Of a DNA stretch of 64,000 nucleotides, positions 1 through 64,000 are shown piece by piece. The position numbers and the translations under genes are program-made. The first letter of the stretch is position 1. The number at the start of each line of letters is the position of its first letter. The notes below the pieces were generated by a model. It saw nothing but the letters and a program-made list of their open reading frames with translations. It had not been told where the DNA came from and searched no databases. This stretch comes from Acidobacteriota bacterium (GTDB taxonomy: Bacteria > Acidobacteriota > Terriglobia > Terriglobales > Acidobacteriaceae), in assembly GCA_016196065.1 (NCBI GenBank), contig JACPYL010000010.1, forward strand, positions 1 to 64,000, written 5' to 3'.

Positions 1-1738
1 ACCTTCACGTAGGCAGTAATGAATGGTCCCATCAGCCACGGCCACACGGTTCCCTGGTGATACGCGGCGTCGCGCTCTGCCGGACCACCGGTGTAGCGTC
101 CGCGATATTGCGGATCACTAGGCGACAGACTGCGCAGGCCGTAGGGTGTGAGCAGATGCGCGCGAACTTTCTCCACCACCGCCTTCGCGCGATCCGGCGT
201 CAACATGCTGTAGGGCAGGCTGACGGTAAAGATCTGGTTGGGACGGATGGACGAATCTGGAGGCGCGCCGTTGGTCACGTCGAACAGGCAGCCGTCCTTC
301 TCATTCCAGAAAAGGCGGTTGAAACTCCAGCTCGCGACGGTAGCCATTCCGCGATAACGTTTCTGACTGGTCTCGTCTCCCAGTCTGCGCGCGAGATCTT
401 CCATGATGCAGAGTGCGTTGTACCAGAGCGCCTGAATCTCGACCGGCTTGCCACGGCGCGGCGTCACAACCCAGTCGCCGACTTTGGCGTCCATCCAGGT
501 GAGTTGCACGCCGGGCTCGCCCGATGCCAGTAGTCCGCTGGGGTCCACTTTGATCCCATAACGAGTACCGCGAACGTGCCAGCTGATGATGTCTGCAAAT
601 ACCGGGTAAAGTTCCGCGAGCACAAACTCTTCATCGCCCGTGTACTCAAGAAACGCTCGCGCTGCTTCGAAGAACCACAGAGTCGCGTCGACCGTGTTGT
701 ATTCCGGTGTTTCGCCCGCATCAGGAAATCGATTGGGCAACATTCCCTGGTCCACATACTTGGCAAACGTCCGCAGGATACTTCGCGCGATATCGTACTT
801 CTTCGTCGGCAACGTCAGGCCCGGCAGCGCGATCATGGTGTCGCGGCCCCAGTCTCCGAACCAGTGGTAGCCTGCAATCACCGTCTTCTGATCTCCACGG
901 GCGACGATGTACTGGTCGGCAGCGGCAGCCAGAGCCTGCGCGAAATCATCTTCAACTGGCGACGACACGGCGGCGTTGCTGTGCCGCATGATCGCAGCCT
1001 GACGGTACTCCGCCACGTTTGCCACGTCGCGTTTTTCCGTCGATGCAATCACCGAAGCCTGCCGTCGCAACTTCAAGTCAAACCGAAGAACGAGGGGATT
1101 AAAGAGGTCTTCAGAGAAATCCAGGCCACGTTCCCGTTCTGCGTCGTACTCAAAGTTGCGATACCAATCGCCAGTCTTTCGGAGTTCGACGGCATTGTGC
1201 GCCAGATGCAACGAGGGCAGTCCCTGATAAGGCGTTACCGTGGCCAGCCCGGAATTCTCTTCGACCGCCGAGTTGATCGCGCCATTTTCATGCGTCGTGC
1301 TGTGGTAGTCACGGAAGGCAACCAGGGGACGAATCTCGAGCGCGAGGTTCCTCGGCGACTCGGGGTGTTCTCGCCCTGCACCATGAAAACGGTCTTCTCG
1401 ATTTCGATCCCCTCAACCTCATACGTGAAAACGGGGAATGGATCGAGACGGAATTCTTTCAAGTATTGAAAACCCTGGGGGTACACGGTGTGGGGATAAC
1501 GGTTGGCGGACAAATGAAACATCTGGCCGTCGATGATCAGATTTTCTTCCAATTTGGAAAGCAGCACGAAGCGGCCAACCGGCGGTTTGGTGGCCGCCAC
1601 CAACAGGCCGTGATAGCGGCGTGTATTCAGGCCGATGATCGTGGAGGAAGCAAAACCGCCCAGACCATTTGTCTCCAGCCACTCGCGGCGAAGGGCTGCA
1701 TCGAGATCACCGCATGTTTCCTGCTTGAACTGAATCAT
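1..1738 (-). pseudogene. Glycogen-debranching-type amylo-alpha-1,6-glucosidase, frameshifted and cut by the window edge
   Basis: GH133-like alpha-1,6-glucosidase/debranching enzyme, expected to act on branched alpha-glucans. The start (ATG at 1738) gives an N-terminal domain typical of the family ([24 protein letters not shown], then GENT ending near 1364). The reading frame then changes: family-like sequence resumes as [11 protein letters not shown] from 1346 in another frame and stays open to base 1, including the catalytic-domain motif [16 protein letters not shown] and, near the left edge, [13 protein letters not shown]. Only 17 bases separate the two parts, where family members usually have more residues. 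A short deletion with frameshift is therefore likely, unless it is a sequencing error. The extreme C-terminus lies outside the window. It is last in a run of minus-strand genes after the glucose dehydrogenase (45-bp gap). The family call is firm; whether the gene is functional is open. Confidence 0.8.
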
Positions 1739-1783
1739 GACCGCTTCCCTCTCTTGAGACGCTTTCCGGATGTTTCCCGCTCC

Positions 1784-2887
1784 TTAGAGTTCCGCCACCT
1801 GGCAAAAGACTTTGATCGCACCATTCGGCGAGGTCAACTTCTGAAACAACTCACCATAGTTCTCAAGGCCCTTGACCGGGTCGGTCAGAAGTTTGCTCAG
1901 CCAGCCCGGATATTCCAACTCCGCTTGCGACAGGTGTCCTACACCGGTCTCGAAGTACTCGCGATTCGCGTTGACCGTTCCGACCATCACCTTGTTGCCG
2001 AGCACGAATTCCAGGTTAATGCGATCTGCCGGGATCGAGATCATCTTGTCCCCACCTGTCACGCTCGAGAGTACAAGCACTCCGTTCTTGCCCAGTGCCT
2101 GCATGCTGTCGAAAACGACCGACGAACTCCCAGTTCCTTCAAAGATCAAGTCGAAGGGACCGTGTTCCTTCGCGGCTTCGAGCAGGGGCGTGTCCTTGGT
2201 GGAAATGTAGCGAGCGCCCAGTTCCTCAATGAGGTCGGCATTCAAGTACGGTTTATCCGTCCGGGCAAACGTAGTGACGTCCAACCCCTTCAGGCGCAGG
2301 ACCATGGTTGCCAGCAGGCCGATGGTTCCGGCTCCCATGACTGCTGCTTTGCGGGGCTTCCAGACTTTCAGACGCCGCTGAATCTCGTAGGCCTGGTGGA
2401 TGCCCTTCTCCACCACGGTCGTCGGCTCAAGCAGCACACCGACATGCTTCAGTCCTTTCGGGACCTTCACGATGAATTCTATGTCGTCGACGTAGTATTC
2501 GGTCAGGTAGCCATGTCGCAAGTTGATGCCGCGCTCGTAATAGGTGTCATCCGTGGTCATGTCGTTGGTGCCGATCAGGTCATAGATGCTCTTGCCCGGC
2601 CGGCGCACGGTCGCCACGACGTAGTCGCCTGGCTTCAGTTCGGTGACATTCGGACCAACCGCTTCCACTTGTCCGAAGCCCTCGTGCCCTATGACGAGGA
2701 AATCGTACCCCGGAGGCGCAGCGCCATATTCGGCGGCATTAATCTCTTTGTCGGTGCCGTCCACGCCCACGCGTAGAACCTTCACCAGGACGCCCCGCCC
2801 GTTGGAAACCTGATCCAGAGCGGGTTTTGGCAGATCGGCAATGTGGACGCTGTCCGGTTTTCCCGGGAACACACTAATAGCTTTCAT
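1784..2887 (-). CDS. Glucose 1-dehydrogenase-like, zinc-dependent medium-chain dehydrogenase
   Basis: 367 residues, the normal length for archaeal/bacterial NAD(P)-dependent glucose 1-dehydrogenases of the MDR superfamily, which oxidise glucose or other aldoses to the lactone in the cytoplasm. Visible features are the catalytic-domain signature GVDGTDKEI, the zinc-site GHEGFG (His68, Glu69), a Rossmann nucleotide-binding motif [12 protein letters not shown], and a C-terminal part resembling the glucose dehydrogenase C-terminal domain. The usual Cys zinc ligand is Asp43 here, a replacement known from haloarchaeal glucose dehydrogenase. It starts at ATG 2887 behind GAGGAG and lies 11 bp after a 59-codon gene, followed by the debranching enzyme. 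A different aldose or polyol substrate is possible. Confidence 0.85.
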
Positions 2888-2898
2888 TGTTCTCCTCG

Positions 2899-3078
2899 TT
2901 AAATCGCGCTCAGCAGATATTCGAATTCGTCGCGAAGAGTGCTGTCATCCTGGCGGAACGCCAGCATGTTGCAGGCTGGTCCTAAAAATGCATTGCCCTC
3001 GTCGGAAGTGGAATGCGGACGATACTCCAGTTCCAGCGGTACTCTCGTCAGCGCAGTTTGCAGGATGCCGTTGCTCAT
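2899..3078 (-). CDS. Small 59-residue protein of unknown function in the glucose dehydrogenase operon
   Basis: This short frame runs from ATG 3078 to TAA 2899. It begins 12 bp after the VOC gene and ends 11 bp before the glucose dehydrogenase start, with AGAGGACG upstream as a Shine-Dalgarno sequence. The tight fit between two genes is the main argument that it is real. The product begins [20 protein letters not shown], is acidic in its second half, contains one Cys, and has no signal peptide or membrane segment. I do not recognise a family. It might be a subunit-like partner of the neighbouring enzymes, but nothing in the sequence proves that. Confidence 0.6.
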
Positions 3079-3090
3079 ATTCGTCCTCTT

Positions 3091-4119
3091 CTACTTCTCC
3101 TCGATCTCAACCGCGTGCCCATCTGGATCTCGAACGACCAGGGCTTTCGTGAACCCCAGTTGCCTTGTCTGATTCGCAACTATGTCCGAAGAAACAAAAC
3201 TGACTTTTGCATCGCGGGCCTCGCGGGCAACCGCTTCGCCCTCGTGCGACAGGAGAATTGTTTGCCGATGGACGATGTCGTTTGCGTGTTCGTCTGTGGG
3301 GAAAGGCCGGCCGTCGCGCGGAGCCAGGTACTCGAGTAACTCGATCCCCGGCCCCTTCTCGCCACGTAATGCGGTGATCCGAAGATGAGCTCCAAAAACG
3401 TTGTTCAGATGTTCCTGCTCAGTCCCGTAGTTCTCGCTCTCGCCTGCGATGTGCATGCCGAGCAGGTCACGGTAAAACTTGAGGCTCGCGTCCGTATCCC
3501 CAACCACGATGGCGGTGTGGTCAATACCCAAGAAAACTCTGTCCGTCGGCCGATGCCACTTCGCCAGTCCCTTGTCAGAAGGAAACTGAAGGATTTCCAC
3601 TGGATGGCCGTCCGGATCCTTGAAGTAAAACGCCGAAATTCCAGCAGCGTTCTTGTTCCATTCCGGAAGGCGCTGGGGCCCGGTCGATGAGTGTTCTACC
3701 TTGTTCTGGCGTAGCACGCGATACGCCTTGTCCATATCGCTGACGATGATGGCGATGTGCTGAAACCACCGATCGTTACTGCGTGAATCAACGGGTATCG
3801 GACGTCCTTTGGGAGCCACGAACTCGGTCAATTCGATCGACTCGTCGCCCAGTGTCATGCGCACAACTCTCATCCGCACGCCGAACACGCCCACGAGTTG
3901 CTCGTAGTCCTCGCCCGCAACTTCGACGTCCAAGATCTTCTGAAACGTGAGCACACGAGAATAGAAGTCCACCGCGCGATCCATGTCGGATACGGTGATG
4001 CCGACCGCGTCGACGCCATCGACCAGTGCTGCGCGCTGAGCGAATAGCTGCGGAAGGCCCAGCGTCCAAAACAGCGCCGAAGCGATCACAAATTGACGGG
4101 TTCGTACCCAGTAGTTCAT
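3091..4119 (-). CDS. Secreted two-domain VOC (glyoxalase/dioxygenase-like) protein
   Basis: 342 residues from ATG 4119, which has AGGAG 7-8 bp upstream. The frame extends further upstream to 4317, but that stretch runs through a repeat and shows no protein-like pattern. Residues 1-28 form a signal peptide ending near LFAQR. Two vicinal-oxygen-chelate repeats follow, each starting with a pattern such as VGITVSDMDRAVDFYSRVL or IDHTAIVVGDTDASLKFYRD and each ending in KDPDGHPVEI or RDPDGHAVEI, whose Glu is the usual metal ligand. Export suggests a periplasmic role rather than methylglyoxal detoxification; the substrate is unknown. It is the first gene of the run leading to the glucose dehydrogenase. 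Confidence 0.8.
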   Translation of the reverse strand: MNYWVRTRQFVIASALFWTLGLPQLFAQRAALVDGVDAVGITVSDMDRAVDFYSRVLTFQKILDVEVAGEDYEQLVGVFGVRMRVVRMTLGDESIELTEFVAPKGRPIPVDSRSNDRWFQHIAIIVSDMDKAYRVLRQNKVEHSSTGPQRLPEWNKNAAGISAFYFKDPDGHPVEILQFPSDKGLAKWHRPTDRVFLGIDHTAIVVGDTDASLKFYRDLLGMHIAGESENYGTEQEHLNNVFGAHLRITALRGEKGPGIELLEYLAPRDGRPFPTDEHANDIVHRQTILLSHEGEAVAREARDAKVSFVSSDIVANQTRQLGFTKALVVRDPDGHAVEIEEK

Positions 4120-4135
4120 CGGAAGACTCCTCTTA

Positions 4136-4215
4136 ACCGTAGCGCCGGCACCTTGCCGGCTGTCGTGGGGACGCCTCGCCTCCACCGTCGAGGGCAGGGT
4201 GCTCTCGGGACAGTC
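4136..4215. repeat. GC-rich hairpin repeat between the GMC and VOC genes
   Basis: This intergenic stretch holds a perfect 7-bp inverted repeat, GCCGGCA (4144-4150) and TGCCGGC (4154-4160), with loop CCT. It is followed by further GC-rich partly symmetrical sequence. It resembles the dispersed short palindromes seen in intergenic regions of acidobacterial genomes. It could act as a terminator-like or mRNA-end structure for the GMC gene, but there is no T-tract. Confidence 0.5.
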
Positions 4216-4234
4216 GCCGGGGCGGCGCGCAACT

Positions 4235-5839
4235 CTAGACTTGTGCCAGTGCGGACTGCATGACAGATTGCGACACATCCATCCGCTCCAGCAGGTGATC
4301 TCCGACCCGCATCGCATTTGCCATGATCGTCAGCGCCGGATTCACCGCTGCACTCGACGGGAAGAAACTTCCATCGACCACATAAAGGTTGTCAACGTCG
4401 TGCGCTTTGCAGTTGACGTCCAGCGCGGAAGCTTTTGGATCATGCCCGAAGCGAATCGTGCCGTTCTGGTGCGCGACGCCGGCCAGCGGAATCTTCTGCC
4501 CAAGAAACAGATTGCGCGAAAACAAACCCTGATGGCATTCGTGGCCGTGCATTTCGCAGTTCGTCTGTTTCATCGCCTGCTTGAGTTTGGCCTGAAGGCG
4601 ATCGTGCGCCTCCAGGTTGTTGGGCGTATAGCTCAGAACGATCTTGCCGTTACGATCGACCGTCACCCGATTGTCCGGATCCGGCAGGTCTTCCGACGTA
4701 AGCCAGAAATCGAGCGAATGTTTCGCCATCAATTCAAGCGTGAAATTCGGAGCGATGGCCGGTGCTCCTGCTCGTAACGTCACTGCATCCAGCTTGCCCA
4801 CGAACGAAATGTGCCCCATCGGATACCGCCAGTCGTCAGAGCCAAAGTAGAAGTCGTTCACGCCCAGCGTCTTCTGAAATATTGTTGGATTGGGACACTT
4901 CGAAATCGCCATAATCACCGAATTGGTATGGCCCATGTAGTGGCGTCCGACCGTGTCGGAACGGTTGGCGAGCCCACGTGGATGGCGGTCATTGGCGGAA
5001 CGCAACAGCAGGGCGGCGGAGTTGATCGCCCCGCAAGACACCACAACCATATCCGCGGAGTAGGTCTCCAAACTGCCGTTGCGCTCCACAAGCACTCCGC
5101 TCACTTCTCGGCCTGAGGCGTCGGTGTCCAGGCGCTTTACTTCTGACCGCGTGAGCAGAGTCACATTGGGATACTTGACCGCCTCATCAATGCATACCAC
5201 TTGCGCATCCGATTTGGCGCCGACCAGGCAGGGAAAGCCGTCGCACGTATTGCAACGAATGCAGTGGCTCTTCTGCGGATTCTTCTCGTCCAGCATGACT
5301 CCGACGGGCACGTGAAACGGTTTGAGGCCGGCATGCGCAAAGTCGTCGGCGAGCTGCTGAATGCGAGGCTCATGGCTCACCGCAGGGTACCGATACGGCG
5401 CGCTGGCCACGGGCTCGGTGGGATCCTCACCGCGATTGCCATGTACTTGGTAAAGATGCTCCGCCTGTGTGTAGTAGGGCTCCAGTTCGTCGTAGCTGAT
5501 CGGCCACGCCGGCGAGATGCCGCCGTGGTGACGAAGTTCGCCGAAGTCTTCCTTGCGCAGACGAAACAATGCTGCGCCATAGAACTTCGTATTCCCGCCA
5601 ACGTAGTAGTTCGTGTGTGGATGAAGGTTCTCGCCGTCCTTGTCGAGCCACGACTCTTTTGTGTTGTAGTGGCCGTCAACGTTCACCAGCTGGGGGTCCC
5701 AGTTGGATTTTTCTCTCGGCACGTAGTCGCCACGCTCGAGAATCAGAATTCGTTTGCCGGATGGAGCCAGGTGATACGCCAGCGTCCCACCACCCGCGCC
5801 GGTTCCGATAATGATCACGTCGTAGTGATGGTCAGTCAT
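4235..5839 (-). CDS. GMC-family FAD-dependent oxidoreductase
   Basis: 534 residues from ATG 5839; the stop codon of the upstream aquaporin-like gene overlaps this start (ATGA). The N-terminus carries the Rossmann motif IIGTGAGGGTLAYHL and an ERG dinucleotide-binding end. A Cys-rich segment (CIRCNTCDGFPC) follows in the middle, and the C-terminal GMC signature LYVVDGSFFPSSAAVNPALT closes the protein. Family members oxidise alcohols, polyols or sugars (choline dehydrogenase, gluconate dehydrogenase and glucoside 3-dehydrogenase relatives). There is no signal peptide. Coupling to a MIP channel suggests oxidation of a small polyol entering through that channel; this is inference. Confidence 0.85.
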   Translation of the reverse strand: MTDHHYDVIIIGTGAGGGTLAYHLAPSGKRILILERGDYVPREKSNWDPQLVNVDGHYNTKESWLDKDGENLHPHTNYYVGGNTKFYGAALFRLRKEDFGELRHHGGISPAWPISYDELEPYYTQAEHLYQVHGNRGEDPTEPVASAPYRYPAVSHEPRIQQLADDFAHAGLKPFHVPVGVMLDEKNPQKSHCIRCNTCDGFPCLVGAKSDAQVVCIDEAVKYPNVTLLTRSEVKRLDTDASGREVSGVLVERNGSLETYSADMVVVSCGAINSAALLLRSANDRHPRGLANRSDTVGRHYMGHTNSVIMAISKCPNPTIFQKTLGVNDFYFGSDDWRYPMGHISFVGKLDAVTLRAGAPAIAPNFTLELMAKHSLDFWLTSEDLPDPDNRVTVDRNGKIVLSYTPNNLEAHDRLQAKLKQAMKQTNCEMHGHECHQGLFSRNLFLGQKIPLAGVAHQNGTIRFGHDPKASALDVNCKAHDVDNLYVVDGSFFPSSAAVNPALTIMANAMRVGDHLLERMDVSQSVMQSALAQV

Positions 5840-6726
5840 GATGCGAACCCTCCGTTGGCTCCGCAGAAAATACAGCGCTTGTTGTTTTGGTGATGGAGCT
5901 TGCAGCACTTCACTCCCGTTCGCCAGTGCCGCCACAGATAGAATTCGGCGGCTGCCAGCATGCCGAGAGGCGGCGCGGTGAGATAGATCCATATCCCGTC
6001 CCAGATCATGGGAGGAAGTGCCGAGCCCAACGTTCTCGCCGGATTCATGCTCATTCCCGAGAAAGGCGCTTCTAGCGTGATGTAGGTCGCGACGAGCAGT
6101 CCCGCGAAGAGACCTGTATATGGCGCGAGCCGGTGGTGATTCGAAAAGTAAAGAACGGCTGACATCAGTCCGAATGCAATGACAAATTCCGCCGCCAACG
6201 CCACCCAGATTCCCTGCGGTCCTGGCACTGTGACCACATAGCGCACGGCCGGATCGGAAACTTCTGTGCCCAGAAACCGAGCGACCAGCACCACTCCCAA
6301 TACCGCGCCGGTAAATTGAGCCGTCATATAGAAGACTGCGTCCCAGAACTTGATCTTGCCGAGCCGCAGGAAAGTGAACGTCACTGAAGGATTGATATGC
6401 GCTCCCGATTGTTTGCCCCACGGCGAATAGATGATCGAGATGGCGGTTAGCCCCATCGACAATCCCATCAGCACACGCCGCAGAAAACCGGAATGGATTG
6501 CCTGATGGACTGGGGACTGAGGAAACTCGTACAGCGCTCCGAAGACACACGCAGACACCATGAAGGCACCGAGCAAACCTGCTTCCATCAGATACTCTGG
6601 CCAATGACTAAGCAGTGAAGCGAGTGCGCCCCGTGCAGGCGCGGAAAGCGATACCGCCATCGGCGGTTCGGGCGCCAGCGCCAGGTTTGACGCGTCCGCC
6701 ACCAGGTTGTGCTCGATGCCGTTCAT
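5836..6726 (-). CDS. Aquaporin/glycerol-facilitator-like (MIP family) channel with Cys/His-rich tail
   Basis: 296 residues with about six membrane segments. The two half-helix motifs are NPS (112-114, in HINPSVT) and NPA (228-230, followed by Arg231), so the first is a variant of the usual NPA. A 40-residue N-terminal extension precedes the first membrane segment. The C-terminus after about residue 270 carries Cys274, Cys275, His278, His279, Cys285 and Cys288, an arrangement that could bind a metal and is not part of the normal family fold. It overlaps the GMC oxidoreductase by 4 bases, so the two are probably made together. Water, glycerol or another small neutral solute are candidate substrates. 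Confidence 0.8.
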   Translation of the reverse strand: MNGIEHNLVADASNLALAPEPPMAVSLSAPARGALASLLSHWPEYLMEAGLLGAFMVSACVFGALYEFPQSPVHQAIHSGFLRRVLMGLSMGLTAISIIYSPWGKQSGAHINPSVTFTFLRLGKIKFWDAVFYMTAQFTGAVLGVVLVARFLGTEVSDPAVRYVVTVPGPQGIWVALAAEFVIAFGLMSAVLYFSNHHRLAPYTGLFAGLLVATYITLEAPFSGMSMNPARTLGSALPPMIWDGIWIYLTAPPLGMLAAAEFYLWRHWRTGVKCCKLHHQNNKRCIFCGANGGFAS

Positions 6727-6786
6727 GGGCGGTGTGATTCACCGACTTCAGGAAAGTGACACGGAGTGTTCTAAAGAGGGAAGAAA

Positions 6787-7035
6787 CTACTGCGTTCGCA
6801 TCAGCCGCACATACAAGCGTTGGCTGAACCCGGGCGGCAGGTCGATGGCGTTCTTGTCGCTCAGCAGCCGAACCACATTGCGAGCGCCGTCATAAACAGC
6901 CGTGCAGTGCTCGCAGTTCTTGAGATGGAGAGCGATGTCGGCTCGCAACTCTGGCGTGAGATCGCCTTCCATCCAATTCACCAGTTCGCGGCGAACCAGG
7001 TAGCAATCGACTTCAATCGGTTGACTTTGGCCCAC
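6787..7035 (-). CDS. Small zf-HC2 (anti-sigma-like) zinc-finger protein
   Basis: 82 residues from GTG 7033-7035. The pattern C11...H37-x3-C41-x2-C44 (LHLKNCEHCTAVYDG) is the zinc-binding signature of zf-HC2/ZAS anti-sigma domains. The domain makes up most of the protein, with no membrane segment, so it would be a soluble regulator. No sigma gene lies next to it in either direction, which is unusual for this family. It lies 60 bp upstream of the MIP-GMC pair on the same strand and may be cotranscribed with it. Confidence 0.7.
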   Translation of the reverse strand: MGQSQPIEVDCYLVRRELVNWMEGDLTPELRADIALHLKNCEHCTAVYDGARNVVRLLSDKNAIDLPPGFSQRLYVRLMRTQ

Positions 7036-7199
7036 AAATATTCCAGCCGATTGGATGCCGTAGCCCCCTCAAAGTGACATGCCGCGTTCGGCACGGGCTG
7101 ATCAGCAAACACTGTAACCTCCGCGACGTTTCCGAATCCCACTGCCCGTGAGCAGACACCCAGCACCGCCGATGAACTGCAGGCAGAACCTGAGTTCGC

Positions 7200-7215
7200 G
7201 AATCGTTAACGATTC
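7200..7215. promoter_or_regulatory. Perfect 16-bp palindrome upstream of the DM13 gene
   Basis: GAATCGTTAACGATTC reads the same on both strands. It sits 58 bp before the DM13 start and in the divergent gap with the zf-HC2 gene, the right place for a dimeric repressor or activator site. No regulator can be assigned from the sequence. Confidence 0.4.
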
Positions 7216-7273
7216 CTCTGATTGCTGCGTGCGCGCTCACACAAATCCCAATTCAAGAAGGAATCAAAACGAA

Positions 7274-7672
7274 ATGACCAAGAGAATTCAATCTTCGCTT
7301 TTCGCAATCCTGGCGATGACCATGCTGCTCGCTGTCTCGGCCGCCGCTCAAACTCACACTTCGAACCAGTTCCAGGGCCCGAAGGCTAACAAGGGAACAG
7401 TCACGCACAGCAACCGCGATGGCAAGAGCGTCCTTACGCTGTCCGACGACTTCGTTGTTCCAGACACACCCGATCCGCACTGGCAGCTGGTCGATTCCGA
7501 CGGCAACACTTACCTCGTCGACAAACTCAAGAAGAAAGCCTTCATCGGCGACAAGTATCAAAAGGAAATCGTCGTGCCGAGCTACGTGAAGAACGTGTCC
7601 AAGGTCGTGATCTATTGTGCGTGGGCCGAGGCCAACCTCGGGGAAGCCAGCTTCAGTTCCCCGGTGAAGTGA
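7274..7672 (+). CDS. Secreted DM13-domain protein
   Basis: 132 residues from ATG 7274 (AAGGA about 10 bp upstream). The open frame runs further upstream, but this start places a clean signal peptide at the N-terminus (MTKRIQSSLFAILAMTMLLA, cleavage after AAAQ). The mature part matches the DM13 pattern: TPDPHWQLVD, YLVDKL, IVVPSYVKNVSKVVIYCAWA, then a final GEASF. DM13 is a proposed electron-transfer or redox domain with a conserved Cys, here in IYCAW. It begins a plus-strand run with a GlcG-cupin protein and a lactonase. Confidence 0.7.
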   Translation: MTKRIQSSLFAILAMTMLLAVSAAAQTHTSNQFQGPKANKGTVTHSNRDGKSVLTLSDDFVVPDTPDPHWQLVDSDGNTYLVDKLKKKAFIGDKYQKEIVVPSYVKNVSKVVIYCAWAEANLGEASFSSPVK

Positions 7673-7751
7673 GACAACTGTCAACCGAGAGGGCGTGACC
7701 CGATTCGAACCTGGACGGCTCGCCCCTCGTCGCCAAGAAAGAAGGATCAAC

Positions 7752-8645
7752 ATGAACAAGCATGACTCGATTCGCTGTTTCGGAATTGCCGCACTCATCC
7801 TTTGCGTCGGAAGCGCCGTCAACGCACAGACTGTTGCGAAACAAACATTAACTCTGCAAGGCGCCGAACGTGTGATTGCAGCCGCCAAAGCGGAAGCACA
7901 AAGGCTTCAAGCGCCGGGCGGAGTGATCGCGGTCGTCGATGACGGCGGAAACCTGATGGCCCTCGAGCGTCTGGATGGAACCTTCGCCGCCGGCGCCAAC
8001 ATTTCGATTGGAAAGGCGCGCACTGCGGTTCTGTTCAAGAAGCCCACGCGATTTTTCGAGGAACTCATCAACTCCAGCGGCAAAGGCCGCACCGTGATGA
8101 CCGCCTTAAACGATTTCACGCCCTTAATTGGCGGCATTCCCATCTCCGTCGACGGACAGATTGTCGGCGGCGTCGGTGTCAGTGGAGCAGCCAGTGCCGC
8201 ACAGGACGAGGAACTAGCCATCGCAGGATCGAAGGCGTTCGAAACCGGAATGACATCGATGAATGATCCTGCCCCGCCGGTCTCGTACTGGGACAATGCC
8301 AAAGTTGAAGAAGCGTTCGCCAAAGGGGCGGTACTGTTCAGTGCCAGCGACGGCCGCAACTACATGGTCCACGCCAGCCGTCGCGAGAAGCCCGGCCTGG
8401 CCGAAGTTCACAGCAAAGATGCCGACGTGATCTACGTGTTGCAGGGTACCGCAACCTTCATCACGGGAGGCGGAGCCGTCGACACCAAGACCATCGCTCC
8501 CGATGAACTTCGCGGCACCAGTATCAAAGGCGGCGAAACGAGAAAGATATCTAAGGGCGACGTGATCATCGTGCCCCGTGGAGTCGCACACCAGTTCGCC
8601 GAAGTCACCAACCCATTCCTCTATTACGTCGTAAAAGTTCGTTGA
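7752..8645 (+). CDS. Secreted GlcG/HbpS-like domain fused to a cupin domain
   Basis: 297 residues from ATG 7752 with GAAGGA upstream. A signal peptide ends near residue 24 (AVNAQT). Residues of about 30-160 match the GlcG/HbpS family, which includes haem-binding and glycolate-operon proteins (GGVIAVVDDGGNLMALERLD, GGIPISVDGQIVGGVGVSG). The last ~100 residues form a cupin, with VIYVLQGTATFITGG and a second motif GDVIIVPRGVAHQF; the His and Glu metal ligands (EVH, H of AHQF) are visible. The fusion suggests binding of a cofactor together with a small oxygenated metabolite. It lies 16 bp before the lactonase gene. Confidence 0.8.
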   Translation: MNKHDSIRCFGIAALILCVGSAVNAQTVAKQTLTLQGAERVIAAAKAEAQRLQAPGGVIAVVDDGGNLMALERLDGTFAAGANISIGKARTAVLFKKPTRFFEELINSSGKGRTVMTALNDFTPLIGGIPISVDGQIVGGVGVSGAASAAQDEELAIAGSKAFETGMTSMNDPAPPVSYWDNAKVEEAFAKGAVLFSASDGRNYMVHASRREKPGLAEVHSKDADVIYVLQGTATFITGGGAVDTKTIAPDELRGTSIKGGETRKISKGDVIIVPRGVAHQFAEVTNPFLYYVVKVR

Positions 8646-8661
8646 GCGAAAAGAGAACAAC

Positions 8662-10302
8662 ATGCCGTCAAAAACGTTGTCGCGATTTCTAGTGCCAACT
8701 GCGCTCGTGCTCCTGCTTCAGGCCGCGCCGCTGCTCGGCCAGGTCGTGCAAGACCCGCCCTCCGGACGTCCCGACGCGATCGTCGACCTGGCCTCGCGCG
8801 AAGGCGTGGAACTGATCAAAGGTCAGTGGCGCTATCACGGCGTGAATATCGTGGATGCGGACTCCCGCGCTGTCGGTCCCGATCTAAAGCCGAGCGGCGC
8901 CCCGATCAAGACCTACGACTACACTCCGCACGCCGGCCCTGCTGACTTCGACGACTCGCAGTGGGAAAAAATCGATCCGATCACGCTCGACCAACGGCGG
9001 TCGACGGCCAAAGTCTGCTTCAACTGGTATCGCATCAACGTCACGATCCCGGAAAAGGTCGGCAACGTCAGCACGGCGGGTTCTACTGTCGTTTTTGAAA
9101 TTGTCATCGACGACTACGCCGAAGTCTGGGTGAGCGGGAATATGCCGCGCGTCCTCGGACAACTCGGCGGTCCTGTGATCAAAGGCTTCAATGCTCCGAA
9201 CCGCGTGATCCTCACTCGCAATGCCCAACCTGGCCAGCAAATTCAACTGGCCGTCTTTGGCATCAACGGGCCGATTTCTTTCAGCCCGCAGAATTTCATC
9301 TGGATCAAGTCCGCCACGCTGGATTTCTACAAATCACCCAAGGTGGTGGTGAGCGAAACGGCGCCGCAGATCATCCGCAAAGATCCCGCATTCGATGAAA
9401 TCCTTCCCGCTGATGCAAAGATCGAGAAGCTCGCCGGCGGATTTCTCTTCACCGAGGGCCCAATCTGGGTTCCTCGAGCTGACGACACAGACGGCTATCT
9501 TCTCTTCAGCGATCCGAACAACAACCTCATCTATCGATGGACGCAAGACGGCCAGCTCTCTATCTTCATGACCAAGAGCGGCTACCGCGGCATGGATATC
9601 GGCGAATACGGACAGCCCGGCTCGAATGGCCTCACGCTCGACAAGCAAGGACGGCTCACCATTAACCAGCATGGCAATCGCCGCGTGGTTCGCATGGAGA
9701 AGAACGGGCAACTCACAGTTCTGGCTGATCACTATCAGGGAAAGCGCCTGAACAGCCCGAATGACCTCGTCTACAAGTCGGACGGCGCGCTCTACTTCAC
9801 CGATCCGCCCTTCGGGCTCCCGAAGTCCTTCGACGATCCCCGCAAGGAATTGCCTTTTAGCGGCGTTTACCGGGTGTCGCCCGACGGCAAGGACATCACA
9901 CTCCTTACCACCGACCTTACCGGCCCCAACGGCCTGGCATTTTCTCCCGACGAAAAATACCTTTACGTCGACGACTGGGCCACCGCTAAGAAAATCATCA
10001 TGCGCTACGAAATCAACGCCGACGGCACAATAGCGAACGGGAAGGTCTTCTTTGACATGACCGCCGCGGAAGGCGAAGACGCCCTCGACGGACTGAAGGT
10101 AGATCAGAAAGGAAATATCTACGCATCCGGTCCAGGCGGGCTCTGGATCATTTCTCCGGAAGGCAAACACCTCGGCACGATCATCGGACCCGAGCATGCT
10201 CACAACTTCGCGTGGGGCGACGACGACAGCAAGACTCTTTACCTTTGTGCCAAGACTGGCCTTTACCGCGTCCGGTTGAACATCGCAGGAATACGCCCGT
10301 GA
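8662..10302 (+). CDS. Secreted SMP-30/gluconolactonase-like protein with N-terminal carbohydrate-binding-like domain
   Basis: 546 residues from ATG 8662. A signal peptide is followed by a ~190-residue beta-rich domain resembling the galactose-binding fold (WYRINVTIP, VVFEIVIDDYAEVWVSG). The C-terminal ~330 residues form the SMP-30/gluconolactonase six-blade propeller, with the typical segments FTEGPIWVP, SNGLTLDKQGRL, NSPNDLVYKSDGALYFTDPP and GPNGLAFSPDEKYLYV; the Glu, Asn and Asp residues in these are the usual metal ligands. The likely activity is hydrolysis of an aldonolactone in the periplasm, downstream of a sugar dehydrogenase. It ends 7 bp from the convergent regulator gene. Confidence 0.85.
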   Translation: MPSKTLSRFLVPTALVLLLQAAPLLGQVVQDPPSGRPDAIVDLASREGVELIKGQWRYHGVNIVDADSRAVGPDLKPSGAPIKTYDYTPHAGPADFDDSQWEKIDPITLDQRRSTAKVCFNWYRINVTIPEKVGNVSTAGSTVVFEIVIDDYAEVWVSGNMPRVLGQLGGPVIKGFNAPNRVILTRNAQPGQQIQLAVFGINGPISFSPQNFIWIKSATLDFYKSPKVVVSETAPQIIRKDPAFDEILPADAKIEKLAGGFLFTEGPIWVPRADDTDGYLLFSDPNNNLIYRWTQDGQLSIFMTKSGYRGMDIGEYGQPGSNGLTLDKQGRLTINQHGNRRVVRMEKNGQLTVLADHYQGKRLNSPNDLVYKSDGALYFTDPPFGLPKSFDDPRKELPFSGVYRVSPDGKDITLLTTDLTGPNGLAFSPDEKYLYVDDWATAKKIIMRYEINADGTIANGKVFFDMTAAEGEDALDGLKVDQKGNIYASGPGGLWIISPEGKHLGTIIGPEHAHNFAWGDDDSKTLYLCAKTGLYRVRLNIAGIRP

Positions 10303-10309
10303 GAAGGCC

Positions 10310-12256
10310 TTACAGTTTGAGTTTTTGCAGAAGGGTCATGAAGCGGGGCTCGGTCCGCAGACTTTGCCACTCGGTGAGTACGCCGACCCACACGATCCAC
10401 GGGTCTTTTTCCTGATAGGCCCGTTCGAGCCAGTCAAGGGCCTCGCTTTTCTTTCCCATTGCGGTGTAGATCAGCGCAACACTGTAGGGAGAAACGCGTC
10501 CTGCAACCGCGCCAGTCCGCAGCTTGTCGACGGTGGTCTGCGCTCCGGCAGTGTCTCCGGAAAGCGCCTGCACCGATCCCATGATTTCCAGCACTCGAGT
10601 CGGCTCGCCGCCTAGAGCTTCCGCCTTGCGAACCTCCGCCAGCGCTTTGTCAAATTGCCGCGTCCGCATGTATGCGACCGCCAGACTCAGGTGGCCGGCG
10701 GGAAAATTAGGCAGGAGTTCCGTTGCGCGCTGAAACTCGGCAATGGCGGCTTCCGGTTTGTGCTGCGATAGGAGCATCCATCCCAGATCGTCGTGCAGCC
10801 ACCCTGACACGGGATCCAGTTGCTGTGCCGCCCGATTCTCTGCCTGCGCTTCGTCGAGCCGTCCTCTCAGGTGCAAGAACGAGGAGTAAAACTCGTGTGC
10901 AACCTGGTTGTTCGGGTTGAGAACCAGCGCCTTGCGGAAAAGCTCTTCTGCCTTGCCCCAATCCCAATCGTAGTAGTAACCAGCGAAAGCCAGCGACCCG
11001 TAAGCATCCGACAGATCCGGCGCCAACTCCAATGCCCTGGCGGCGGCCGCCTTGCCCTTGGGAAAGGCCTCCTCGGGAGGTTCAAACCCATAGCCTCCCA
11101 GGACGTTATACGCGTCCGCCATGCCGACATAAGCAGCTGCGTAGTTCGGATCCAATGCAAGAGCGCGTTGATACTCAGCCACGGATTGTCGCAGGCTTGA
11201 GTGCGTCTCCTCATACCAGAGGAACCGCCCTTTGAGGTAAGCCTGGTAGGCCGCTGCGTTTTGCGTAGTTGCCTCGCGCATCTTTTTTTCGGTCGCGGGC
11301 TGGAACTCCATGGAGAGAGCACTCGCGACTTTTTGTGCCAGATCCTTCTGCAAGGAAAGAATCTCCCCCATGTCGGGTTCGTAGGTCTCGACCCAAAGCT
11401 GGTCCTGATCCGACACCTTAATGAGAGCCGCGGTGATGCGAAAGTGTCCTGCCCCCTGCCGTACCGCGCCGTTTAGGATGTAGTCGACGTGCAGTTCGCG
11501 TCCGATCTGGTCGATGGACTTGTGTGTGTTCGAGTACTGGACGGCGGAACTCCGCGCGATCACTCCCAGATGCGAAGCATCGAGCCGTCCAAGTTGTGAA
11601 ATCAGCTCGTCGTGCAGTCCGGCCACAAAATATTCGTTATGTGGATCGCCTGTAAGGTCGTCGAATGGCAGAACCGCCAGCATCGGTCTGCGATGTGAGG
11701 TTCCTAACCGGTCTCCAAGGGGCCACAGCCATAGAGCGAAGGACACGAGCAAGACGGCGCCGCCCGCAATTGTGATCCAGATACTCGGACGCAACCGGAT
11801 GGCCTTGCCTTCCTCCTTCGTTGGAACAGCCGTCGCTAGCTTGGGGAAGGCGGCCTCGGACACCGCCGAAAGCGGCGCCTCGGGACCAGGAGTTGTGGGG
11901 GAGAATTCCGGTGGCACTTCCAGGCTGACGGGCGCCAGAAATCTGTACCCGCGTCTCGGCAAGGTCTCAATGAAGCGGGGCGTGGCCGCCGAGTCGCCCA
12001 AGGTATCGCGCAATTTGTTAATGCTGATGTTCAGGCTGTGATCGAAGTCAACGAAGGTGTCGTCATCCCAGACCCGCTTGCGCAATTCCTCGCGGGTAAT
12101 GATCTCGCCCGGACGTTCCAGCAGGACCGCCAGAACCTGAAGGGGCTGCCCCTGAATCTTCACCCGGATTCCACGCTTGAAAAGCTCTTCCGACACGAGG
12201 TCGAGTTCGAAAACTCCAAAGCGCAACCGACGTCGAGCGTGAGGAACGGGGTCCAA
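10310..12256 (-). CDS. CadC-like winged-helix regulator with membrane segment and TPR repeats
   Basis: 648 residues with a TTG start at 12256; no ATG fits before the conserved domain, so the exact start is uncertain. Residues ~10-105 form an OmpR/CadC-type winged helix (FGVFELD, IITREELRKRVWDDDTFVDF, ATPRFIETLPRRGYRFLAPV). One membrane segment follows near residues 150-170. A TolB/FlgO-like adenylate-cyclase-associated domain comes next (LAVLPFDDLTGDPHNEYFVA), then about seven TPR repeats. Such proteins probably bind DNA from the membrane and use the outer part for sensing. It is divergent from the ECF sigma gene, with a 190-bp shared control region. Confidence 0.8.
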   Translation of the reverse strand: MDPVPHARRRLRFGVFELDLVSEELFKRGIRVKIQGQPLQVLAVLLERPGEIITREELRKRVWDDDTFVDFDHSLNISINKLRDTLGDSAATPRFIETLPRRGYRFLAPVSLEVPPEFSPTTPGPEAPLSAVSEAAFPKLATAVPTKEEGKAIRLRPSIWITIAGGAVLLVSFALWLWPLGDRLGTSHRRPMLAVLPFDDLTGDPHNEYFVAGLHDELISQLGRLDASHLGVIARSSAVQYSNTHKSIDQIGRELHVDYILNGAVRQGAGHFRITAALIKVSDQDQLWVETYEPDMGEILSLQKDLAQKVASALSMEFQPATEKKMREATTQNAAAYQAYLKGRFLWYEETHSSLRQSVAEYQRALALDPNYAAAYVGMADAYNVLGGYGFEPPEEAFPKGKAAAARALELAPDLSDAYGSLAFAGYYYDWDWGKAEELFRKALVLNPNNQVAHEFYSSFLHLRGRLDEAQAENRAAQQLDPVSGWLHDDLGWMLLSQHKPEAAIAEFQRATELLPNFPAGHLSLAVAYMRTRQFDKALAEVRKAEALGGEPTRVLEIMGSVQALSGDTAGAQTTVDKLRTGAVAGRVSPYSVALIYTAMGKKSEALDWLERAYQEKDPWIVWVGVLTEWQSLRTEPRFMTLLQKLKL

Positions 12257-12374
12257 GTGCCCAAGAGTCTACCATGCAAGGGCCCTGTAAGTCGGAGATA
12301 TATCCCGCTAACTATCTGATTAATCTAGTGATATCTGGAGACACTTTCTAGACCACCATTAGACGTTTCGTGAA

Positions 12375-12403
12375 TTGAATCGGCTAGTCCCATTGCCTAG
12401 ACT
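12375..12403 (+). promoter_or_regulatory. Probable sigma-70 promoter for the ECF sigma gene
   Basis: TTGAAT at 12375-12380 and TAGACT at 12398-12403 are separated by 17 bp, a good housekeeping spacing. Transcription would begin near 12410, about 37 bp before the start codon. A similar TAGACT box stands before the second winged-helix/TPR gene at 33762. Confidence 0.45.
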
Positions 12404-12446
12404 GCGGGGCATCGCAGGAGAGCTTGAAAATTTTGGAGGGCACTCC

Positions 12447-13145
12447 ATGTCAACGTTTCCGATTCACGAACCTCTACTGAATGTTGAGTTTTCGTTCCGC
12501 GCCACCGCCCCGTCGAGGGACCTTCCGTCTCTGGACGACGAGAACTCCTTGATCGAGCGAGTCCTTGAAGGCGACCATGATCTCTTCCACCAACTTCTCA
12601 AGCCCTATGAGCGCCTGATCTACTTGTCGGCATTTTCCATCCTCAGGATGGAGGCCGACGCAGACGATGTAGCTCAGGAGGCGATCCTCAAGGCCTTCAA
12701 GAACCTGGCCTCGTTCCGCCGTGAATCCAGGTTCAGCACCTGGCTCACCCAGATCACCATCAACGAAGCCCGGATGAAGCTGCGTAAGGATCGCCGACAT
12801 CTTTATGAATCTCTGGACGAGGGGCAAAGGACGGACGAAGGCGACTACGTCCCCACCGATTTTGCCGATTGGCGTGAAATACCATCGGAGGCTCTGGAGC
12901 AGAAGGAACTTCGCAAGGTCCTCACCGATGCGGTCGCGGCACTGCCGGATAACTATCGCGCGGTACTGATGCTGCGCGACGTGCAGCACCTCAGCATCCG
13001 GGAAACAGCTAAGGCGCTTTCTCTGTCGGAAGCGAACGTCAAGACCAGACTTCTTCGCGCCCGCCTCCAGTTGCGCGACGCACTGGGGGGACTTGGAATG
13101 GCGTGGTCCGGCACGAGACAATCAGCAACGCCGAGAACCTTTTGA
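12447..13145 (+). CDS. ECF-type RNA polymerase sigma factor
   Basis: 232 residues from ATG 12447 behind GGAGGG; an in-frame extension to 12375 overlaps the promoter and is rejected. Region 2 is seen in DADDVAQEAILKAFKNLASF and FSTWLTQITINEARMKLR. Region 4 is seen in LPDNYRAVLMLRDVQHLSI and TAKALSLSEANVKTRLLRAR. Between them lies a negatively charged linker (DEGDYVPTDFADW) also found in the second sigma factor at 32746. No anti-sigma gene follows on the same strand; instead the gene is divergent from a winged-helix/TPR regulator, the same pairing as at 32746-35664. Confidence 0.85.
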   Translation: MSTFPIHEPLLNVEFSFRATAPSRDLPSLDDENSLIERVLEGDHDLFHQLLKPYERLIYLSAFSILRMEADADDVAQEAILKAFKNLASFRRESRFSTWLTQITINEARMKLRKDRRHLYESLDEGQRTDEGDYVPTDFADWREIPSEALEQKELRKVLTDAVAALPDNYRAVLMLRDVQHLSIRETAKALSLSEANVKTRLLRARLQLRDALGGLGMAWSGTRQSATPRTF

Positions 13146-13682
13146 ACGATGGTGAAAGCGGTGACCGGCCGAGAAAGATGGCTAGAATCGCCAAAAAAGA
13201 TACTCGCTCGATTTTCGAGGCAACGCGTGGCAAAGAGAGAACTGAGAGATGGGTATAACACCGGCCATGTAGATCGTGTTCTGTCCCCCGTCGGAAGGAA
13301 CCGCTATCGGGACTGTGGCAGGAGCTTTCAAATTAAGTCTCGCGAAGAGGAAAAACAATACCCCTCTAGCCTAAACGTGGCGCACCGCCCGAGCGGGTTC
13401 CAGTAATCGGCCGAGATCAAGTTTCTTCGTCTTTGATTGTTACTTCGCTTGTTCTTTCCCGTGCCGTTAACACGGAACTGGGCTGAATTAGCCGCGATAG
13501 ATGCCATCTGCCGCGCTGTAAGTTGTTGTAACTACGTTTGCACGAGAGTTCGACTCACACACGCTTCCGCCAATCTCAAGACTCTTAATGTTCGGACGCG
13601 GCTCACCGCGTCTCCCGGTGCGAAAGGAGACGAGGCAAGCCTCGTCTCTACGCCTAGAATTTTCTAGGCTCCTTGCGGTTTC
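13146..13682. other. 537-bp non-coding region between convergent genes
   Basis: No convincing gene is seen. An 85-codon frame at 13149-13406 starts next to the sigma stop but has no recognisable domain and lacks the Cys/His signature of an anti-sigma factor. The right part holds the palindrome at 13627-13648 and a second small inverted repeat, CCTAGAA/TTCTAGG, at 13653-13668. These may end transcription from both sides. Confidence 0.5.
13627..13648. repeat. Perfect 10-bp-arm hairpin repeat (GAGACGAGGC type)
   Basis: GAGACGAGGC and GCCTCGTCTC enclose a 2-base loop AA. The outer part of the arms (GACGAG/CTCGTC) is shared with the hairpin at 29371-29398, so both may belong to one dispersed repeat family. 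The hairpin lies between convergent genes, fitting a bidirectional terminator or REP-like element. Confidence 0.6.
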
Positions 13683-15338
13683 TTACTTCTGCGCGACCGT
13701 CACAGTGGCCGCTAAGTGCACCGTACCTTTTTGATTGGCTTGCACCGTGACGGATGGTCCGTTGCTGCCGTAGTGGGCCAGGACTGCGGGTTTGGCCCAA
13801 TCCAGATCCCATCCATTTTCAATGGCGATCACGGTGTATGTGCCGGGGGTTACGTTGTACAACGTGAAGCTGCCATCGAGGTCGGTCTGGTCGCGGTGGA
13901 AACGATCGATATTCGCTTCGGGATTGTCCGGGATCAGGACGACCATTGCGCCGGCGAATCCCTTGCCGTTTTGCTTTGCGAATCCATCGATCGTGACCGA
14001 GCCTCCGATCAAAGTGGCGGTGACTGACACGGAACTTGCTGCCGGAACATTAAGGCTTCGCCCCGCAATCGCTCCGCCCTCTCCTCTGACACGAGTCACT
14101 GTGTAATTGTCATTCGGCGAACCTGCCATCATGTCGTACTTGCCGGGGATGACTTCGCTGAATGTAGCCTCTCCCTTGGCATCGGTTCGCGAGGCGATGA
14201 CGGCGCCCTGGCTGCTGCGTAGCCCGATCTGGATTGGCGCTGGGAGCGCGTTCGCTCCTGTTAATTCGACCTTCACCTTTACGGTGCTGGTCGAATTGCC
14301 GGCAGCCGTGTCCAATTCCTGGCTGTTCGTAAGGTTAGCCGCAATCGGTTCCTTGAGGTGACCGTTCGAATCCGGCATCCGTACCAGATACCGTCCCGTG
14401 GCAACGCCGGTCAGCTCAAACATCCCCGGAGAAACCATTTCGAAGTTACCGCCGTCCACTTCTTCGAGGCCATCAAACACGGACCGTTGCAGTTCGGGAT
14501 AGGCAATGGGCGAGCCGTTATCTCCAGCATGAAAGAGCAGGTGAAGGGCAGGAGTGGGATTCACGTGGATGTCCGCCTCCAGGTGGTCGCCGCCTCGCAC
14601 CGGAATGGGCGTGGCTTCGTCCGCCTCGGTGGCATCACCGTAAAACGTCACGGGATAGGCGACATCCAGCCCCGGATCAACTTGGACGGGAGAATTCGGA
14701 CCTTCGCGATTCGAGGGTGGATGCATTGCGTACCACGGTGATGCCTTCACCGATACGAAGTAAGTACCGGAGTCGAGCGGCGTGACTTCGTACCTGCCCA
14801 GGTCGTCGGTGACTGTCCCGCGAAAACGGGTAATCCGGCTTACACCGGAGAAACGGCTCTCGCGATACACCATGACTTGTGATTGCCGAACGGGCTCTCC
14901 ATACTCGTCCAGAACTTTCCCCGACAGCACGGCATTCGGCGCAAGACGCAGCGTGAGATTCCCGGAATCCACGCCTGCCACTCCAGTCACGATTGCCGTC
15001 GAATACTGGTCGTGCTGGTTGTACGCGCCAGTGATGAATCCGCGCTTTGCCCCTTGCAGAGCGAACTTCCCAGCCGGAACGTGAAACTCAAAATGCCCGG
15101 AGTCCGAACTGATGGTGTTCTGCGTGTTCCGGCGAATTTTCGTGTCTTGAATTGTGAGGCGGGTTCGCGCGAGGGGCACTCCGGTATTTGCGTTGACCAC
15201 CGTACCGGCAATGCGCCACGAGCCGGTGGGAATCTGCCCGATTTGCGGATCCTGTCCGCAGACGTGGGCGGGATTGCACAGCGATACCCCAGCGATCAGC
15301 GCTGCAAGTACCATTCGAGATCGAAAACTACCAGGCAT
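13683..15338 (-). CDS. Secreted protein with carboxypeptidase-regulatory-like domains
   Basis: 551 residues from ATG 15338, overlapping the stop of the upstream gene by one base (TGATG); a GTG three bases earlier is an alternative. A signal peptide ends near HVCGQ. Several beta-sandwich domains of the carboxypeptidase-regulatory/Cna-B type follow (GTVVNANTGVPLARTRLTI, GHFEFHVPAGKFALQGAKRG, GKVLDEYGEPVRQSQVMVY, LDGSFTLYNVTPGTYTVIAI). In Acidobacteriota these are common in cell-surface or outer-membrane proteins. No enzyme motif is visible. It is paralogous in layout to the preceding gene, and the two probably act together at the cell surface. Confidence 0.7.
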   Translation of the reverse strand: MPGSFRSRMVLAALIAGVSLCNPAHVCGQDPQIGQIPTGSWRIAGTVVNANTGVPLARTRLTIQDTKIRRNTQNTISSDSGHFEFHVPAGKFALQGAKRGFITGAYNQHDQYSTAIVTGVAGVDSGNLTLRLAPNAVLSGKVLDEYGEPVRQSQVMVYRESRFSGVSRITRFRGTVTDDLGRYEVTPLDSGTYFVSVKASPWYAMHPPSNREGPNSPVQVDPGLDVAYPVTFYGDATEADEATPIPVRGGDHLEADIHVNPTPALHLLFHAGDNGSPIAYPELQRSVFDGLEEVDGGNFEMVSPGMFELTGVATGRYLVRMPDSNGHLKEPIAANLTNSQELDTAAGNSTSTVKVKVELTGANALPAPIQIGLRSSQGAVIASRTDAKGEATFSEVIPGKYDMMAGSPNDNYTVTRVRGEGGAIAGRSLNVPAASSVSVTATLIGGSVTIDGFAKQNGKGFAGAMVVLIPDNPEANIDRFHRDQTDLDGSFTLYNVTPGTYTVIAIENGWDLDWAKPAVLAHYGSNGPSVTVQANQKGTVHLAATVTVAQK

Positions 15339-17071
15339 CACTCTTCACTCGATGAAATCAACTGCAAACGCACATGCTCATTCTGGCCACCGGCCACTCG
15401 GACCGTCGGACCTTTTCCCGAGTAGGCCTCCATCGCTTCCGGGTTCCGATATTCCAGTTCCGGCTGCGGACGATCAAACGCAAGCACCCGATACGCGCCC
15501 GGAGCCAAGGGCGGCGATGAAAATGTTCCATCCGGAGACGCACTCTCCGCGAATTGGCCGCTGCTGTCTGCAGTCGGAATGTAATAAAGGAAAGCCACGG
15601 CTCGATTGCTCAAATCGGTGGCGTTGCGAGCACCACTTGACGGAGCGGGGATTCCCTCTACCGTGCCGTTAATCTCCGCGGTATCGTCGCGCATTGTGAT
15701 TTCAAGCGGAGGCGGAGAGCTGCCACCAGCGACGACCAGCGGTTCATGCAGCAGGTCGACGCTTCCCGAGCGAACCGACGCGACATATCCGCGCGAAGAC
15801 GTTGCTCGAACCCAATACCGTCCAGGCCACGCATTTTCGATGACCAGGGCCTCGTCGCCATTACGAGTGGGATTTCGTAGCGTGATACCGCCGCTTTGCG
15901 CGGTATCGTCAGCCGGCTCGAGAATGACGTTCAAGTAACGTCGAGGGCCTTTCAGGGTGATCGCACGGGTGCCGTTGAACGTGATCGACCCCGAATTGTC
16001 GGTCGAAGTAAATTGCTCGTTCACATCTACCCGGATGGAAGCGTTCGGCACGAGCATGAGCGAGGGCCCCCGTACGGCGGCTCCGTTGACGGTAATTGTG
16101 GACGTTCCCGCAAGTCCATTTTGTCCATATCCGAGCGCTTCGAGTGTGTAACTTCCGTTAGGAAGCATGCCCTCGATCGCTTGTTCACGATTGTTGTAAC
16201 CGAGCGAATATCCCGGCCCCCCGCGTCCCAACACGGACACGTTGACGTTGAGTCCCGTGTTAGGCGCCGCGTTCATGACCGGTATGTGGACGGAATAGTA
16301 GGGCTTGCGCGCAACGGAAAGGTTGACGGCAGTGGTGATTCCCGGAAATACCTGGATCGTAGCCGCCGAGCCGAAGTCCGGCGAGTTCTGTCCGTACACC
16401 GGGGGATAACCGTATAACTGTCCTTGCGGATCAGCGCTCAGCGGATCACGATCGAGCAACTCCCGTGTAAGCACTTTATAAGTGCCGGCGCGAAGCTCGG
16501 GAAACCGGAACTCTCCATCCGAACGAGTTTGCGTGCCTCCGACAGCGACCCAGTGCGCGCGCCCGTCCATTACCTGCTCCCGAAAAACCTGCAGAAAGAT
16601 ACTATCGGGAGCTTCGGAATTCGGCAGTGTCACTTTTCCGACGATCACTGCTTCCGGCACGAGGGTCAGGGTCAGGTCTCTGCCTCCGGCAAAAGCATTG
16701 CCGTTTTGCGGCAGGAATCCCGGCTTGCGCGCGAAGAAGAATGTTGAAACGTTAGCGGAGTTCTCGGGACCGTCGCCTGCGCGAGTCTCCGGCAACTTGA
16801 ACTCAAAGCGCCCTTCACTGTCCGTCAGGACGGCGAGTCGCTGGTCCGACGATGAAACCAGCGCCCGGGCGATGGGGGCGCGAGTAACTTTATTGACCAC
16901 AACTCCGCGAACCACGCCGGCGCTTTCACTGTTGGATAGCTGGGCCGAAGCGCGAGTACTGAGCAAAGTAGCAACCAGCGCCAGAGCAGCCCATGCGATG
17001 CGGAGACATCGCGCTCCCTCGATCTGAGACCGGGTGGGGAGGGAGTTGGCCAAGCGTCGTTCTGAATCCAT
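15338..17071 (-). CDS. Secreted protein with carboxypeptidase-regulatory-like domains
   Basis: 577 residues from ATG 17071 (GGAG 12 bp upstream); a TTG at 17089 behind AGAGGAG would add six residues, so the start is not certain. A signal sequence with a long basic n-region ends at ASAQ. Repeated beta-sandwich segments follow: GVVVNKVTRAPIARALVSSS, DSEGRFEFKLP, GKVTLPNSEAPDSIFLQVF, DGEFRFPELRAGTYKVLTRE, and near the end APGAYRVLAFDRPQPELEYR. It is the first gene of a two-gene unit with tight translational coupling. It is divergent from the glycosyltransferase gene. No ligand or catalytic site is recognisable. Confidence 0.7.
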   Translation of the reverse strand: MDSERRLANSLPTRSQIEGARCLRIAWAALALVATLLSTRASAQLSNSESAGVVRGVVVNKVTRAPIARALVSSSDQRLAVLTDSEGRFEFKLPETRAGDGPENSANVSTFFFARKPGFLPQNGNAFAGGRDLTLTLVPEAVIVGKVTLPNSEAPDSIFLQVFREQVMDGRAHWVAVGGTQTRSDGEFRFPELRAGTYKVLTRELLDRDPLSADPQGQLYGYPPVYGQNSPDFGSAATIQVFPGITTAVNLSVARKPYYSVHIPVMNAAPNTGLNVNVSVLGRGGPGYSLGYNNREQAIEGMLPNGSYTLEALGYGQNGLAGTSTITVNGAAVRGPSLMLVPNASIRVDVNEQFTSTDNSGSITFNGTRAITLKGPRRYLNVILEPADDTAQSGGITLRNPTRNGDEALVIENAWPGRYWVRATSSRGYVASVRSGSVDLLHEPLVVAGGSSPPPLEITMRDDTAEINGTVEGIPAPSSGARNATDLSNRAVAFLYYIPTADSSGQFAESASPDGTFSSPPLAPGAYRVLAFDRPQPELEYRNPEAMEAYSGKGPTVRVAGGQNEHVRLQLISSSEE

Positions 17072-17183
17072 CACAAAAAGTGACTCCAAGGTCTCCTCTA
17101 TTGTGATGCAAGATTCAGAAAAGTAGAAACCGCGAGGCGTCCGTTTTTTGAATCCGCCGCGATATACTCACGCCCAGAGAACA

Positions 17184-18254
17184 ATGGCCAACATACTGTA
17201 TGGGGTTAACGGCGAAGGGGCGGGCCATTCCACGCGCGCCAAGGAAGTCATAACTCATCTGCAACAGAAGGGACACGCTGTGCATGTCGTGTCCTTCGAT
17301 CGTGGGTTTACGAATCTGCGCCGCGACTTCGAAGTCACGGAGATCCACGGCTGGCGGCTTGCCTATGTCAACAACCAGGTCAGATACCAGCGCACCATCG
17401 CCAAGAACCTGCTGGGAGCCCGCAAAACTGCGGCCAGCATGGCACTCCTCAAGAAGCTTGGCGAAGAATGGAAAATCGACCTGGTCGTCACGGATTTTGA
17501 GCCGCTGTCCTGTCATGAGGGACGTCGCCGCCATGTACCCGTGATCTCGATCGACAATCAACACTGCATCACAAACTTCGACGTTGCCCTCCCGCGCGAG
17601 CATCGTGCCGACGCTGCGGCAACGAAGATGGTCGTTCGCATGATGGTTCCGCGCGCGGTTGCTTACCTGGTGACGTCATTTTTTACTGTCAGGGCGAAGC
17701 GGCGAAATACTTTCCTGTTTCCCCCGATCCTGCGCGAGAGCGTGCTGCAAGCGAAGCCCACTGCTGGTGAGCAGGTACTGGTGTATGTGACTTCTCCCGC
17801 GCCCGCGCTGGCGAAGATACTGGCGGGAGTTCGGTGCCGGTTCGTGGCGTACGGTTTTGGAAAAGAATGGCAGGAAGGAAATGTTTTATACAAAAAGCCG
17901 AGCGTCGATGGATTCACGCAGGACCTGATCAACGCGAAGGCCGTCGTCGCCAATGCCGGATTCTCCCTGGTTACAGAGGCTCTTCACCTCGGTAAACCGT
18001 ACCTCGCGATTCCGGTCGAGCACCAGTTTGAGCAGGTCTTCAATGCGTACTGGCTCGAAAAGGCGGGCTACGGCGCGTTTTGGGAGGAGTTAAATCGGGA
18101 GCGAGTGGAAGCCTTCCTCTACAATTTGCCGCACTACCGGGAAAATCTCACGAGCTATCCGCGGCAAGGGAATCAGGCGCTGCTGGCGAAGCTCGACACG
18201 CTGATCGCGGAGTATTCTGTGTCCCGTCCTGGCGGAGGGCGGCAAAAGAAATGA
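17184..18254 (+). CDS. Glycosyltransferase of the GT-B fold (MJ1255-like family)
   Basis: 356 residues from ATG 17184. The N-terminus ILYGVNGEGAGHSTRAKEV is the glycine-rich loop of MurG/GT28-like transferases, with the GEGAGHSTR signature of the MJ1255/VC2487 group. The C-terminal half has the nucleotide-sugar binding region ANAGFSLVTEALHLGKPYLA and the following PVEHQFEQVFNAYWLEK. It is probably cytoplasmic and transfers a sugar from a nucleotide donor to a lipid or glycan. Its stop overlaps the start of the PAP2-hydrolase fusion gene (ATGA), so the two products are likely made together, which points to lipid-linked glycan work. Confidence 0.75.
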   Translation: MANILYGVNGEGAGHSTRAKEVITHLQQKGHAVHVVSFDRGFTNLRRDFEVTEIHGWRLAYVNNQVRYQRTIAKNLLGARKTAASMALLKKLGEEWKIDLVVTDFEPLSCHEGRRRHVPVISIDNQHCITNFDVALPREHRADAAATKMVVRMMVPRAVAYLVTSFFTVRAKRRNTFLFPPILRESVLQAKPTAGEQVLVYVTSPAPALAKILAGVRCRFVAYGFGKEWQEGNVLYKKPSVDGFTQDLINAKAVVANAGFSLVTEALHLGKPYLAIPVEHQFEQVFNAYWLEKAGYGAFWEELNRERVEAFLYNLPHYRENLTSYPRQGNQALLAKLDTLIAEYSVSRPGGGRQKK

Positions 18255-21106
18255 ACGAAAGTCCTTCCAACCTTCCGCCCGACTTTGAGGACCTGACCAG
18301 GCCCACTCTCTTTGAAGAGACGATCGTGGTTGCGAGCCTTGTGCTAGCTGTGCTCTCTCTTCTTTTGTTTACGTGGATTGCAGACAGCATGGAGCACAAT
18401 CGCACCCAGAGTTTTGATCTGAGCGTGCGTACGGCCGTTCACCAGTATGCGTCCCCAGGATTGACGAAGGCGATGTTCGCGATCACCTTTCTGGGCGGCG
18501 ACGGGTTGGTGCTGGCTGCATTTGTATCTCTCGGACTCTTTCTCTATTTCCACCGGCGCCGCGCCGCATTGTGGCTGGTCGTCACATTTGCGGGAGCGAT
18601 CTTTCTGGATCTGGCGCTCAAATATGGTTTTCACCGGGCACGGCCCACGCCCTTCTTTGGGCCGATCCCGCGCACGTACAGTTTCCCCAGCGGGCATTCG
18701 CTATTTTCGTTTTGCTTTTATGGAGTGCTCGCGGGACTGCTGGTTGTCAGAATCCGCTCGCGCGCCGCACGCATCGCGATCTGGAGCGCTGCGACTGTCC
18801 TGATCCTTGCCATTGGACTATCGCGTATCTATCTCGGCGTGCACTATCCGAGCGACGTGATTGCAGGCTATCTGACGGGTACCCTATGGGTAGCGACCAT
18901 GGTGTTTCTGGACCGCTGGCGCTCCCGAAGAAAGAGGAACGACGTGAATCGTGCAGTGATGACAACTCTAGTTGTTTGCGTGATCCTATTGTCCGGCCGA
19001 CACGCATCGGCTCAATCTGGAGTCGAGAAGAATCCCACCGCCCGGGTTGGAACGGTACGCGTCGACGCGGACCCGAAGCACGTCCTGAACTCCTTTGATC
19101 CCGATCGCGCGTTGGGAAGTTCCCTCGACGTCTTGTCGCGCGCCGGAATCGACAAAGTTCATTCCCCGCATATCGTGCAGGAATCGCTCTCGGCGGGGTG
19201 GGGACCAATCACGTACCGGAACAACACCGAACTCCGCATGGGTGCCTGGCACTGGACTGAAAACGGGACGTGGAGCGACGCAGCCCACCAGAGCGGATAC
19301 TTTACCGGCAGTACCGACCTCAAGGACCCGACGCGCTACATTCTTGCCTATGCACTGCCTCATCGAGGTTTCGCGACCAGCGGAGACGCTCCCGTGCCCG
19401 GGCCCAACCTCAGCTACTGGAAGAGCAATCCCTATCTCACCAGCCGATTTACCGGTGAGAGCGATGCGCTGCACCCGCAATGGGTCGTGGTAGATCTACG
19501 CACGCTGCAATCGGTGAATGCCGTCCGCATCGCATGGGAAAGTCCTTACGCGGTGACATATCAAGTCGAATATTGGGAAGGGAAGGACGCTCTCGATTTT
19601 GATCGCGGACCAGATGGCCGGTGGAAAGTATTTTCGTCCGGCGCGATCAAAAATTCCACGGGCGGCACGGTCACTCTCAAGCTTTCCGACGCTCCCGTCT
19701 CGACGCAATTTGTGCGCGTTCTGATGACCGAGTCATCGAATACTTGCGATCTTCACGGTTCCAGCGACATCCGCAACTGCGTTGGGTACGCGATTCAATC
19801 CATCGATGCCGGCACATTGGATGCGGGCGGTGCTTTCACCAACGCCGTGTTGGATGCCAAGGGCAACCTGCAGCCGACTTTCTGTGCGTCTTCGATTGAT
19901 CCCTGGCACTCCGCCACCGATGCGCGCGACGATGGGAAATACCAGCACACCGGCTTCGATCTCTTCTTTACCAGCGGCATCACCAACAATCTACCGGCGA
20001 TGATTCCGGTCACCATGCTGTACGGAACTCCTGAAGACGCCGCGGCGCAGATCGCTTACATCGAGAAGCGCGGCTATCCCATCAGCTACATCGAAATGGG
20101 CGAGGAGCCCGACGGCAAGCATGCGATGCCTGAAGACTACGCCGCACTTTACCTGCAATGGGCAACCGCTCTCCACAAGGTCGATCCGAAACTGAAACTT
20201 GGGGGGCCGATTTTCGAAGGCGTCAACGAAGACATCCGCCTCTGGCCTGACGCACAAGGCCGCACTTCGTGGATGGGCCGCTTCGTTGCCTACCTGAAGT
20301 CGCATGGACGCCTTGCCGATCTGTCGTTCGTGTCGTTCGAGCACTATCCCTTTGAGGCCTGCACGGTCAAATGGGAGTCGCTCTATGCTGAGCCGCAGTT
20401 GATGAAGCACATCCTGCAGGTCTGGAGAGATGACGGCGTGCCCTCCGATGTTCCACTGATGATCACGGAAGACCACCTAGCCGCCGAACTGACGGGCCCG
20501 ATGAGTACGATGTTCTCGGCGCTATGGCTTGCCGATAACGTGGGATCTTTTTTTGAAGGCGGCGGCGCTGTCTTCCATCATTCGCCAATTCAGCCGCAAG
20601 GGGTGCAAAACAGTTGTCTGGGTTGGGCAAGCTGGTCGAATTTTGTGGCGGACAACGACTACAACATTACCGGATACACGGCTCTGTACTTTGCCGCGCA
20701 CATGATCAACCTGGAGTGGGTCCAGCATCGCTCCGGCACACACCAGTTGTTTCCGGCCATGACGGATATCAAGGATGAACAGGGAAATGTGCTGGTAACG
20801 TCCTACGCTGTCCATCGACCGGACGGGGATTGGTCCCTGATGCTGGTCAATCGCGACCAGAGCAAGGCTCACAATGTGCAGGTGGAGTTTTCGGGAGCCA
20901 AGCGGCGGAAATTGTCGTTCTCAGGGCCGGTGAAGGTCACAACTTTCGGTAGCGAGCAATATGTTTGGAAGGATGAGGGTCCCGCCAGCCATGCCGATCC
21001 CGACGGACCTCCCATGGCAACGGTAGTCACAGGAAGCCCTCAAGGCACTTTTGTGCTGCCGAAGGCGTCGATCACAGTCCTGCGAGGTAAAGTGGCAGGA
21101 CTCTGA
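18251..21106 (+). CDS. Fusion of a PAP2 lipid phosphatase domain with a glycoside-hydrolase-like exodomain
   Basis: 951 residues from ATG 18251. Residues ~20-225 form a PAP2 membrane phosphatase with about six membrane helices and all three motifs: K124-x6-RP, PSGH (146-149) and SR-x5-H-x3-D (191-202). A further hydrophobic segment at ~237-255 looks like an internal signal sequence ending HASAQ. The remaining ~690 residues are extracytoplasmic: a discoidin-like stretch (PQWVVVDLRTLQSVNAVRI) and a TIM-barrel-like hydrolase with candidate acid/base Glu619 (MGEEPDG) and nucleophile Glu740 (MITED), reminiscent of clan GH-A. The frame is continuous, without stop or frameshift. It may dephosphorylate a polyprenyl-type lipid and process the attached glycan; this is inference. 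Confidence 0.75.
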   Translation: MNESPSNLPPDFEDLTRPTLFEETIVVASLVLAVLSLLLFTWIADSMEHNRTQSFDLSVRTAVHQYASPGLTKAMFAITFLGGDGLVLAAFVSLGLFLYFHRRRAALWLVVTFAGAIFLDLALKYGFHRARPTPFFGPIPRTYSFPSGHSLFSFCFYGVLAGLLVVRIRSRAARIAIWSAATVLILAIGLSRIYLGVHYPSDVIAGYLTGTLWVATMVFLDRWRSRRKRNDVNRAVMTTLVVCVILLSGRHASAQSGVEKNPTARVGTVRVDADPKHVLNSFDPDRALGSSLDVLSRAGIDKVHSPHIVQESLSAGWGPITYRNNTELRMGAWHWTENGTWSDAAHQSGYFTGSTDLKDPTRYILAYALPHRGFATSGDAPVPGPNLSYWKSNPYLTSRFTGESDALHPQWVVVDLRTLQSVNAVRIAWESPYAVTYQVEYWEGKDALDFDRGPDGRWKVFSSGAIKNSTGGTVTLKLSDAPVSTQFVRVLMTESSNTCDLHGSSDIRNCVGYAIQSIDAGTLDAGGAFTNAVLDAKGNLQPTFCASSIDPWHSATDARDDGKYQHTGFDLFFTSGITNNLPAMIPVTMLYGTPEDAAAQIAYIEKRGYPISYIEMGEEPDGKHAMPEDYAALYLQWATALHKVDPKLKLGGPIFEGVNEDIRLWPDAQGRTSWMGRFVAYLKSHGRLADLSFVSFEHYPFEACTVKWESLYAEPQLMKHILQVWRDDGVPSDVPLMITEDHLAAELTGPMSTMFSALWLADNVGSFFEGGGAVFHHSPIQPQGVQNSCLGWASWSNFVADNDYNITGYTALYFAAHMINLEWVQHRSGTHQLFPAMTDIKDEQGNVLVTSYAVHRPDGDWSLMLVNRDQSKAHNVQVEFSGAKRRKLSFSGPVKVTTFGSEQYVWKDEGPASHADPDGPPMATVVTGSPQGTFVLPKASITVLRGKVAGL

Positions 21107-21124
21107 CCGCCGAAGAGGATCGAA

Positions 21125-21370
21125 CTATCCCGCGTGGTGGGAGCGGACTTGCTGCTCCGCGACTAGCCAGTCCTGGCCCGGGTCACCCGGAGTCATTCCG
21201 CGCTCCAGGTAGAGTTCATAAGCACGGCGGCGAATTTCCTCTTCGATGTTGTTGACGGCAGGCTTGTTACTCAGTGCCACTTCCTGGCGCGGCTCCGTGA
21301 CCACTGGTGGAGCGACGGATGTTGCTTTGCGAACGCGTCGTTTGCTGGTTTCACTGTTCTTGATTGCCAT
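21125..21370 (-). CDS. DUF2934 family protein
   Basis: 81 residues from ATG 21370 with GGAG 6-7 bp upstream; the longer frame to 21529 is AT-rich leader sequence. The N-terminal half is basic (AIKNSETSKRRVRK). The C-terminal half, with EEEIRRRAYELYLERG and GDPGQDWLVAEQQV, is the short DUF2934 signature, a domain frequent in Acidobacteriota and Proteobacteria with no assigned role. It ends 18 bp from the convergent PAP2-hydrolase gene. Confidence 0.75.
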   Translation of the reverse strand: MAIKNSETSKRRVRKATSVAPPVVTEPRQEVALSNKPAVNNIEEEIRRRAYELYLERGMTPGDPGQDWLVAEQQVRSHHAG

Positions 21371-21668
21371 AACGTACTCCTTGCATCTCCCTAGATCTAG
21401 TAAAGGCCGAAAGTGATCAATAAAATGCATATTACGGCTCTTCTCAACGTTCTTTCGGGCATATTTCGTAGTAATTAATGACTTAAGTATAAACTTCCTG
21501 CCTGTGGAAATCACGCAGACACACCACAAACTGCGCTTTTACCTGTACAAACCATCTCGGCAAATGTGCGGGTTCGTACGCGATTGGCCGAACTCAACCC
21601 GGAGTACTCCGGTAACTTGTCAGGACTCTAGCGTCACTTCAGGATAAACAGAGGACTGGGCTCCATCT
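21371..21668. other. 298-bp divergent intergenic region
   Basis: AT-richer than its surroundings and without a gene. It serves as the control region for DUF2934 (minus) and the GAF protein (plus). The 10-bp palindrome CTAGATCTAG lies at 21391-21400, inside the leader of the DUF2934 gene. On the minus strand TTGAGA and TTTATT spaced by 17 bp are a weak promoter candidate. Confidence 0.4.
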
Positions 21669-22250
21669 ATGTCGTCTTTCGGTAATTCGGGTGCTGCGGC
21701 GAAGGCGGCCAAAGACCTCGCCATCGTCCTCAAAGATCTCGAGAAAATGCTTGCGGAATCTCCCAGTCCGGAGAGGGTAAGCGCCAAACTTGCTCAGATT
21801 CTGAATGTATCCCGCAATGAGGTTGCGTTGCTGCGGGTAGAAAAAGGAAGCTTGCGTTTCGTGTTTCCGCCCGAACTGCGAGCCGCGGGCGTAATTCCGA
21901 TGTCGAGTTCGGCGGTCGCCGCGCGCACCGTTGCAACCGGGACGTCCCTACTGTCCAATTCTTTTGCCCGCGTAAAACATGTGAGTTTGTTTGAGTCGGT
22001 GAAGTTGGGTGCGTCGGAAGACAACTCCGGCTCCGAGCAGATGCCGATTCAGAAGATCATGTCGGTCCCAGTCGCTCGAGACGGGAAAGTGCTGGGTGCG
22101 ATTCAGGTTTCGCGCAAAGGCTTGGATTCCTCGCTTGCCGGTACGGATTTTACCAACGATGATTTGAAGCGCCTGGAACAAGCCGCAAACATCATGGCCC
22201 AAATGCCCTTCATGCAGGATGGCGCACCGCTCGGGGACGAGGCGAGCTAG
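21669..22250 (+). CDS. GAF-domain protein
   Basis: 193 residues from ATG 21669. After a helical start (LAIVLKDLEKMLAE) the protein is a single GAF-like domain: VSAKLAQILNVSRNEVALLRV, then IMSVPVARDGKVLGAIQVSRKG, and a closing DDLKRLEQAANIMAQMPF. No output domain, membrane segment or signal peptide is present, so it would be a free-standing cytoplasmic ligand- or protein-binding module. The ligand is unknown. The neighbouring flavoprotein is convergent and begins 25 bp away. Confidence 0.7.
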   Translation: MSSFGNSGAAAKAAKDLAIVLKDLEKMLAESPSPERVSAKLAQILNVSRNEVALLRVEKGSLRFVFPPELRAAGVIPMSSSAVAARTVATGTSLLSNSFARVKHVSLFESVKLGASEDNSGSEQMPIQKIMSVPVARDGKVLGAIQVSRKGLDSSLAGTDFTNDDLKRLEQAANIMAQMPFMQDGAPLGDEAS

Positions 22251-22274
22251 GATACCGCACGTTTGCTGCTGTCC

Positions 22275-23444
22275 TCACAAGGCCTGACCCGCACAAAATC
22301 CTGACGCCCACGCCCACTGGAAATTGAACCCCCCGAGCTGTCCCGTGACGTCCACAACTTCTCCAACGAGAAACAATCCGGGAACCTTCTTGCTTTCCAT
22401 CGTCTTGGCGGAGAGTTCGTCGGTATCGACGCCGCCGGCTGTCACTTCCGCCTTGCCATAACCTTCTGTTCCCGCGGGAAGAATCTTCCATCCGTGGAGT
22501 TGACTTTCCGCTTCGGCAAGAGCGAGATCAGAAATACCGCCGAGCGGTTGCACTTCCAGCCAACGGTCCGCGAGCCTTCGCGGAAGAACGTCACGCAAAA
22601 GCGATTTCCAGTTCGCCGGGTCCCGGAGTCCGAGTGCATGGAATTCGCGGACCAGGTCGCGTTCCGGTGCAAGATCGAGAACGACGGGTTCGCCACTATC
22701 CCAGTAAGACGAAATCTGAAGAATGGCGGGACCGCTGAGTCCACGGTGGGTGAACAGCACTTTTTCGCGGAAAGACTGTTTGCTGCCAGGGACCGAAGCA
22801 ATGACTTCGGTAGAGACCCCGGCTAAGCCGCTCCACCGTTTGCTGTCCACGTCACTGAACACCAACGGAACCAGCGCCGGACGAGGCTCCTGAATCTTCA
22901 GACCAAATTGTCGGGCAAGGTCATATCCGAATGAGGTGGCCCCAATTTTAGGAATCGACAAGCCTCCGGTCGCAACCACGATACGAGGAGCACGCAAGTC
23001 TTGCGAATCGGTTCGCACGACAAACCCCTCGACTTTATGTACTTCGCGAATGGTGACGCCCGTTTTGGTTTCGACGCCTGCGTCCCGGCACTCCTGTTCC
23101 AGCATGCTGACAATTTCCTGCGCGGACCGGTCGCAGAATAACTGGCCAAGTTTTTTCTCGTGGTAGGCAATGTCGTGTTTCTCGATCAGGGCAATGAAGT
23201 CGGCGGGTGTGTAGCGAGCAAGCGCGGACTTCACGAAATGAGGATTCGCCGAAAGAAAGTTCGCCGCGGTCGTGTGCAGGTTCGTAAAATTACAGCGTCC
23301 GCCGCCCGAGATCAGGATTTTCTTTCCGATGCGATCGGCGTGCTCCAGGACAAGCACGCGACGGCCACGCTTTCCGGCCTCGATGGCACACATCAGTCCG
23401 GCAGCGCCTGCTCCGAGGATGATGGCGTCGTATTGCTGATCCAC
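22275..23444 (-). CDS. HI0933/BaiN-like flavoprotein (NAD(P)/FAD-dependent oxidoreductase)
   Basis: 389 residues with GTG start at 23444. FAD-binding motif AIILGAGAAGLMCAIEAG at the N-terminus, followed by the family hallmark KKILISGGGRCNFTN; the second nucleotide-binding motif is VATGGLSIPKIGATSFGYDL. The C-terminus ends in GGFNFQWAWASGFCAG, also typical. Length fits the YhiN/HI0933 family, whose physiological substrate is largely unknown. Cytoplasmic. It is divergent from the permease pair. Confidence 0.85.
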   Translation of the reverse strand: MDQQYDAIILGAGAAGLMCAIEAGKRGRRVLVLEHADRIGKKILISGGGRCNFTNLHTTAANFLSANPHFVKSALARYTPADFIALIEKHDIAYHEKKLGQLFCDRSAQEIVSMLEQECRDAGVETKTGVTIREVHKVEGFVVRTDSQDLRAPRIVVATGGLSIPKIGATSFGYDLARQFGLKIQEPRPALVPLVFSDVDSKRWSGLAGVSTEVIASVPGSKQSFREKVLFTHRGLSGPAILQISSYWDSGEPVVLDLAPERDLVREFHALGLRDPANWKSLLRDVLPRRLADRWLEVQPLGGISDLALAEAESQLHGWKILPAGTEGYGKAEVTAGGVDTDELSAKTMESKKVPGLFLVGEVVDVTGQLGGFNFQWAWASGFCAGQAL

Positions 23445-23542
23445 GCGAACAACAGCTTATCAGGCAAGTTGCGGCAAAACGTGCGCAGGGCGCGATTTCC
23501 CGCGTCGCGCGCCTCGAATGTAAAATGTAGTCTCGTTTGTCT

Positions 23543-24787
23543 ATGCGTAACCTGGCCGACACCCTCGCGCAGATCTTCCGTACCTTGTGGGCCCACAAGC
23601 TGCGGTCGTTCCTCACCATGTTCGGCATCGCGTGGGGCATTGGATCGCTTTTGCTGCTGGTAGGCCTCGGAGAAGGTTTCCGCTCGGGCAACAAGCGTGA
23701 GATGGAGGAATTCGGCAAGGACATAATGTTTCTCTTCCCCGGTCGCGCTCCGGTGGTTGAGGGGAGTATGCAGTCCGCACGTAATTATCATCTGACCTAC
23801 CAGGACTACCTCGACATCCGCAACGCGCCTTACATCCGCAACGCGACACCGGTCCTGACGCGCGATGACCTGCGCGCAGTGAGTGACTACGCCAGCGCCG
23901 CCGGGCAGATCACCGGCATCGAACCACAATTCGCCGACATTCGTTTTCTCCCTCTGAAGCAAGGACGTTGGATCAACGATCTGGACTGCGCGCAGAAGCG
24001 CAACGTGATTGTGCTCGGCGATGAAATGTCTCGCAACCTGTTTGTCGGACGTCCGGCCCTGGGCGCGACCATTGTGTTGAACGGACTTCGTTTCGAAGTG
24101 ATTGGCACGCTCAAGCGCGTGGGGCGCGGCGACAACAACTCCACCAACGCCCGTGGATATATTCCGTACCAGGTCATGGCGATATATTTTCCGCTCAAGT
24201 GGGAACAGCAGAAAGGCGCGATCAGCTTCATCAACTACCAGCCTCGAATACGCGCAGAACACACCGAAGCGTTCATGGAAGTGCGCAAGGTTGTAGGCCG
24301 GAATCACGGATTCGATTATCGCGACGACAACGCTTTCGAAGGCTGGGACACGATCAAGCAATCGGAAATGGTAGGCGCAATCTTTGATGCCATGAGCGTA
24401 TTCCTCGGTGGAGTGGGCATGGTCACGCTCGCACTGGGTGCGATCGGCGTGGTTAACATCATGCTCGTGTCCGTCACAGAGCGCACGCGGGAGATTGGCC
24501 TCCGAAAGGCGTTGGGCGCGACCAATCGCAGCATTCTTTTTCAGTTTTTTATGGAAGGGATTTTGTTGACGGTGGTCAGTGGACTGATCGGCATGGGATT
24601 GTCGGCGGGCATAATGGCAGCCTTGGGCACGATTCAAGGCCCAGGCGGTTTTGATCCGCCGAAGCTAGTAATGAGAACGGCGGTGCTCGCGATCGGATCC
24701 CTGACCATCGCAGGAGTGGTTGCCGGACTTTATCCCGCCCGCAAAGCCGCGCTGCTGCAACCAGTGGAAGCTTTGCGGCAGGAATAG
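23543..24787 (+). CDS. MacB/FtsX-type ABC transporter permease
   Basis: 414 residues from ATG 23543; no clear Shine-Dalgarno sequence is seen. One N-terminal membrane helix (FLTMFGIAWGIGSLLLLVGL) is followed by a large periplasmic MacB_PCD-like domain (residues ~45-270), then three C-terminal helices forming an FtsX domain with the conserved IMLVSVTERTREIGLRKALG. This is the topology of MacB permeases involved in efflux or cell-envelope mechanotransmission. A paralogue follows 27 bp downstream, but no ATPase gene lies nearby, so the partner ATPase must be encoded elsewhere. Confidence 0.8.
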   Translation: MRNLADTLAQIFRTLWAHKLRSFLTMFGIAWGIGSLLLLVGLGEGFRSGNKREMEEFGKDIMFLFPGRAPVVEGSMQSARNYHLTYQDYLDIRNAPYIRNATPVLTRDDLRAVSDYASAAGQITGIEPQFADIRFLPLKQGRWINDLDCAQKRNVIVLGDEMSRNLFVGRPALGATIVLNGLRFEVIGTLKRVGRGDNNSTNARGYIPYQVMAIYFPLKWEQQKGAISFINYQPRIRAEHTEAFMEVRKVVGRNHGFDYRDDNAFEGWDTIKQSEMVGAIFDAMSVFLGGVGMVTLALGAIGVVNIMLVSVTERTREIGLRKALGATNRSILFQFFMEGILLTVVSGLIGMGLSAGIMAALGTIQGPGGFDPPKLVMRTAVLAIGSLTIAGVVAGLYPARKAALLQPVEALRQE

Positions 24788-24814
24788 TGAATTGACAGAG
24801 GTAAGAATAGATCT

Positions 24815-26056
24815 ATGACCCGTGATGTCGTCAGCGAAGCCTGGAATGCGTTGCGCCATAACCAGCGCCGCACTGCGTTGACCATGCTGGGTATGGCCTG
24901 GGGTATCGCCACGGTTGTGCTACTGCTCGCTTATGGCAATGGATTTGCCAAGGCCTGCGAGAACATCTTCGCCACCTTTGGCACCAAGACAATGATCATC
25001 GTTCCGGGCCGCACGTCCATGCAGGCCGGGGGCGAAAAAGCGGGCGCGAAGTTGCGCTTCACGATGGAAGATGTGGAGCTGCTCAGCTCCAATGTCCCGC
25101 AGATCACTCGCATCACCCCGGATGTAGGCAGGGACTTCAGCGTTCAGTACGACACCCGCACCTTTAACTTCAATGTGTCGGGCAGTTACCCCACGGTTGC
25201 CCAGATCCGTGTGCTCGATGTTGCGCAAGGCCGTTTTTACAATCTCGAGGACCAGATGCAACGTGCCCGTGTCGCCGTCATTGGTTCCGAGGCGAAAGAA
25301 AAACTCTTTTCTGGACGCAACGCTCTTGGCGAACGCATCCGCATCAATGGCCTCAGCTTTGAAGTGATTGGAGTCTTGCAGCCCAAAATGCAGGAAGGCG
25401 ATAACGACATTAACCGCATTATCTACGTCCCGTTCACCTCCGTTGGCGACCTGACCGATACCCACTACATCGGAGCAATCTGGATCACCTATGAAGTGAA
25501 TGACTACACAGGCCTGGAGCGCGCCGTCCGGGGCGTGATTGCGCAGCAGCACAAGTTCGATGTCGGGGATCGGCGTGCAGTGCTGGTGTTCAACCTGATG
25601 GAACAGGTCCACCAGTTCCAGATCATCACCATGGGCCTGAAAGTTTTGCTGGCGTTCATCGGCACGCTTACGCTCGGCATTGGCGGCGTTGGCCTGATGA
25701 ATATCATGCTGGTCTCGGTAACGCAGCGTACGCGCGAAATTGGCGTGGAAAAAGCGCTGGGTTCCCGCCGGCGCGATATTTTCATGCAGTTTCTCGCCGA
25801 GGCCCTCGCCATCAGCTTCTTCGGCGGAGTCCTGGGAATTCTTCTCGCCTACACCATCTCCATTTCCGTTGGGCGCCTTACGTTGTACAGCGCCCTGGCG
25901 AAGCACGCCGAAGCCGGCGACATACGCTTGTTGATCGATCCGGTCACTTTGATCGTCGCGACCATCATCCTTGGAGTCGTCGGGCTGGTAAGCGGAACGA
26001 TCCCTGCAATCCGTGCGTCCCGGCTCGATCCCATTGAAGCTTTGCGGCACGAATGA
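24815..26056 (+). CDS. MacB/FtsX-type ABC transporter permease (paralogue)
   Basis: 413 residues from ATG 24815. Same architecture as the preceding gene: N-terminal helix (ALTMLGMAWGIATVVLLLAY), periplasmic domain with QARVLD-type MacB_PCD strands, and the C-terminal FtsX signature NIMLVSVTQRTREIGVEKAL. The two products are similar over their whole length and probably form a heterodimeric permease. The final residues IEALRHE parallel VEALRQE of the first permease. The cargo is unknown. Confidence 0.8.
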   Translation: MTRDVVSEAWNALRHNQRRTALTMLGMAWGIATVVLLLAYGNGFAKACENIFATFGTKTMIIVPGRTSMQAGGEKAGAKLRFTMEDVELLSSNVPQITRITPDVGRDFSVQYDTRTFNFNVSGSYPTVAQIRVLDVAQGRFYNLEDQMQRARVAVIGSEAKEKLFSGRNALGERIRINGLSFEVIGVLQPKMQEGDNDINRIIYVPFTSVGDLTDTHYIGAIWITYEVNDYTGLERAVRGVIAQQHKFDVGDRRAVLVFNLMEQVHQFQIITMGLKVLLAFIGTLTLGIGGVGLMNIMLVSVTQRTREIGVEKALGSRRRDIFMQFLAEALAISFFGGVLGILLAYTISISVGRLTLYSALAKHAEAGDIRLLIDPVTLIVATIILGVVGLVSGTIPAIRASRLDPIEALRHE

Positions 26057-26148
26057 GAGCGAGGCCCGCTCATGCACTACCTAACCGCTTGTATGATTGA
26101 CGCGCACGCGGCGCTAGGCTAACCTCTCTGCGGGGTCGAAGAAAATCG

Positions 26149-26751
26149 ATGCAGCGACGTGAAGTCATCCGGCTTCTCATGGGGACAGCAGCCTTGCCTT
26201 TGCTTCCCAGGGAAGTGTTTGCGCTTTTTCAGCAGGTCCACAAAGGCCTTCCCATAACTCCAGCCCTGAAAACTCTGAATTCGCATCAGGATGCCACCGT
26301 GACGACGATTGCCGAGTGGATCATTCCGCAAACAGATACTCCGGGCGCAAAGGCAGTTCGAGTTAACGAGTTCATCGACCTGATTCTGTCCGAATGGTAT
26401 GACGACGAAGACCGCAAAAAATTTCTCGATGGCCTCGCCGACGTGGACGTGAAATCCCACGATTTGTACGGCAAGGATTTTGTCGACTGCCCGATCCCGC
26501 AGCAAAAGCACTTGATGACCGTCTTCGATGAGGAACTCACCGAATTGCGCCAGGGGCAACTTCATGCCGCGCGCCGCCGCCGCACTCGCGCCGTGGCCGA
26601 GAATTCCTTCTTTTATGCGATGAAGCAATTGACGCTGATGGGGTACTTCACATCGGAAGACGGCGCCAAACAAGCTCTACATTACGAGATCATCCCTTCG
26701 CAGCATTCACAGTGTGCTCCGTTGCCAGAAGAAGAGGAGGCTGCGAAATAA
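26149..26751 (+). CDS. Gluconate 2-dehydrogenase subunit 3 family protein (gamma-type subunit of a GMC dehydrogenase)
   Basis: 200 residues from ATG 26149. The N-terminus (MQRREVIRLLMGTAALPLL) is a Tat-like leader; in this family the small subunit carries the Tat signal and escorts the large FAD subunit across the membrane. The body matches the gluconate_2-dh3 fold (ATVTTIAEWIIPQTDTPGA, VNEFIDLILSEWY, FDEELTELRQ). It is followed after 2 bp by the GMC subunit. A weak TTGACG-N17-TAACCT promoter candidate lies at 26097-26125. Relatives include gluconate, fructose and glucoside 3-dehydrogenase small subunits. Confidence 0.85.
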   Translation: MQRREVIRLLMGTAALPLLPREVFALFQQVHKGLPITPALKTLNSHQDATVTTIAEWIIPQTDTPGAKAVRVNEFIDLILSEWYDDEDRKKFLDGLADVDVKSHDLYGKDFVDCPIPQQKHLMTVFDEELTELRQGQLHAARRRRTRAVAENSFFYAMKQLTLMGYFTSEDGAKQALHYEIIPSQHSQCAPLPEEEEAAK

Positions 26752-26753
26752 GC

Positions 26754-28439
26754 ATGCCGGTGAAAACGTACGACGCCATCGTGATCGGCTCCGGTATCAC
26801 TGGAGGCTGGGCAGCCAAGGAACTCACCGAGAAGGGCCTGGAAACGTTGGTCCTCGAAGCGGGGCGACCCATCGAGCCCAATAAAGACTACGTCGAGCAT
26901 GTCCCCGTCTGGCAGAAGAAGTTTCGTGATATGGGGGACCGCAATCGCTTCAACCGGGAGCAACCCGTTCAGCAGAAGTGCGGCGCGCTCGACGAGGTGA
27001 ACAGCAAGTTCTTCGTCAACGACCAGCAGAATCCCTACACCACGGCGGCCAACAAGCCTTTCCTGTGGATCCGCGGCCGCCAGGTTGGAGGGCGTTCCAT
27101 TATCTGGGGACGCCAGTCCTATCGCTGGAGTGACCTTGATTTCGAGGCCAACCAGCGCGAAGGAATCGCTGTTGACTGGCCCATTCGATATCAGGACATC
27201 GCTCCGTGGTACGACCACGTCGAAGATTTCGCCGGCATTAGCGGCCAGGCGGAAGGACTCCCGCAGCTTCCCGATGGGAAATTTCTTCCTCCGATGGAAA
27301 TGTCGTGCAGCGAACTCCTCGTCAAGGACGCCATTGCAAAATACTTTCCCGGCGAACGCATGATGACGATCGGCCGCAGCGCGGTGCTCACACGCCCCCA
27401 TCGCGGGCGTGCTGCCTGTCACTATTGCGGACCGTGTGACCACGGCTGCATCACGAAGTCGTATTTCAGTAGCCTGAATTCCACGCTGCCCGCCGCGCTT
27501 GCCACAGGCAAGCTCACCATCCGTCCCCATAGCGTTGTGCACAGCCTGATCTACGATTCCGCGACTCGCAAAGTGACTGGCGTCCGGGTGATCGATGGCC
27601 AATCCAAGGCTGCACTTGAATTCCATGGACGGATTGTTTTCCTGAACGCTTCGACGCTGGAGTCCACCCGCATCCTGCTGAATTCCACGACCCCGGAATT
27701 TCCCACCGGACTCGCCAATTCCAGCGGCCAGCTTGGGCGCAATCTCATGGACCACACCATGGGCGGCGGAGCGACCGGACGCATCCCCGGCAATGAAGAT
27801 AAGATTTCGAACGGCCGGCGTCCTAATGGCATCTACGTACCCCGGTTCCGCAACGTGAAGACCAAGCACCCGAATTTCCTGCGCGGATACGGCTTTCAGG
27901 GTGGAGGTTATCGCCAGTCGTGGGAACGCGGCAGCGATCTTGCAGGTTTCGGGCCCGAATTCAAGCACACACTGACACACCCCGGTCCATGGATGATGGA
28001 TTTTTATGGCTTTGGCGAATGCCTGCCTAATCCCGATAACGTTGCCGAACTCGATAAGGAAGTGAAAGACGAGTGGGGTATTCCTGCTTTGAAAATTGCC
28101 TGCGCGTGGAGCGACAACGAGCGCGCCCTGCTCAAGGACATGTCGATCGCCGCTGCGGAAATGCTGGCCGCCGCAGGCGCCCGCGACATCATGCCCTTCG
28201 TGGAAGACAACCCGCCTGGCCTCACCATCCACGAGATGGGAACGGCGCGCATGGGACGCGATCCCAAAACGTCGGTGCTGAATGCCAACAACCAGGCACA
28301 CGACGCGAAGAATCTGTTTGTAACGGACGGCGCATGTATGGCGTCGTCGTCATGCGTGAATCCGTCTCTGACCTATATGGCTTTGACCGCGCGAGCGTGT
28401 GATTTCGCGGTAGCCTCCATGAAAAAAGGAGAACTCTAG
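26754..28439 (+). CDS. GMC-family sugar dehydrogenase large (FAD) subunit
   Basis: 561 residues from ATG 26754 with a perfect AGGAGG upstream. FAD motif IGSGITGGWAAKEL (from residue 11), then EAGRPI. A middle Cys cluster (ACHYCGPCDHGC) and the C-terminal catalytic region (AHDAKNLFVTDGACMASSSC, NPSLTYMALTARA) complete the GMC fold. No signal of its own, consistent with export together with the Tat-bearing small subunit. Likely substrates are aldonates or glucosides; together with the isomerase behind it and the DUF1080 protein at 38548 it fits a glucoside 3-dehydrogenase. The cytochrome subunit is missing from the locus. Confidence 0.85.
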   Translation: MPVKTYDAIVIGSGITGGWAAKELTEKGLETLVLEAGRPIEPNKDYVEHVPVWQKKFRDMGDRNRFNREQPVQQKCGALDEVNSKFFVNDQQNPYTTAANKPFLWIRGRQVGGRSIIWGRQSYRWSDLDFEANQREGIAVDWPIRYQDIAPWYDHVEDFAGISGQAEGLPQLPDGKFLPPMEMSCSELLVKDAIAKYFPGERMMTIGRSAVLTRPHRGRAACHYCGPCDHGCITKSYFSSLNSTLPAALATGKLTIRPHSVVHSLIYDSATRKVTGVRVIDGQSKAALEFHGRIVFLNASTLESTRILLNSTTPEFPTGLANSSGQLGRNLMDHTMGGGATGRIPGNEDKISNGRRPNGIYVPRFRNVKTKHPNFLRGYGFQGGGYRQSWERGSDLAGFGPEFKHTLTHPGPWMMDFYGFGECLPNPDNVAELDKEVKDEWGIPALKIACAWSDNERALLKDMSIAAAEMLAAAGARDIMPFVEDNPPGLTIHEMGTARMGRDPKTSVLNANNQAHDAKNLFVTDGACMASSSCVNPSLTYMALTARACDFAVASMKKGEL

Positions 28440-28441
28440 AT

Positions 28442-29338
28442 ATGAATCGCCAGAATTGGGATCGTCGCACTTTTGTGGGGAGCCTGGCAGCGGCTGCTCT
28501 TCTTGCGCCCCGCCTGACATGGGCCGCTGGTTCCAACCGCGTCGAGAAAATCGGTATACAGCTCTACACCGTGCGCGAGCAGATGAAAACCGACTTCGAA
28601 GGTACGCTCGCCAAGGTCGCGGCCATCGGATACAAGGAATTCGAGTTCGCTGGATATTTCGATCACACGCCCCAGCAGGTGCGCGCCCTGCTCGACAAGA
28701 ACGGCGTCACCGCTCCCGCTGTCCACGTCGACTACAAGAGCCTGGCCGTCGACCGCTTTCCGAAGGTAATCGAAGACAGCAAAGTCATCGGCCACAAATA
28801 CATCGTGATGCCCTGGATCGACGACGATGTCCGCAAAGACCCCGACGGATGGAAGCGCTCCGCCGAAATCTTCAACCGCTGCGGTGAGGCCTGCAAAAAA
28901 GCCGGACTTCAGTTCGCCTATCACAACCACCATTTCGAATTCATCCAGGTTCACGGCAAGTACGCTTACGACATCATCCTCGAAGAGACGGATCCGAAGC
29001 TTGTCCAGATGGAAATGGATCTGTGCTGGATGACCATCGCCCGGCAGGATCCGATGGCCTATTTCAAGAAGTACCCGGGCCGGTTCCCGATGGTTCACGT
29101 GAAAGACGTAAAAGTCGTGCCACCCGTAGTGACGCCCGGCCAGCCGGTCGATTTTGAAAAAGTCTTCCCGGAGATGACCTCGGTCGGCAACGGTGTCATC
29201 AACTGGGCAAAGATTTTCGAGCACTCTAAAGAAGCCGGGATCAAGCATTACTTCGTCGAAGACGACTACCCGAAGGGCGCGGCCTTCGAAGAGATCAAGG
29301 CCAGCCACGACTACCTGGATAAACTGCGATGGGCATAA
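28442..29338 (+). CDS. Tat-exported sugar phosphate isomerase/epimerase-like TIM-barrel protein
   Basis: 298 residues from ATG 28442, 2 bp after the GMC gene. The N-terminus has a twin-arginine motif (DRRTFVG, residues 7-13) and a signal sequence ending TWAAG. The body is an AP-endonuclease-2/xylose-isomerase-like barrel: KIGIQLYTVREQM, HNHHFEF, VQMEMDLCWMTIA and MVHVKDVK supply the usual metal-binding His, Asp and Glu residues, and HYFVEDDYPKG ends the sheet. Such exported members accompany GMC/gluconate_2-dh3 pairs and are thought to act on keto-sugars. The exact reaction is unknown. Confidence 0.8.
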   Translation: MNRQNWDRRTFVGSLAAAALLAPRLTWAAGSNRVEKIGIQLYTVREQMKTDFEGTLAKVAAIGYKEFEFAGYFDHTPQQVRALLDKNGVTAPAVHVDYKSLAVDRFPKVIEDSKVIGHKYIVMPWIDDDVRKDPDGWKRSAEIFNRCGEACKKAGLQFAYHNHHFEFIQVHGKYAYDIILEETDPKLVQMEMDLCWMTIARQDPMAYFKKYPGRFPMVHVKDVKVVPPVVTPGQPVDFEKVFPEMTSVGNGVINWAKIFEHSKEAGIKHYFVEDDYPKGAAFEEIKASHDYLDKLRWA

Positions 29339-29370
29339 TTGCGGCTTAGCGCACTTCGATCAATCCATCT

Positions 29371-29398
29371 GACGAGACGCGGCTTGTCGTGTCTCGTC
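29371..29398. repeat. Hairpin repeat downstream of the isomerase gene
   Basis: GACGAGACGCGG and TCGTGTCTCGTC pair over 12 bp (two G-U pairs in RNA) around the loop CTTG. It stands 32 bp after the isomerase stop and could end the transcript of the GMC operon, though no T-tract follows. Its outer arm bases resemble the repeat at 13627-13648. Confidence 0.5.
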
Positions 29399-29508
29399 GG
29401 CATCCGGAAACGCGCCAGACGGACTTCCTTTAACGCGATCATTTTCATTCAGCGAGGTTGTTAGAGAGAAGCCCGTTGCCGGTCCTAACGTCGCAAGAGG
29501 AGTAATCC

Positions 29509-30999
29509 ATGTCGAAATTGGATGTGAATCGCCGCGAATTCCTTAAGATCGCCGCTGCAACTAGCGCGGCGCTGGCCGTGCCAAACCTGGCGCAGAGTGC
29601 TGTTTCATCCAAGATGATCGGCATCCAGGTGGGAGCAATTTCGTTCATCGATGAAGGCACCGAGAGGGTGCTGGATATCCTTCAGGAACGCGCCTGCGTG
29701 AACACCCTGTTTCTTGCGGTGTTTACCTACGGCCGCGGCATCGCCGGAAGGCAGATTCCGGGATACCCGCTGCCCGATCACGGCAAGCAGGAATACGACC
29801 TCAACTATCATGGCGGGAATTTCGCTACGCCTCATCCGCAGTATTACAAGAACACTGTAATAAAGCCCGCTCACGCGCCCGACCACGGCGACCTCGACAT
29901 CCTGGCCGAAGTGCTTCCGGCCGCGAAAAAGCGAGGGCTGAAGGTCATCTGCTGGATGGAAGACGTATTTCGCCCCGATCTGCCGAACATCGACAAAGTG
30001 CAGGAGCGGGATCTGTACGGGCGGAATATGGAGACGCTGTGCGTGAATAATCCCGACTACCTGAATTTCTTTACGGGCCTGGTCGAGGACTTCGCGCGCT
30101 CCTACGACATCGATGGGATCATGTGGGGATCCGAGCGGCAGGGTGCGCTTTCGGACAGCCTGGGCGCCACCCACGACACACCGCCCATTGATCCAGGAAA
30201 CGTAACTTGCTTCTGCGAATTTTGTCAGAAGAAAGCGAAAGAACGTGGCATCAATCCCGAACGCGCGAAGCAGGGGTTTCTGGAATTGGAAAAATTTGTT
30301 CGCGCGGCACGCAGCGGCAAACGTCCGTCGGACGGTTATTACGTGCAATTCTGGCGGATTCTATTGCGCTATCCCGAACTTGCTGCCTGGGAGATGCTCT
30401 TCACCGATAGCCTACGTGAGACCTATGCCGCACTCTACAAGACTGTAAAGACGGCCAAGCCGGCGGTTCCGGTGGGTTGGCACATATGGCACAACACTTC
30501 CTTCAATCCCATATACCGCGCGGAACAGGACTGGCAGGAACTCTCAAAGTATTCCGACTTCATCAAAGTCGTGATGTACAACAACTGCGGCGGCGAGCGA
30601 ATGGCACTTTACGTTGACAACCTCGGCTCAACCCTCTTCGGGGACCTCACGAAACAGCAATTCACGGAGTTTAACAACGAGGTCATGGGCTTCAAGGAAC
30701 GTGGCTACGACCAGATTCCGTATACAGGGCTGTCGGCCGACTACGTCACGCAGGAAACAAAGCGGGCACTGGCGGGAGTTGCCGGCACGAAAACTCAGAT
30801 ATGGGCCGGCCTTGATGTGGACATCCCGACTGAGGCTCCTAACAGCAAGCGCACGCGGCAAAGCGTGAAGGATGCCGTGACGGCGGCCCTCAGCGCGGGT
30901 GCGCCCGGCGTGATCTTGTCGCGCAAGTATTCCGAGATGCGGCTCGCCAACCTGAGCGGCGCGGGAGACGCAATTCGCGAACTGAAGCTATCCAGCTAA
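29509..30999 (+). CDS. Tat-exported TIM-barrel glycoside-hydrolase-like protein
   Basis: 496 residues from ATG 29509 behind GAGGAG. The leader NRREFLKIAAATSAALAVP has a canonical twin-arginine motif. The body looks like an alpha-amylase-like or GHL-type barrel: DILAEVLPAAKKRGLKVICW, YDIDGIMWGSERQG and a small Cys cluster CFCEFCQKKAKERG that may hold a metal. No catalytic pair can be named with certainty, and I do not recognise the exact family. It is preceded by the GMC/isomerase genes and faces another Tat protein, so a role in glycan handling is plausible. Confidence 0.6.
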   Translation: MSKLDVNRREFLKIAAATSAALAVPNLAQSAVSSKMIGIQVGAISFIDEGTERVLDILQERACVNTLFLAVFTYGRGIAGRQIPGYPLPDHGKQEYDLNYHGGNFATPHPQYYKNTVIKPAHAPDHGDLDILAEVLPAAKKRGLKVICWMEDVFRPDLPNIDKVQERDLYGRNMETLCVNNPDYLNFFTGLVEDFARSYDIDGIMWGSERQGALSDSLGATHDTPPIDPGNVTCFCEFCQKKAKERGINPERAKQGFLELEKFVRAARSGKRPSDGYYVQFWRILLRYPELAAWEMLFTDSLRETYAALYKTVKTAKPAVPVGWHIWHNTSFNPIYRAEQDWQELSKYSDFIKVVMYNNCGGERMALYVDNLGSTLFGDLTKQQFTEFNNEVMGFKERGYDQIPYTGLSADYVTQETKRALAGVAGTKTQIWAGLDVDIPTEAPNSKRTRQSVKDAVTAALSAGAPGVILSRKYSEMRLANLSGAGDAIRELKLSS

Positions 31000-31021
31000 G
31001 GGATGCGCAATCGAACGCGTT

Positions 31022-32596
31022 CTACACGAGCGGCTGCTCCGGGTTGTAATTGTGGCGCAGGGTGAGCGAGCCATCCGCATTGACCTTCTGCCGGCATGCC
31101 CAGCGCAGCGGATAACGTACGCCCTTGACCTCGAGTTCGGCTTTCAACCGCAACCCTTCCGGTCGAACGCCCGCGGGCAGCATCAGCATCGCTTGATGAA
31201 CGCCAGTCGGCTTCGGATACCCAGCGTCAACGCAACCGGAAACATTGATCTTGCCATCCTCGCTGAACACGCTGAGGCGAAGCACTCCCGGCACGGGTGA
31301 GATGCCGTCGTTCGCGAGCCCGAGCACGAGTCCGGCAACTCCGTCACGCTTGAACGTCCAAATGAACGACGGCCGAACCCGATAGCCGATTTGGCGAGCC
31401 ATTTCATCGATCGGCCCAGGGAACTTGTCGTAGTAGCTCAAGATGTTGCCGACAGTCTGGTTGTGCCAACTCCAAAGCGACAGGTAGTTCACACCGACGT
31501 CGGCTGCGTGGGAGATGATCTGCTCGTTGTAAGTAATTCCGTCTTCGTCAATCTGTAATTCCTTGGGATCGCCGGTAGTGAAACCAACTTCACAGATTGC
31601 AGCGGCCCAGGGAGGGCGGTAGGACAGTGCTTCGATTTGCGTGTTCTCAATGAAAATAGTGTCGGTGCGCAGCCAGTTGCCGGTGCGCAGCGTGCGATCG
31701 ACTAGGTCGGAGTTGCCAACATTACTGAAGTCGGGCTGGGTGTTCGTAGCCAGCGGAACTTTGGTCCAGTGCTCGAGTTGCGTCTCAAACATAGAGGCCC
31801 AAGTCTGCTCCGCAACCAACGGGCTGGCGAAAGGATTGCCCTCGTAGGGCCAAGTGTGCCCTTCGCCCCAAAATCCGTACATCATCGTGTCCATGAACTC
31901 GACCAGCGGGTGACCGTTGAATTCAGCGGCCAACAGTCCATTCAATTCGCGAAACGCTGCTTGATACGCGGGGTGATCGTATTGCGGTACGCGATTGTCT
32001 TTTTTGTATCGCATCTCCGCAGGGTTGCCCTTCCACTCCCCTTTGAGTTTGACGTAGGGAACCTTGTTGATAAGAAAATCCGGCATCCCCGGCTCAGGGA
32101 CGTCAGGGTTCTCCAACTGCACTCGGAATCCGATGCGCTTGTTATAGCGGCGGGCAAGATCGAACGTGATCTTCCATGATTCCGAGAAGTCGAGGCGGCC
32201 TGATTGCTTCTGGACATCGCGCCAGTTTGGACGGATGTAAATCTTCTGAGCGAAGGGCAGCTTGATCAGGTCCTCAAGCGTGCGTTCCAGCGTTTGTCCG
32301 GCGACGTGAAGCGGTCCTGTGTCGTCGGAAGCATAGACGACAAGGCCCATGCCGTAATTGCTGACGATGTCCTTGGATGGCGAAGTGACCATCCAGACCT
32401 CGCTCTCAGGCACAACCGCTGCTGGACCATACTGCGGGAACGGGCCTTGATACAGCCGGTCCGGCACCGCAGGCCCCGATCCCCAATCGTACTTGTCCCA
32501 GTTGTGTTCCGGCGTGTAAGCGTTGGCGGTGGCCTGGCACAAGCCAGCAGTGATTCCAGTGGCGGCAGCAGACTGCAAGAACCTGCGTCGATTCAT
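31022..32596 (-). CDS. Tat-exported protein, possibly glycoside-hydrolase-like
   Basis: 524 residues from ATG 32596 (GGAG upstream); a start at 32611 would only add five residues. Twin-arginine leader MNRRRFLQSAAATGITAG. The mature part has barrel-like segments (FAQKIYIRPNWRDVQ, ITFDLARRYNKRIGFRVQLE, FMDTMMYGFWGEGHTWPYEG, GVNYLSLWSWHN), and the last ~110 residues look like a beta-sandwich. The WGEGHTWPY segment could hold a catalytic Glu. It resembles DUF4832-type proteins, but this assignment is not secure. It is convergent with the preceding Tat protein, 22 bp apart. Confidence 0.55.
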   Translation of the reverse strand: MNRRRFLQSAAATGITAGLCQATANAYTPEHNWDKYDWGSGPAVPDRLYQGPFPQYGPAAVVPESEVWMVTSPSKDIVSNYGMGLVVYASDDTGPLHVAGQTLERTLEDLIKLPFAQKIYIRPNWRDVQKQSGRLDFSESWKITFDLARRYNKRIGFRVQLENPDVPEPGMPDFLINKVPYVKLKGEWKGNPAEMRYKKDNRVPQYDHPAYQAAFRELNGLLAAEFNGHPLVEFMDTMMYGFWGEGHTWPYEGNPFASPLVAEQTWASMFETQLEHWTKVPLATNTQPDFSNVGNSDLVDRTLRTGNWLRTDTIFIENTQIEALSYRPPWAAAICEVGFTTGDPKELQIDEDGITYNEQIISHAADVGVNYLSLWSWHNQTVGNILSYYDKFPGPIDEMARQIGYRVRPSFIWTFKRDGVAGLVLGLANDGISPVPGVLRLSVFSEDGKINVSGCVDAGYPKPTGVHQAMLMLPAGVRPEGLRLKAELEVKGVRYPLRWACRQKVNADGSLTLRHNYNPEQPLV

Positions 32597-32745
32597 TTCC
32601 GCTCCTCGCACAGCAAGTATTGAATGGCGACTGTTTGCTAACGAAGATAATAGATCATAATCGAAACAAAAGGAAAGGAAAGGAAGGAGGGGTGGAACTC
32701 ATGCAATTCGCGAGTTGATGTGCACCGTCGGAATGGTGCGCGAAA

Positions 32746-33423
32746 CTAGTCCAGGGGCGACGTCGAAACCCTCCAAGGCCAGCCCCCGTCCGGTTGGGTA
32801 GTCGGTGGCAGCTTGAAATGCTTGCTCAGCTTTTCGCGGAGCTGGAGTCGCGCGCGTAACAGGCGGGATTTCACCGCAGTCTGTTCGATGCCTAGAACCG
32901 ATGCAGTTTCTTTGATCGACAGGCCCTCGATGTCGCGAAGCACAAAAGTGATGCGAATCGCGGGCAGTAGTCCGCCTAAGGCTTTGCGGAGAATCTCCTG
33001 CAGTTCCGCACGGCTGTAAAGTTGCTCCGGGTTGGGAGACCAGTCCGCGACATCCATCGGAGTGTGTTCCCCATCTTGACTCTCGTATTCCAGTGGGATT
33101 TCGTATTTGTAGCGCTGCCTCCGTATCTTCATGATCGATTCATTCAGCGCAATGCGGATCAGCCAAGTTGAGAATTTCGAGTTCCCCTGAAATTGATCGA
33201 GTTTTTGAAACACCTTGAGGAATGTTTCCTGCACGGCTTCTTGCGCGTCTTCCAGATTGTTGGTTACTTGCTGGGCAATTCTCAGGAGCCTGCAGTCATA
33301 TCGCCGCACTAACTCTTCAAATGCGGCTATGTCGCCGTTCCTGGTTGACTCGACCAGTTGCAGATCTGGATCAAAGTGATCGCGAGTTGATGATCTAGTT
33401 TCTTCAAGCACGGCAGATTCCAT
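32746..33423 (-). CDS. ECF-type RNA polymerase sigma factor
   Basis: 225 residues from ATG 33423. Region 2: NLEDAQEAVQETFLKVFQKL and FSTWLIRIALNESIMKIRRQ. Region 4: ITFVLRDIEGLSIKETASVL and QTAVKSRLLRARLQLREKLS. The linker contains QDGEHTPMDVADW, closely parallel to the linker of the sigma factor at 12447, so the two are paralogues. No anti-sigma gene is adjacent. It is divergent from a winged-helix/TPR regulator, mirroring the arrangement at 10310-13145. Confidence 0.85.
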   Translation of the reverse strand: MESAVLEETRSSTRDHFDPDLQLVESTRNGDIAAFEELVRRYDCRLLRIAQQVTNNLEDAQEAVQETFLKVFQKLDQFQGNSKFSTWLIRIALNESIMKIRRQRYKYEIPLEYESQDGEHTPMDVADWSPNPEQLYSRAELQEILRKALGGLLPAIRITFVLRDIEGLSIKETASVLGIEQTAVKSRLLRARLQLREKLSKHFKLPPTTQPDGGWPWRVSTSPLD

Positions 33424-33789
33424 ATGAGCCTCAGTGTGCTACCCGCCCGGGATCAAATCCTGAATGTGTACCCGATGCGAGTCCTCTCCCCTTCGAGGAG
33501 CATGGGTTGATCGATGGCCAAGTTTCAGGCTATCGAGAACGGGTGTCGCCCCCGGTGCCTTCCCGAGCACCGTCCCATGCCCCTCCCAATACCACGGCGT
33601 TGGTGGATCGTCTGGCATATTCGCTATATGACGCGGCTGGAAGCAAAGGGTCAATTCACCCCGACTTTTTTGCGAATAGTCTGTGCCTTTCCAGCTAAGC
33701 GATTTATTTTCATAAAATTAAGACAAGACATATCCCCTGAATCGGTCGGGTTGAATCGTGCTAGACTGCCAGCCGACGCGAGGAGCGCA
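33424..33789. other. 366-bp divergent control region
   Basis: No supportable gene. It separates the ECF sigma gene (minus) from the winged-helix/TPR gene (plus). An AT-rich patch at ~33700-33735 and a TAGACT box at 33762-33767 with a poor upstream match suggest a promoter for the plus-strand gene. The frame of that gene stays open upstream to 33514, but the residues there show no domain and the good Shine-Dalgarno sequence sits at 33781. Confidence 0.45.
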
Positions 33790-35664
33790 ATGGAAAAGTG
33801 GCGGAGCACTTCGGTCTTGCGATTTGGGACCTACGAAGTCGATCCGCATGCTGGCGAGTTGCGTAAAGGCGGCGTCAGAATCAAGGTCCAGCAGCAACCC
33901 CTCAAACTTCTGGAAATATTGTTGGAGCATCCCGGAGAGGTTGTTACTCGGGAGGAATTACGCTCCCGCGTTTGGCCGGAAGAAAGTTTCGGGGACTTCG
34001 ATCAGGCCGTCAACGTCGCGATCGCGAAACTACGGGGTGCTCTCGGTGACTCCGCCGACAATCCCCGCTTTATCGAGACCATTCCCCGCCGCGGCTACCG
34101 ATTTCTCGCTGAAGTTTCCGTGCTGCACGGGGACGCCGGAAAGCCCGGCGAAGACTCCCCGCGGAATGATGCCGGGGTCGCTGCGCCAGCTACACCGCAA
34201 ACCTCTTCCCCCAAACTGAATTGGAAGTTCATCGGAGTCGCACTCGTTCTATTGGCTCTCCTCGCGGTCGCGATCATGCGTTGGCGCGACCGTTCCGCAA
34301 CGAATGCTTTGTCGAGCCCCATTCGATCACTGGCTGTCCTTCCGCTGGAAAATCTTTCCGGCGATACGCAGGATTATTTTGCCGATGGAATGACCGATGA
34401 ACTCATCACCGACTTGGCCCAGATCAGCGCCCTGCGAGTGATCTCCCGTACTTCGGTGATGCCTTACAAAGGGGCGCGACGGCCCTTGCCCGTGATCGCG
34501 CGAGAGCTGAATGTAGACGCTATCGTCGAGGGTACTGTCCTTCATTCGGGCAACCAGGTTCGGATTACAGCGCAGCTTATCCAAGCGTCTACTGACAAGC
34601 ATCTGTGGGCTGAGAGCTACCAGGGCGACTTGCGCAACACTTTGTCGCTGCAAAAACAGGTGGCGAGTGCGATCGCCGACCAGATCCGGATTGAATTGAC
34701 CCCCAACGAACAAGCAGCACTGAGAAGCACGAAAGCGGTTGATCCCGAAGCGTACGAAGACTACCTGAAAGGACGTTTCTTCTTTAACAAGCGGAATAGT
34801 AACGAGAAAGCGCAATCGTTCTTTCAGCAGGCGATCGAAAAGGATCCGAACTATGCTCCCCCGTATACCGGCCTCGCGGACATCGCCCAGCTCGCCGATA
34901 ACCCTCGCCTGGCGCGGGAAGCGTTGCAAAAAGCGCTCGATCTGGACAGCGGACTTGCTGAAGCGCACAACTCCCTGGGGGAATTGCTGTACCGCTTCGA
35001 CAGGGACTGGACTGGCGCCGAGAAAGAATTCAAGCGTGCTCTTCAACTCAATCCCGGCTATGCGCCGGCGCACCACTGGTATTCCATGTACCTGTCCTTT
35101 ATGGGCCGAAAGCCGGAGGCACTTGCCGAGGCCGAAAAAGCCGTGGAACTGGATCCGTTGTCGCCAGTTGTCGGCGCGAACCTGGCAAAAATCTTGCAGG
35201 AAAACGGAGAGTACGACAAAGCTTTCGACCGGGCGAAGAAGACTTTGGAGATTGATCCCAACTCCGCCGTAACCCATGCCGTACTTGGCATGTGGTACGA
35301 AGACAAGAAAATCTATCCCGAGGCGATCCGCGAGTATAAGCTCGCACTGCAATTGGGCGGCGAATCGTCGGAGATGCACGGTCTTCTTGGATATGCCTAT
35401 GCCGTGGCAGGAGATCGCGGCAACGCGGAACTAGCGATTCGTGACCTCAAGCAGCTTTGGCCGGAACGATCGCGAGCCGCACTGGACTTGGCAACGATTT
35501 ATTCCGGGCTAGGCCAAAAGGGTGAGGCAGTTTACTGGCTGGGAAAGGCCAACGAGAAGGATGTGGGCGACTTAATCTCAATTGGGCAAAGCCATCGTTT
35601 TGCCGCGCTGCATGGTGATTCACGATTTCGAGCGCTTGTTAAGCAGGTCGGGGCTCCGAAATAG
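33790..35664 (+). CDS. CadC-like winged-helix regulator with membrane segment and TPR repeats
   Basis: 624 residues from ATG 33790 behind AGGAG. N-terminal OmpR-type winged helix (FGTYEVDPHAGELRKGGVRI, VVTREELRSRVWPEESFGDF, FIETIPRRGYRFLAEV). A membrane helix at ~140-155 (FIGVALVLLALLAVAIM) is followed by a TolB/FlgO-like domain (LAVLPLENLSGDTQDYFADG, GTVLHSGNQVRITAQLI) and several TPRs (YAPPYTGLADIAQLA, PGYAPAHHWYSMYLSFMG). It is a full-length paralogue of the protein at 10310. Together with the divergent ECF sigma gene it forms the second copy of the module. Confidence 0.8.
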   Translation: MEKWRSTSVLRFGTYEVDPHAGELRKGGVRIKVQQQPLKLLEILLEHPGEVVTREELRSRVWPEESFGDFDQAVNVAIAKLRGALGDSADNPRFIETIPRRGYRFLAEVSVLHGDAGKPGEDSPRNDAGVAAPATPQTSSPKLNWKFIGVALVLLALLAVAIMRWRDRSATNALSSPIRSLAVLPLENLSGDTQDYFADGMTDELITDLAQISALRVISRTSVMPYKGARRPLPVIARELNVDAIVEGTVLHSGNQVRITAQLIQASTDKHLWAESYQGDLRNTLSLQKQVASAIADQIRIELTPNEQAALRSTKAVDPEAYEDYLKGRFFFNKRNSNEKAQSFFQQAIEKDPNYAPPYTGLADIAQLADNPRLAREALQKALDLDSGLAEAHNSLGELLYRFDRDWTGAEKEFKRALQLNPGYAPAHHWYSMYLSFMGRKPEALAEAEKAVELDPLSPVVGANLAKILQENGEYDKAFDRAKKTLEIDPNSAVTHAVLGMWYEDKKIYPEAIREYKLALQLGGESSEMHGLLGYAYAVAGDRGNAELAIRDLKQLWPERSRAALDLATIYSGLGQKGEAVYWLGKANEKDVGDLISIGQSHRFAALHGDSRFRALVKQVGAPK

Positions 35665-35717
35665 TGTCCCGGCGTGCTGATTTGGCCATTTTGGGGCCGA
35701 CGGGCCCACCTATCCTC

Positions 35718-35746
35718 TTGACCCACCCCCCGGCCCGAGGGATAAT
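35718..35746 (+). promoter_or_regulatory. Sigma-70 promoter before the protein kinase gene
   Basis: TTGACC (35718-35723) and GATAAT (35741-35746) are spaced by exactly 17 bp, close to consensus, and lie 60 bp before the GTG start of the kinase. Confidence 0.6.
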
Positions 35747-35806
35747 TTCCGCCTTAGTTTTCTGTCCTAAAAGCGGCATCCCCAGCCGACTTCCCAGGAG
35801 TTCCAC

Positions 35807-37324
35807 GTGACCGAAGAAATCAAGCGAATTGGCGACTACGAAATTCTTTCTGAGCTAGGCGCAGGCGGAATGGGCCGGGTATACAAGGTCCGCAACACGA
35901 TTTCGGACCGTATCGAGGCCATGAAGATCCTGTTGCCCGACTTGGCTGGACGCCAGGAACTCGCTGCTCGTTTTCTTCGCGAAATCAAGCTTCTGGCCAG
36001 CCTGAACCATCCCAACATCGCGCAGCTGCGCACCGCCTTCACCAACGAAAACCAGTTGGTGATGATCATGGAGTACGTCGAAGGCGTGTCGATGGCGACT
36101 CACCTGTCGGGCGCGCCGATTTCGGTTGCCGACGCGATCAATTACATCGATCAGGTTTTGAACGCGCTCGGCTACGCGCATGAGCATAACGTCATCCATC
36201 GCGATATCAAGCCCGGCAACATGATGCTCACTCCGCAGGGGCTCGTGAAGGTGATGGATTTCGGGATCGCCCGCTCGGATTCGGATCGCACGCTCACCCA
36301 GGCTGGGACAAGTCTGGGCACCGTGAATTACATGTCGCCAGAACAGGTGAAAGGCGAGGCCACCGATCCGCGCTCCGATATTTATTCCGTCGGCGTCTGT
36401 CTGTACGAGATGGTGACTGGCAAGAAGCCGTTTAATTCCGGCAGCGACTATTCGATTATGGCGGCGCACGTGAACGAAGTGCCCCGGCCCCCGGTGGAGT
36501 TTCAACCGGAACTTCCGCCTGCGCTGAATCAGATCATCTTGATCGCAATCGCTAAAGAACCAGCCCGGCGCTTCCAGACGGCAACCGCATTTCGCAACGC
36601 ACTGAACAATGTGCGGGGAACGTCTGCTGTGGCGGACGTCCAGGCGCCTGCGTTCGCTCCGACGGGGGATGCGACCGCGACCATGGGCCGCCCGGCATCG
36701 CCTGCGACTTCGGTGAGCCAGATTGCCTCTTTCGCGGCTGCGGTGCCCGCCGGAACGCAAGTGGCAGCGACTCCAAGCATTCCAATTCCGCCTCCAGCCC
36801 CGGCCAGTCACCGTGGCCTGTACATGACGCTCGGAGCGCTTATCGTACTTGCGGGCTTGGTATTTGCCGGAATCTACCTCCCTAAACGGGGGAAGGCCGA
36901 CGATCAGGCGCAAAAAGCCGTCGCGGCCCCGGCGCCCGCTCCGGTTGAACCCGCCCCTGCACCCGTCGTGGAAAACCCAGTGCCAGAGGCCCCTGTCGTC
37001 CTTGCCAAAGGTGGTGGCAAGATGCACTCCAAGCAGGGAAGCGAAGACACGACCGCGAAGCAACTGGACGAGCTTCGCGACGAGATCGACCATCTCGCCG
37101 CCCGTGCTGCCTCTGTCAATGCCAGCCTCGATCGTCTCAAGCAGCAGCAGGCTGCTGCCGGATACGGACTGCGCGGCGATATGGCCGAGCGCGAGGAGAG
37201 TATGAAGATCAACCTCTCGCGCGCTCAGGACGCCGCCGAGCACAATGATCTCGCTAAGGCGCAGAAATACTATGACCGCACCACGGCCGACCTCGAGGCC
37301 CTCGAGCATTTTGTCGGACGTTAA
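35807..37324 (+). CDS. Membrane-anchored Hanks-type Ser/Thr protein kinase
   Basis: 505 residues, GTG start at 35807 behind CAGGAG. The kinase domain fills residues ~10-270: glycine loop GAGGMGRVY (18-26), Lys40 in AMKIL, catalytic HRD (131-133) with IKPGN, DFG (151-153) and GTVNYMSPEQ. A Pro/Ala-rich linker follows, then one membrane helix (~345-365, TLGALIVLAGLVFAGIYL), a second Pro/Ala-rich stretch and a C-terminal coiled coil (LDELRDEIDHLAARAASVNA). No PASTA repeats. All catalytic residues are present, so it should be active; the extracytoplasmic coiled coil may sense or bind a partner. Substrates are unknown. Confidence 0.9.
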   Translation: MTEEIKRIGDYEILSELGAGGMGRVYKVRNTISDRIEAMKILLPDLAGRQELAARFLREIKLLASLNHPNIAQLRTAFTNENQLVMIMEYVEGVSMATHLSGAPISVADAINYIDQVLNALGYAHEHNVIHRDIKPGNMMLTPQGLVKVMDFGIARSDSDRTLTQAGTSLGTVNYMSPEQVKGEATDPRSDIYSVGVCLYEMVTGKKPFNSGSDYSIMAAHVNEVPRPPVEFQPELPPALNQIILIAIAKEPARRFQTATAFRNALNNVRGTSAVADVQAPAFAPTGDATATMGRPASPATSVSQIASFAAAVPAGTQVAATPSIPIPPPAPASHRGLYMTLGALIVLAGLVFAGIYLPKRGKADDQAQKAVAAPAPAPVEPAPAPVVENPVPEAPVVLAKGGGKMHSKQGSEDTTAKQLDELRDEIDHLAARAASVNASLDRLKQQQAAAGYGLRGDMAEREESMKINLSRAQDAAEHNDLAKAQKYYDRTTADLEALEHFVGR

Positions 37325-37333
37325 GCAGCTCTC

Positions 37334-37363
37334 TTGACAACAGCGGCTCGCGCCGCTTACAAG
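37334..37363 (+). promoter_or_regulatory. Promoter of the sugar catabolic operon
   Basis: Consensus TTGACA (37334-37339) with TACAAG (37358-37363) after 18 bp. Transcription would begin near 37370, just at the palindromic operator, which fits control by a repressor. Confidence 0.5.
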
Positions 37364-37375
37364 GGTGTGCGAAAC

Positions 37376-37399
37376 GAAACCGGTTTCATTACCGGTTTC
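37376..37399. promoter_or_regulatory. LacI-type operator: perfect palindrome plus half-repeat
   Basis: GAAACCGGTTTC (37376-37387) is a perfect 12-bp palindrome with the CG-centred AACCGGTT core typical of LacI-family operators. After ATT the right part is repeated as ACCGGTTTC (37391-37399). The site overlaps the expected transcription start and lies 56 bp before the SIS gene. No LacI-family gene is in the window. Confidence 0.6.
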
Positions 37400-37442
37400 C
37401 AAGAAGGGGATCGGCTACCGCTCCTCGCCTGCGGTATGCAAT

Positions 37443-38519
37443 ATGACCCACTTTCTGCGTGACATCCTTCGCCAGCCACTCGAACTACAACGAGCGGTTG
37501 ATCACTTGTCAGGTCCCGGAAACGCCACACTACAGCAAGCCGCAACCGTGGTACGCGGCGCTCGCCACGTCTTTCTAACCGGCATCGGTAGCAGTTGGCA
37601 CGCGGCGCTGGCCGCAGCGCCATTGTTTTATCGCGGAAGGTGTCCGGTGTATCTGCGCGACGTCGCAGAGTTGTTGTACGGCGCGGAGTTTCCCCGCGAT
37701 TCGGTAGTTGTTGCGATCTCCCGCAGCGGACGCACCACGGAGATCGTGAGCTTGCTGGCAAAGGCCAGGGAAGCTGCGATCCCCGTGATCGGCGTGACCA
37801 ACGCAGCAGAGGGACCCCTTGCCGCCCAGGCGCAGATCCCGCTCGTCATTCCTGCCGAGCCTGACCACGCGATCTCGGTGAACACTTACTCCACGCTCGC
37901 GACCGCCGTGGGGGCACTGGCAGCAGCCACGGTCGATCAATTCAGTGCTGGGCTGGCGGATGCCATCAAATCCGGAATTGCGCAGACGGAGCGCGATATC
38001 CCCGGCTGGCAGCGGCAAATAGAGAACACCGCATGGCTCTCGCCCGGCGCCACAGTCTATTTTCTGGCACGCGGATGCAGTCTCGGCACAGCCCATGAGG
38101 CTCGTCTACTCTGGGAAGAAGGCGCGAAATCACCCGCCACCGCCATGAGCGCGAGCAGTTTCCGCCACGGCCCGCAGGAGATCTTCACCAAGACGACCCG
38201 CTTTGCACTCTGGATCGACGGCCATCGCATGCGTGAGGCAGACTTGGCGGTCGCGCGCGACCTGAAGAAACTTGGCGCGCCAGTCCTGCTGGTGGGCCAG
38301 AATCTGCCAGCGGACGCGGCCGATCTGGTTTTTCAAATCCCGCAGATGCCGCCAGATTGGCAGTTTATAGTCGATGCGATCCCTGCCCAGCTTGCTGCTG
38401 AACGATTGGCGCGATTGGCTGGAGTGGATTCCGACTCGTTCCGCCTCTGCTCTTATGTCGTGGAAGATGAATTCGGATTGTTGCCCGCAGAAGTCAGTGC
38501 GCCGAAGGATGCGAAATAA
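37443..38519 (+). CDS. SIS-domain sugar isomerase/deglycase-like protein (GlmS C-terminal type)
   Basis: 358 residues from ATG 37443; an upstream in-frame start at 37365 would run through the operator. It has two SIS domains, as in the isomerase half of GlmS, AgaS and FrlB. Visible are the sugar-phosphate binding TGIGSSWHAA and AISRSGRTTEIVSLLAKARE, and in the second domain GCSLGTAHEARLLWEEGAK followed by ASSFRHGPQEIF, whose Glu and His correspond to the catalytic pair. There is no glutaminase domain. It is the first gene after the LacI-type operator, so it probably acts on an amino-sugar or glycated sugar phosphate imported by the operon. Confidence 0.8.
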   Translation: MTHFLRDILRQPLELQRAVDHLSGPGNATLQQAATVVRGARHVFLTGIGSSWHAALAAAPLFYRGRCPVYLRDVAELLYGAEFPRDSVVVAISRSGRTTEIVSLLAKAREAAIPVIGVTNAAEGPLAAQAQIPLVIPAEPDHAISVNTYSTLATAVGALAAATVDQFSAGLADAIKSGIAQTERDIPGWQRQIENTAWLSPGATVYFLARGCSLGTAHEARLLWEEGAKSPATAMSASSFRHGPQEIFTKTTRFALWIDGHRMREADLAVARDLKKLGAPVLLVGQNLPADAADLVFQIPQMPPDWQFIVDAIPAQLAAERLARLAGVDSDSFRLCSYVVEDEFGLLPAEVSAPKDAK

Positions 38520-38547
38520 GGACTAGAATATCGCCGGAGGAAAAAAT

Positions 38548-39210
38548 ATGAGTCGGTTTCAACTTGGTCTGTGTACGCTTCTTTTGTTTGTGCCCCTCGC
38601 TTTGCAAGCGCAAGCGGGAGAGTGGCAGCAATTATTCAACGGAAAAGATTTGACCGGGTGGAAGCACGTCGGCCCCGGCAGTCACCGGGTAGAAGACGGA
38701 CTGATCAAGAGCGAAGGCGGCATGGGCCTGCTCTACTGGACGGGAGGCAAGTTAGGCAATTGCGTCATCCATGTGGAATACCGGATGCGTGACCACAACA
38801 GCAATTCTGGTGTCTTCATCCGCATTCCGCTCGAACCCCGCGAAGAATGGATGCCCGTGCACTACGGCTACGAAGTGCAAATCGACAACGAACCGGAGAA
38901 ATCCAACGAAGACGACTATCACATTACCGGCACTCTCTATTCGTTGACCAAGCCGCTGGCCAAGCCCGGCAAGCCTGGTCCGGAGTGGAACACGATGGAG
39001 ATCACTCTGGACGGCCCGCATACCGTTGTTGTGCTGAACGGTGTCAAAGTGACCGACTACAAGGAAGGCGATCCGGTCCCGGCTCGGAAGTTCCCCTTTG
39101 AGCCTCAACTTGGCCCGCGGCCTCTGGAAGGCTACATGGGATTGCAAAATCACAGCGACACCGACGTCGTGTTCTTCAAGTCAGTCGCCATCAAGAAATT
39201 GACAAAGTAG
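38548..39210 (+). CDS. Secreted DUF1080 (3-keto-glycoside hydrolase-like) protein
   Basis: 220 residues from ATG 38548 behind GGAGG. Signal peptide ends at LQAQAG. The body is the DUF1080 concanavalin-like domain: LFNGKDLTGWKHVG at the start, FIRIPLEP, YEVQIDN, WNTMEITLDGPHTVVVLNGV and the end IGLQNH-like GYMGLQNHSDTDVVFF. Members have been shown to cleave 3-keto-glycosides made by glucoside 3-dehydrogenases, the enzyme type suggested at 26149-28439. Here it lies between SIS and Gfo/Idh/MocA genes of one operon. Confidence 0.85.
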   Translation: MSRFQLGLCTLLLFVPLALQAQAGEWQQLFNGKDLTGWKHVGPGSHRVEDGLIKSEGGMGLLYWTGGKLGNCVIHVEYRMRDHNSNSGVFIRIPLEPREEWMPVHYGYEVQIDNEPEKSNEDDYHITGTLYSLTKPLAKPGKPGPEWNTMEITLDGPHTVVVLNGVKVTDYKEGDPVPARKFPFEPQLGPRPLEGYMGLQNHSDTDVVFFKSVAIKKLTK

Positions 39211-39241
39211 CAGCCTGACAACTCACGCCCCAGGAGGCTTC

Positions 39242-40600
39242 ATGACGAACAAAGATTCTCTATCACGCCGCAAGTTCCTAGGACTTAGTGCCGCAGCCGC
39301 GGGTGTCTCGCTGGCTGCGAACGCGATCCTGCTTGAACCCGAACCTCTTTTCGCATCCACTCGTGCTGTTGCTGCCAGTGATCGGCTGCGCTTTGGAATC
39401 ATCGGCATCGGCATGCAGGGATGCGGCCTGCTCGCCCAGTCCATTGAATTGCCCGGAATCGAGTGCGTGCGCGCCTGCGATCTTTACGATGGGCGCCACA
39501 CATTAGCTCGCGAAATCACCGGCAAAGCCGATTTGCCGGCAACACGCCACTATCACGAACTGCTCGAAGACAAGAACATCGACTGCATCGTAGCTGCCGT
39601 TCCGGATCACTGGCACAAGCAAGTTGTGATCGACACTGTCTCTGCGGGAAAAGACATTTACTGCGAGAAGCCGATGTCGCACACCGCCGCCGAAGGCGTT
39701 GATATGGCGGAGGCCGCGAAGAAAAACAATCGCATCGTGCAGATTGGCTCGCAACGCGTCAGTTCGCTGATCTGCAAAAAGGCCAAGGAGATTGTCGATC
39801 AGGGCATGCTCGGCGACCTGATGATGGTCGAAGGTTGGCTCGGCCGCAACGATCCGACCGGCGCATGGGAATATCCGCCGCCCATGGATCTTTCACCGCA
39901 AAACCTGGACTGGGATACCTGGCAAGGCACGGTTCCAAAGCGGGCGTTCAATCCTGAAATCTTCGCGCGCTGGCGCTGCTGGAAAGAGTACGGAACCGGC
40001 GTCGCAGGCGATCTGCTCGTTCATCTGGTCAGCGGCATGATGTTCGTTCTCAACTGGAACAAGGCGCCGGAACGCGCGATGGCGATGGGTGGAATACTGC
40101 GCTGGAAAGACGGTCGCAATATGCCTGACGTCCATGCCAGCCTCTACCAGTACGGCGAAATTCCCGTCTACATGCGCTTGAGCCTGGGCACGGAAATGCC
40201 CGAGACCTACCGCTTCCAGGGTTCGAAAGGCATTCTGGAGATGGGCGAGTTCGGTCTCAGCTTTACTCCGCAAGCCGGCATCGACACCGCTCCCAGCTAC
40301 TACGCTGGCGGCTTCCCGCATGCGATGCGCGATGCGTACGAGAAGAAGTGGCGCGCGGAGAACACTCCGAAACTCGGCCACGAACCGATGCCAGAGACGA
40401 TCACCTACAAAGGACCAGACTACGACGACATGCACCCGCACCTTTGGAACTTCTTCGAAGCCGTGCGTTCCCGCAAGCCGGTCGTTGAAGATGCAGTCTT
40501 CGGTCATCACGCTGCTCTCGCCTGCCACATGGCTAACGAATCGTATATTCGTAAACAGGCCGTGACCTGGGACGAAGCCAGCAGAACGATAAAAGGCTAA
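39242..40600 (+). CDS. Tat-exported Gfo/Idh/MocA family oxidoreductase
   Basis: 452 residues from ATG 39242 behind AGGAGG. Twin-arginine leader SRRKFLGLSAAAAGVSLAA. The Rossmann domain starts at ~40 with FGIIGIGMQGCG, and the family motif YCEKPMSHT supplies the catalytic Lys. The C-terminal half has the barrel-like sheet with GDLLVHLVSGMMFVLNW. Members oxidise or reduce sugars with tightly bound NAD(P); export with cofactor through Tat is known for this class. With DUF1080 upstream it fits keto-sugar conversion in the periplasm. Confidence 0.85.
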   Translation: MTNKDSLSRRKFLGLSAAAAGVSLAANAILLEPEPLFASTRAVAASDRLRFGIIGIGMQGCGLLAQSIELPGIECVRACDLYDGRHTLAREITGKADLPATRHYHELLEDKNIDCIVAAVPDHWHKQVVIDTVSAGKDIYCEKPMSHTAAEGVDMAEAAKKNNRIVQIGSQRVSSLICKKAKEIVDQGMLGDLMMVEGWLGRNDPTGAWEYPPPMDLSPQNLDWDTWQGTVPKRAFNPEIFARWRCWKEYGTGVAGDLLVHLVSGMMFVLNWNKAPERAMAMGGILRWKDGRNMPDVHASLYQYGEIPVYMRLSLGTEMPETYRFQGSKGILEMGEFGLSFTPQAGIDTAPSYYAGGFPHAMRDAYEKKWRAENTPKLGHEPMPETITYKGPDYDDMHPHLWNFFEAVRSRKPVVEDAVFGHHAALACHMANESYIRKQAVTWDEASRTIKG

Positions 40601-40608
40601 GCTAAGCT

Positions 40609-40643
40609 GGAGGGCAGACGCTGTTTACAAGCGTCTGCCCTCC
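40609..40643. terminator. Strong hairpin after the Gfo/Idh/MocA gene
   Basis: GGAGGGCAGACGC (40609-40621) and GCGTCTGCCCTCC (40631-40643) form a perfect 13-bp stem with a 9-base loop, 8 bp after the stop codon. There is no T-run, so it may be an attenuating or mRNA-end hairpin, or a dispersed repeat, rather than a classical intrinsic terminator. Confidence 0.5.
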
Positions 40644-40735
40644 CAGTATCGTTGGTATAGCGCTCCCATCGTCGCTCACACCGTTAACCCTAATCACTCT
40701 TAGTTTATTCAATCGTCACCTGGACCTCCCCATCC

Positions 40736-41656
40736 ATGATTGGCGCCGTTGATATCGGTGGCACGAAACTCTCGGTCGGCATCGTCGACGCGAATGGTGT
40801 CGTCCTGGCCAAGATGGACGCACCCACTGGCTCCGATTCCACCTATGCCGTTGGCCTTGAGCGTACTGCCAGCATGCTGCGCGAAACCGCAAAGCAAGCG
40901 GGCACGAATATTGCCGGCATCGGCATAGGATCAACCGGGCCCGTCGATCCGCTGACCGGAGAATATGGCGAAGTCGATTTCCTTCCGGATTGGCGGCACA
41001 AAAACCTGGTGAAGGATCTGGCCCAAGCCTTCGGCGTGCAGGTCGCCATCGAAAATGATGGCGATGCGGGTGCCCTGGGCGAAGCAGGATGGGGAGCGGG
41101 GAAGGGGCAGTCCCGCCTCATTTACGTCACAATCGGGACCGGGATCGGCGGGGGCATTGTCCTCGATGGCAAACTCTATCGCGGCGTCGATGGCGCGCAC
41201 CCTGAAGTCGGCCATCAGGTAATTGATCCCTCGGGACCGCTGTGTTCCTGTGGCTTCCACGGATGTTGGGAAGCCCTTGCGGCGGGTCCAGCGATGGTCG
41301 CGTGGTTCCAGGCTACTGACGACAAGCGTCGGCAGAACATTAGCGGAAAACAAATCTGTGAACTGGCGCTCGCTGGGGATCCCTCCGCTCTCCGCGTTGT
41401 GCAACGCGAAGGCCACTATCTTGGACTGGGACTGGCTAATCTGATCAATCTATTTACCCCTGACATGATTGTCCTGGGAGGTAGCGTGGCCAAGTGTGCC
41501 ATCCTGTTTCTCGAGGAGATTCGCCGAACTATCTGCCGGGGTTGCCGCTTTGTTCCCTATGAAAAGACAGTTCTTGCCCTCGCCTCACTTGGAGACGATG
41601 CGAACCTGATTGGAGCCGCCCGCGTCTGGCATCACAGGTTTGCGCAAGAAGTGTAG
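40736..41656 (+). CDS. ROK-family sugar kinase (glucokinase-like)
   Basis: 306 residues from ATG 40736. Phosphate-binding DIGGTK (residues 6-11), catalytic Asp108 in IENDGDAGA, and the second nucleotide loop TIGTGIGGGI. The ROK zinc site is complete: His160 with Cys170, Cys172 and Cys177 (CSCGFHGCWE), and Glu157 contacts sugar. No DNA-binding domain, so it is a kinase, not a repressor. It phosphorylates glucose, N-acetyl-sugars or a related hexose in the cytoplasm and sits just before the sugar importer gene. Confidence 0.88.
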   Translation: MIGAVDIGGTKLSVGIVDANGVVLAKMDAPTGSDSTYAVGLERTASMLRETAKQAGTNIAGIGIGSTGPVDPLTGEYGEVDFLPDWRHKNLVKDLAQAFGVQVAIENDGDAGALGEAGWGAGKGQSRLIYVTIGTGIGGGIVLDGKLYRGVDGAHPEVGHQVIDPSGPLCSCGFHGCWEALAAGPAMVAWFQATDDKRRQNISGKQICELALAGDPSALRVVQREGHYLGLGLANLINLFTPDMIVLGGSVAKCAILFLEEIRRTICRGCRFVPYEKTVLALASLGDDANLIGAARVWHHRFAQEV

Positions 41657-41688
41657 TATCCTCCCGAAGTTTGACGGCCAGATTTCCT

Positions 41689-42957
41689 ATGACAAGAAAC
41701 CGCACCATGGTCGCTCTGATCATGATCACGTTTTTCGTGATCTCACTGTTGACCAACATTCTCGGGCCGATCGTGCCCGACATCATTACCAGCTTCAGCC
41801 TGAGCCTGACCGCCGCTGCCTTTCTGGCATTCGCCTTCTTCATCGCGTTCGGAGTGATGTCCATCCCTGCCGGCTTCCTGATGGAGCGCTTCACCGAAAA
41901 ACCAGTGATGATCTGTGCCTTTGCTGCCGCTCTCGCGGGATCGCTCAGCTTCGCTCTCTTTCCGCAGTATCGCGTGGCGATGGGTTCGTATTTTGTGATC
42001 GGCGCCAGCATGGCCGTGTTGCAGGTCGCCATCAATCCCGTACTGCGCGTCTCCGGGGGCGAAGAAAACTACGCTTTCTACTCATCGCTGGCACAATTTG
42101 TATTTGGCAGCGCTTCCTTTCTCAGCCCGTGGATCTATTCCTATCTGGTCGTGAACCTCACTCATCGTACTCCGGACCAGAATGCGTTCTTGCATCTACT
42201 AGGGCGACTCACGCCAGCTGAACTTCCCTGGGCTTCCATCTACTGGATCTTCGCCGCTGCCACGCTCGTAATGATGGCGGTTTTGGGTGCCTCAAAATTT
42301 CCAGAAGTCCAGCACACCGCGGAGGAACGCGCTGGATCCTTTGACATGTATCGCCACCTCATGCGCAAGAAAGTCGTCTGGATGTACTTCATCGCGATGC
42401 TGGCCTATGTGGGCTGCGAGCAGGGAACTGCTGACTGGATTTCAAAGTTCCTGTCGCAGTATCACGGCTTTGATCCGCACACGACCGGCGCCGCAGCCGT
42501 CTCCTGGTTCTGGGGGTTGATGACGGCAGGCTGTCTGGTAGGAATGTTGCTGCTCAAGATCTACGACAGCCGAAGAGTTCTAATCGGTATTTCCATCGGC
42601 GCGTTGTGCTGCCTGACGCTGGCATTGTTTGGACCCGCACGGATCTCCGTCATCGCTTTTCCATCCATAGGCCTGTTCGCGTCGGTCATGTGGCCGATTG
42701 TGATTTCGCTGGCGTTAAATTCCGTTGCTGAATACCACGGATCATTCGCTGGAATCCTCGGCACGGGGATGGGAATCGGCGGCGCCGTTGTCCCGCTCAT
42801 TGTCGGGCGCATCGGAGATCACGTCGGCCTCCGCAGCGGCATGGCGTTTCTCTACTTCACCTTTGCCATTGTTCTCAGTGTCGGCTTTTGGGCCAACCCG
42901 CTCATCGCCAACGCCACGATTGATAGGAAGAAGGCAGCGCAAAATCCGTCGGAGTGA
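41689..42957 (+). CDS. MFS sugar transporter (FucP/glucose-galactose type)
   Basis: 422 residues from ATG 41689; a TTG at 41671 would add six residues. About twelve membrane helices. The N-terminal half has FAFFIAFGVMSIPAGFLMER and an acidic-residue-poor loop as in FucP-like porters, and QVAINPVLR matches the conserved Asn-Pro segment of that group. The C-terminal half ends with GIGGAVVPLIVGRIGDHVGL. It probably brings in a hexose by proton symport for the preceding ROK kinase. Confidence 0.85.
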   Translation: MTRNRTMVALIMITFFVISLLTNILGPIVPDIITSFSLSLTAAAFLAFAFFIAFGVMSIPAGFLMERFTEKPVMICAFAAALAGSLSFALFPQYRVAMGSYFVIGASMAVLQVAINPVLRVSGGEENYAFYSSLAQFVFGSASFLSPWIYSYLVVNLTHRTPDQNAFLHLLGRLTPAELPWASIYWIFAAATLVMMAVLGASKFPEVQHTAEERAGSFDMYRHLMRKKVVWMYFIAMLAYVGCEQGTADWISKFLSQYHGFDPHTTGAAAVSWFWGLMTAGCLVGMLLLKIYDSRRVLIGISIGALCCLTLALFGPARISVIAFPSIGLFASVMWPIVISLALNSVAEYHGSFAGILGTGMGIGGAVVPLIVGRIGDHVGLRSGMAFLYFTFAIVLSVGFWANPLIANATIDRKKAAQNPSE

Positions 42958-42985
42958 CAACGCAGGGATCTGATACAAGTCAGAA

Positions 42986-45088
42986 ATGAGAATGACAATC
43001 ACAACTGGAAAATGGTTCGCAGCGATCGTTCTTGTCTCGGCGCTTAGCTGGGGCGCGGAGCCTGGCAAGGATTGGCCCGTGTATGGCGGTGGTTCCTCCG
43101 GCCAGCGTTACTCGCCGCTCACCCAAATCAATCGCTCGAACGTCGCGCGCCTGCGAGTCGCGTGGACATGGGACGCCGCCGAAGGGCGTGGAGACTCGCA
43201 GACCCAACCGATCGTCATCGACGGCATTCTGTATGGCGTCACTCCGAAACATCACGTGGTCGCGCTCGATGGTGCGTCCGGAAAATTGCTATGGAAGTTT
43301 GACTCCGGAGTGGAAGGTGACGGACCTAATCGCGGCCTGACGTTCTGGTCGGATGGAAAGACCAAGCGCATGTTTGCCGCAGTGCAAAGCTGGGTCTATG
43401 CGCTCGATCCCGCAACAGGTAAGCCGATCCCCACATTTGGGGTTGCAGGGCGAATCGACCTTCGAGAAGAATTGGGACGCGATCCCTCCAAGCAATCGAT
43501 CGTACTCACGAGCCCCGGCATCGTTTTTAAAGACCTGCTGATCGTGGGCGGGCGCAATCCCGAGGCGCTCCCTTCGCCGCCCGGCGATATCCGTGCTTAC
43601 GATGTGCGCACGGGGAAATTGCGCTGGAGTTTTCACACCATTCCGCATCCCGGCGAACTTGGATACGAAACGTGGCCGAAAGAGGCATGGACCTACTCGG
43701 GATCCGCTAATAATTGGACCGGTATGGCGCTCGATCAGGAGCGCGGCATCGTCTATGTGCCAACCGGATCGGCGGCCACCGATTTCTACGGTGCGGATCG
43801 CGTTGGCGACAACCTGTTCGCAAACACGCTGCTGGCGCTCGATGCCGCGACCGGAAAACGCATCTGGCACTATCAGGCTGTGAAGCACGACTTGTGGGAT
43901 CGCGACTTTCCATCGCCGCCGACATTGGTCACGGTCGACCAAAATGGCAATCGCATCGACGCCCTAGCGCAGACCACGAAACACGGGTCGTTATTTCTAT
44001 TTGATCGGCAGACTGGTGCACCGCTCTATCCGATGGAATCGCAATCCGCTCCGGCGAGTTCTACTCCCGGCGAGGTGGCGGCCAAGACCCAGGTGCTGCC
44101 TGCCAAGCCCGCTCCATTCGCGCGCCAATTGTTGAGCGAAGACATGCTGACCACGCGCACGCCGGAAGCGCATCAATGGGCGGTCGAGCGCTTTCGCACT
44201 CTGCACAGCGCTGGACAGTTCGTGCCGTTCCGCGTCGGCCAGGACACGGTCATCTTCCCCGGATTTGACGGCGGCGCCGAGTGGGGTGGATCTGCCTATG
44301 ATCCCTCGACCGGGTTGTTGTATGTAAACGCCAACGATCTCCCGTGGACGTCGAGCCTTGTGGAGAATGAGGCTGGCAAGTCAGGACGGCAACTTTACCT
44401 TCGCAACTGTGCCAGTTGCCACGGCGATGATCGCACAGGCGCGCCTCCCCAATTGCCTTCACTCGTGAACATCGGACAGAAGCGAAGTGAAGAAGAGGTC
44501 GCGAAGATCGTCCGGGAAGGCTCTGGTCGAATGCCCGGATTTCCGTCATTACTTCCCGCAGACGTGAGCGCGCTCGTCGACTACGTCATAACGGGAAGGA
44601 GCAAGGAAATCGAAGTCGACGGAGATGTAGACCCGTCCGCAAAGTACCGGTTCACGGGATACCACAAGTTCCTCGATCCCGATGGCTACCCGGCAGTCGT
44701 CCCGCCATGGGGAACGCTGAATGCGATCAACGTCAACACCGGCGAATACGCATGGAAAATCCCCTTGGGAGAATATCCAGAGTTGGCTGCCAAGGGCGTC
44801 AAAGACACCGGGACAGAGAACTACGGCGGCCCCATCGTGACTGCGGGCGGCCTGGTCTTTATCGCAGCCACCAACTTCGATCGAAAATTTCGCGCCTTCG
44901 ATAAGACCACCGGAAACTTGCTGTGGGAGACGACACTGCCGATGTCCGGCAACGCCACTCCGGTTACATACGAAGTAGACGGACGCCAGTTTGTAGTTGT
45001 GCACGCCACTGGCGGAAAAGGCCGACCCACGGATCCAAGCGGAGGGATGTACGTGGCATTTGCGTTAGGGGAAGAAGAACAGAAGTAG
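42986..45088 (+). CDS. PQQ-dependent dehydrogenase with inserted cytochrome c domain
   Basis: 700 residues from ATG 42986 with a signal peptide ending SWGAEP. An eight-blade quinoprotein propeller is indicated by repeated LDxxTGK-type strands (VALDGASGKLLWKFD, YALDPATGKPIPTFG, LALDAATGKRIWHYQ, FRAFDKTTGNLLWETT). A cytochrome c domain is inserted at ~465-550, with haem motif Cys475-x2-Cys478-His479 and a likely Met ligand in GRMPGF. It would oxidise a sugar or alcohol in the periplasm and pass electrons to the respiratory chain. PQQ biosynthesis genes are not in the window. It is the last gene of the sugar run, 28 bp after the MFS gene. Confidence 0.85.
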   Translation: MRMTITTGKWFAAIVLVSALSWGAEPGKDWPVYGGGSSGQRYSPLTQINRSNVARLRVAWTWDAAEGRGDSQTQPIVIDGILYGVTPKHHVVALDGASGKLLWKFDSGVEGDGPNRGLTFWSDGKTKRMFAAVQSWVYALDPATGKPIPTFGVAGRIDLREELGRDPSKQSIVLTSPGIVFKDLLIVGGRNPEALPSPPGDIRAYDVRTGKLRWSFHTIPHPGELGYETWPKEAWTYSGSANNWTGMALDQERGIVYVPTGSAATDFYGADRVGDNLFANTLLALDAATGKRIWHYQAVKHDLWDRDFPSPPTLVTVDQNGNRIDALAQTTKHGSLFLFDRQTGAPLYPMESQSAPASSTPGEVAAKTQVLPAKPAPFARQLLSEDMLTTRTPEAHQWAVERFRTLHSAGQFVPFRVGQDTVIFPGFDGGAEWGGSAYDPSTGLLYVNANDLPWTSSLVENEAGKSGRQLYLRNCASCHGDDRTGAPPQLPSLVNIGQKRSEEEVAKIVREGSGRMPGFPSLLPADVSALVDYVITGRSKEIEVDGDVDPSAKYRFTGYHKFLDPDGYPAVVPPWGTLNAINVNTGEYAWKIPLGEYPELAAKGVKDTGTENYGGPIVTAGGLVFIAATNFDRKFRAFDKTTGNLLWETTLPMSGNATPVTYEVDGRQFVVVHATGGKGRPTDPSGGMYVAFALGEEEQK

Positions 45089-45114
45089 CGGTGGCGGGGG
45101 TAAGCGTTGGTATT

Positions 45115-45189
45115 TGGTAGCGCTACCGGGAATCGAACCCGGGTTTGAAGATTGAGAATCTTCCGTCCTAACCCCTAGACGATAGCGCC
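45115..45189 (-). tRNA. tRNA-Glu (anticodon CTC)
   Basis: On the minus strand the acceptor arms GGCGCTA and TAGCGCT pair perfectly. The anticodon stem GAAGA/TCTTC encloses loop TTCTCAA with anticodon CTC, the T arm reads CCGGGTTCGATTCCCGG, and the 3' CCA is encoded. It decodes GAG. It lies between the PQQ gene and imuA. Confidence 0.95.
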
Positions 45190-45450
45190 CCGGCCACGAC
45201 AGAAGGTGATTATAACAAAGCTGGCCGGGCTCAGCCGTGGCCGCAGCCGCAATCCCCGCGCTTCATTTGTTCTGCGGCAAAGAGGATCGTCTCGGAAGTC
45301 CAATCCAGCCTGCAACTTGCCAAAACTCCACGATTTTTTGTTTCGCCCCTTGACAACTCCGGGGACGAAGATCAATATCTTTTAGGCGAATAAAAAGCGA
45401 AACTACAGCCTGCTCGAATCCGTTGTGTTCTCTGAAATTCTGAGGGTTTT

Positions 45451-46368
45451 ATGTCTGCTTCTCCGGTGTTTTCATCGGCGGCGATGAGCCGCCCTTTTAT
45501 TTTTCCGGCTCGTTCGAGCGCAGCGCTCCTGACAAAGCTGGAAGCGCTCCCCCGATTCGCAAATGCCATCACGCCGGCTTCGCGTCTGCATGTGCGTCCG
45601 GCGCCCGAGATGGTTTCCTGCGGGATTCGGGAACTGGATGCGTTGACCGGCGGCTTTCCGCGCGGTTGTCTGACGGAAATCTATGGACCAGCTTCTTCTG
45701 GCCGAACCAGCGTGCTCTTCGCTGCGCTCGCTTGTGCCACCCGGCGTGGAGAAGTCTGTGCGCTGGTGGATGCCAGCGATGCCATGAATCCAGCTTCGGC
45801 TGCAGCCGCCGGGGTGGCGATGGAACGGTTGCTCTGGGTGCGATGCAGGAAAACAGTTCCCAGTTTTCAGTTTCCAGTTGCTGGTTCGCTGCGGGATCGC
45901 AAATCCAAGACTTCCAATTCAGGTTTCAACAACCATCGGCGGGAGTGGGAATCTTCGTTGGAGCAGGTTCTGAAAGTGACCGACCTGCTTCTGCAAAGCA
46001 ATGGATTCGGAATGATCGTACTTGATCTTTCGGATGTTCCGGCACACAGCGCGCGTCGAATCCCGCTTGCATCCTGGTTCCGTTATCGCCGAGCCGTCGA
46101 GCACACACCGACCGTGTTTCTCATCATGGAACAGCAGCCAATCGCCGGCAGCTGTTCGTCAATATTAATGAAGGTGACAGGCCGTAGATCACAGATCACT
46201 GGGAAGAAGCACGCAGCATTCTGCACGCCGCATATAGCGGGCCGACTGTCACATACCGAATTGCTCGACGAATTCGAAATCAATGCTGAACTCCTTCGTT
46301 CGCGCTTGGAACGCAAGCAGCCCAAATCCGTAATGAACTTTACAACCCGAGCCGCCTGGTCAGGTTAA
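45451..46368 (+). CDS. imuA: ImuA-like RecA-related protein of the mutagenesis cassette
   Basis: 305 residues from ATG 45451 (GAGG upstream). A RecA-like core: SCGIRELDALTGGFPRGCLT, then the P-loop GPASSGRTS (79-87), where RecA has Lys and this has Arg85, and the Walker-B-like GFGMIVLDLSDVP. The end, ELLRSRLERKQPKS, is typical of ImuA. Two stretches coincide with tandem 7-bp repeats (45854-45881 and 46172-46199) and encode residues not expected in the family. ImuA supports ImuB and DnaE2 in SOS translesion synthesis. It is first in the imuA-imuB-dnaE2 order. Confidence 0.82.
   Translation: MSASPVFSSAAMSRPFIFPARSSAALLTKLEALPRFANAITPASRLHVRPAPEMVSCGIRELDALTGGFPRGCLTEIYGPASSGRTSVLFAALACATRRGEVCALVDASDAMNPASAAAAGVAMERLLWVRCRKTVPSFQFPVAGSLRDRKSKTSNSGFNNHRREWESSLEQVLKVTDLLLQSNGFGMIVLDLSDVPAHSARRIPLASWFRYRRAVEHTPTVFLIMEQQPIAGSCSSILMKVTGRRSQITGKKHAAFCTPHIAGRLSHTELLDEFEINAELLRSRLERKQPKSVMNFTTRAAWSG
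45854..45881. repeat. Tandem heptamer (CAGTTNN) x4 inside imuA
   Basis: CAGTTCC, CAGTTTT, CAGTTTC and CAGTTGC follow each other without gaps (period exactly 7). The block is translated within imuA and, with the next ~60 bases, encodes a Ser/Lys/Asn-rich stretch that looks inserted between the WVRC and LKVTDLLLQ segments. Confidence 0.7.
46172..46199. repeat. Tandem heptamer x4 inside imuA (AGRTSAC type)
   Basis: AGGTGAC, AGGCCGT, AGATCAC and AGATCAC form four consecutive 7-base units near the 3' end of imuA, encoding KVTGRRSQIT. The sequence differs from the other blocks, but the period is the same. Confidence 0.55.
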
Positions 46369-46378
46369 AAGGATTAGT

Positions 46379-46434
46379 TAAAAGCTAAAAGCTAAAAGCT
46401 CTGCCTGACACCCGTGACCTAAGACCTGTGACCT
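46379..46434. repeat. Two tandem heptamer blocks filling the imuA-imuB spacer
   Basis: TAAAAGC x3 (46379-46399) and, after 14 bases, GTGACCT, AAGACCT, GTGACCT (46414-46434). Together they occupy most of the 71-bp spacer and end 5 bp before the ATG of imuB, leaving no ordinary Shine-Dalgarno sequence. Confidence 0.7.
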
Positions 46435-46439
46435 GCTCC

Positions 46440-48056
46440 ATGTTTGCCTGCCTCTTCATTCCGAATTTTCCCGCCGAAGCACTGATTCGCTCCGAACCAG
46501 AGCTTCGTGGAAAGCCCGTAGTCGTACTCGCCGGGTGGGCGCCACTCGAGAAAGTTGTGGCTCTGAACGAGAAAGCCCGTCAGTTGGACGTCGAAACCGG
46601 CGCTACAAAATCGCAGTTAGAAGCGTGGGAGAACCTCATGTTCCGCTCGCGTTCGGAACTGCAGGAAACATCCGCGCACGCCGCCTTGCTCGATTGTGCG
46701 CAGTCATTTTCCCCAGAAGTAGAAGATACCGCGCCCGACACCATACTTCTGAACCTTGCGGGACTGGAGCCGTTGTTCGGATCTTTGCCGAAAATTGCCT
46801 GTGAGTTGGCGCGTCGCAGTTCTTCCATGGGGCTGGAAGCAAATGTTGCTGTGGCCGCCAATCCCGATGCCGCCGTGCTGGCGGCCCGCGGTTTTCCTGG
46901 CGTGACGTTGATTCCGCAAGGACGCGAAGCAGAGCGTCTCGGTGAGTTGCCGGTCGATGTGCTCCTGGAAAGTTTTTCTTCCGACGCAAACGAGGCCGCG
47001 CGCTGGCTGGAGACGTTTGATCGCTGGGGCGTCCGCAATCTGCGTGCTCTCTCGGCTCTTCCCGAAGTGCCCGTCGCCGAACGGCTTGGACAACAGGGCA
47101 TCCGTCTGTTGAAACTGGCGCGGGGCAGCGCTTCCCGCAATCTTTGCCTGTTTGAATGCGTACCTGTATTTCAAGAGGACATCGAACTCGAACATCCGAT
47201 TGTGCTGCTTGAACCACTGGCATTTCTGTTGAATCGCATGCTGGAGCAGTTGTGTGCCCGTCTGGATGCGCGCGCGCTGGCCGTGCAGGAAATTCAGTTG
47301 CAATTGGAACTCGTGGACAAGGCAGAAGATTGCGATCCCGAAAACACCTCGACATTCACGCGCACTTTGCGTCTGCCTGTCCCGATGCTGGATGCGAAAG
47401 TGTTTCTCAAGCTCTTGCAACTGGACTTGCAATCGCACCCGCCGGGTGCGCCGATCCTGAAAATCCATCTCGCCGCCGAGCCTGCCCGTCCACGGCCGGC
47501 GCAGAGTGGACTGTTTCTTCCCGTATTTCCTGAGCCAGAAAAATTAGAACTGACACTGGCTCGCATTGCCGGGATCGTCGGGCAGGGAAGAGTAGGTGCA
47601 GCCGAATTACTGGACACGCATCGCGACGGGGCCTTTCAGATACAGCCCTTTGCTCCGGCTCAACCTGAAATCAGGAAATCGTCGAACAAAAAGAAGAAAG
47701 AAATGTTCATGCAAGAAAATGACGGCATTCGCCTCGAAGAGAGCAAGCAGGAAAACGCGCAGGAAAAAATGAGTGCTGTGATTGCCTTGCGCTTATTTCG
47801 TCCACCGCTGCGCGCCATCGTAAATGTGAGAAACGGCACGCCAATGCGCCTGAAATGCCTTCCTCCCCATGAAATCGCGGGTGAAATCGTCTGGACGGCC
47901 GGTCCCTGGCGCTCTTCCGGCGACTGGTATGAACAGGAAGGATGGTCCCGCGAAGAATGGGACATCGCCGTCCCCGCAGAAAACGAAATCATCCTGTACC
48001 GCTTGGTCGAAGACAAGTTGTCGCGGAACTGGTGGCTGGAAGGAATGTATGACTAA
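46440..48056 (+). CDS. imuB: ImuB-like Y-family polymerase homologue
   Basis: 538 residues from ATG 46440; an upstream GTG (46428) falls inside a repeat. N-terminus FACLFIPNFPAEALIRSEP lacks the acidic residue that Y-family polymerases use for catalysis, as in known ImuB proteins. Later parts match the family: DTILLNLAGLEPLFGS, VAVAANPDAAVLAARGF, LETFDRWGVRNLRALSALPE, and the C-terminal end GDWYEQEGWSREEWDIAV with WWLEGMYD. A Lys/Glu-rich stretch of ~35 residues near 420-455 looks inserted. It should bridge DnaE2 to the sliding clamp rather than polymerise. A clamp-binding peptide could not be placed with certainty. Confidence 0.85.
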   Translation: MFACLFIPNFPAEALIRSEPELRGKPVVVLAGWAPLEKVVALNEKARQLDVETGATKSQLEAWENLMFRSRSELQETSAHAALLDCAQSFSPEVEDTAPDTILLNLAGLEPLFGSLPKIACELARRSSSMGLEANVAVAANPDAAVLAARGFPGVTLIPQGREAERLGELPVDVLLESFSSDANEAARWLETFDRWGVRNLRALSALPEVPVAERLGQQGIRLLKLARGSASRNLCLFECVPVFQEDIELEHPIVLLEPLAFLLNRMLEQLCARLDARALAVQEIQLQLELVDKAEDCDPENTSTFTRTLRLPVPMLDAKVFLKLLQLDLQSHPPGAPILKIHLAAEPARPRPAQSGLFLPVFPEPEKLELTLARIAGIVGQGRVGAAELLDTHRDGAFQIQPFAPAQPEIRKSSNKKKKEMFMQENDGIRLEESKQENAQEKMSAVIALRLFRPPLRAIVNVRNGTPMRLKCLPPHEIAGEIVWTAGPWRSSGDWYEQEGWSREEWDIAVPAENEIILYRLVEDKLSRNWWLEGMYD

Positions 48057-48065
48057 GGCGGTCAC

Positions 48066-48136
48066 TAGTTTCTGGTTTCTAGTTGCCAGTCGCCGGAAGT
48101 TTACAGACTGGAAACCAGCAACTGGCAACTAGCAAC
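48066..48136. repeat. Inverted heptamer array forming the imuB-dnaE2 spacer
   Basis: Left arm: TAGTTTC, TGGTTTC, TAGTTGC, CAGTCGC (48066-48093). A 15-base centre follows. Right arm: TGGAAAC, CAGCAAC, TGGCAAC, TAGCAAC (48109-48136). The arms are partly complementary (11-base match TAGTTGCCAGT). The array fills almost the whole 86-bp gap and ends 6 bp before the GTG start of dnaE2. Confidence 0.75.
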
Positions 48137-48142
48137 AGGTTT

Positions 48143-51100
48143 GTGTACATTGAACTCCATTCCCGTTCCGCGTTCAGCTTTCTTGAAGGTGCCTCCGCTC
48201 CCGAGTCGCTGATGGAAGCCTGTTCTCGGCTGGGTATGCCGGCCATGGGCCTGCTGGATCGCGATGGAGTCTACGGCTCGCCGCGTTTTCATCTGGCCGC
48301 CCAGAAAGCAGGCATCAAAGCACACATCGGCGCGGAGGTGACATGGAATTCGTTTTCACCACACCCTGTCCTGAACGAAGCCGACGGACGTCTCCGTGGC
48401 GAATCCCGCCTTCCGTTGCTCGTAACATCTCGAGCCGGATATCAAAATCTCTGCCGACTCATCACTCGCATGAAGTTACGTGTCGGGCGAAAAGAAGGCG
48501 CCTGCGCCGACAGACTGGACCTCGCCGAGCACGCCGGTGGATTGATCTGCTTGACCGGCGGCGAGGAAGGTCCGCTCGCGGCAGCGTTACAACAAGGCCC
48601 ACAGGCAGCATTGGAAATCGTTCAGCGGCTGGCAGAATTATTCGGCCAGAAAAATGTCTATGTCGAACTCCAGCGCCACGCTCATCGAGAGGAAGAATCT
48701 CGCAACCGCGTTGCCGTTCAAATCGCCCGGCAGTTGAATCTCCCGCTGCTCGCCACCAACGGTGTGAATTATGCCATCCCGCGCGCGCGCGAACTCGCCG
48801 ACGCTTTTACCGCGCTCCGCCATCACCGCACGCTCGCCACCGCTGGACGCCTGCTCGCGCGAAATTCCGAACGTCACCTGAAGTCGCCGGCTGAAATGCA
48901 GGCTCTCTTTTCCGATTTCCCGGAGGCCATCGCCAACACGCAGGAGCTTTCCGAGCGTCTGGAGTTCACGCTCAACGATTTGGGATACGAATTCCCGCGT
49001 TATCCCGTCCCTGAAGGCGAGACGATGATGTCGTTTCTTCGCGAGCGCACTCGCGAAGGATTTCAGAGCCGGTACGGCCGCGCCACTCCCGACCTGAAAG
49101 CGCGCGCCCGACGCCAGATTGAGCGCGAACTTGCGTTAATGGAAAAACTTCATCTCGAAGGATATTTCCTGATCGTCTGGGACCTGATCCGCTTCTGCTG
49201 TCAGGAAAATATTCTCGTGCAGGGCCGCGGATCGGCCGCCAATAGCGCCGTCTGCTACTCGCTCGGCATTACTGCAGTCGATCCCATAGCGATGGAATTA
49301 TTGTTTGAGCGCTTTCTTTCGGAAGAGCGCGGCGAGTGGCCCGACATCGATCTCGATCTACCCAGCGGTGACGAACGTGAGCGCGTTATCCAATATCTTT
49401 ATCAACGTTACGGCCAGCGCGGCGCCGCCATGACCGCCAATGTCATTACCTATCGCAACCGCATGGCCGCACGCGAAATGGGCAAAGCGCTTGGCTTCGA
49501 CGCCGACACGTTGAAGCGAATCTCCTCCGCGGTTGCTACCTGGGAGTTTCGCGACGAGCACGATGCCCTCGACCGCCGTCTCTGCGATGCCGGGCTCGAT
49601 CTCAAGCATCCGCGCATCCGAAAATATTTCGAGTTGTGCCTCGCCGTGCAGGATCTCCCGCGCCACCTGGGACAGCATTCCGGCGGCATGGTCATCTGCC
49701 AGGGCCGCCTCGATTCCGTCGTTCCGCTGGAGCCTGCCTCCATGCCCAATCGCGTGGTTGTGCAATGGGACAAAGAAGATTGCGCCGACCTCGGTATCAT
49801 CAAAGTCGATCTCCTCGGCCTCGGCATGATGGCCGTATTGAAGGACTCGATCGAACTCATCCGCCATCACAATAAAGAGGAAGTAGATCTGGCACATCTT
49901 CCGCCTGACGATCCCGCGGTCTATTCCACGCTACAAAAAGCCGATACGGTAGGAATGTTTCAAGTAGAAAGCCGGGCGCAGATGTCCTGCCTGCCGCGCT
50001 TGCGTCCGCAGCGGTTTTACGACATTGTCGTGCAGGTCGCGATCATTCGGCCCGGACCGATCGTGGGCAACATGGTCAACCCGTTTCTCAAGCGGCGTCA
50101 GGGCAGGGAAGCCGTCACCTATCCACACCCATCGCTCGAAAATGTATTGAGCCGCACTCTCGGGGTGCCGCTGTTTCAGGAGCAGTTGCTGCGCATGGCC
50201 ATGATCACCGCAAACTTCACCGGGGGCGAAGCCGAAGAACTGCGCCGTGCCATGGGCTTCAAACGCTCGGAAGCGCGCATGAAGACCATCGAAGAAAAAC
50301 TCCGGGCCGGCATGACGCAAAACGGAATCCGTGGGGAAACGCAGGAACAGATCATCCAGTCCATCACGTCATTCGCGCTCTATGGATTCCCCGAATCGCA
50401 CGCCGCCAGCTTTGCCCTGATCGCCTACGCCAGCGCCTACTTGAAGTGTCACTACCTTGCCGCCTTTACAGCCGCTTTGCTGAACAATCAACCCATGGGT
50501 TTTTATTCTCCCGCCACGATCGTAAAAGACGCGCAGCGCCATGGACTCAAAATGCTGCCGATCGACGTGACACGATCGGACTGGAAATGCACGCTGGAGC
50601 ATGCAGCACTCAGCACTCAGCAATCCGTCCGTCTGGGGTTGAATTATGCTCGTGGCCTGCGCGAGCCTGCGGGCCAGGCGCTAGTCCGGGAACGCAGCCT
50701 GCAACCGTTCGCTTCGATTCATGACCTCGCCTGTCGCGTTCCGGAATTGCGCCGCGCCGAATTAACCACGCTGGCGGAAATCGGCGCGCTGAATTCAGTG
50801 GCCGGTGGTCAGTGGTCAGTGGTTAGATCAAAACTTACCGCTAACCACCAACCACTAACCACTGGTTCTTTTCATCGCCGCGACGCGCTCTGGCAAGTCG
50901 AACGTGCCGTCCGCTGGTCGGGACCTTTGCTCGATGAACTCCCCGAATCTGATGCGCACTCTCCGCTTCAGATCATGAACCAAGAAGAGCGTTTAGTCGC
51001 AGATTTCAACGGGACTGGCCTGACTATCGGCCCGCATCCCATGCAATACCGCCGTGCCGAGATGAAGAAACTTGGAATTTATCGTGCCTCCGACCTCGCG

Positions 51101-51391
51101 CAGATCCCCAATGGACGCCGCTTGCGTGTAGGAGGCTGTGTCATCGCTCGCCAGCGTCCCGGCACCGCCAAAGGAATGATGTTCATGAGCCTGGAGGACG
51201 AGACTGGAATTGCCAACGCAATTATCGCTCCCGACCTGCTGCAAAAAAATCGCGTCCTACTAATTTCCGAACGCTTCCTGATGATCGAGGGAATATTGCA
51301 GAACCAGGACAACGTGATTCATATCAAGGCGGAAAAAGTGGCGTCTTTGAGCGTCACGCAAGCCGAAACCGCGTCCCACGATTTTCATTAG
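48143..51391 (+). CDS. dnaE2: Error-prone DNA polymerase DnaE2
   Basis: 1082 residues. The GTG at 48143 gives the family N-terminus YIELHSRSAFSFLEGASAPE; earlier in-frame codons lie in the repeat array. PHP domain at 1-260, polymerase core with the acidic site PDIDLDLPSG (Asp401, Asp403) and KVDLLGLGMMAVL, and a C-terminal OB-type part (LRVGGCVIARQRPGTAKGMM). It performs error-prone translesion synthesis with ImuA and ImuB, usually under SOS control. Two repeat blocks are translated within it: HAALSTQQS at 50604-50624, and ~23 residues (VAGGQWSVVRSKLTANH region) at 50796-50865, where relatives run straight into HRRDALWQVE. Its stop overlaps phoU tail to tail. Confidence 0.92.
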   Translation: MYIELHSRSAFSFLEGASAPESLMEACSRLGMPAMGLLDRDGVYGSPRFHLAAQKAGIKAHIGAEVTWNSFSPHPVLNEADGRLRGESRLPLLVTSRAGYQNLCRLITRMKLRVGRKEGACADRLDLAEHAGGLICLTGGEEGPLAAALQQGPQAALEIVQRLAELFGQKNVYVELQRHAHREEESRNRVAVQIARQLNLPLLATNGVNYAIPRARELADAFTALRHHRTLATAGRLLARNSERHLKSPAEMQALFSDFPEAIANTQELSERLEFTLNDLGYEFPRYPVPEGETMMSFLRERTREGFQSRYGRATPDLKARARRQIERELALMEKLHLEGYFLIVWDLIRFCCQENILVQGRGSAANSAVCYSLGITAVDPIAMELLFERFLSEERGEWPDIDLDLPSGDERERVIQYLYQRYGQRGAAMTANVITYRNRMAAREMGKALGFDADTLKRISSAVATWEFRDEHDALDRRLCDAGLDLKHPRIRKYFELCLAVQDLPRHLGQHSGGMVICQGRLDSVVPLEPASMPNRVVVQWDKEDCADLGIIKVDLLGLGMMAVLKDSIELIRHHNKEEVDLAHLPPDDPAVYSTLQKADTVGMFQVESRAQMSCLPRLRPQRFYDIVVQVAIIRPGPIVGNMVNPFLKRRQGREAVTYPHPSLENVLSRTLGVPLFQEQLLRMAMITANFTGGEAEELRRAMGFKRSEARMKTIEEKLRAGMTQNGIRGETQEQIIQSITSFALYGFPESHAASFALIAYASAYLKCHYLAAFTAALLNNQPMGFYSPATIVKDAQRHGLKMLPIDVTRSDWKCTLEHAALSTQQSVRLGLNYARGLREPAGQALVRERSLQPFASIHDLACRVPELRRAELTTLAEIGALNSVAGGQWSVVRSKLTANHQPLTTGSFHRRDALWQVERAVRWSGPLLDELPESDAHSPLQIMNQEERLVADFNGTGLTIGPHPMQYRRAEMKKLGIYRASDLAQIPNGRRLRVGGCVIARQRPGTAKGMMFMSLEDETGIANAIIAPDLLQKNRVLLISERFLMIEGILQNQDNVIHIKAEKVASLSVTQAETASHDFH
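50604..50624. repeat. Tandem heptamer (CAGCACT) x3 inside dnaE2
   Basis: CAGCACT, CAGCACT, CAGCAAT are read in frame within dnaE2. Three units make 21 bases, so the frame is kept; a gain or loss of one unit would break it. Confidence 0.75.
50796..50865. repeat. Inverted heptamer array of ten units inside dnaE2
   Basis: CAGTGGC, CGGTGGT, CAGTGGT, CAGTGGT, TAGATCA, AAACTTA, CCGCTAA, CCACCAA, CCACTAA, CCACTGG: seventy bases in strict period 7, with the right half complementary to the left (GTGGTTAG/CTAACCAC). It is translated and would fold into a long mRNA stem. Confidence 0.8.
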
Positions 51392-52119
51392 TTCGACGAC
51401 GGTTTTTTTGCGTTGTGCCGCAGGGATCGGCCTTCGGCCAGGCCGTAGAGTTCCTCAGCGAGATTCTTGGCATGATCGCCGATCCGTTCCAAAGCCTGCG
51501 CAGTTAGGAGAATGTCGAAGTGCTTCGAGCCATCGCTGTTTTCCGCCAGATGCCGCTGAAACAGGGCATGGCAAATGCGGTCCACTTCCGGATCGGTTTG
51601 CAGGACGTCGCGCGCGTAACTCACCTCGCGCTTTTCAAATCCGTGATGTACCTGGTCGAGCATCCCATGCAGTAAGGTAGCCATCTCGATCAACTGCCTG
51701 GAATCCTCTGCCGGCAGTTTGTCGCGACGCGCCTGCAATTGCATGACGGCGCTGTACGAGAGATCCCCGATACGTTCCAGGTCCGTGATGAATTTCAGGC
51801 AAGCGAGCAACTGGCGCGCTTTCACCTCGTCGACACGCGTGATTGCATCGGGCAGAAGTTCGTCAATCTTACGTTCAATCTGGTCCAACTCTTTTTCACA
51901 TTCCTTGATAGCGAGAAACGCCATGCGGGAATTGTCCGCAAGAAAATCGCGCACGTTGAAGACGGAGTCGCGGGCAATCCCACAGGCGCGCAATACCATC
52001 GCGGATAGTTCGTCGTCAGCAATCTCAGCAGGTGCGGCGGGCTTGGATCGCGTCGCAGGGCGAGAGGGCTTCGAATCCCCTTTCACTTTCTTTTTCGAGG
52101 ATGTGCGGGTCTGTACCAT
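51388..52119 (-). CDS. phoU: PhoU-family protein
   Basis: 243 residues from ATG 52119. After a Lys/Ser/Pro-rich N-terminal tail of ~33 residues come two PhoU helical repeats with the metal-binding patterns: ECEKELDQIERKIDELL and LKFITDLERIGDLSYSAV in the first, LTAQALERIGDHAKNLAEEL in the second. PhoU restrains phosphate uptake and the PhoR/PhoB system. No pst, phoR or phoB gene is in the window, so it stands alone between dnaE2 (4-bp tail overlap) and a sulfatase-like gene. The basic tail is unusual. Confidence 0.88.
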   Translation of the reverse strand: MVQTRTSSKKKVKGDSKPSRPATRSKPAAPAEIADDELSAMVLRACGIARDSVFNVRDFLADNSRMAFLAIKECEKELDQIERKIDELLPDAITRVDEVKARQLLACLKFITDLERIGDLSYSAVMQLQARRDKLPAEDSRQLIEMATLLHGMLDQVHHGFEKREVSYARDVLQTDPEVDRICHALFQRHLAENSDGSKHFDILLTAQALERIGDHAKNLAEELYGLAEGRSLRHNAKKPSSN

Positions 52120-52205
52120 GGGGAAACGAGCGCGAACGCCAGGCTAGAGTATAGGCCGGGAATATGAAAAGACTGTGAATGCTCTTCATTCCAAGCCACC
52201 GCGTC

Positions 52206-54065
52206 CTATTTTTTCTCTGCCGTGGCCGCTTTCGCCTCGGCCTGCTTCGCCTCCGGCTCCCGTCCCAGCCCTCGATAGGCGCGCGCCAGTAACCTGAAGC
52301 TGGCAGTATTCGCTGGATCACTCTTCGTCAATGCTTCCAGATCCGGCAATGCGCCTGCAAAATCAGACTGCTGAATCTGCGCTTCGGCCAATCCAAGTCG
52401 AGCGTCGACATTATTCGAATCGACCAGCGATGCGGCTTCAAACTGATCTTGCGCGTTCTTGGGGTCTTTCAGGTCGAGATACACGCGGCCCAGCAGCAAA
52501 CGCGCGGGCATCTGGCTCGGGACCATCTTCAAACTGGCTTCCAACGCGTCGCGGGCTCCAGCGAAGTCGCCGGTCTTCTGCATCGCCTCTCCAAGTTCGA
52601 ATGCCGCCGTCGAATCTTCCGGGCGCACTTCCCGCGCTTTTTTCAGATGAATCGCGGCCTTGGCGAAATCTCCTGCCGCCAGTTCGTTTTCGCCGAGTTG
52701 GCGCAGTGTGGTCGGCGACGTGGGATCAAGTGCCAGCGCTTTCTCCAGAAACCCCCGTGAGTCGGCAGAGCGATTGTCGTCAGACGCCAGCATGCTTCGG
52801 TGCAACAGATTCTGCACTTCAATCTTGTCTTTCGGATCGGGGAGTCCTGCGCCAGGTTTGGCCGCTTCGTCCACGCCAGCCTTTTGCTTCCACTTGGCCA
52901 ACTCCGCTTGCATGCTCTTCAACGAATCGCCGCCAGCGGGATAGATATCCTTCATTTCCCCCGGATCGGATTTCAAGTCATACAGCTCCGGACGGGGCGC
53001 ATCAATCAATTTCACATTTCCTGCGCGCAAAGCCTTCAACGGAGCCCAACCAAAACGCAGAGGATAATCGGTCTCCGCCAATAGATCGTGGCTGCCCGAC
53101 GGTTGTTGGATGAGCGGAAGCATCGATTCGCCCGTCAACTCGGCAGGCGCGGCAATCTTGGTGAGCGAAAGAATGGTCGGGAGAATATCGGTACTCCGCA
53201 CCTGCGAATCGACCACTACGCCGTGATGCGCGGAGCCGCCCAGCTTCAGGATCATCGGCACATGCAGCGTCGAGTCATAAAGGAAGAGCCCATGCGTCTC
53301 TTCTCCGTGGTCGCCAAGGCCCTCGCCATGATCGCCGACAACGATGATGACCGCATTCGGGTAGGCGCCGGTCTTCTTTAGAAAGGCGATAAAGTTTCCC
53401 AGGGCCGAGTCCGCATATGCGATTTCCCCGTCATAGGGGTTCTTATATTTCTCCGAAAAAGGCGGCGGTGGTTCATAAGGGTCGTGCGGATCGAACAAAT
53501 GCACCCAAACAAATCTCTGGCCAGTGCGGTGTTTCTCGAGCCAGCCCTCGGCGTGCTTTACAACGTCCATCCCACGCCGTTCGACGCGACCAAAACGATC
53601 CTTACTTTCTGTCTTCGCGGGGAAGTTGTCATAGAAATCAAAGCCTTTGTCGAGGCCCGGAGCCAGCGAACTGCTGTCCAAAATTACGGTGCCAATAAAT
53701 GCAGCCGTCTGATAGCCCTTCTTCTTCAGCAACTCGGCCCATGTAGCATGTTGCGGAGCGAGCGGCACTCCAAAATCGGTCACCCCATGTTGGCTTGGCA
53801 ACAGGCCAGTCAGAATCGAAGTGTGCGCCGTGTTGGTAATCGGACTATGCGTGTACGCGTGCGCGAATCGAATGCCGTCGGCCGCAAGCGCGTCCAATGC
53901 CGGCGTTTCAATGTCCTTGTATCCATAGCAGCCGACGTGGTCAGCCCGCAGCGTATCGATTGTGATCAGAAACACGTCCGGAGCAGCGGGACGCGGTGCC
54001 GCCGCTTGTCCCCACGCAGGGGTCAGCAGCGCAAGCGCGCACAATACAAGGGCCAATCGCCTCAT
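52206..54065 (-). CDS. Sulfatase-fold (alkaline-phosphatase superfamily) protein with TPR repeats
   Basis: 619 residues from ATG 54065, giving a clean signal peptide (LALVLCALALLTPAWG); the frame upstream of it is non-coding. The N-terminal ~430 residues have the sulfatase fold: FLITIDTLRADHVGCYGY, HGVTDFGVP, FDPHDPYEPP, VVGDHGEGLGDHGEETHG and LYDLKSDPGE. At the place of the C/S-x-P-x-R motif the protein has T77-N-T-A-H81, so the FGly nucleophile is absent and Thr may take its role. The last ~150 residues are TPR repeats (LEKALALDPTSPTTLRQLGE). Periplasmic; substrate unknown. It is one of four such genes here. Confidence 0.82.
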   Translation of the reverse strand: MRRLALVLCALALLTPAWGQAAAPRPAAPDVFLITIDTLRADHVGCYGYKDIETPALDALAADGIRFAHAYTHSPITNTAHTSILTGLLPSQHGVTDFGVPLAPQHATWAELLKKKGYQTAAFIGTVILDSSSLAPGLDKGFDFYDNFPAKTESKDRFGRVERRGMDVVKHAEGWLEKHRTGQRFVWVHLFDPHDPYEPPPPFSEKYKNPYDGEIAYADSALGNFIAFLKKTGAYPNAVIIVVGDHGEGLGDHGEETHGLFLYDSTLHVPMILKLGGSAHHGVVVDSQVRSTDILPTILSLTKIAAPAELTGESMLPLIQQPSGSHDLLAETDYPLRFGWAPLKALRAGNVKLIDAPRPELYDLKSDPGEMKDIYPAGGDSLKSMQAELAKWKQKAGVDEAAKPGAGLPDPKDKIEVQNLLHRSMLASDDNRSADSRGFLEKALALDPTSPTTLRQLGENELAAGDFAKAAIHLKKAREVRPEDSTAAFELGEAMQKTGDFAGARDALEASLKMVPSQMPARLLLGRVYLDLKDPKNAQDQFEAASLVDSNNVDARLGLAEAQIQQSDFAGALPDLEALTKSDPANTASFRLLARAYRGLGREPEAKQAEAKAATAEKK

Positions 54066-54159
54066 GAAAGCCAGCCTATCACAGTCTTTCAGGAAAACTG
54101 GGAGGGACGAATCCAAGTCGAGCCTTCTCTTATTTCCAGAATCATGCCAGGATTTTGCC

Positions 54160-54423
54160 ATGCCGGCACTCATTGTGATTGTCCTCGTCATGCTAATTTC
54201 CATAGCGTCGATTTCCGACATTTCTATGAAGGTTGCTGTGAACAACCGGCTCCCTCCGGAGGAACGTTTTTCATGGTGGAACCGAGATGGCTGGAGAGTT
54301 GCGAAAAAATACAAGGAATTATTTCCGGATAGCTACTTGCCGGTAATCTCGCAGTGTAGTTTCGGACTGGTATTTGCCATCGGCTTGGTCTTACTCATCG
54401 TGAGTGTGACCGACACCAAATGA
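54160..54423 (+). CDS. Small membrane protein with two membrane segments
   Basis: 87 residues from ATG 54160 (CAGGA upstream). Segment one is ALIVIVLVMLISIASI near the N-terminus, and segment two is FGLVFAIGLVLLIVSV near the C-terminus. Between them is a charged loop with WWNRDGWRVAKKYKELFPDS. I do not recognise a family. It lies divergently from one sulfatase-like gene and 53 bp before another. The upstream in-frame region back to 53962 overlaps the opposite gene and is not counted. Confidence 0.6.
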   Translation: MPALIVIVLVMLISIASISDISMKVAVNNRLPPEERFSWWNRDGWRVAKKYKELFPDSYLPVISQCSFGLVFAIGLVLLIVSVTDTK

Positions 54424-54476
54424 CGCCCCAAGACTGAAGGCAGAGATTCGTGCCATGAGATAATCAGTCTTCAGCG

Positions 54477-56429
54477 ATGCGCCTCCTTTTCCGGCGATTC
54501 TTCCTCCTTCTCACGGCGATGACTGCGCTGAGGGTTACCGCGCAAACGCCAGAGAAGTCTTCTCCCAACGTCGTCCTGATCACCATTGATACGCTTCGCG
54601 CCGACCATCTCGGCTGCTACGGCTACCAGCAAATCAAGACTCCCAACATCGATGGACTTGCTGCCGAAGGAGCGCTTTTCACGCGCGCATTCACGACCGT
54701 TCCCGTCACGCTCCCTTCGCATTCCGCGATGCTGACCGGCACTTATCCCATGCTCAGCGGCATGCACGATTTTGCCGCCAACAAACTCAGTTCGCAGCAG
54801 CCTACGCTGGCGACGGTGCTCAAGCAATCCGGATATGCGACCGGCGCGGTTATCGCCGCCGCTGTCCTCGACTCCAGATTTGGACTCAACCAGGGCTTCG
54901 ATTTCTACTACGACCACTTTGACTTCAGCCGCCTGGAAGAAGCCAATCTCGATGAGATGGAACGCCCCGGCAACCTTGTCGCCGACCAGGCACTAGATTG
55001 GCTCAACAAGAATTCGCAAAAGAAGTTCTTTCTGTGGATGCACCTGTACGATCCGCATTTTCCCTATCGACCACCCGAGCCCTACGCTTCTGAGTACGCA
55101 TCGCATCCGTATGACGGAGAGATCGCATTCGCCGACGAGCAGGTCGGACGCCTTCTCCGTTTCCTGAAAGACAAGGGCCTCTATCAGAACACTGTCATCG
55201 TCTTGAGCGGAGACCATGGTGAGAGCCTCGGCGAACACGGCGAAAAAACGCACGGTTTTTTCATCTACAACGCCACCATGCACGTCCCGCTCATGATTCG
55301 TCTCCCTGGAAAATCGGCAGCGATGAAAATTGACGCCCCTGTTTCGCTGGTCGACCTGATGCCAACCGTTCTATCGGTTGTCGGAGCGGAGATACCGTCG
55401 CAAGTACAGGGCCGCACCCTCCTCCCGGCAATCCATGGCGACAAGATAGACCGCGAGCGCAGTCTATACGGCGAGAGTTTCCTGCCGCGCATTCATTTCA
55501 ATTGGAGCGAACTCCGCGGCACCGAGAACGTGAAGTACCACTTTATCGACGCACCGCGCCCTGAACTGTACGACCTCGCGAAAGACCCCGGCGAGCAGCA
55601 CAATCTGCTTCCAGATAAGAAGGCTGTGGGCGAAGAAATGCGCGCGAAGCTAGCCGCACTCATCCGGGATTACAGTGCCGGAAAAGAGATGGCTGAGAAG
55701 ACGCCTCTCGATCCCGCGCTGATGGAGCGCCTCAAGTCCCTCGGCTATGCGGGATTTTCCGGTGGCAGCGATCCTACGATTACCGATCGTAGCCTGCCCG
55801 ACCCCAAAGACCGCATTGTCGCCTTCGAACTGATTTCCGATGCGATCGCGGACAGCCAGCACGGCCGCTATCCGTCGTCGATTGAGAAATTGAAGACAGT
55901 ACTCAAGACCGATCCGCAATCGGTGCCGGCGCATTATCTGCAAGGCAAGAACTACTATCGCAGCAAGATGTTTCCAGAGGCGGTCGAGGAGTTACAAAAA
56001 GCCGTTCAACTGAGTCCTGACTATTCCCTCGCGGTATTTGATCTTGGCATGGCGCAAGCCCACGCTGGACAAATCGATCCCGCCATTGTGACCTTGCAAC
56101 GCGCCCTGGCGCTCGACTCCACGAACTTTGAGGCCGCGTACAATCTGGGAGTGGCGTTCATTCAGAAGAGAGATTTGGAGTCTGCTGCCGAAGCATTTCG
56201 GAAGTCGCTTGCGGTCAATCCCGAGTTAGCTCGCAGCCATCGCGCGCTGGGTGAAACGTTGCTCTATCAGGACAAGCTCGACGAAGCACTCGTAGAATTA
56301 CGTCGCGCAGTGGAGTTGGCGCCACAGGAACCGAGTGTTCACGAATCCTTGGCTAAAGCGCTGGCTGCCAAGGGACTCACTGCAGAAGCAGAACAGGAAA
56401 TGCGTCGCGCCCACGCGCCGCCACAATAG
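54477..56429 (+). CDS. Sulfatase-fold protein with TPR repeats (second copy)
   Basis: 650 residues from ATG 54477. Signal peptide to about residue 22 (ALRVTAQ). Sulfatase-fold motifs: VVLITIDTLRADHLGCYGYQ, FLWMHLYDPHFPYRPPEP, LSGDHGESLGEHGEKTHGFF, ELYDLAKDPGEQHNL. The active-site loop reads T78-L-P-S-H82 followed by SAMLTGTYP, so Cys/Ser is replaced by Thr and Arg by His. The C-terminal ~200 residues carry about five TPR units (YPSSIEKLKTVLKTDPQSV, AVFDLGMAQAHAGQIDPAIV). It lies 4 bp before the next homologue, so the pair is one operon. Confidence 0.82.
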   Translation: MRLLFRRFFLLLTAMTALRVTAQTPEKSSPNVVLITIDTLRADHLGCYGYQQIKTPNIDGLAAEGALFTRAFTTVPVTLPSHSAMLTGTYPMLSGMHDFAANKLSSQQPTLATVLKQSGYATGAVIAAAVLDSRFGLNQGFDFYYDHFDFSRLEEANLDEMERPGNLVADQALDWLNKNSQKKFFLWMHLYDPHFPYRPPEPYASEYASHPYDGEIAFADEQVGRLLRFLKDKGLYQNTVIVLSGDHGESLGEHGEKTHGFFIYNATMHVPLMIRLPGKSAAMKIDAPVSLVDLMPTVLSVVGAEIPSQVQGRTLLPAIHGDKIDRERSLYGESFLPRIHFNWSELRGTENVKYHFIDAPRPELYDLAKDPGEQHNLLPDKKAVGEEMRAKLAALIRDYSAGKEMAEKTPLDPALMERLKSLGYAGFSGGSDPTITDRSLPDPKDRIVAFELISDAIADSQHGRYPSSIEKLKTVLKTDPQSVPAHYLQGKNYYRSKMFPEAVEELQKAVQLSPDYSLAVFDLGMAQAHAGQIDPAIVTLQRALALDSTNFEAAYNLGVAFIQKRDLESAAEAFRKSLAVNPELARSHRALGETLLYQDKLDEALVELRRAVELAPQEPSVHESLAKALAAKGLTAEAEQEMRRAHAPPQ

Positions 56430-56433
56430 ATCC

Positions 56434-58557
56434 ATGCGCCCGAGCTTCCCACAATTCCGCAGGTTGCTCGTTTCTCTTCAAGCAGGCGTGCTGCTAACTG
56501 CGTCGGCGGTGCATGGCCAGTCCAAAAAGCCCGTCCCGCCTACGAAAGCGCCGCTCAGGCCGAACGTCATCCTGATCACCATCGACACTCTGCGCGCGGA
56601 TCATGTCTCCTGTTACGGCGCTCAGTCCGTCAAAACTCCAACACTCGATGGACTCGCGCATGACGGCATCGTCTTTGAACGCGCAATCTCGCAAGTGCCG
56701 CTGACGTGGCCGTCTCATGCAGTGATTCTTACTGGCACGTACCCATTTCAAAATGGAGTCCAGGATTTCACCGGACAGCCTCTTGCTCCCCACTTTCGCT
56801 CGGTTGCGCAGGCGTTCCAGCAGGCTGGCTATGCCACCGGAGCGGTAGTGAGCGCGTTTGTCCTTGATCGTAGTTGGGGCCTTGGTCGCGGTTTCGATCT
56901 CTACGACGACGCTTTTTCCGCGGAAACATTTCAGAAAAAAGATATCGGCCTGGTCGATCGCCGCGCTGAAGAGAGCGTGACCCATGCGATCGCCTGGCTG
57001 AAGAAGACTCCGCGACGTCCTTTCTTCTTGTGGCTGCACGTGTACGATCCACACAATCCCTACGATCCCCCCGAGCCCTACAGCAGCGAGTACAAAGGCC
57101 ATTTGTACGACGGCGAAATCGCCTACGCTGACCACGAACTCGGCAAGCTGATCGCGTTCCTCAAGCAAAACAAGTTGTATGACTCGTCAGTAATCGTCGC
57201 CACCAGTGATCACGGTGAGTCGCTGGCGGAGCACGGCGAAGACGAGCACGGATTTTTCATTTACAACGCCACCGTACACGTCCCGCTCATTGTCAAACCC
57301 CAGGCTGGTAGCGGCATTCAGGTTGGACGCCGCGTGGAACCCGTGGAAACCGCCGCCATCGCGCCTTCGATGATGCGGCTGGCCGGTGTTAAGGATTCGA
57401 TCGAAAAGCAGCTCCAGGCGAAGCCTCTGTTCGGACCCGACGGAGAAAAACACGAACCGGCGTACAGCGAAACGTTTTACCCGTTCAGTTCGTTTGGATG
57501 GAGCCCGCTGCACGCGCTGGAGTCCGAGCGCTTTCATTACATCGATGCTCCGCAGCCCGAATTGTATGATCTGGACGCCGATCCAGGAGAAACGCATAAC
57601 ATCGCTGATCAGCAGCCTGCGACCGTCGTAGTGTTGAAAGAGAAGTTACGGCAGCATCTGGCGCACAATCCATTTACTCAGCAGGCCTCGAATGCAGGAA
57701 GTCTGAGCCCGGATGCGCAGGAAAAACTGCGCGCTCTCGGCTACTTCGGATTCCGCGCTGCAATCTCGCCGGAGCAGATCAAAGCGGGCCTGGCCGATCC
57801 CAAAGAGAAGCTGTGGGAATTCAACGCCATCCTGAAAGCGCAAGACGCATTCCAACGCAACGATCCCGATCGCGCAGAAGCTCTTCTCGGCGACGTACAG
57901 GCGCGGGATCCAAAGATCTATGTGATTCCCTTCTTGCTCGGAGAGTCGGCATTGAGACGGCAAGACTGGGCGAAGGCGGCTGAACAGCTACAACAGTGCC
58001 TGGAACTCAATCCGAATTTCGATAACGCCATGACCGGACTTGCCCGGGCACTGGCGAAACTCGGCCGCGAGGACGATGCCAAAGCCTGGCTGAATAGAGC
58101 TTTGAAGAGCAATCCCCAAAATTACCGGGCCTGGTATCAGATTGGTTTGCTATCGGCGACAACGGATCTCCCGGCAGCCCAGTCTGCCTACGAAAAAGCG
58201 GTAGCTATCCAGCCAAATTTTTCCGCAGGCCAACGCGAACTCGGCATGTCGCTCTTCCAAAAAAAGGATTACGCCGCCGCCGCACCTCACTTGGAGAAAG
58301 CGATCGCCCTCGGTCTTGAAGATGCCCACCTGCACAACTTCCTGGGAATTTGCTACAACCGCACGAGCCAGTTGCAAAAAGCGATTCGAAGTTATGAGAG
58401 AGCGTTGAAACTGGACGCTAGTCTTGCGGACAGTCACCTGAATCTCGCATTCGCACTGAAACAGGTCGGGCGGGAGAATAAGGCTCGCGCTGAATACGAT
58501 GCGGCCTGCCGGCTACAGCCAAGGTACTGCGAACTTATCCCGCAATCGCGGCCTTAA
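56434..58557 (+). CDS. Sulfatase-fold protein with TPR repeats (third copy)
   Basis: 707 residues from ATG 56434; the frame is open further upstream inside the previous gene. A signal peptide reaches VHGQ. Motifs: VILITIDTLRADHVSCYGAQ, FLWLHVYDPHNPYDPPEP, TSDHGESLAEHGEDEHGFF, ELYDLDADPGETHNI. The active-site loop is T91-W-P-S-H95, again lacking the FGly codon and the Arg. Six or more TPRs follow from ~470 (LGRENKARAEYDAAC near the end). It ends one base before the convergent small secreted protein gene. Confidence 0.82.
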   Translation: MRPSFPQFRRLLVSLQAGVLLTASAVHGQSKKPVPPTKAPLRPNVILITIDTLRADHVSCYGAQSVKTPTLDGLAHDGIVFERAISQVPLTWPSHAVILTGTYPFQNGVQDFTGQPLAPHFRSVAQAFQQAGYATGAVVSAFVLDRSWGLGRGFDLYDDAFSAETFQKKDIGLVDRRAEESVTHAIAWLKKTPRRPFFLWLHVYDPHNPYDPPEPYSSEYKGHLYDGEIAYADHELGKLIAFLKQNKLYDSSVIVATSDHGESLAEHGEDEHGFFIYNATVHVPLIVKPQAGSGIQVGRRVEPVETAAIAPSMMRLAGVKDSIEKQLQAKPLFGPDGEKHEPAYSETFYPFSSFGWSPLHALESERFHYIDAPQPELYDLDADPGETHNIADQQPATVVVLKEKLRQHLAHNPFTQQASNAGSLSPDAQEKLRALGYFGFRAAISPEQIKAGLADPKEKLWEFNAILKAQDAFQRNDPDRAEALLGDVQARDPKIYVIPFLLGESALRRQDWAKAAEQLQQCLELNPNFDNAMTGLARALAKLGREDDAKAWLNRALKSNPQNYRAWYQIGLLSATTDLPAAQSAYEKAVAIQPNFSAGQRELGMSLFQKKDYAAAAPHLEKAIALGLEDAHLHNFLGICYNRTSQLQKAIRSYERALKLDASLADSHLNLAFALKQVGRENKARAEYDAACRLQPRYCELIPQSRP

Positions 58558-59106
58558 CTACTGGCTGAACACTCCATGCGCATTGTCGAGGGAGCATTTC
58601 GGATCGGGTGCGGCAGTTGAAGCCGTCATGTGCCCGCTTCGCTGACTCTTCCACCATCCAAGCAGCGGTTTCAAACGTGCTTCATAGGGCTTGCGGCTCT
58701 TGTTGTCGAGAAACTCCATATTCTGATATTTCGTGTCGCGGGAAATGCTGATCGCGATGGTATGCGCATCTTCGATGACCAGGGGTGGCACACCTTGAGG
58801 TAGGCGCAGCTCTCGCAGTCCCTTGTCGTCGAGGATCGTGTTCAGTGCATTCCAGTCGCCTTCTGAGAGTTGGCTCTCATAAACCTTGCGATCTTTGTCT
58901 TTCCCCATTTTGCGGGTTGCCTTTTCGAAGTGAATTCGGCGGTCCGCAAACACCAGAGCACAGTATTGTTCCGAAGCCATTGTCCCGGCTTGCACTTCAG
59001 AAAGAAGAAGCCGAAGGAGAGAGGCACTAGCCGGCGGCTGATCCGAGGCTGCCGCTAGGCCTGCTCCCAGCACGAAACCAAGAATAATGTTGATTGGACG
59101 TCTCAT
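58558..59106 (-). CDS. Small secreted protein of unknown function
   Basis: 182 residues from ATG 59106, 4 bp after the neighbouring gene, so the two are probably translated together. Signal peptide MRRPINIILGFVLGAGLAAA. The mature part contains YCALVFADRRIHFEKATRK and a segment QLSEGDWNALNTILDDKGLR that matches LSADELTQLKTILDDEALK of the neighbour, making the pair distant paralogues. One Cys lies near the end. No known domain is recognised. It lies between sulfatase-fold genes, whose partner it may be. Confidence 0.65.
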   Translation of the reverse strand: MRRPINIILGFVLGAGLAAASDQPPASASLLRLLLSEVQAGTMASEQYCALVFADRRIHFEKATRKMGKDKDRKVYESQLSEGDWNALNTILDDKGLRELRLPQGVPPLVIEDAHTIAISISRDTKYQNMEFLDNKSRKPYEARLKPLLGWWKSQRSGHMTASTAAPDPKCSLDNAHGVFSQ

Positions 59107-59110
59107 CGTC

Positions 59111-59812
59111 TTACTCGATTCCTACGTTAATCGGTCTGCAGTATTGTGGCTTCGATTCCTTCAGTCCCGACTTATTCTTCTTTTCCATGCCTTCAAACCA
59201 TTTCATCAGAGGACTGAGTGTTTTCTTGAAGGGTGCTTCGTTGTCTTGAAATGTGTCCATGCCGGTCGATGCCCCAGCGGTCATGGATCCATTGGAAGCT
59301 CCGGTTTTGATCCGGCGCTTCATGCTTGTGAAATGCTGTGTGGCTCCCGCACGATCGATCTGCAAATCCAGGCTCTCGATCTCACGCAACGCCGCTGTGT
59401 CCTCAGGAAGGTCTGGAATCTTAGGGGTGGTTATCTTTTTCAGTGCTTCGTCATCCAGGATCGTTTTGAGTTGCGTGAGTTCATCCGCTGATAGTGTTCC
59501 CTCAGCCGATTTAGTTTTCGGTTTGCCCACAGTCTGCTCGTCCCGTTTTTCGAGGACATACTTTCCGTTCCCGTAGACCACCAGGCAGGCAAGGGAGTTC
59601 GGATAGCTCCACACATCTCCCGGATTGCCATACGTCATCCCTTCCAAGCCTCGGGCATGTTTAGCACTGGAGCTGATGTCGAGGGCAGCTCGCGATCGCT
59701 GTAACGTCAGTAGTGCTGCTGAGGAATCCTGGCTTGCTGCAAACTCCGTCAACAACAGAGACATAAACAGCAAGAGCATGATTGGTTTCAAGGTAGGATA
59801 ACTACTATTCAT
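59111..59812 (-). CDS. Small secreted protein of unknown function (paralogue of the next gene)
   Basis: 233 residues from ATG 59812, which has a strong AGGAGGAAGG upstream; a start at 59848 would remove the Shine-Dalgarno sequence. Signal peptide ends near FAASQ. Visible segments are LACLVVYGNGKYVLEKRDE, GTLSADELTQLKTILDDEAL and TLSPLMKWFEGMEKK, the last also matching LKPLLGWWKSQ of the neighbour. No known family. The downstream paralogue follows after 4 bp. A sulfatase-fold gene precedes it on the same strand with a 136-bp gap. Confidence 0.65.
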   Translation of the reverse strand: MNSSYPTLKPIMLLLFMSLLLTEFAASQDSSAALLTLQRSRAALDISSSAKHARGLEGMTYGNPGDVWSYPNSLACLVVYGNGKYVLEKRDEQTVGKPKTKSAEGTLSADELTQLKTILDDEALKKITTPKIPDLPEDTAALREIESLDLQIDRAGATQHFTSMKRRIKTGASNGSMTAGASTGMDTFQDNEAPFKKTLSPLMKWFEGMEKKNKSGLKESKPQYCRPINVGIE

Positions 59813-59948
59813 TTCCTTCCTCCTGCAGATACTTCCATGGGTTTTCATGATACAACGGAATTCGAGTTACATGCATACCCTTACTTTTCGCATACCATCC
59901 GCAACGAAACTGGCGCACTATGTGTTGTTGGCAAACCTTGGCCCCGTC

Positions 59949-61940
59949 TTAGTGGTTCCCTGGTACTCTGAGTCGTAAGACTTCCGCTTGCTCGCGTTGC
60001 GCATCGGATTCTTGTCCCAACTGCAAAAACGCATCTGCGAGAAACGCATGAGGCTCCGGAGAGTTGGGCTGGAGCATCGAGGCTTTGGTCAGGTAAGGCA
60101 CAGCCTCCGCGGCATTTCCGGTGAGAGCCAGAGCTCGACCCAGCAGCAGGTGAGCGCCATAGTGATTCGGGCGCACCTGAATCACTTGCTTGTATTCCCG
60201 GATCGCATCCGGCATGCGCTCAAGTCGAGCGTAAGTGGTAGCTAGGGAGAAACGCGCTTCGCCCCAATCCGGCAATCGGGCGATCACGGTTTCGTATTCC
60301 ACTGCAGCCCCGGCAAAGTCCCCGGTTTCAAATAATGCCGATCCCAGTTGGTAGCGCGGAACGGTGAGATCCGGGCGTAGCTCCGCCGCCTTCCGTAAGA
60401 CCGGAATCGCCTTCTTGTAGTTCCCGACGATTGACAATGCTGTCCCCAGCTTCAGATAAGCAATGGGGATATCCGATTGTTTGGCTATGGCATCTTCCAG
60501 CAGCGGGATCGAGTCAGCAAATTGCGAGTTCTCCTCAAGCAATTCCGCGCGATGCAGCAAGTTCACAATCTCGATTTTGTCTTTGGGATCGGCAGCCGTG
60601 TCCTTTACACCGGGCAGTGTAGGCGAACCGGCAGTCGATGCCACATATCCGAGCGCTCCCAGTTTTTCCTGTAGATCAGCGTCCATTCGAGTGGGGGGCG
60701 CTACGCGCGATCCCACTGTCCTTTGGCGAAACGCCTCGATCTGACCAGAGAGGGTCTGGAGCACCGCGGACGAAGTGTTCGACACATCGTGCAGCGCCTG
60801 CGGATCTGCTGATTGGTCGTAAAGTTCCTTGCGTGGTGCGTCAATGATCAGAAATTTTCCCGTGCGCAACGCCCGCAAGGAACTCCATCCGAATGTGCGA
60901 TGGGAATAGTCGCTCTCCGCGTACGCCGGTCGATCCGACGCTGCGCCCGCAGCCGTTCGATTCGGTGTGAGCCCAATCAGCGGGACCAGAGACTCCCCCT
61001 GCACTTCCTTTGGAACCGGCGATCCTGCAACTCGCAGAATCGTCGGCAGCACATCCACTAACCCGACGCGGTCATTGACGCGCCCGCCGGCAGAGCGTTC
61101 CGCAGGCAACTTGAACAGCAATGGCACATGAATGGTTTCGTCATAGAGAAAAACTCCATGTGTGCTTTCTCCGTGCTCGCCTAATGCTTCTCCGTGATCG
61201 GCCATAACTGCAATCAAGGAATTTTCGTAAAGACCTCGCACGCGCAGCTGACTCAGTAGTTTGCCGACCGCCGAGTCCGCATAAGCAATCTCGCCGTCGT
61301 AGGGCGCGGAGGCATAGCGGGTCTTGAAGGGTTCCGGCGGATCGTAGGGATCATGGGCGTCGTAAAGGTGCACCCACAGGAAGAACGGTCCGCGAGGGTG
61401 CTGGTCCAGCCAGGCCAGTGCATGCGCCACCACTTCATCCCCGCGCCGCTCAATGGCTTGGTAGCGGTTCTCTCCCGGTCGCCGCCTGTGAAAGCCTGCA
61501 TCGAAAGTCTCAAACCCACGGTCGAAGCCGGGAGCCGACTTTGCACCCGGATCGAGAATCAGGGAACCAATAAATGCAGCAGTGCGATATCCACGCGCTC
61601 GCAGGAGGTCGGGCGCATAAGGCAGGTCGGCCGCCAGCGGCACGCCAAAATCATTGACTTTGTGGAACTGTGGATAGGTCCCCGTAAGGATGGTGGCGTG
61701 TGATGCCGTTGTCAATGGGACCTGCGAATACGCGCGGGTGAATACGACGGACTGACGCGCCAGCGTATCCAGGTTTGGTGTGAGTCCGCGTGACGATCCC
61801 ATGAATCCCATACGATCCACGCGCACAGTGTCCAGAGTAATCAGAACGACGTTGGGAGGCGCGGCCGGAGCCTTCACCGTTCCAGCCGCCGCGTTTGCCA
61901 CCAGCCAGAAGACGCACAGCCACCGGCGGATCAAGGACAT
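59949..61940 (-). CDS. Sulfatase-fold protein with TPR repeats (fourth copy)
   Basis: 663 residues from ATG 61940. Signal peptide to AAAG. Motifs: VVLITLDTVRVDRMGFMGSS, FLWVHLYDAHDPYDPPEPF, MADHGEALGEHGESTHGVFL and ELYDQSADPQALHDV. The active-site loop is T77-T-A-S-H81 followed by ATILTGTYP, again Thr for Cys/Ser and His for Arg. About seven TPRs occupy the last 230 residues (IPIAYLKLGTALSIVGNYKK, APLAV-like ALALTGNAAEAVPYLTKASM). On the minus strand it follows the TPR protein at 62047-63075 and precedes the two small secreted proteins. Confidence 0.82.
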   Translation of the reverse strand: MSLIRRWLCVFWLVANAAAGTVKAPAAPPNVVLITLDTVRVDRMGFMGSSRGLTPNLDTLARQSVVFTRAYSQVPLTTASHATILTGTYPQFHKVNDFGVPLAADLPYAPDLLRARGYRTAAFIGSLILDPGAKSAPGFDRGFETFDAGFHRRRPGENRYQAIERRGDEVVAHALAWLDQHPRGPFFLWVHLYDAHDPYDPPEPFKTRYASAPYDGEIAYADSAVGKLLSQLRVRGLYENSLIAVMADHGEALGEHGESTHGVFLYDETIHVPLLFKLPAERSAGGRVNDRVGLVDVLPTILRVAGSPVPKEVQGESLVPLIGLTPNRTAAGAASDRPAYAESDYSHRTFGWSSLRALRTGKFLIIDAPRKELYDQSADPQALHDVSNTSSAVLQTLSGQIEAFRQRTVGSRVAPPTRMDADLQEKLGALGYVASTAGSPTLPGVKDTAADPKDKIEIVNLLHRAELLEENSQFADSIPLLEDAIAKQSDIPIAYLKLGTALSIVGNYKKAIPVLRKAAELRPDLTVPRYQLGSALFETGDFAGAAVEYETVIARLPDWGEARFSLATTYARLERMPDAIREYKQVIQVRPNHYGAHLLLGRALALTGNAAEAVPYLTKASMLQPNSPEPHAFLADAFLQLGQESDAQREQAEVLRLRVPGNH

Positions 61941-62046
61941 AAGAGTAAGGAAAGTTTAGCACCGGTGGATTCGCACCCGGATGAAAGCTGGCGAATGCAT
62001 GTCGGCGTAGCAACTGCAGACATGGACGCAAGCTTACGTTCACGGA

Positions 62047-63075
62047 TCATTGCGCACTACCTGATTCCTCTCCCCGCAATCTCTTGAGGAGGTCGCGCGC
62101 TTGCGGTGCAAACGGAGTGTCAGGGAAAGATTTGACATAGGCTTCGAGCTCCGCGATCGCATCAGGCGTTCGTTTTTGTTGCAGGTACAGATTCACCAGT
62201 TGCAGCGACGCCTGCGACATCTTTGGATCGTACTGCAGCGCGGTTCGCAGGCTTTTTTCGGCTAGTTCGGGACGGTTGGTGTGCGAGTACAGCGACCCCT
62301 GTAGAAACTGGCCGAATGCGGAATTGGGCTCACGCTTCAATCCTTCTTCAATTTCTGTACTGGCCTGATCGTAGCGCTTGGTTAACAACAGCAGATTTGC
62401 CAGATTGAAGTGCGCCTGCGAGTCGTTTTGATTTGCTTTCAGTGCCGCTGCAAACTCGCTCTCTGCTTCCCCGAATTTCTGAAGGCTCAAATAGGCGGAC
62501 CCGAGGTGATTGTGCGCCGGAGAAAAGTCCGGAGAATAGCGAATCGCCTTCTCATAGTGCAGGATTGCCTCATTGGTCTTCCCCTTCTTCTCAGCTTCCA
62601 CACCTTGGTCAAACTCCTTCAGGGTCTTCTTGGGAAAGCGCTGGTAATACTCGGCGGGATCGATCAGATATGGATTGCTTCCCGCTACCCGGCTGGCAGG
62701 ATCGTCTTTTTTCTTTGACAGACGCGGCACCAGCATGAGTTGAACAATGTTCAAGGTTGAAATTTCGGGGTTTACGTTCACATTGTCGCCGACTGGAACA
62801 TATGCGTCATCGTCCACTGAAACCCGATATTCGTTCGCAACGAGACTGGTAAAGCTGAATCGGCCCTGATCGTCACAGTACATGCTTTGGACGGGCGATC
62901 CGCGGAATCCCAGCGTGATCAGAACCGGAACGAAAGGAAAGTCGCCTTTCGATACCCTGACTTGGCCCACGATAGCTCCGAATTTCGCTGATCGTTGAGC
63001 CTGCAGCGGCGCCGTGCAGAAAACTACGCACAACGCGGCGACGGAGAGCAAGAGGACGGACCGGTCAATGATCAT
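62047..63075 (-). CDS. Secreted TPR protein with N-terminal carboxypeptidase-regulatory-like domain
   Basis: 342 residues from ATG 63075. Signal peptide ends at LQAQR. Residues ~30-120 form a beta-sandwich (AIVGQVRVSKGDFPFVPVLI, DDQGRFSFTSLVANEYRVSV). From ~150 come five to six TPR units: LKEFDQGVEAEKKGKTNEAI, FSPAHNHLGSAYLSLQKFGE, SQAHFNLANLLLLTKRYDQA. No catalytic motif. It is probably a periplasmic scaffold; its position between a TonB receptor and a sulfatase-fold gene suggests that it serves them. Confidence 0.75.
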   Translation of the reverse strand: MIIDRSVLLLSVAALCVVFCTAPLQAQRSAKFGAIVGQVRVSKGDFPFVPVLITLGFRGSPVQSMYCDDQGRFSFTSLVANEYRVSVDDDAYVPVGDNVNVNPEISTLNIVQLMLVPRLSKKKDDPASRVAGSNPYLIDPAEYYQRFPKKTLKEFDQGVEAEKKGKTNEAILHYEKAIRYSPDFSPAHNHLGSAYLSLQKFGEAESEFAAALKANQNDSQAHFNLANLLLLTKRYDQASTEIEEGLKREPNSAFGQFLQGSLYSHTNRPELAEKSLRTALQYDPKMSQASLQLVNLYLQQKRTPDAIAELEAYVKSFPDTPFAPQARDLLKRLRGEESGSAQ

Positions 63076-63109
63076 GGGACAAGACCCTGCGAATGAATGT
63101 TACCGCAAA

Positions 63110-63146
63110 GAAAAAGAGGCTTGCTCCCGGAAGGGAACAAGCCTCT
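63110..63146 (-). terminator. Intrinsic terminator of the TonB receptor gene
   Basis: On the minus strand AGAGGCTTGTTCCC and GGGAGCAAGCCTCT form a 14-bp stem (one mismatch) with a 4-base loop, followed by TTTTTCTTT. It begins 17 bp after the receptor stop codon and separates it from the TPR gene. Confidence 0.85.
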
Positions 63147-63163
63147 GAAACGGGCAGCTGCGG

Positions 63164-64000
63164 TTAGAAGCTGATTTTCACTCCCAGTTGCAATTGCCGT
63201 GGACCGAGCGTGCCCGCCGCCTGACCGAAGTTGGCGAAGCGCGGCTGGTTGTGGGCTCCTCCGCCTGCGGTGGCCAGGACGAAGTTGGTGTGGTTGAAAA
63301 CGTTGAACGCATTGGCGTCGAACTTCAAGTTGACCCGTTCGGTAAACTTGAAGACCTTCGACAGTGTCATGTCAGCTTTCCAGTAGCCTGGTCCAACGAA
63401 GGTATTGCGGCCCAGATTACCGACACAAGCCAAACACGGATTCGAGAATGTAATGTTGACGGGAGTGGCAGCGCCAAACCATCCGTCAGCCCATTGACTG
63501 TGAGTTACTCCGCTCACTCCTGATCGGCTGGAGTTCGGTCGGTCATTTCTGCCGCCATCCAGATTGAAGTCGCCTCGCAGGTTCTGGCAATTGTCTGGAA
63601 CATCAGCCGCCGTACATCCTGCTGTCGGATCGCTGATTTCCCGCAGCCTGGGTGCTTGCGACGTGTATGGTTCCCAGTGCGCCCCGCTTTGGAACGACCA
63701 GATGCCGTTATACGACCAGCCTCCCACTATCCAGCCCAAAACGCCTTTCAGGTTTTGTCCGGGCAATTGGTAGACATAGTTGAGAACCAGCCGATGCCGG
63801 ACGTCGAAGATCGAGTTACCCCGATCCAGGCCCGGTATGGTCTGATCCGTTGTGAAGCCTTCTCCGGCAGCGGCACCGTTTGCTGTGGTTGCGCCACTAT
63901 GCCAGGTCGAGCCTTCGTCGATGGAGTGACTCCAGGTGTAGTTTACGTTGAACAGCAGCCCGTGGCTCATCTGGCGTTTCAATGAAGTCTGCAACGAACT
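63164..64000 (-). CDS. TonB-dependent (Oar-like) outer-membrane receptor, C-terminal part
   Basis: The gene enters from the right window edge; about 279 C-terminal residues are visible. Typical features of acidobacterial Oar-type receptors are LQTSLKRQMSHGLLFNVNYT, WSHSIDEGS, IFDVRHRLVLNYVYQLP, WKADMTLSKVFKFTERVNLK, FDANAFNVFNHTNF and the terminal aromatic residue (QLQLGVKISF) needed for barrel insertion. It is a beta-barrel, probably for uptake of an oligosaccharide or another large ligand. The N-terminal plug and carboxypeptidase-like domain lie outside the window. Confidence 0.85.
   Translation of the reverse strand, partial: SSLQTSLKRQMSHGLLFNVNYTWSHSIDEGSTWHSGATTANGAAAGEGFTTDQTIPGLDRGNSIFDVRHRLVLNYVYQLPGQNLKGVLGWIVGGWSYNGIWSFQSGAHWEPYTSQAPRLREISDPTAGCTAADVPDNCQNLRGDFNLDGGRNDRPNSSRSGVSGVTHSQWADGWFGAATPVNITFSNPCLACVGNLGRNTFVGPGYWKADMTLSKVFKFTERVNLKFDANAFNVFNHTNFVLATAGGGAHNQPRFANFGQAAGTLGPRQLQLGVKISF

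Follow-up and report, generated by a model that had tools for sequence, protein, structure and literature searches.

Period-7 repeat arms in the imuA-imuB-dnaE2 operon and across the genome of an Acidobacteriota bacterium

Heptamer short tandem repeats (STRRs) are known from cyanobacteria, and we know of no hairpin architecture or unit turnover in STRRs or in the tandem arrays termed LSSRs. The sources cited below by PMC number, and Mrazek et al. 2007 through two of them, are represented by excerpts, to which the comparisons are limited. Heptamer repeats of Xanthomonas (GGGAATC) and Nostoc (GGGGA(C/T)T) constitute one G-rich, quadruplex-forming unit class, and the roughly four units that they favour have been related to the four G-tracts that make up a quadruplex (PMC4692102). 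TAACTGA direct repeats occur in Beggiatoaceae, some Cyanobacteria and Bacteroidetes (PMC4679880), and general tandem-array statistics are available for heptanucleotide LSSRs (Mrazek et al. 2007, via PMC4692102 and PMC4679880).

The window analysed here, a stretch of 64,000 nucleotides from the genome of a soil bacterium of the Acidobacteriota, contains an imuA-imuB-dnaE2 operon with the following features, strand being given for the genes.

45451..46368, + strand: imuA-like gene, RecA-fold part matched (PF00154, E 1e-15), with two heptad blocks inside
45854..45881: heptad block CAGTTNN in the imuA coding sequence, left-type arm (lag-7 17/21)
46186..46199: AGATCAC twice in the imuA coding sequence, two copies only, weak
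46379..46400: heptad block TAAAAGC, three copies, in the imuA-imuB gap (lag-7 15/15)
46410..46435: heptad block NNGACCT, adjoining the imuB start (lag-7 14/19)
46440..48056, + strand: imuB (PF00817 IMS, E 4e-16)
48066..48091: hairpin left arm TAGTTTC/TAGTTGC in the imuB-dnaE2 gap (lag-7 14/19)
48111..48136: right arm GCAACTG/GCAACTA of the same hairpin (lag-7 15/19)
48143..51391, + strand: dnaE2, error-prone DNA polymerase (NF004225, 1236 bits, cut-off 939)
50598..50622: single left-type arm CAGCACT in DnaE2 loop 1 (lag-7 16/18)
50796..50823: hairpin left arm CAGTGGT in DnaE2 loop 2 (lag-7 18/21)
50840..50864: right arm AACCACT of the loop 2 hairpin (lag-7 14/18)

Against the NF033429 ImuA profile, whose cut-off is 150, the imuA-like gene scored 44.9 bits. 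A CAGTT-class block is found at the equivalent imuA position in three relatives (L071, L072 and L073), the last of which also carries GGTCACA copies at the position aligned with the AGATCAC pair. The imuB-dnaE2 gap folds with a z of -2.79 and DnaE2 loop 2 with a z of -6.71; a search of 45400-51500 with Rfam returned no family at gathering score. All seven period-7 blocks reported in a first-pass annotation of this DNA exist, but the position 46172 given for AGATCAC was wrong, and two complementary right arms mentioned there only as inverse are separate blocks (48111-48136 and 50840-50864). At a lag-7 score of at least 9 the window holds six blocks, all inside 45854-50863, whereas 40 order-3 Markov sequences averaged 0.4 and never exceeded 2; at a score of at least 11 there are four, against none in the same 40. 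TRF reported one other weak period-7 row in the window (40322-40336, 2.1 copies). The remark that no comparable block was noticed in the other ~58 kb thus holds for the window but not for the genome, of which a 1.264 Mb sample yielded 61 period-7 blocks with a score of at least 11.

In the same sample, periods 4, 5, 8, 10, 11, 13, 16, 17, 19, 20, 22 and 23 gave 0-3 blocks each and periods 6, 9, 12, 15 and 18 gave 4-9 each, while 14 and 21, harmonics of 7, gave 48 and 19. Tandem 7-nt arrays therefore occur beyond chance, and the suggested likeness to heptamer tandem repeats of the general cyanobacterial kind is borne out. The earlier proposal of a generating process with a 7-nt step is supported as an inference by the enrichment, which appears only at period 7 and, to a far lesser degree, at 8. 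A period-8 class is present in 21 gaps of the genus. With genes predicted by a simple hexamer procedure of our own, which missed imuA and was corrected by hand (codirectional from 54 to 53, coding from 14 to 15), 53 of 75 blocks lie in codirectional gaps (p 1e-6) and 3 of 75 in divergent gaps (p 2e-4), these p values ignoring shared ancestry, as do all others given here; 60 of 75 lie outside coding sequence, the imuA block being counted as coding. A complementary partner was found within 150 bp for 27 of the 75 blocks, compared with 1 of 75 in the control, and the remaining 48 are without a strong partner. Typically, the full element is a hairpin of about four heptads, then a spacer, then heptads complementary to the first set; it occupies the interval between codirectional neighbours up to a few bases from the upstream stop and downstream start codons. 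Single arms are no rarer than full hairpins. Arm polarity was considered as a sign of transcription coupling and dropped, as a hairpin shows its left and right arm alike on either strand and polarity is thus a property of the element.

The ribosomal-protein operon has the highest block density, and carAB-, mur- and pheST-like gene gaps (genes named by eye) carry the same heptad family. Uniqueness of the mutator cassette is not supported: within this genome, 6 kb of the ribosomal-protein operon contain 7 blocks, compared with 5 here. Nor is the period the only trait that unites the blocks, since 98 distinct units have a common degenerate consensus that exceeds controls with permuted columns (4.60 versus 3.68 +- 0.13 bits). 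The consensus of 345 arrays is YRGYYSY, which has no G-tract and so differs from the quadruplex heptamers. Arm length is narrow, with arrays of at least 42 nt in 2 of 188 cases in the genus and a tail of longer arrays in G037, and like hairpins occur in a second genus.

Compared with the Xanthomonas and Nostoc heptamers (PMC4692102), each genome here has many units that are not G-rich, with mutually pairing arms, and units differ at orthologous gaps across 17 genomes. The TAACTGA repeats (PMC4679880) resemble the present ones in their 7-nt unit, their intergenic place close to start codons and their occurrence in ribosomal operons, and TAACTGA reads CAGTTAT on the opposite strand, one base off the CAGTTCT found here; as described in the excerpts, however, that system has a single unit, arranged as direct repeats (indirect in one case) and lacking hairpin arms. 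As for LSSRs (Mrazek et al. 2007, in excerpt), seven is the dominant unit length and polymerase slippage is proposed. REP and intercistronic palindromes (PMC3733652, PMC12306157) are likewise extragenic, intercistronic, hairpin-forming and numerous in a genome, but they consist of a conserved palindrome plus tags, whereas our arms are tandem heptads of changing sequence: 34 distinct units were counted among 75 blocks, in place of one palindrome conserved within the genome as in REPs.

Comparison of orthologous ribosomal gaps in 17 genomes of the genus revealed units that differ from genome to genome in number and sequence, and the identical unit numbers that the first-pass annotation had said would argue against its view were not seen. 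In 53 of 72 ribosomal gaps both arms agree with each other, compared with a permutation mean of 32.7 and a maximum of 42 in 2000 permutations (p=0.0005). At gap g28 the left arm varies while the right arm stays AACTGAG, with a complement distance of 2-3 in L183, L187, L191 and L193. The median gap is 79 bp in the genus versus 16 bp in three more distant genomes, whose short gaps include one heptad gap in total (n=356 gaps, without g26 and g27, one of which has a small gene inside; the 138 heptad gaps used below include both).

The imu operon is nevertheless a local concentration, as first noted. In the 80 loci that were best among the matches listed, 68 blocks were found in 427 kb of operon and 14 in 997 kb of flank, an 11-fold difference in density; this figure is independent of the choice of 17 'heptad-rich' loci, which was made with operon blocks counted. 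Equal density, which the first-pass annotation had named as a result that would refute its view, is absent from average genes but present in another operon. Both dnaE2 sites fall in length-variable loops, loop 1 being variable among relatives (alignment of 53 of the 80 DnaE2 relatives), and the loops also hold other dispersed repeats. Loop patterns were found for loop 1 in 68 and for loop 2 in 49 of 110 sequences, counts that are not all independent, as L152-L180 may duplicate genomes of L071-L150. The suggestion that unit gain or loss in coding blocks toggles imuA or dnaE2, making the cassette a contingency locus, draws on blocks inside coding sequence, a unit length that is not a multiple of 3 and the hot spot itself. 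We nonetheless regard it as highly improbable: none of 80 DnaE2 frames is broken (the 80 best listed matches, which may favour intact genes), every imuA and imuB match in the 17 heptad-rich loci lies in one frame (imuA was not found in L076), the arrays are short and impure, and the same family stands between housekeeping genes. With 80 of 80 frames open, a contingency role is not supported, and because the blocks are part of a genome-wide set, the heptad arms are probably no switch peculiar to the mutator genes.

That the blocks are due to chance or faulty assembly is scarcely credible; most heptad-bearing relatives are metagenome assemblies, yet no Markov sequence reached a score of 11 and like anatomy recurs in many separately named records and in the second genus. 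Selection on the transcript deserves more weight and is a possibility, albeit an unlikely one: a stem joining the upstream stop and downstream start (translational coupling) or shielding the transcript would be kept, and any hairpin-forming repeat would fit the slot. Consistent with this, two-arm gaps fold with a median z of -4.8, 47 of 63 two-arm gaps have their outermost pair no more than 20 nt from the stop as well as from the start, complementary two-arm elements occupy 45 of 138 gaps versus 4 of 33 DnaE2 loops (p=0.019, one uncorrected test), and density peaks in the ribosomal-protein operon. Other gaps of the genus hold different palindromes, and since gaps free of heptads likewise outdo their shuffled versions in folding (median z -2.44), pairing is no hallmark of the heptads. 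However, same-order and same-class relatives manage without such stems (median gap 16 bp), the same arms occur in loops of coding sequence, where such a role is out of the question, many gaps have one arm only, and pairing can be lost, as in g28.

Insertion of complete heptad hairpins by an integrase, wherever tolerated, appears improbable. It would fit the occurrence of elements at one and the same gap in some relatives and not in others, the other dispersed repeats in the DnaE2 loops, and the frequency of identical units, which is 8.6% among 140 pairs from one genome against 2.6% among 3158 pairs from different genomes. Fixed ends are absent, however, and a search of the 1.264 Mb sample for full-length second copies of the 15 spacers of at least 20 nt yielded none (for 5 of the 15 it gave partial matches, 15-21 nt long), so that copies lack the common interior of a MITE and copy-and-paste of whole elements was rejected. 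Two candidate enzymes are also disfavoured by comparisons that use one unit (AACTGAG) as a proxy for heptad load. The Y1 transposase (PF01797) was found in 52 of 61 genomes, with 6 matches in our own genome and 16 and 10 in G030 and G058, both without the AACTGAG pattern; it was not found in heptad-bearing G037 or in G009 (133 pattern hits, 83% complete). Reverse transcriptase (RVT_1, PF00078), considered as the writer of the arms, turned up in 21 of the 61 genomes; those in which it was not found include G002, G006, G013, G020 and G037, with 163, 134, 125, 85 and 88 pattern hits, respectively.

Our best reading is a new variant of the known heptameric intergenic repeats, renewed in place and kept where promoters and reading frames are unharmed. 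We see about an even chance that the imu blocks represent, at this locus, a set of heptad arms that is spread over the genome, specific to the lineage, turned over by slippage and template switching and filtered by selection. An altered unit would spread along an arm by replication slippage in 7-nt steps and could cross to the other arm by template switching over the hairpin, such that units change while place, period and, mostly, pairing persist. Purifying selection may eliminate arms that lie in the promoter gaps of divergent genes or in most coding sequence and spare those in operon gaps and in a small number of loops; in imuA-imuB-dnaE2 the survivors would be the arms in both gaps, in imuA and in two presumably insertion-tolerant DnaE2 loops. 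The one-sided change at g28 speaks against strict arm-to-arm correction, the long tail of array lengths that slippage alone predicts is rare in the genus, which counts against it, and turnover by slippage and template switching accounts neither for the choice of seven nor for spread to new gaps. It is improbable that a novel process builds up, 7 nt at a time, a complementary arm of ~30 nt at either side of a gap and replaces the unit blockwise on both; if it did, a large part of the operon gaps of these bacteria would contain a rewritable hairpin.

In these relatives about four units are again preferred although G-tracts are lacking, a hint of some cause broader than the quadruplex (PMC4692102, in excerpt). 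The two DnaE2 loops provide a record of the same heptad turnover in coding sequence. Across 17 genomes of one genus the units turn over, whereas their place, their period, the length of the arms and, for the most part, pairing are retained, which makes the process that generates the arms testable.

The window (C10:1-64000, from a genome of 5.53 Mb in 29 contigs) contains an operon made up of an imuA-like gene, imuB and dnaE2, in which heptad blocks (tandem arrays with a period of 7 nt) and the paired arms of heptad hairpins are found:

45451..46368, plus strand, imuA-like gene
46440..48056, plus strand, imuB
48066..48091 and 48111..48136, arms in the imuB-dnaE2 gap
48143..51391, plus strand, dnaE2
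50598..50622, block in loop 1 of DnaE2
50796..50823 and 50840..50864, arms in loop 2 of DnaE2

The nearest DnaE2 relatives among the matches listed with named records are Acidobacteriota, for the most part metagenome assemblies. Seven period-7 blocks had been claimed in the first-pass annotation and all seven are present, although one was misplaced (it lies at 46186, not 46172) and has just two copies. At a lag-7 score of at least 9 the window contains six blocks, every one within 45854-50863, versus an average of 0.4 per sequence over 40 Markov sequences, and at a score of at least 11 it contains four versus none, so the blocks go beyond chance. The imuB-dnaE2 gap (z -2.79) and DnaE2 loop 2 (z -6.71) fold into heptad hairpins; within the window, no hairpin fold was found for the imuA-imuB gap (z -0.14), DnaE2 loop 1 (z 0.95) or the imuA block (z -0.20). 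The sole tRNA gene of the window, tRNA-Glu (ctc), is located immediately upstream of imuA (45115-45189, minus strand).

The search also took in a 1.264-Mb sample, roughly 23% of the genome. At a score of at least 11, period 7 gave 61 blocks, periods 6, 9, 12, 15 and 18 gave 4-9, and the periods in the range 4-23 divisible by neither 3 nor 7 gave 0-3 each; periods 14 and 21 are harmonics of 7. Lowering the threshold to 10 yielded 75 blocks with 34 distinct units. The blocks are not special to the mutator operon, which is one hot spot within a genome-wide heptad set. The densest 6 kb of the sample (C25:271-277 kb, seven blocks) is a ribosomal-protein operon, recognised by eye, and the five blocks of imuA-dnaE2 are the top count of their 464-kb stretch. 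For codirectional gaps 60-120 bp long, a heptad is present in 9/20 of those in the ribosomal region versus 9/119 of those elsewhere. Across the loci of 80 relatives (the best DnaE2 matches of those listed), 68 blocks were counted over 427 kb of operon sequence, compared with 14 over 997 kb of flanking sequence; the operon is thus enriched 11-fold (p 4e-23, ignoring shared ancestry). Seventeen heptad-rich loci hold 63 operon blocks, distributed over the dnaE2 interior (29), the imuA/imuB part (24) and the gap before dnaE2 (10).

Loops 1 and 2 follow ...CTLE and ...IGALN of DnaE2, respectively. Heptad-free relatives mostly have short versions of both, with exceptions such as locus L082; in relatives with heptads the two loops are long and diverse. 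The loops contain heptads with many different units, along with the octad CACGGAGR and further dispersed repeats. Among the matches listed with named records, the closest relatives are L071-L073 (DnaE2 80-81% identical); they retain the unit class of the imuA block, whereas the loop 1 unit is CAGCACT in the window, AGCCATC in L071 and CAGTAGC in L072 and L073. L162 and L166 each carry an identical unit in both loops. Loops less often hold a complementary two-arm element (4/33) than gaps do (45/138; p=0.019, a single uncorrected test). The DnaE2 frame is open, without internal stops, in all 80 best matches of those listed, and the proposed contingency role for the mutator operon is unsupported. 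CACGGAGR forms a period-8 inverted repeat in loop 2 of L072, L145, L158 and L160, the same permissive loop that takes heptads, and period 8 is also seen in 21 ribosomal gaps of the genus. A GTCATTCCGACCCCCGAGCGAACGCGAGG-like dispersed repeat recurs within the DnaE2 loops of several species (L081, L083, L166).

With respect to genes, 53 of the 75 blocks are in codirectional gaps, 15 in coding sequence (including the imuA block), four in convergent and three in divergent gaps, the summed gap lengths being 117, 33 and 47 kb for codirectional, convergent and divergent gaps; codirectional gaps are enriched (p 1e-6) and divergent gaps depleted (p 2e-4). In 200 kb of G029, a genome of another genus, the counts are 26 codirectional, nine convergent and two divergent, with the highest density in convergent gaps (about 2.0 per kb, versus 1.1 in codirectional and 0.15 in divergent ones). 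G037, from another family, has 21 blocks (10 codirectional, six coding, three convergent, two divergent). The feature constant across the three genomes is the low number of blocks per kb in divergent gaps. At L065 17650-17710, a tRNA-guanine transglycosylase gene (PF01702) has a heptad hairpin inside its coding sequence.

Of the 75 blocks, 27 have a complementary partner no more than 150 bp away and 48 have none; when the same blocks were placed beside random flanks, one had a partner. In its full form the element runs from an upstream stop through a left arm starting nearby, a spacer and a right arm ending near the next start. Among 22 hairpins gathered under separate criteria, spacers measure 10-81 nt, A-runs lie close to the left end in 12 and to the right end in two, and T-runs lie close to the right end in nine and to the left end in two. 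No full-length second copy of the 15 spacers of at least 20 nt was detected in the 1.264-Mb sample; five gave partial matches of 15-21 nt.

The best common frame of 345 arrays is YRGYYSY (5.38 bits versus 3.03 +- 0.11 with columns permuted); with copy number removed, 98 distinct units give 4.60 bits versus 3.68 +- 0.13 (maximum of 15 permutations 3.88). The share of pairs with identical units is 8.6% for 140 array pairs from the same relative's locus, 5.0% inside the own genome, 2.6% across relatives and 0.1% for random heptamers. Among the relatives' two-arm gaps, 69 in number, 66 have a purine-rich right arm and 54 a pyrimidine-rich left arm, a trend that is weaker in the own genome (16/22 start-near, 17/30 stop-near). 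Arrays tend to be short: in the relatives' ribosomal loci they measure 28-34 nt in 103/188 cases and at least 42 nt in two; in the own sample 21-27 nt is most frequent (33/75), with five of at least 42 nt. G037, with long arrays of up to about 200 nt, is one exception; it has a pure pyrimidine CCCTCTT array of about 200 nt (L204 4564-4765; G037:C1:64565-64765) unlike hairpin arms in style. The other exception is L122, where at 3435-3584 a 150-nt run drifts through several unit sequences while keeping its 7-nt register.

To compare orthologous gaps, we retrieved the ribosomal-protein region from 20 relatives. Seventeen genomes of the genus, including our own, have 356 gaps (median 79 bp), 138 of them with a heptad; one genome from another genus of the family has 24 (36.5 bp, five with heptads), and three more distant genomes have 71 (16 bp, one with a heptad). 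At an orthologous gap, different genomes carry different units. Of 72 two-arm gaps, 53 have arms that complement each other with at most one base differing; exchanging right arms at random between genomes, gap by gap, gave a mean of 32.7 and a maximum of 42 over 2000 trials (p=0.0005). Arms complement one from the same gap of another genome less often (108/304), one from a different gap of the same genome less often again (63/326) and one from other gaps of other genomes least often (615/4482). By eye, seven genomes (L182, L183, L187, L191, L193, L194, L199) have in common an AACTGAG-type right arm and much of the spacer at gap g28, beside left arms of CAGTTCT, CAGTTGC, CAGTTGT, CAGTACC or CAGCTAT type, which indicates that arm pairing is sometimes lost. 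The AACTGAG pattern, one unit only, matched with two mismatches in 38/61 relatives and 48/199 genomes drawn across the phylum, its reversed control giving zero or near zero in most; it had zero matches in genus member G022 at 95% completeness.

Earlier reports concern comparable repeats: TAACTGA repeats (PMC4679880, which cites Mrazek 2007 for how abundant 7-nt units are and for a slippage proposal), REPs (PMC3733652, PMC12306157) and GGGAATC/GGGGAYT repeats, which prefer four units, are scarce between divergent genes and vary in sequence at shared places (PMC4692102). No description of these Acidobacteriota heptad hairpins was found in the openly licensed papers searched. The suspicion of a period-bound generating process is judged right, and the most likely reading is that units would be turned over in place through slippage, accompanied by some arm-to-arm correction, a process proposed rather than directly observed. 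The main rival is selection for an RNA hairpin, likewise not directly observed. Predicted RNA folding has a median z of -4.8 in two-arm gaps (56/63 below -2), -2.0 in other heptad gaps and -2.4 in heptad-free gaps (69/123 below -2), and in 47/63 two-arm gaps the outermost pair lies 20 nt or less from the stop and also from the start. Such selection may operate together with in-place turnover of the units.
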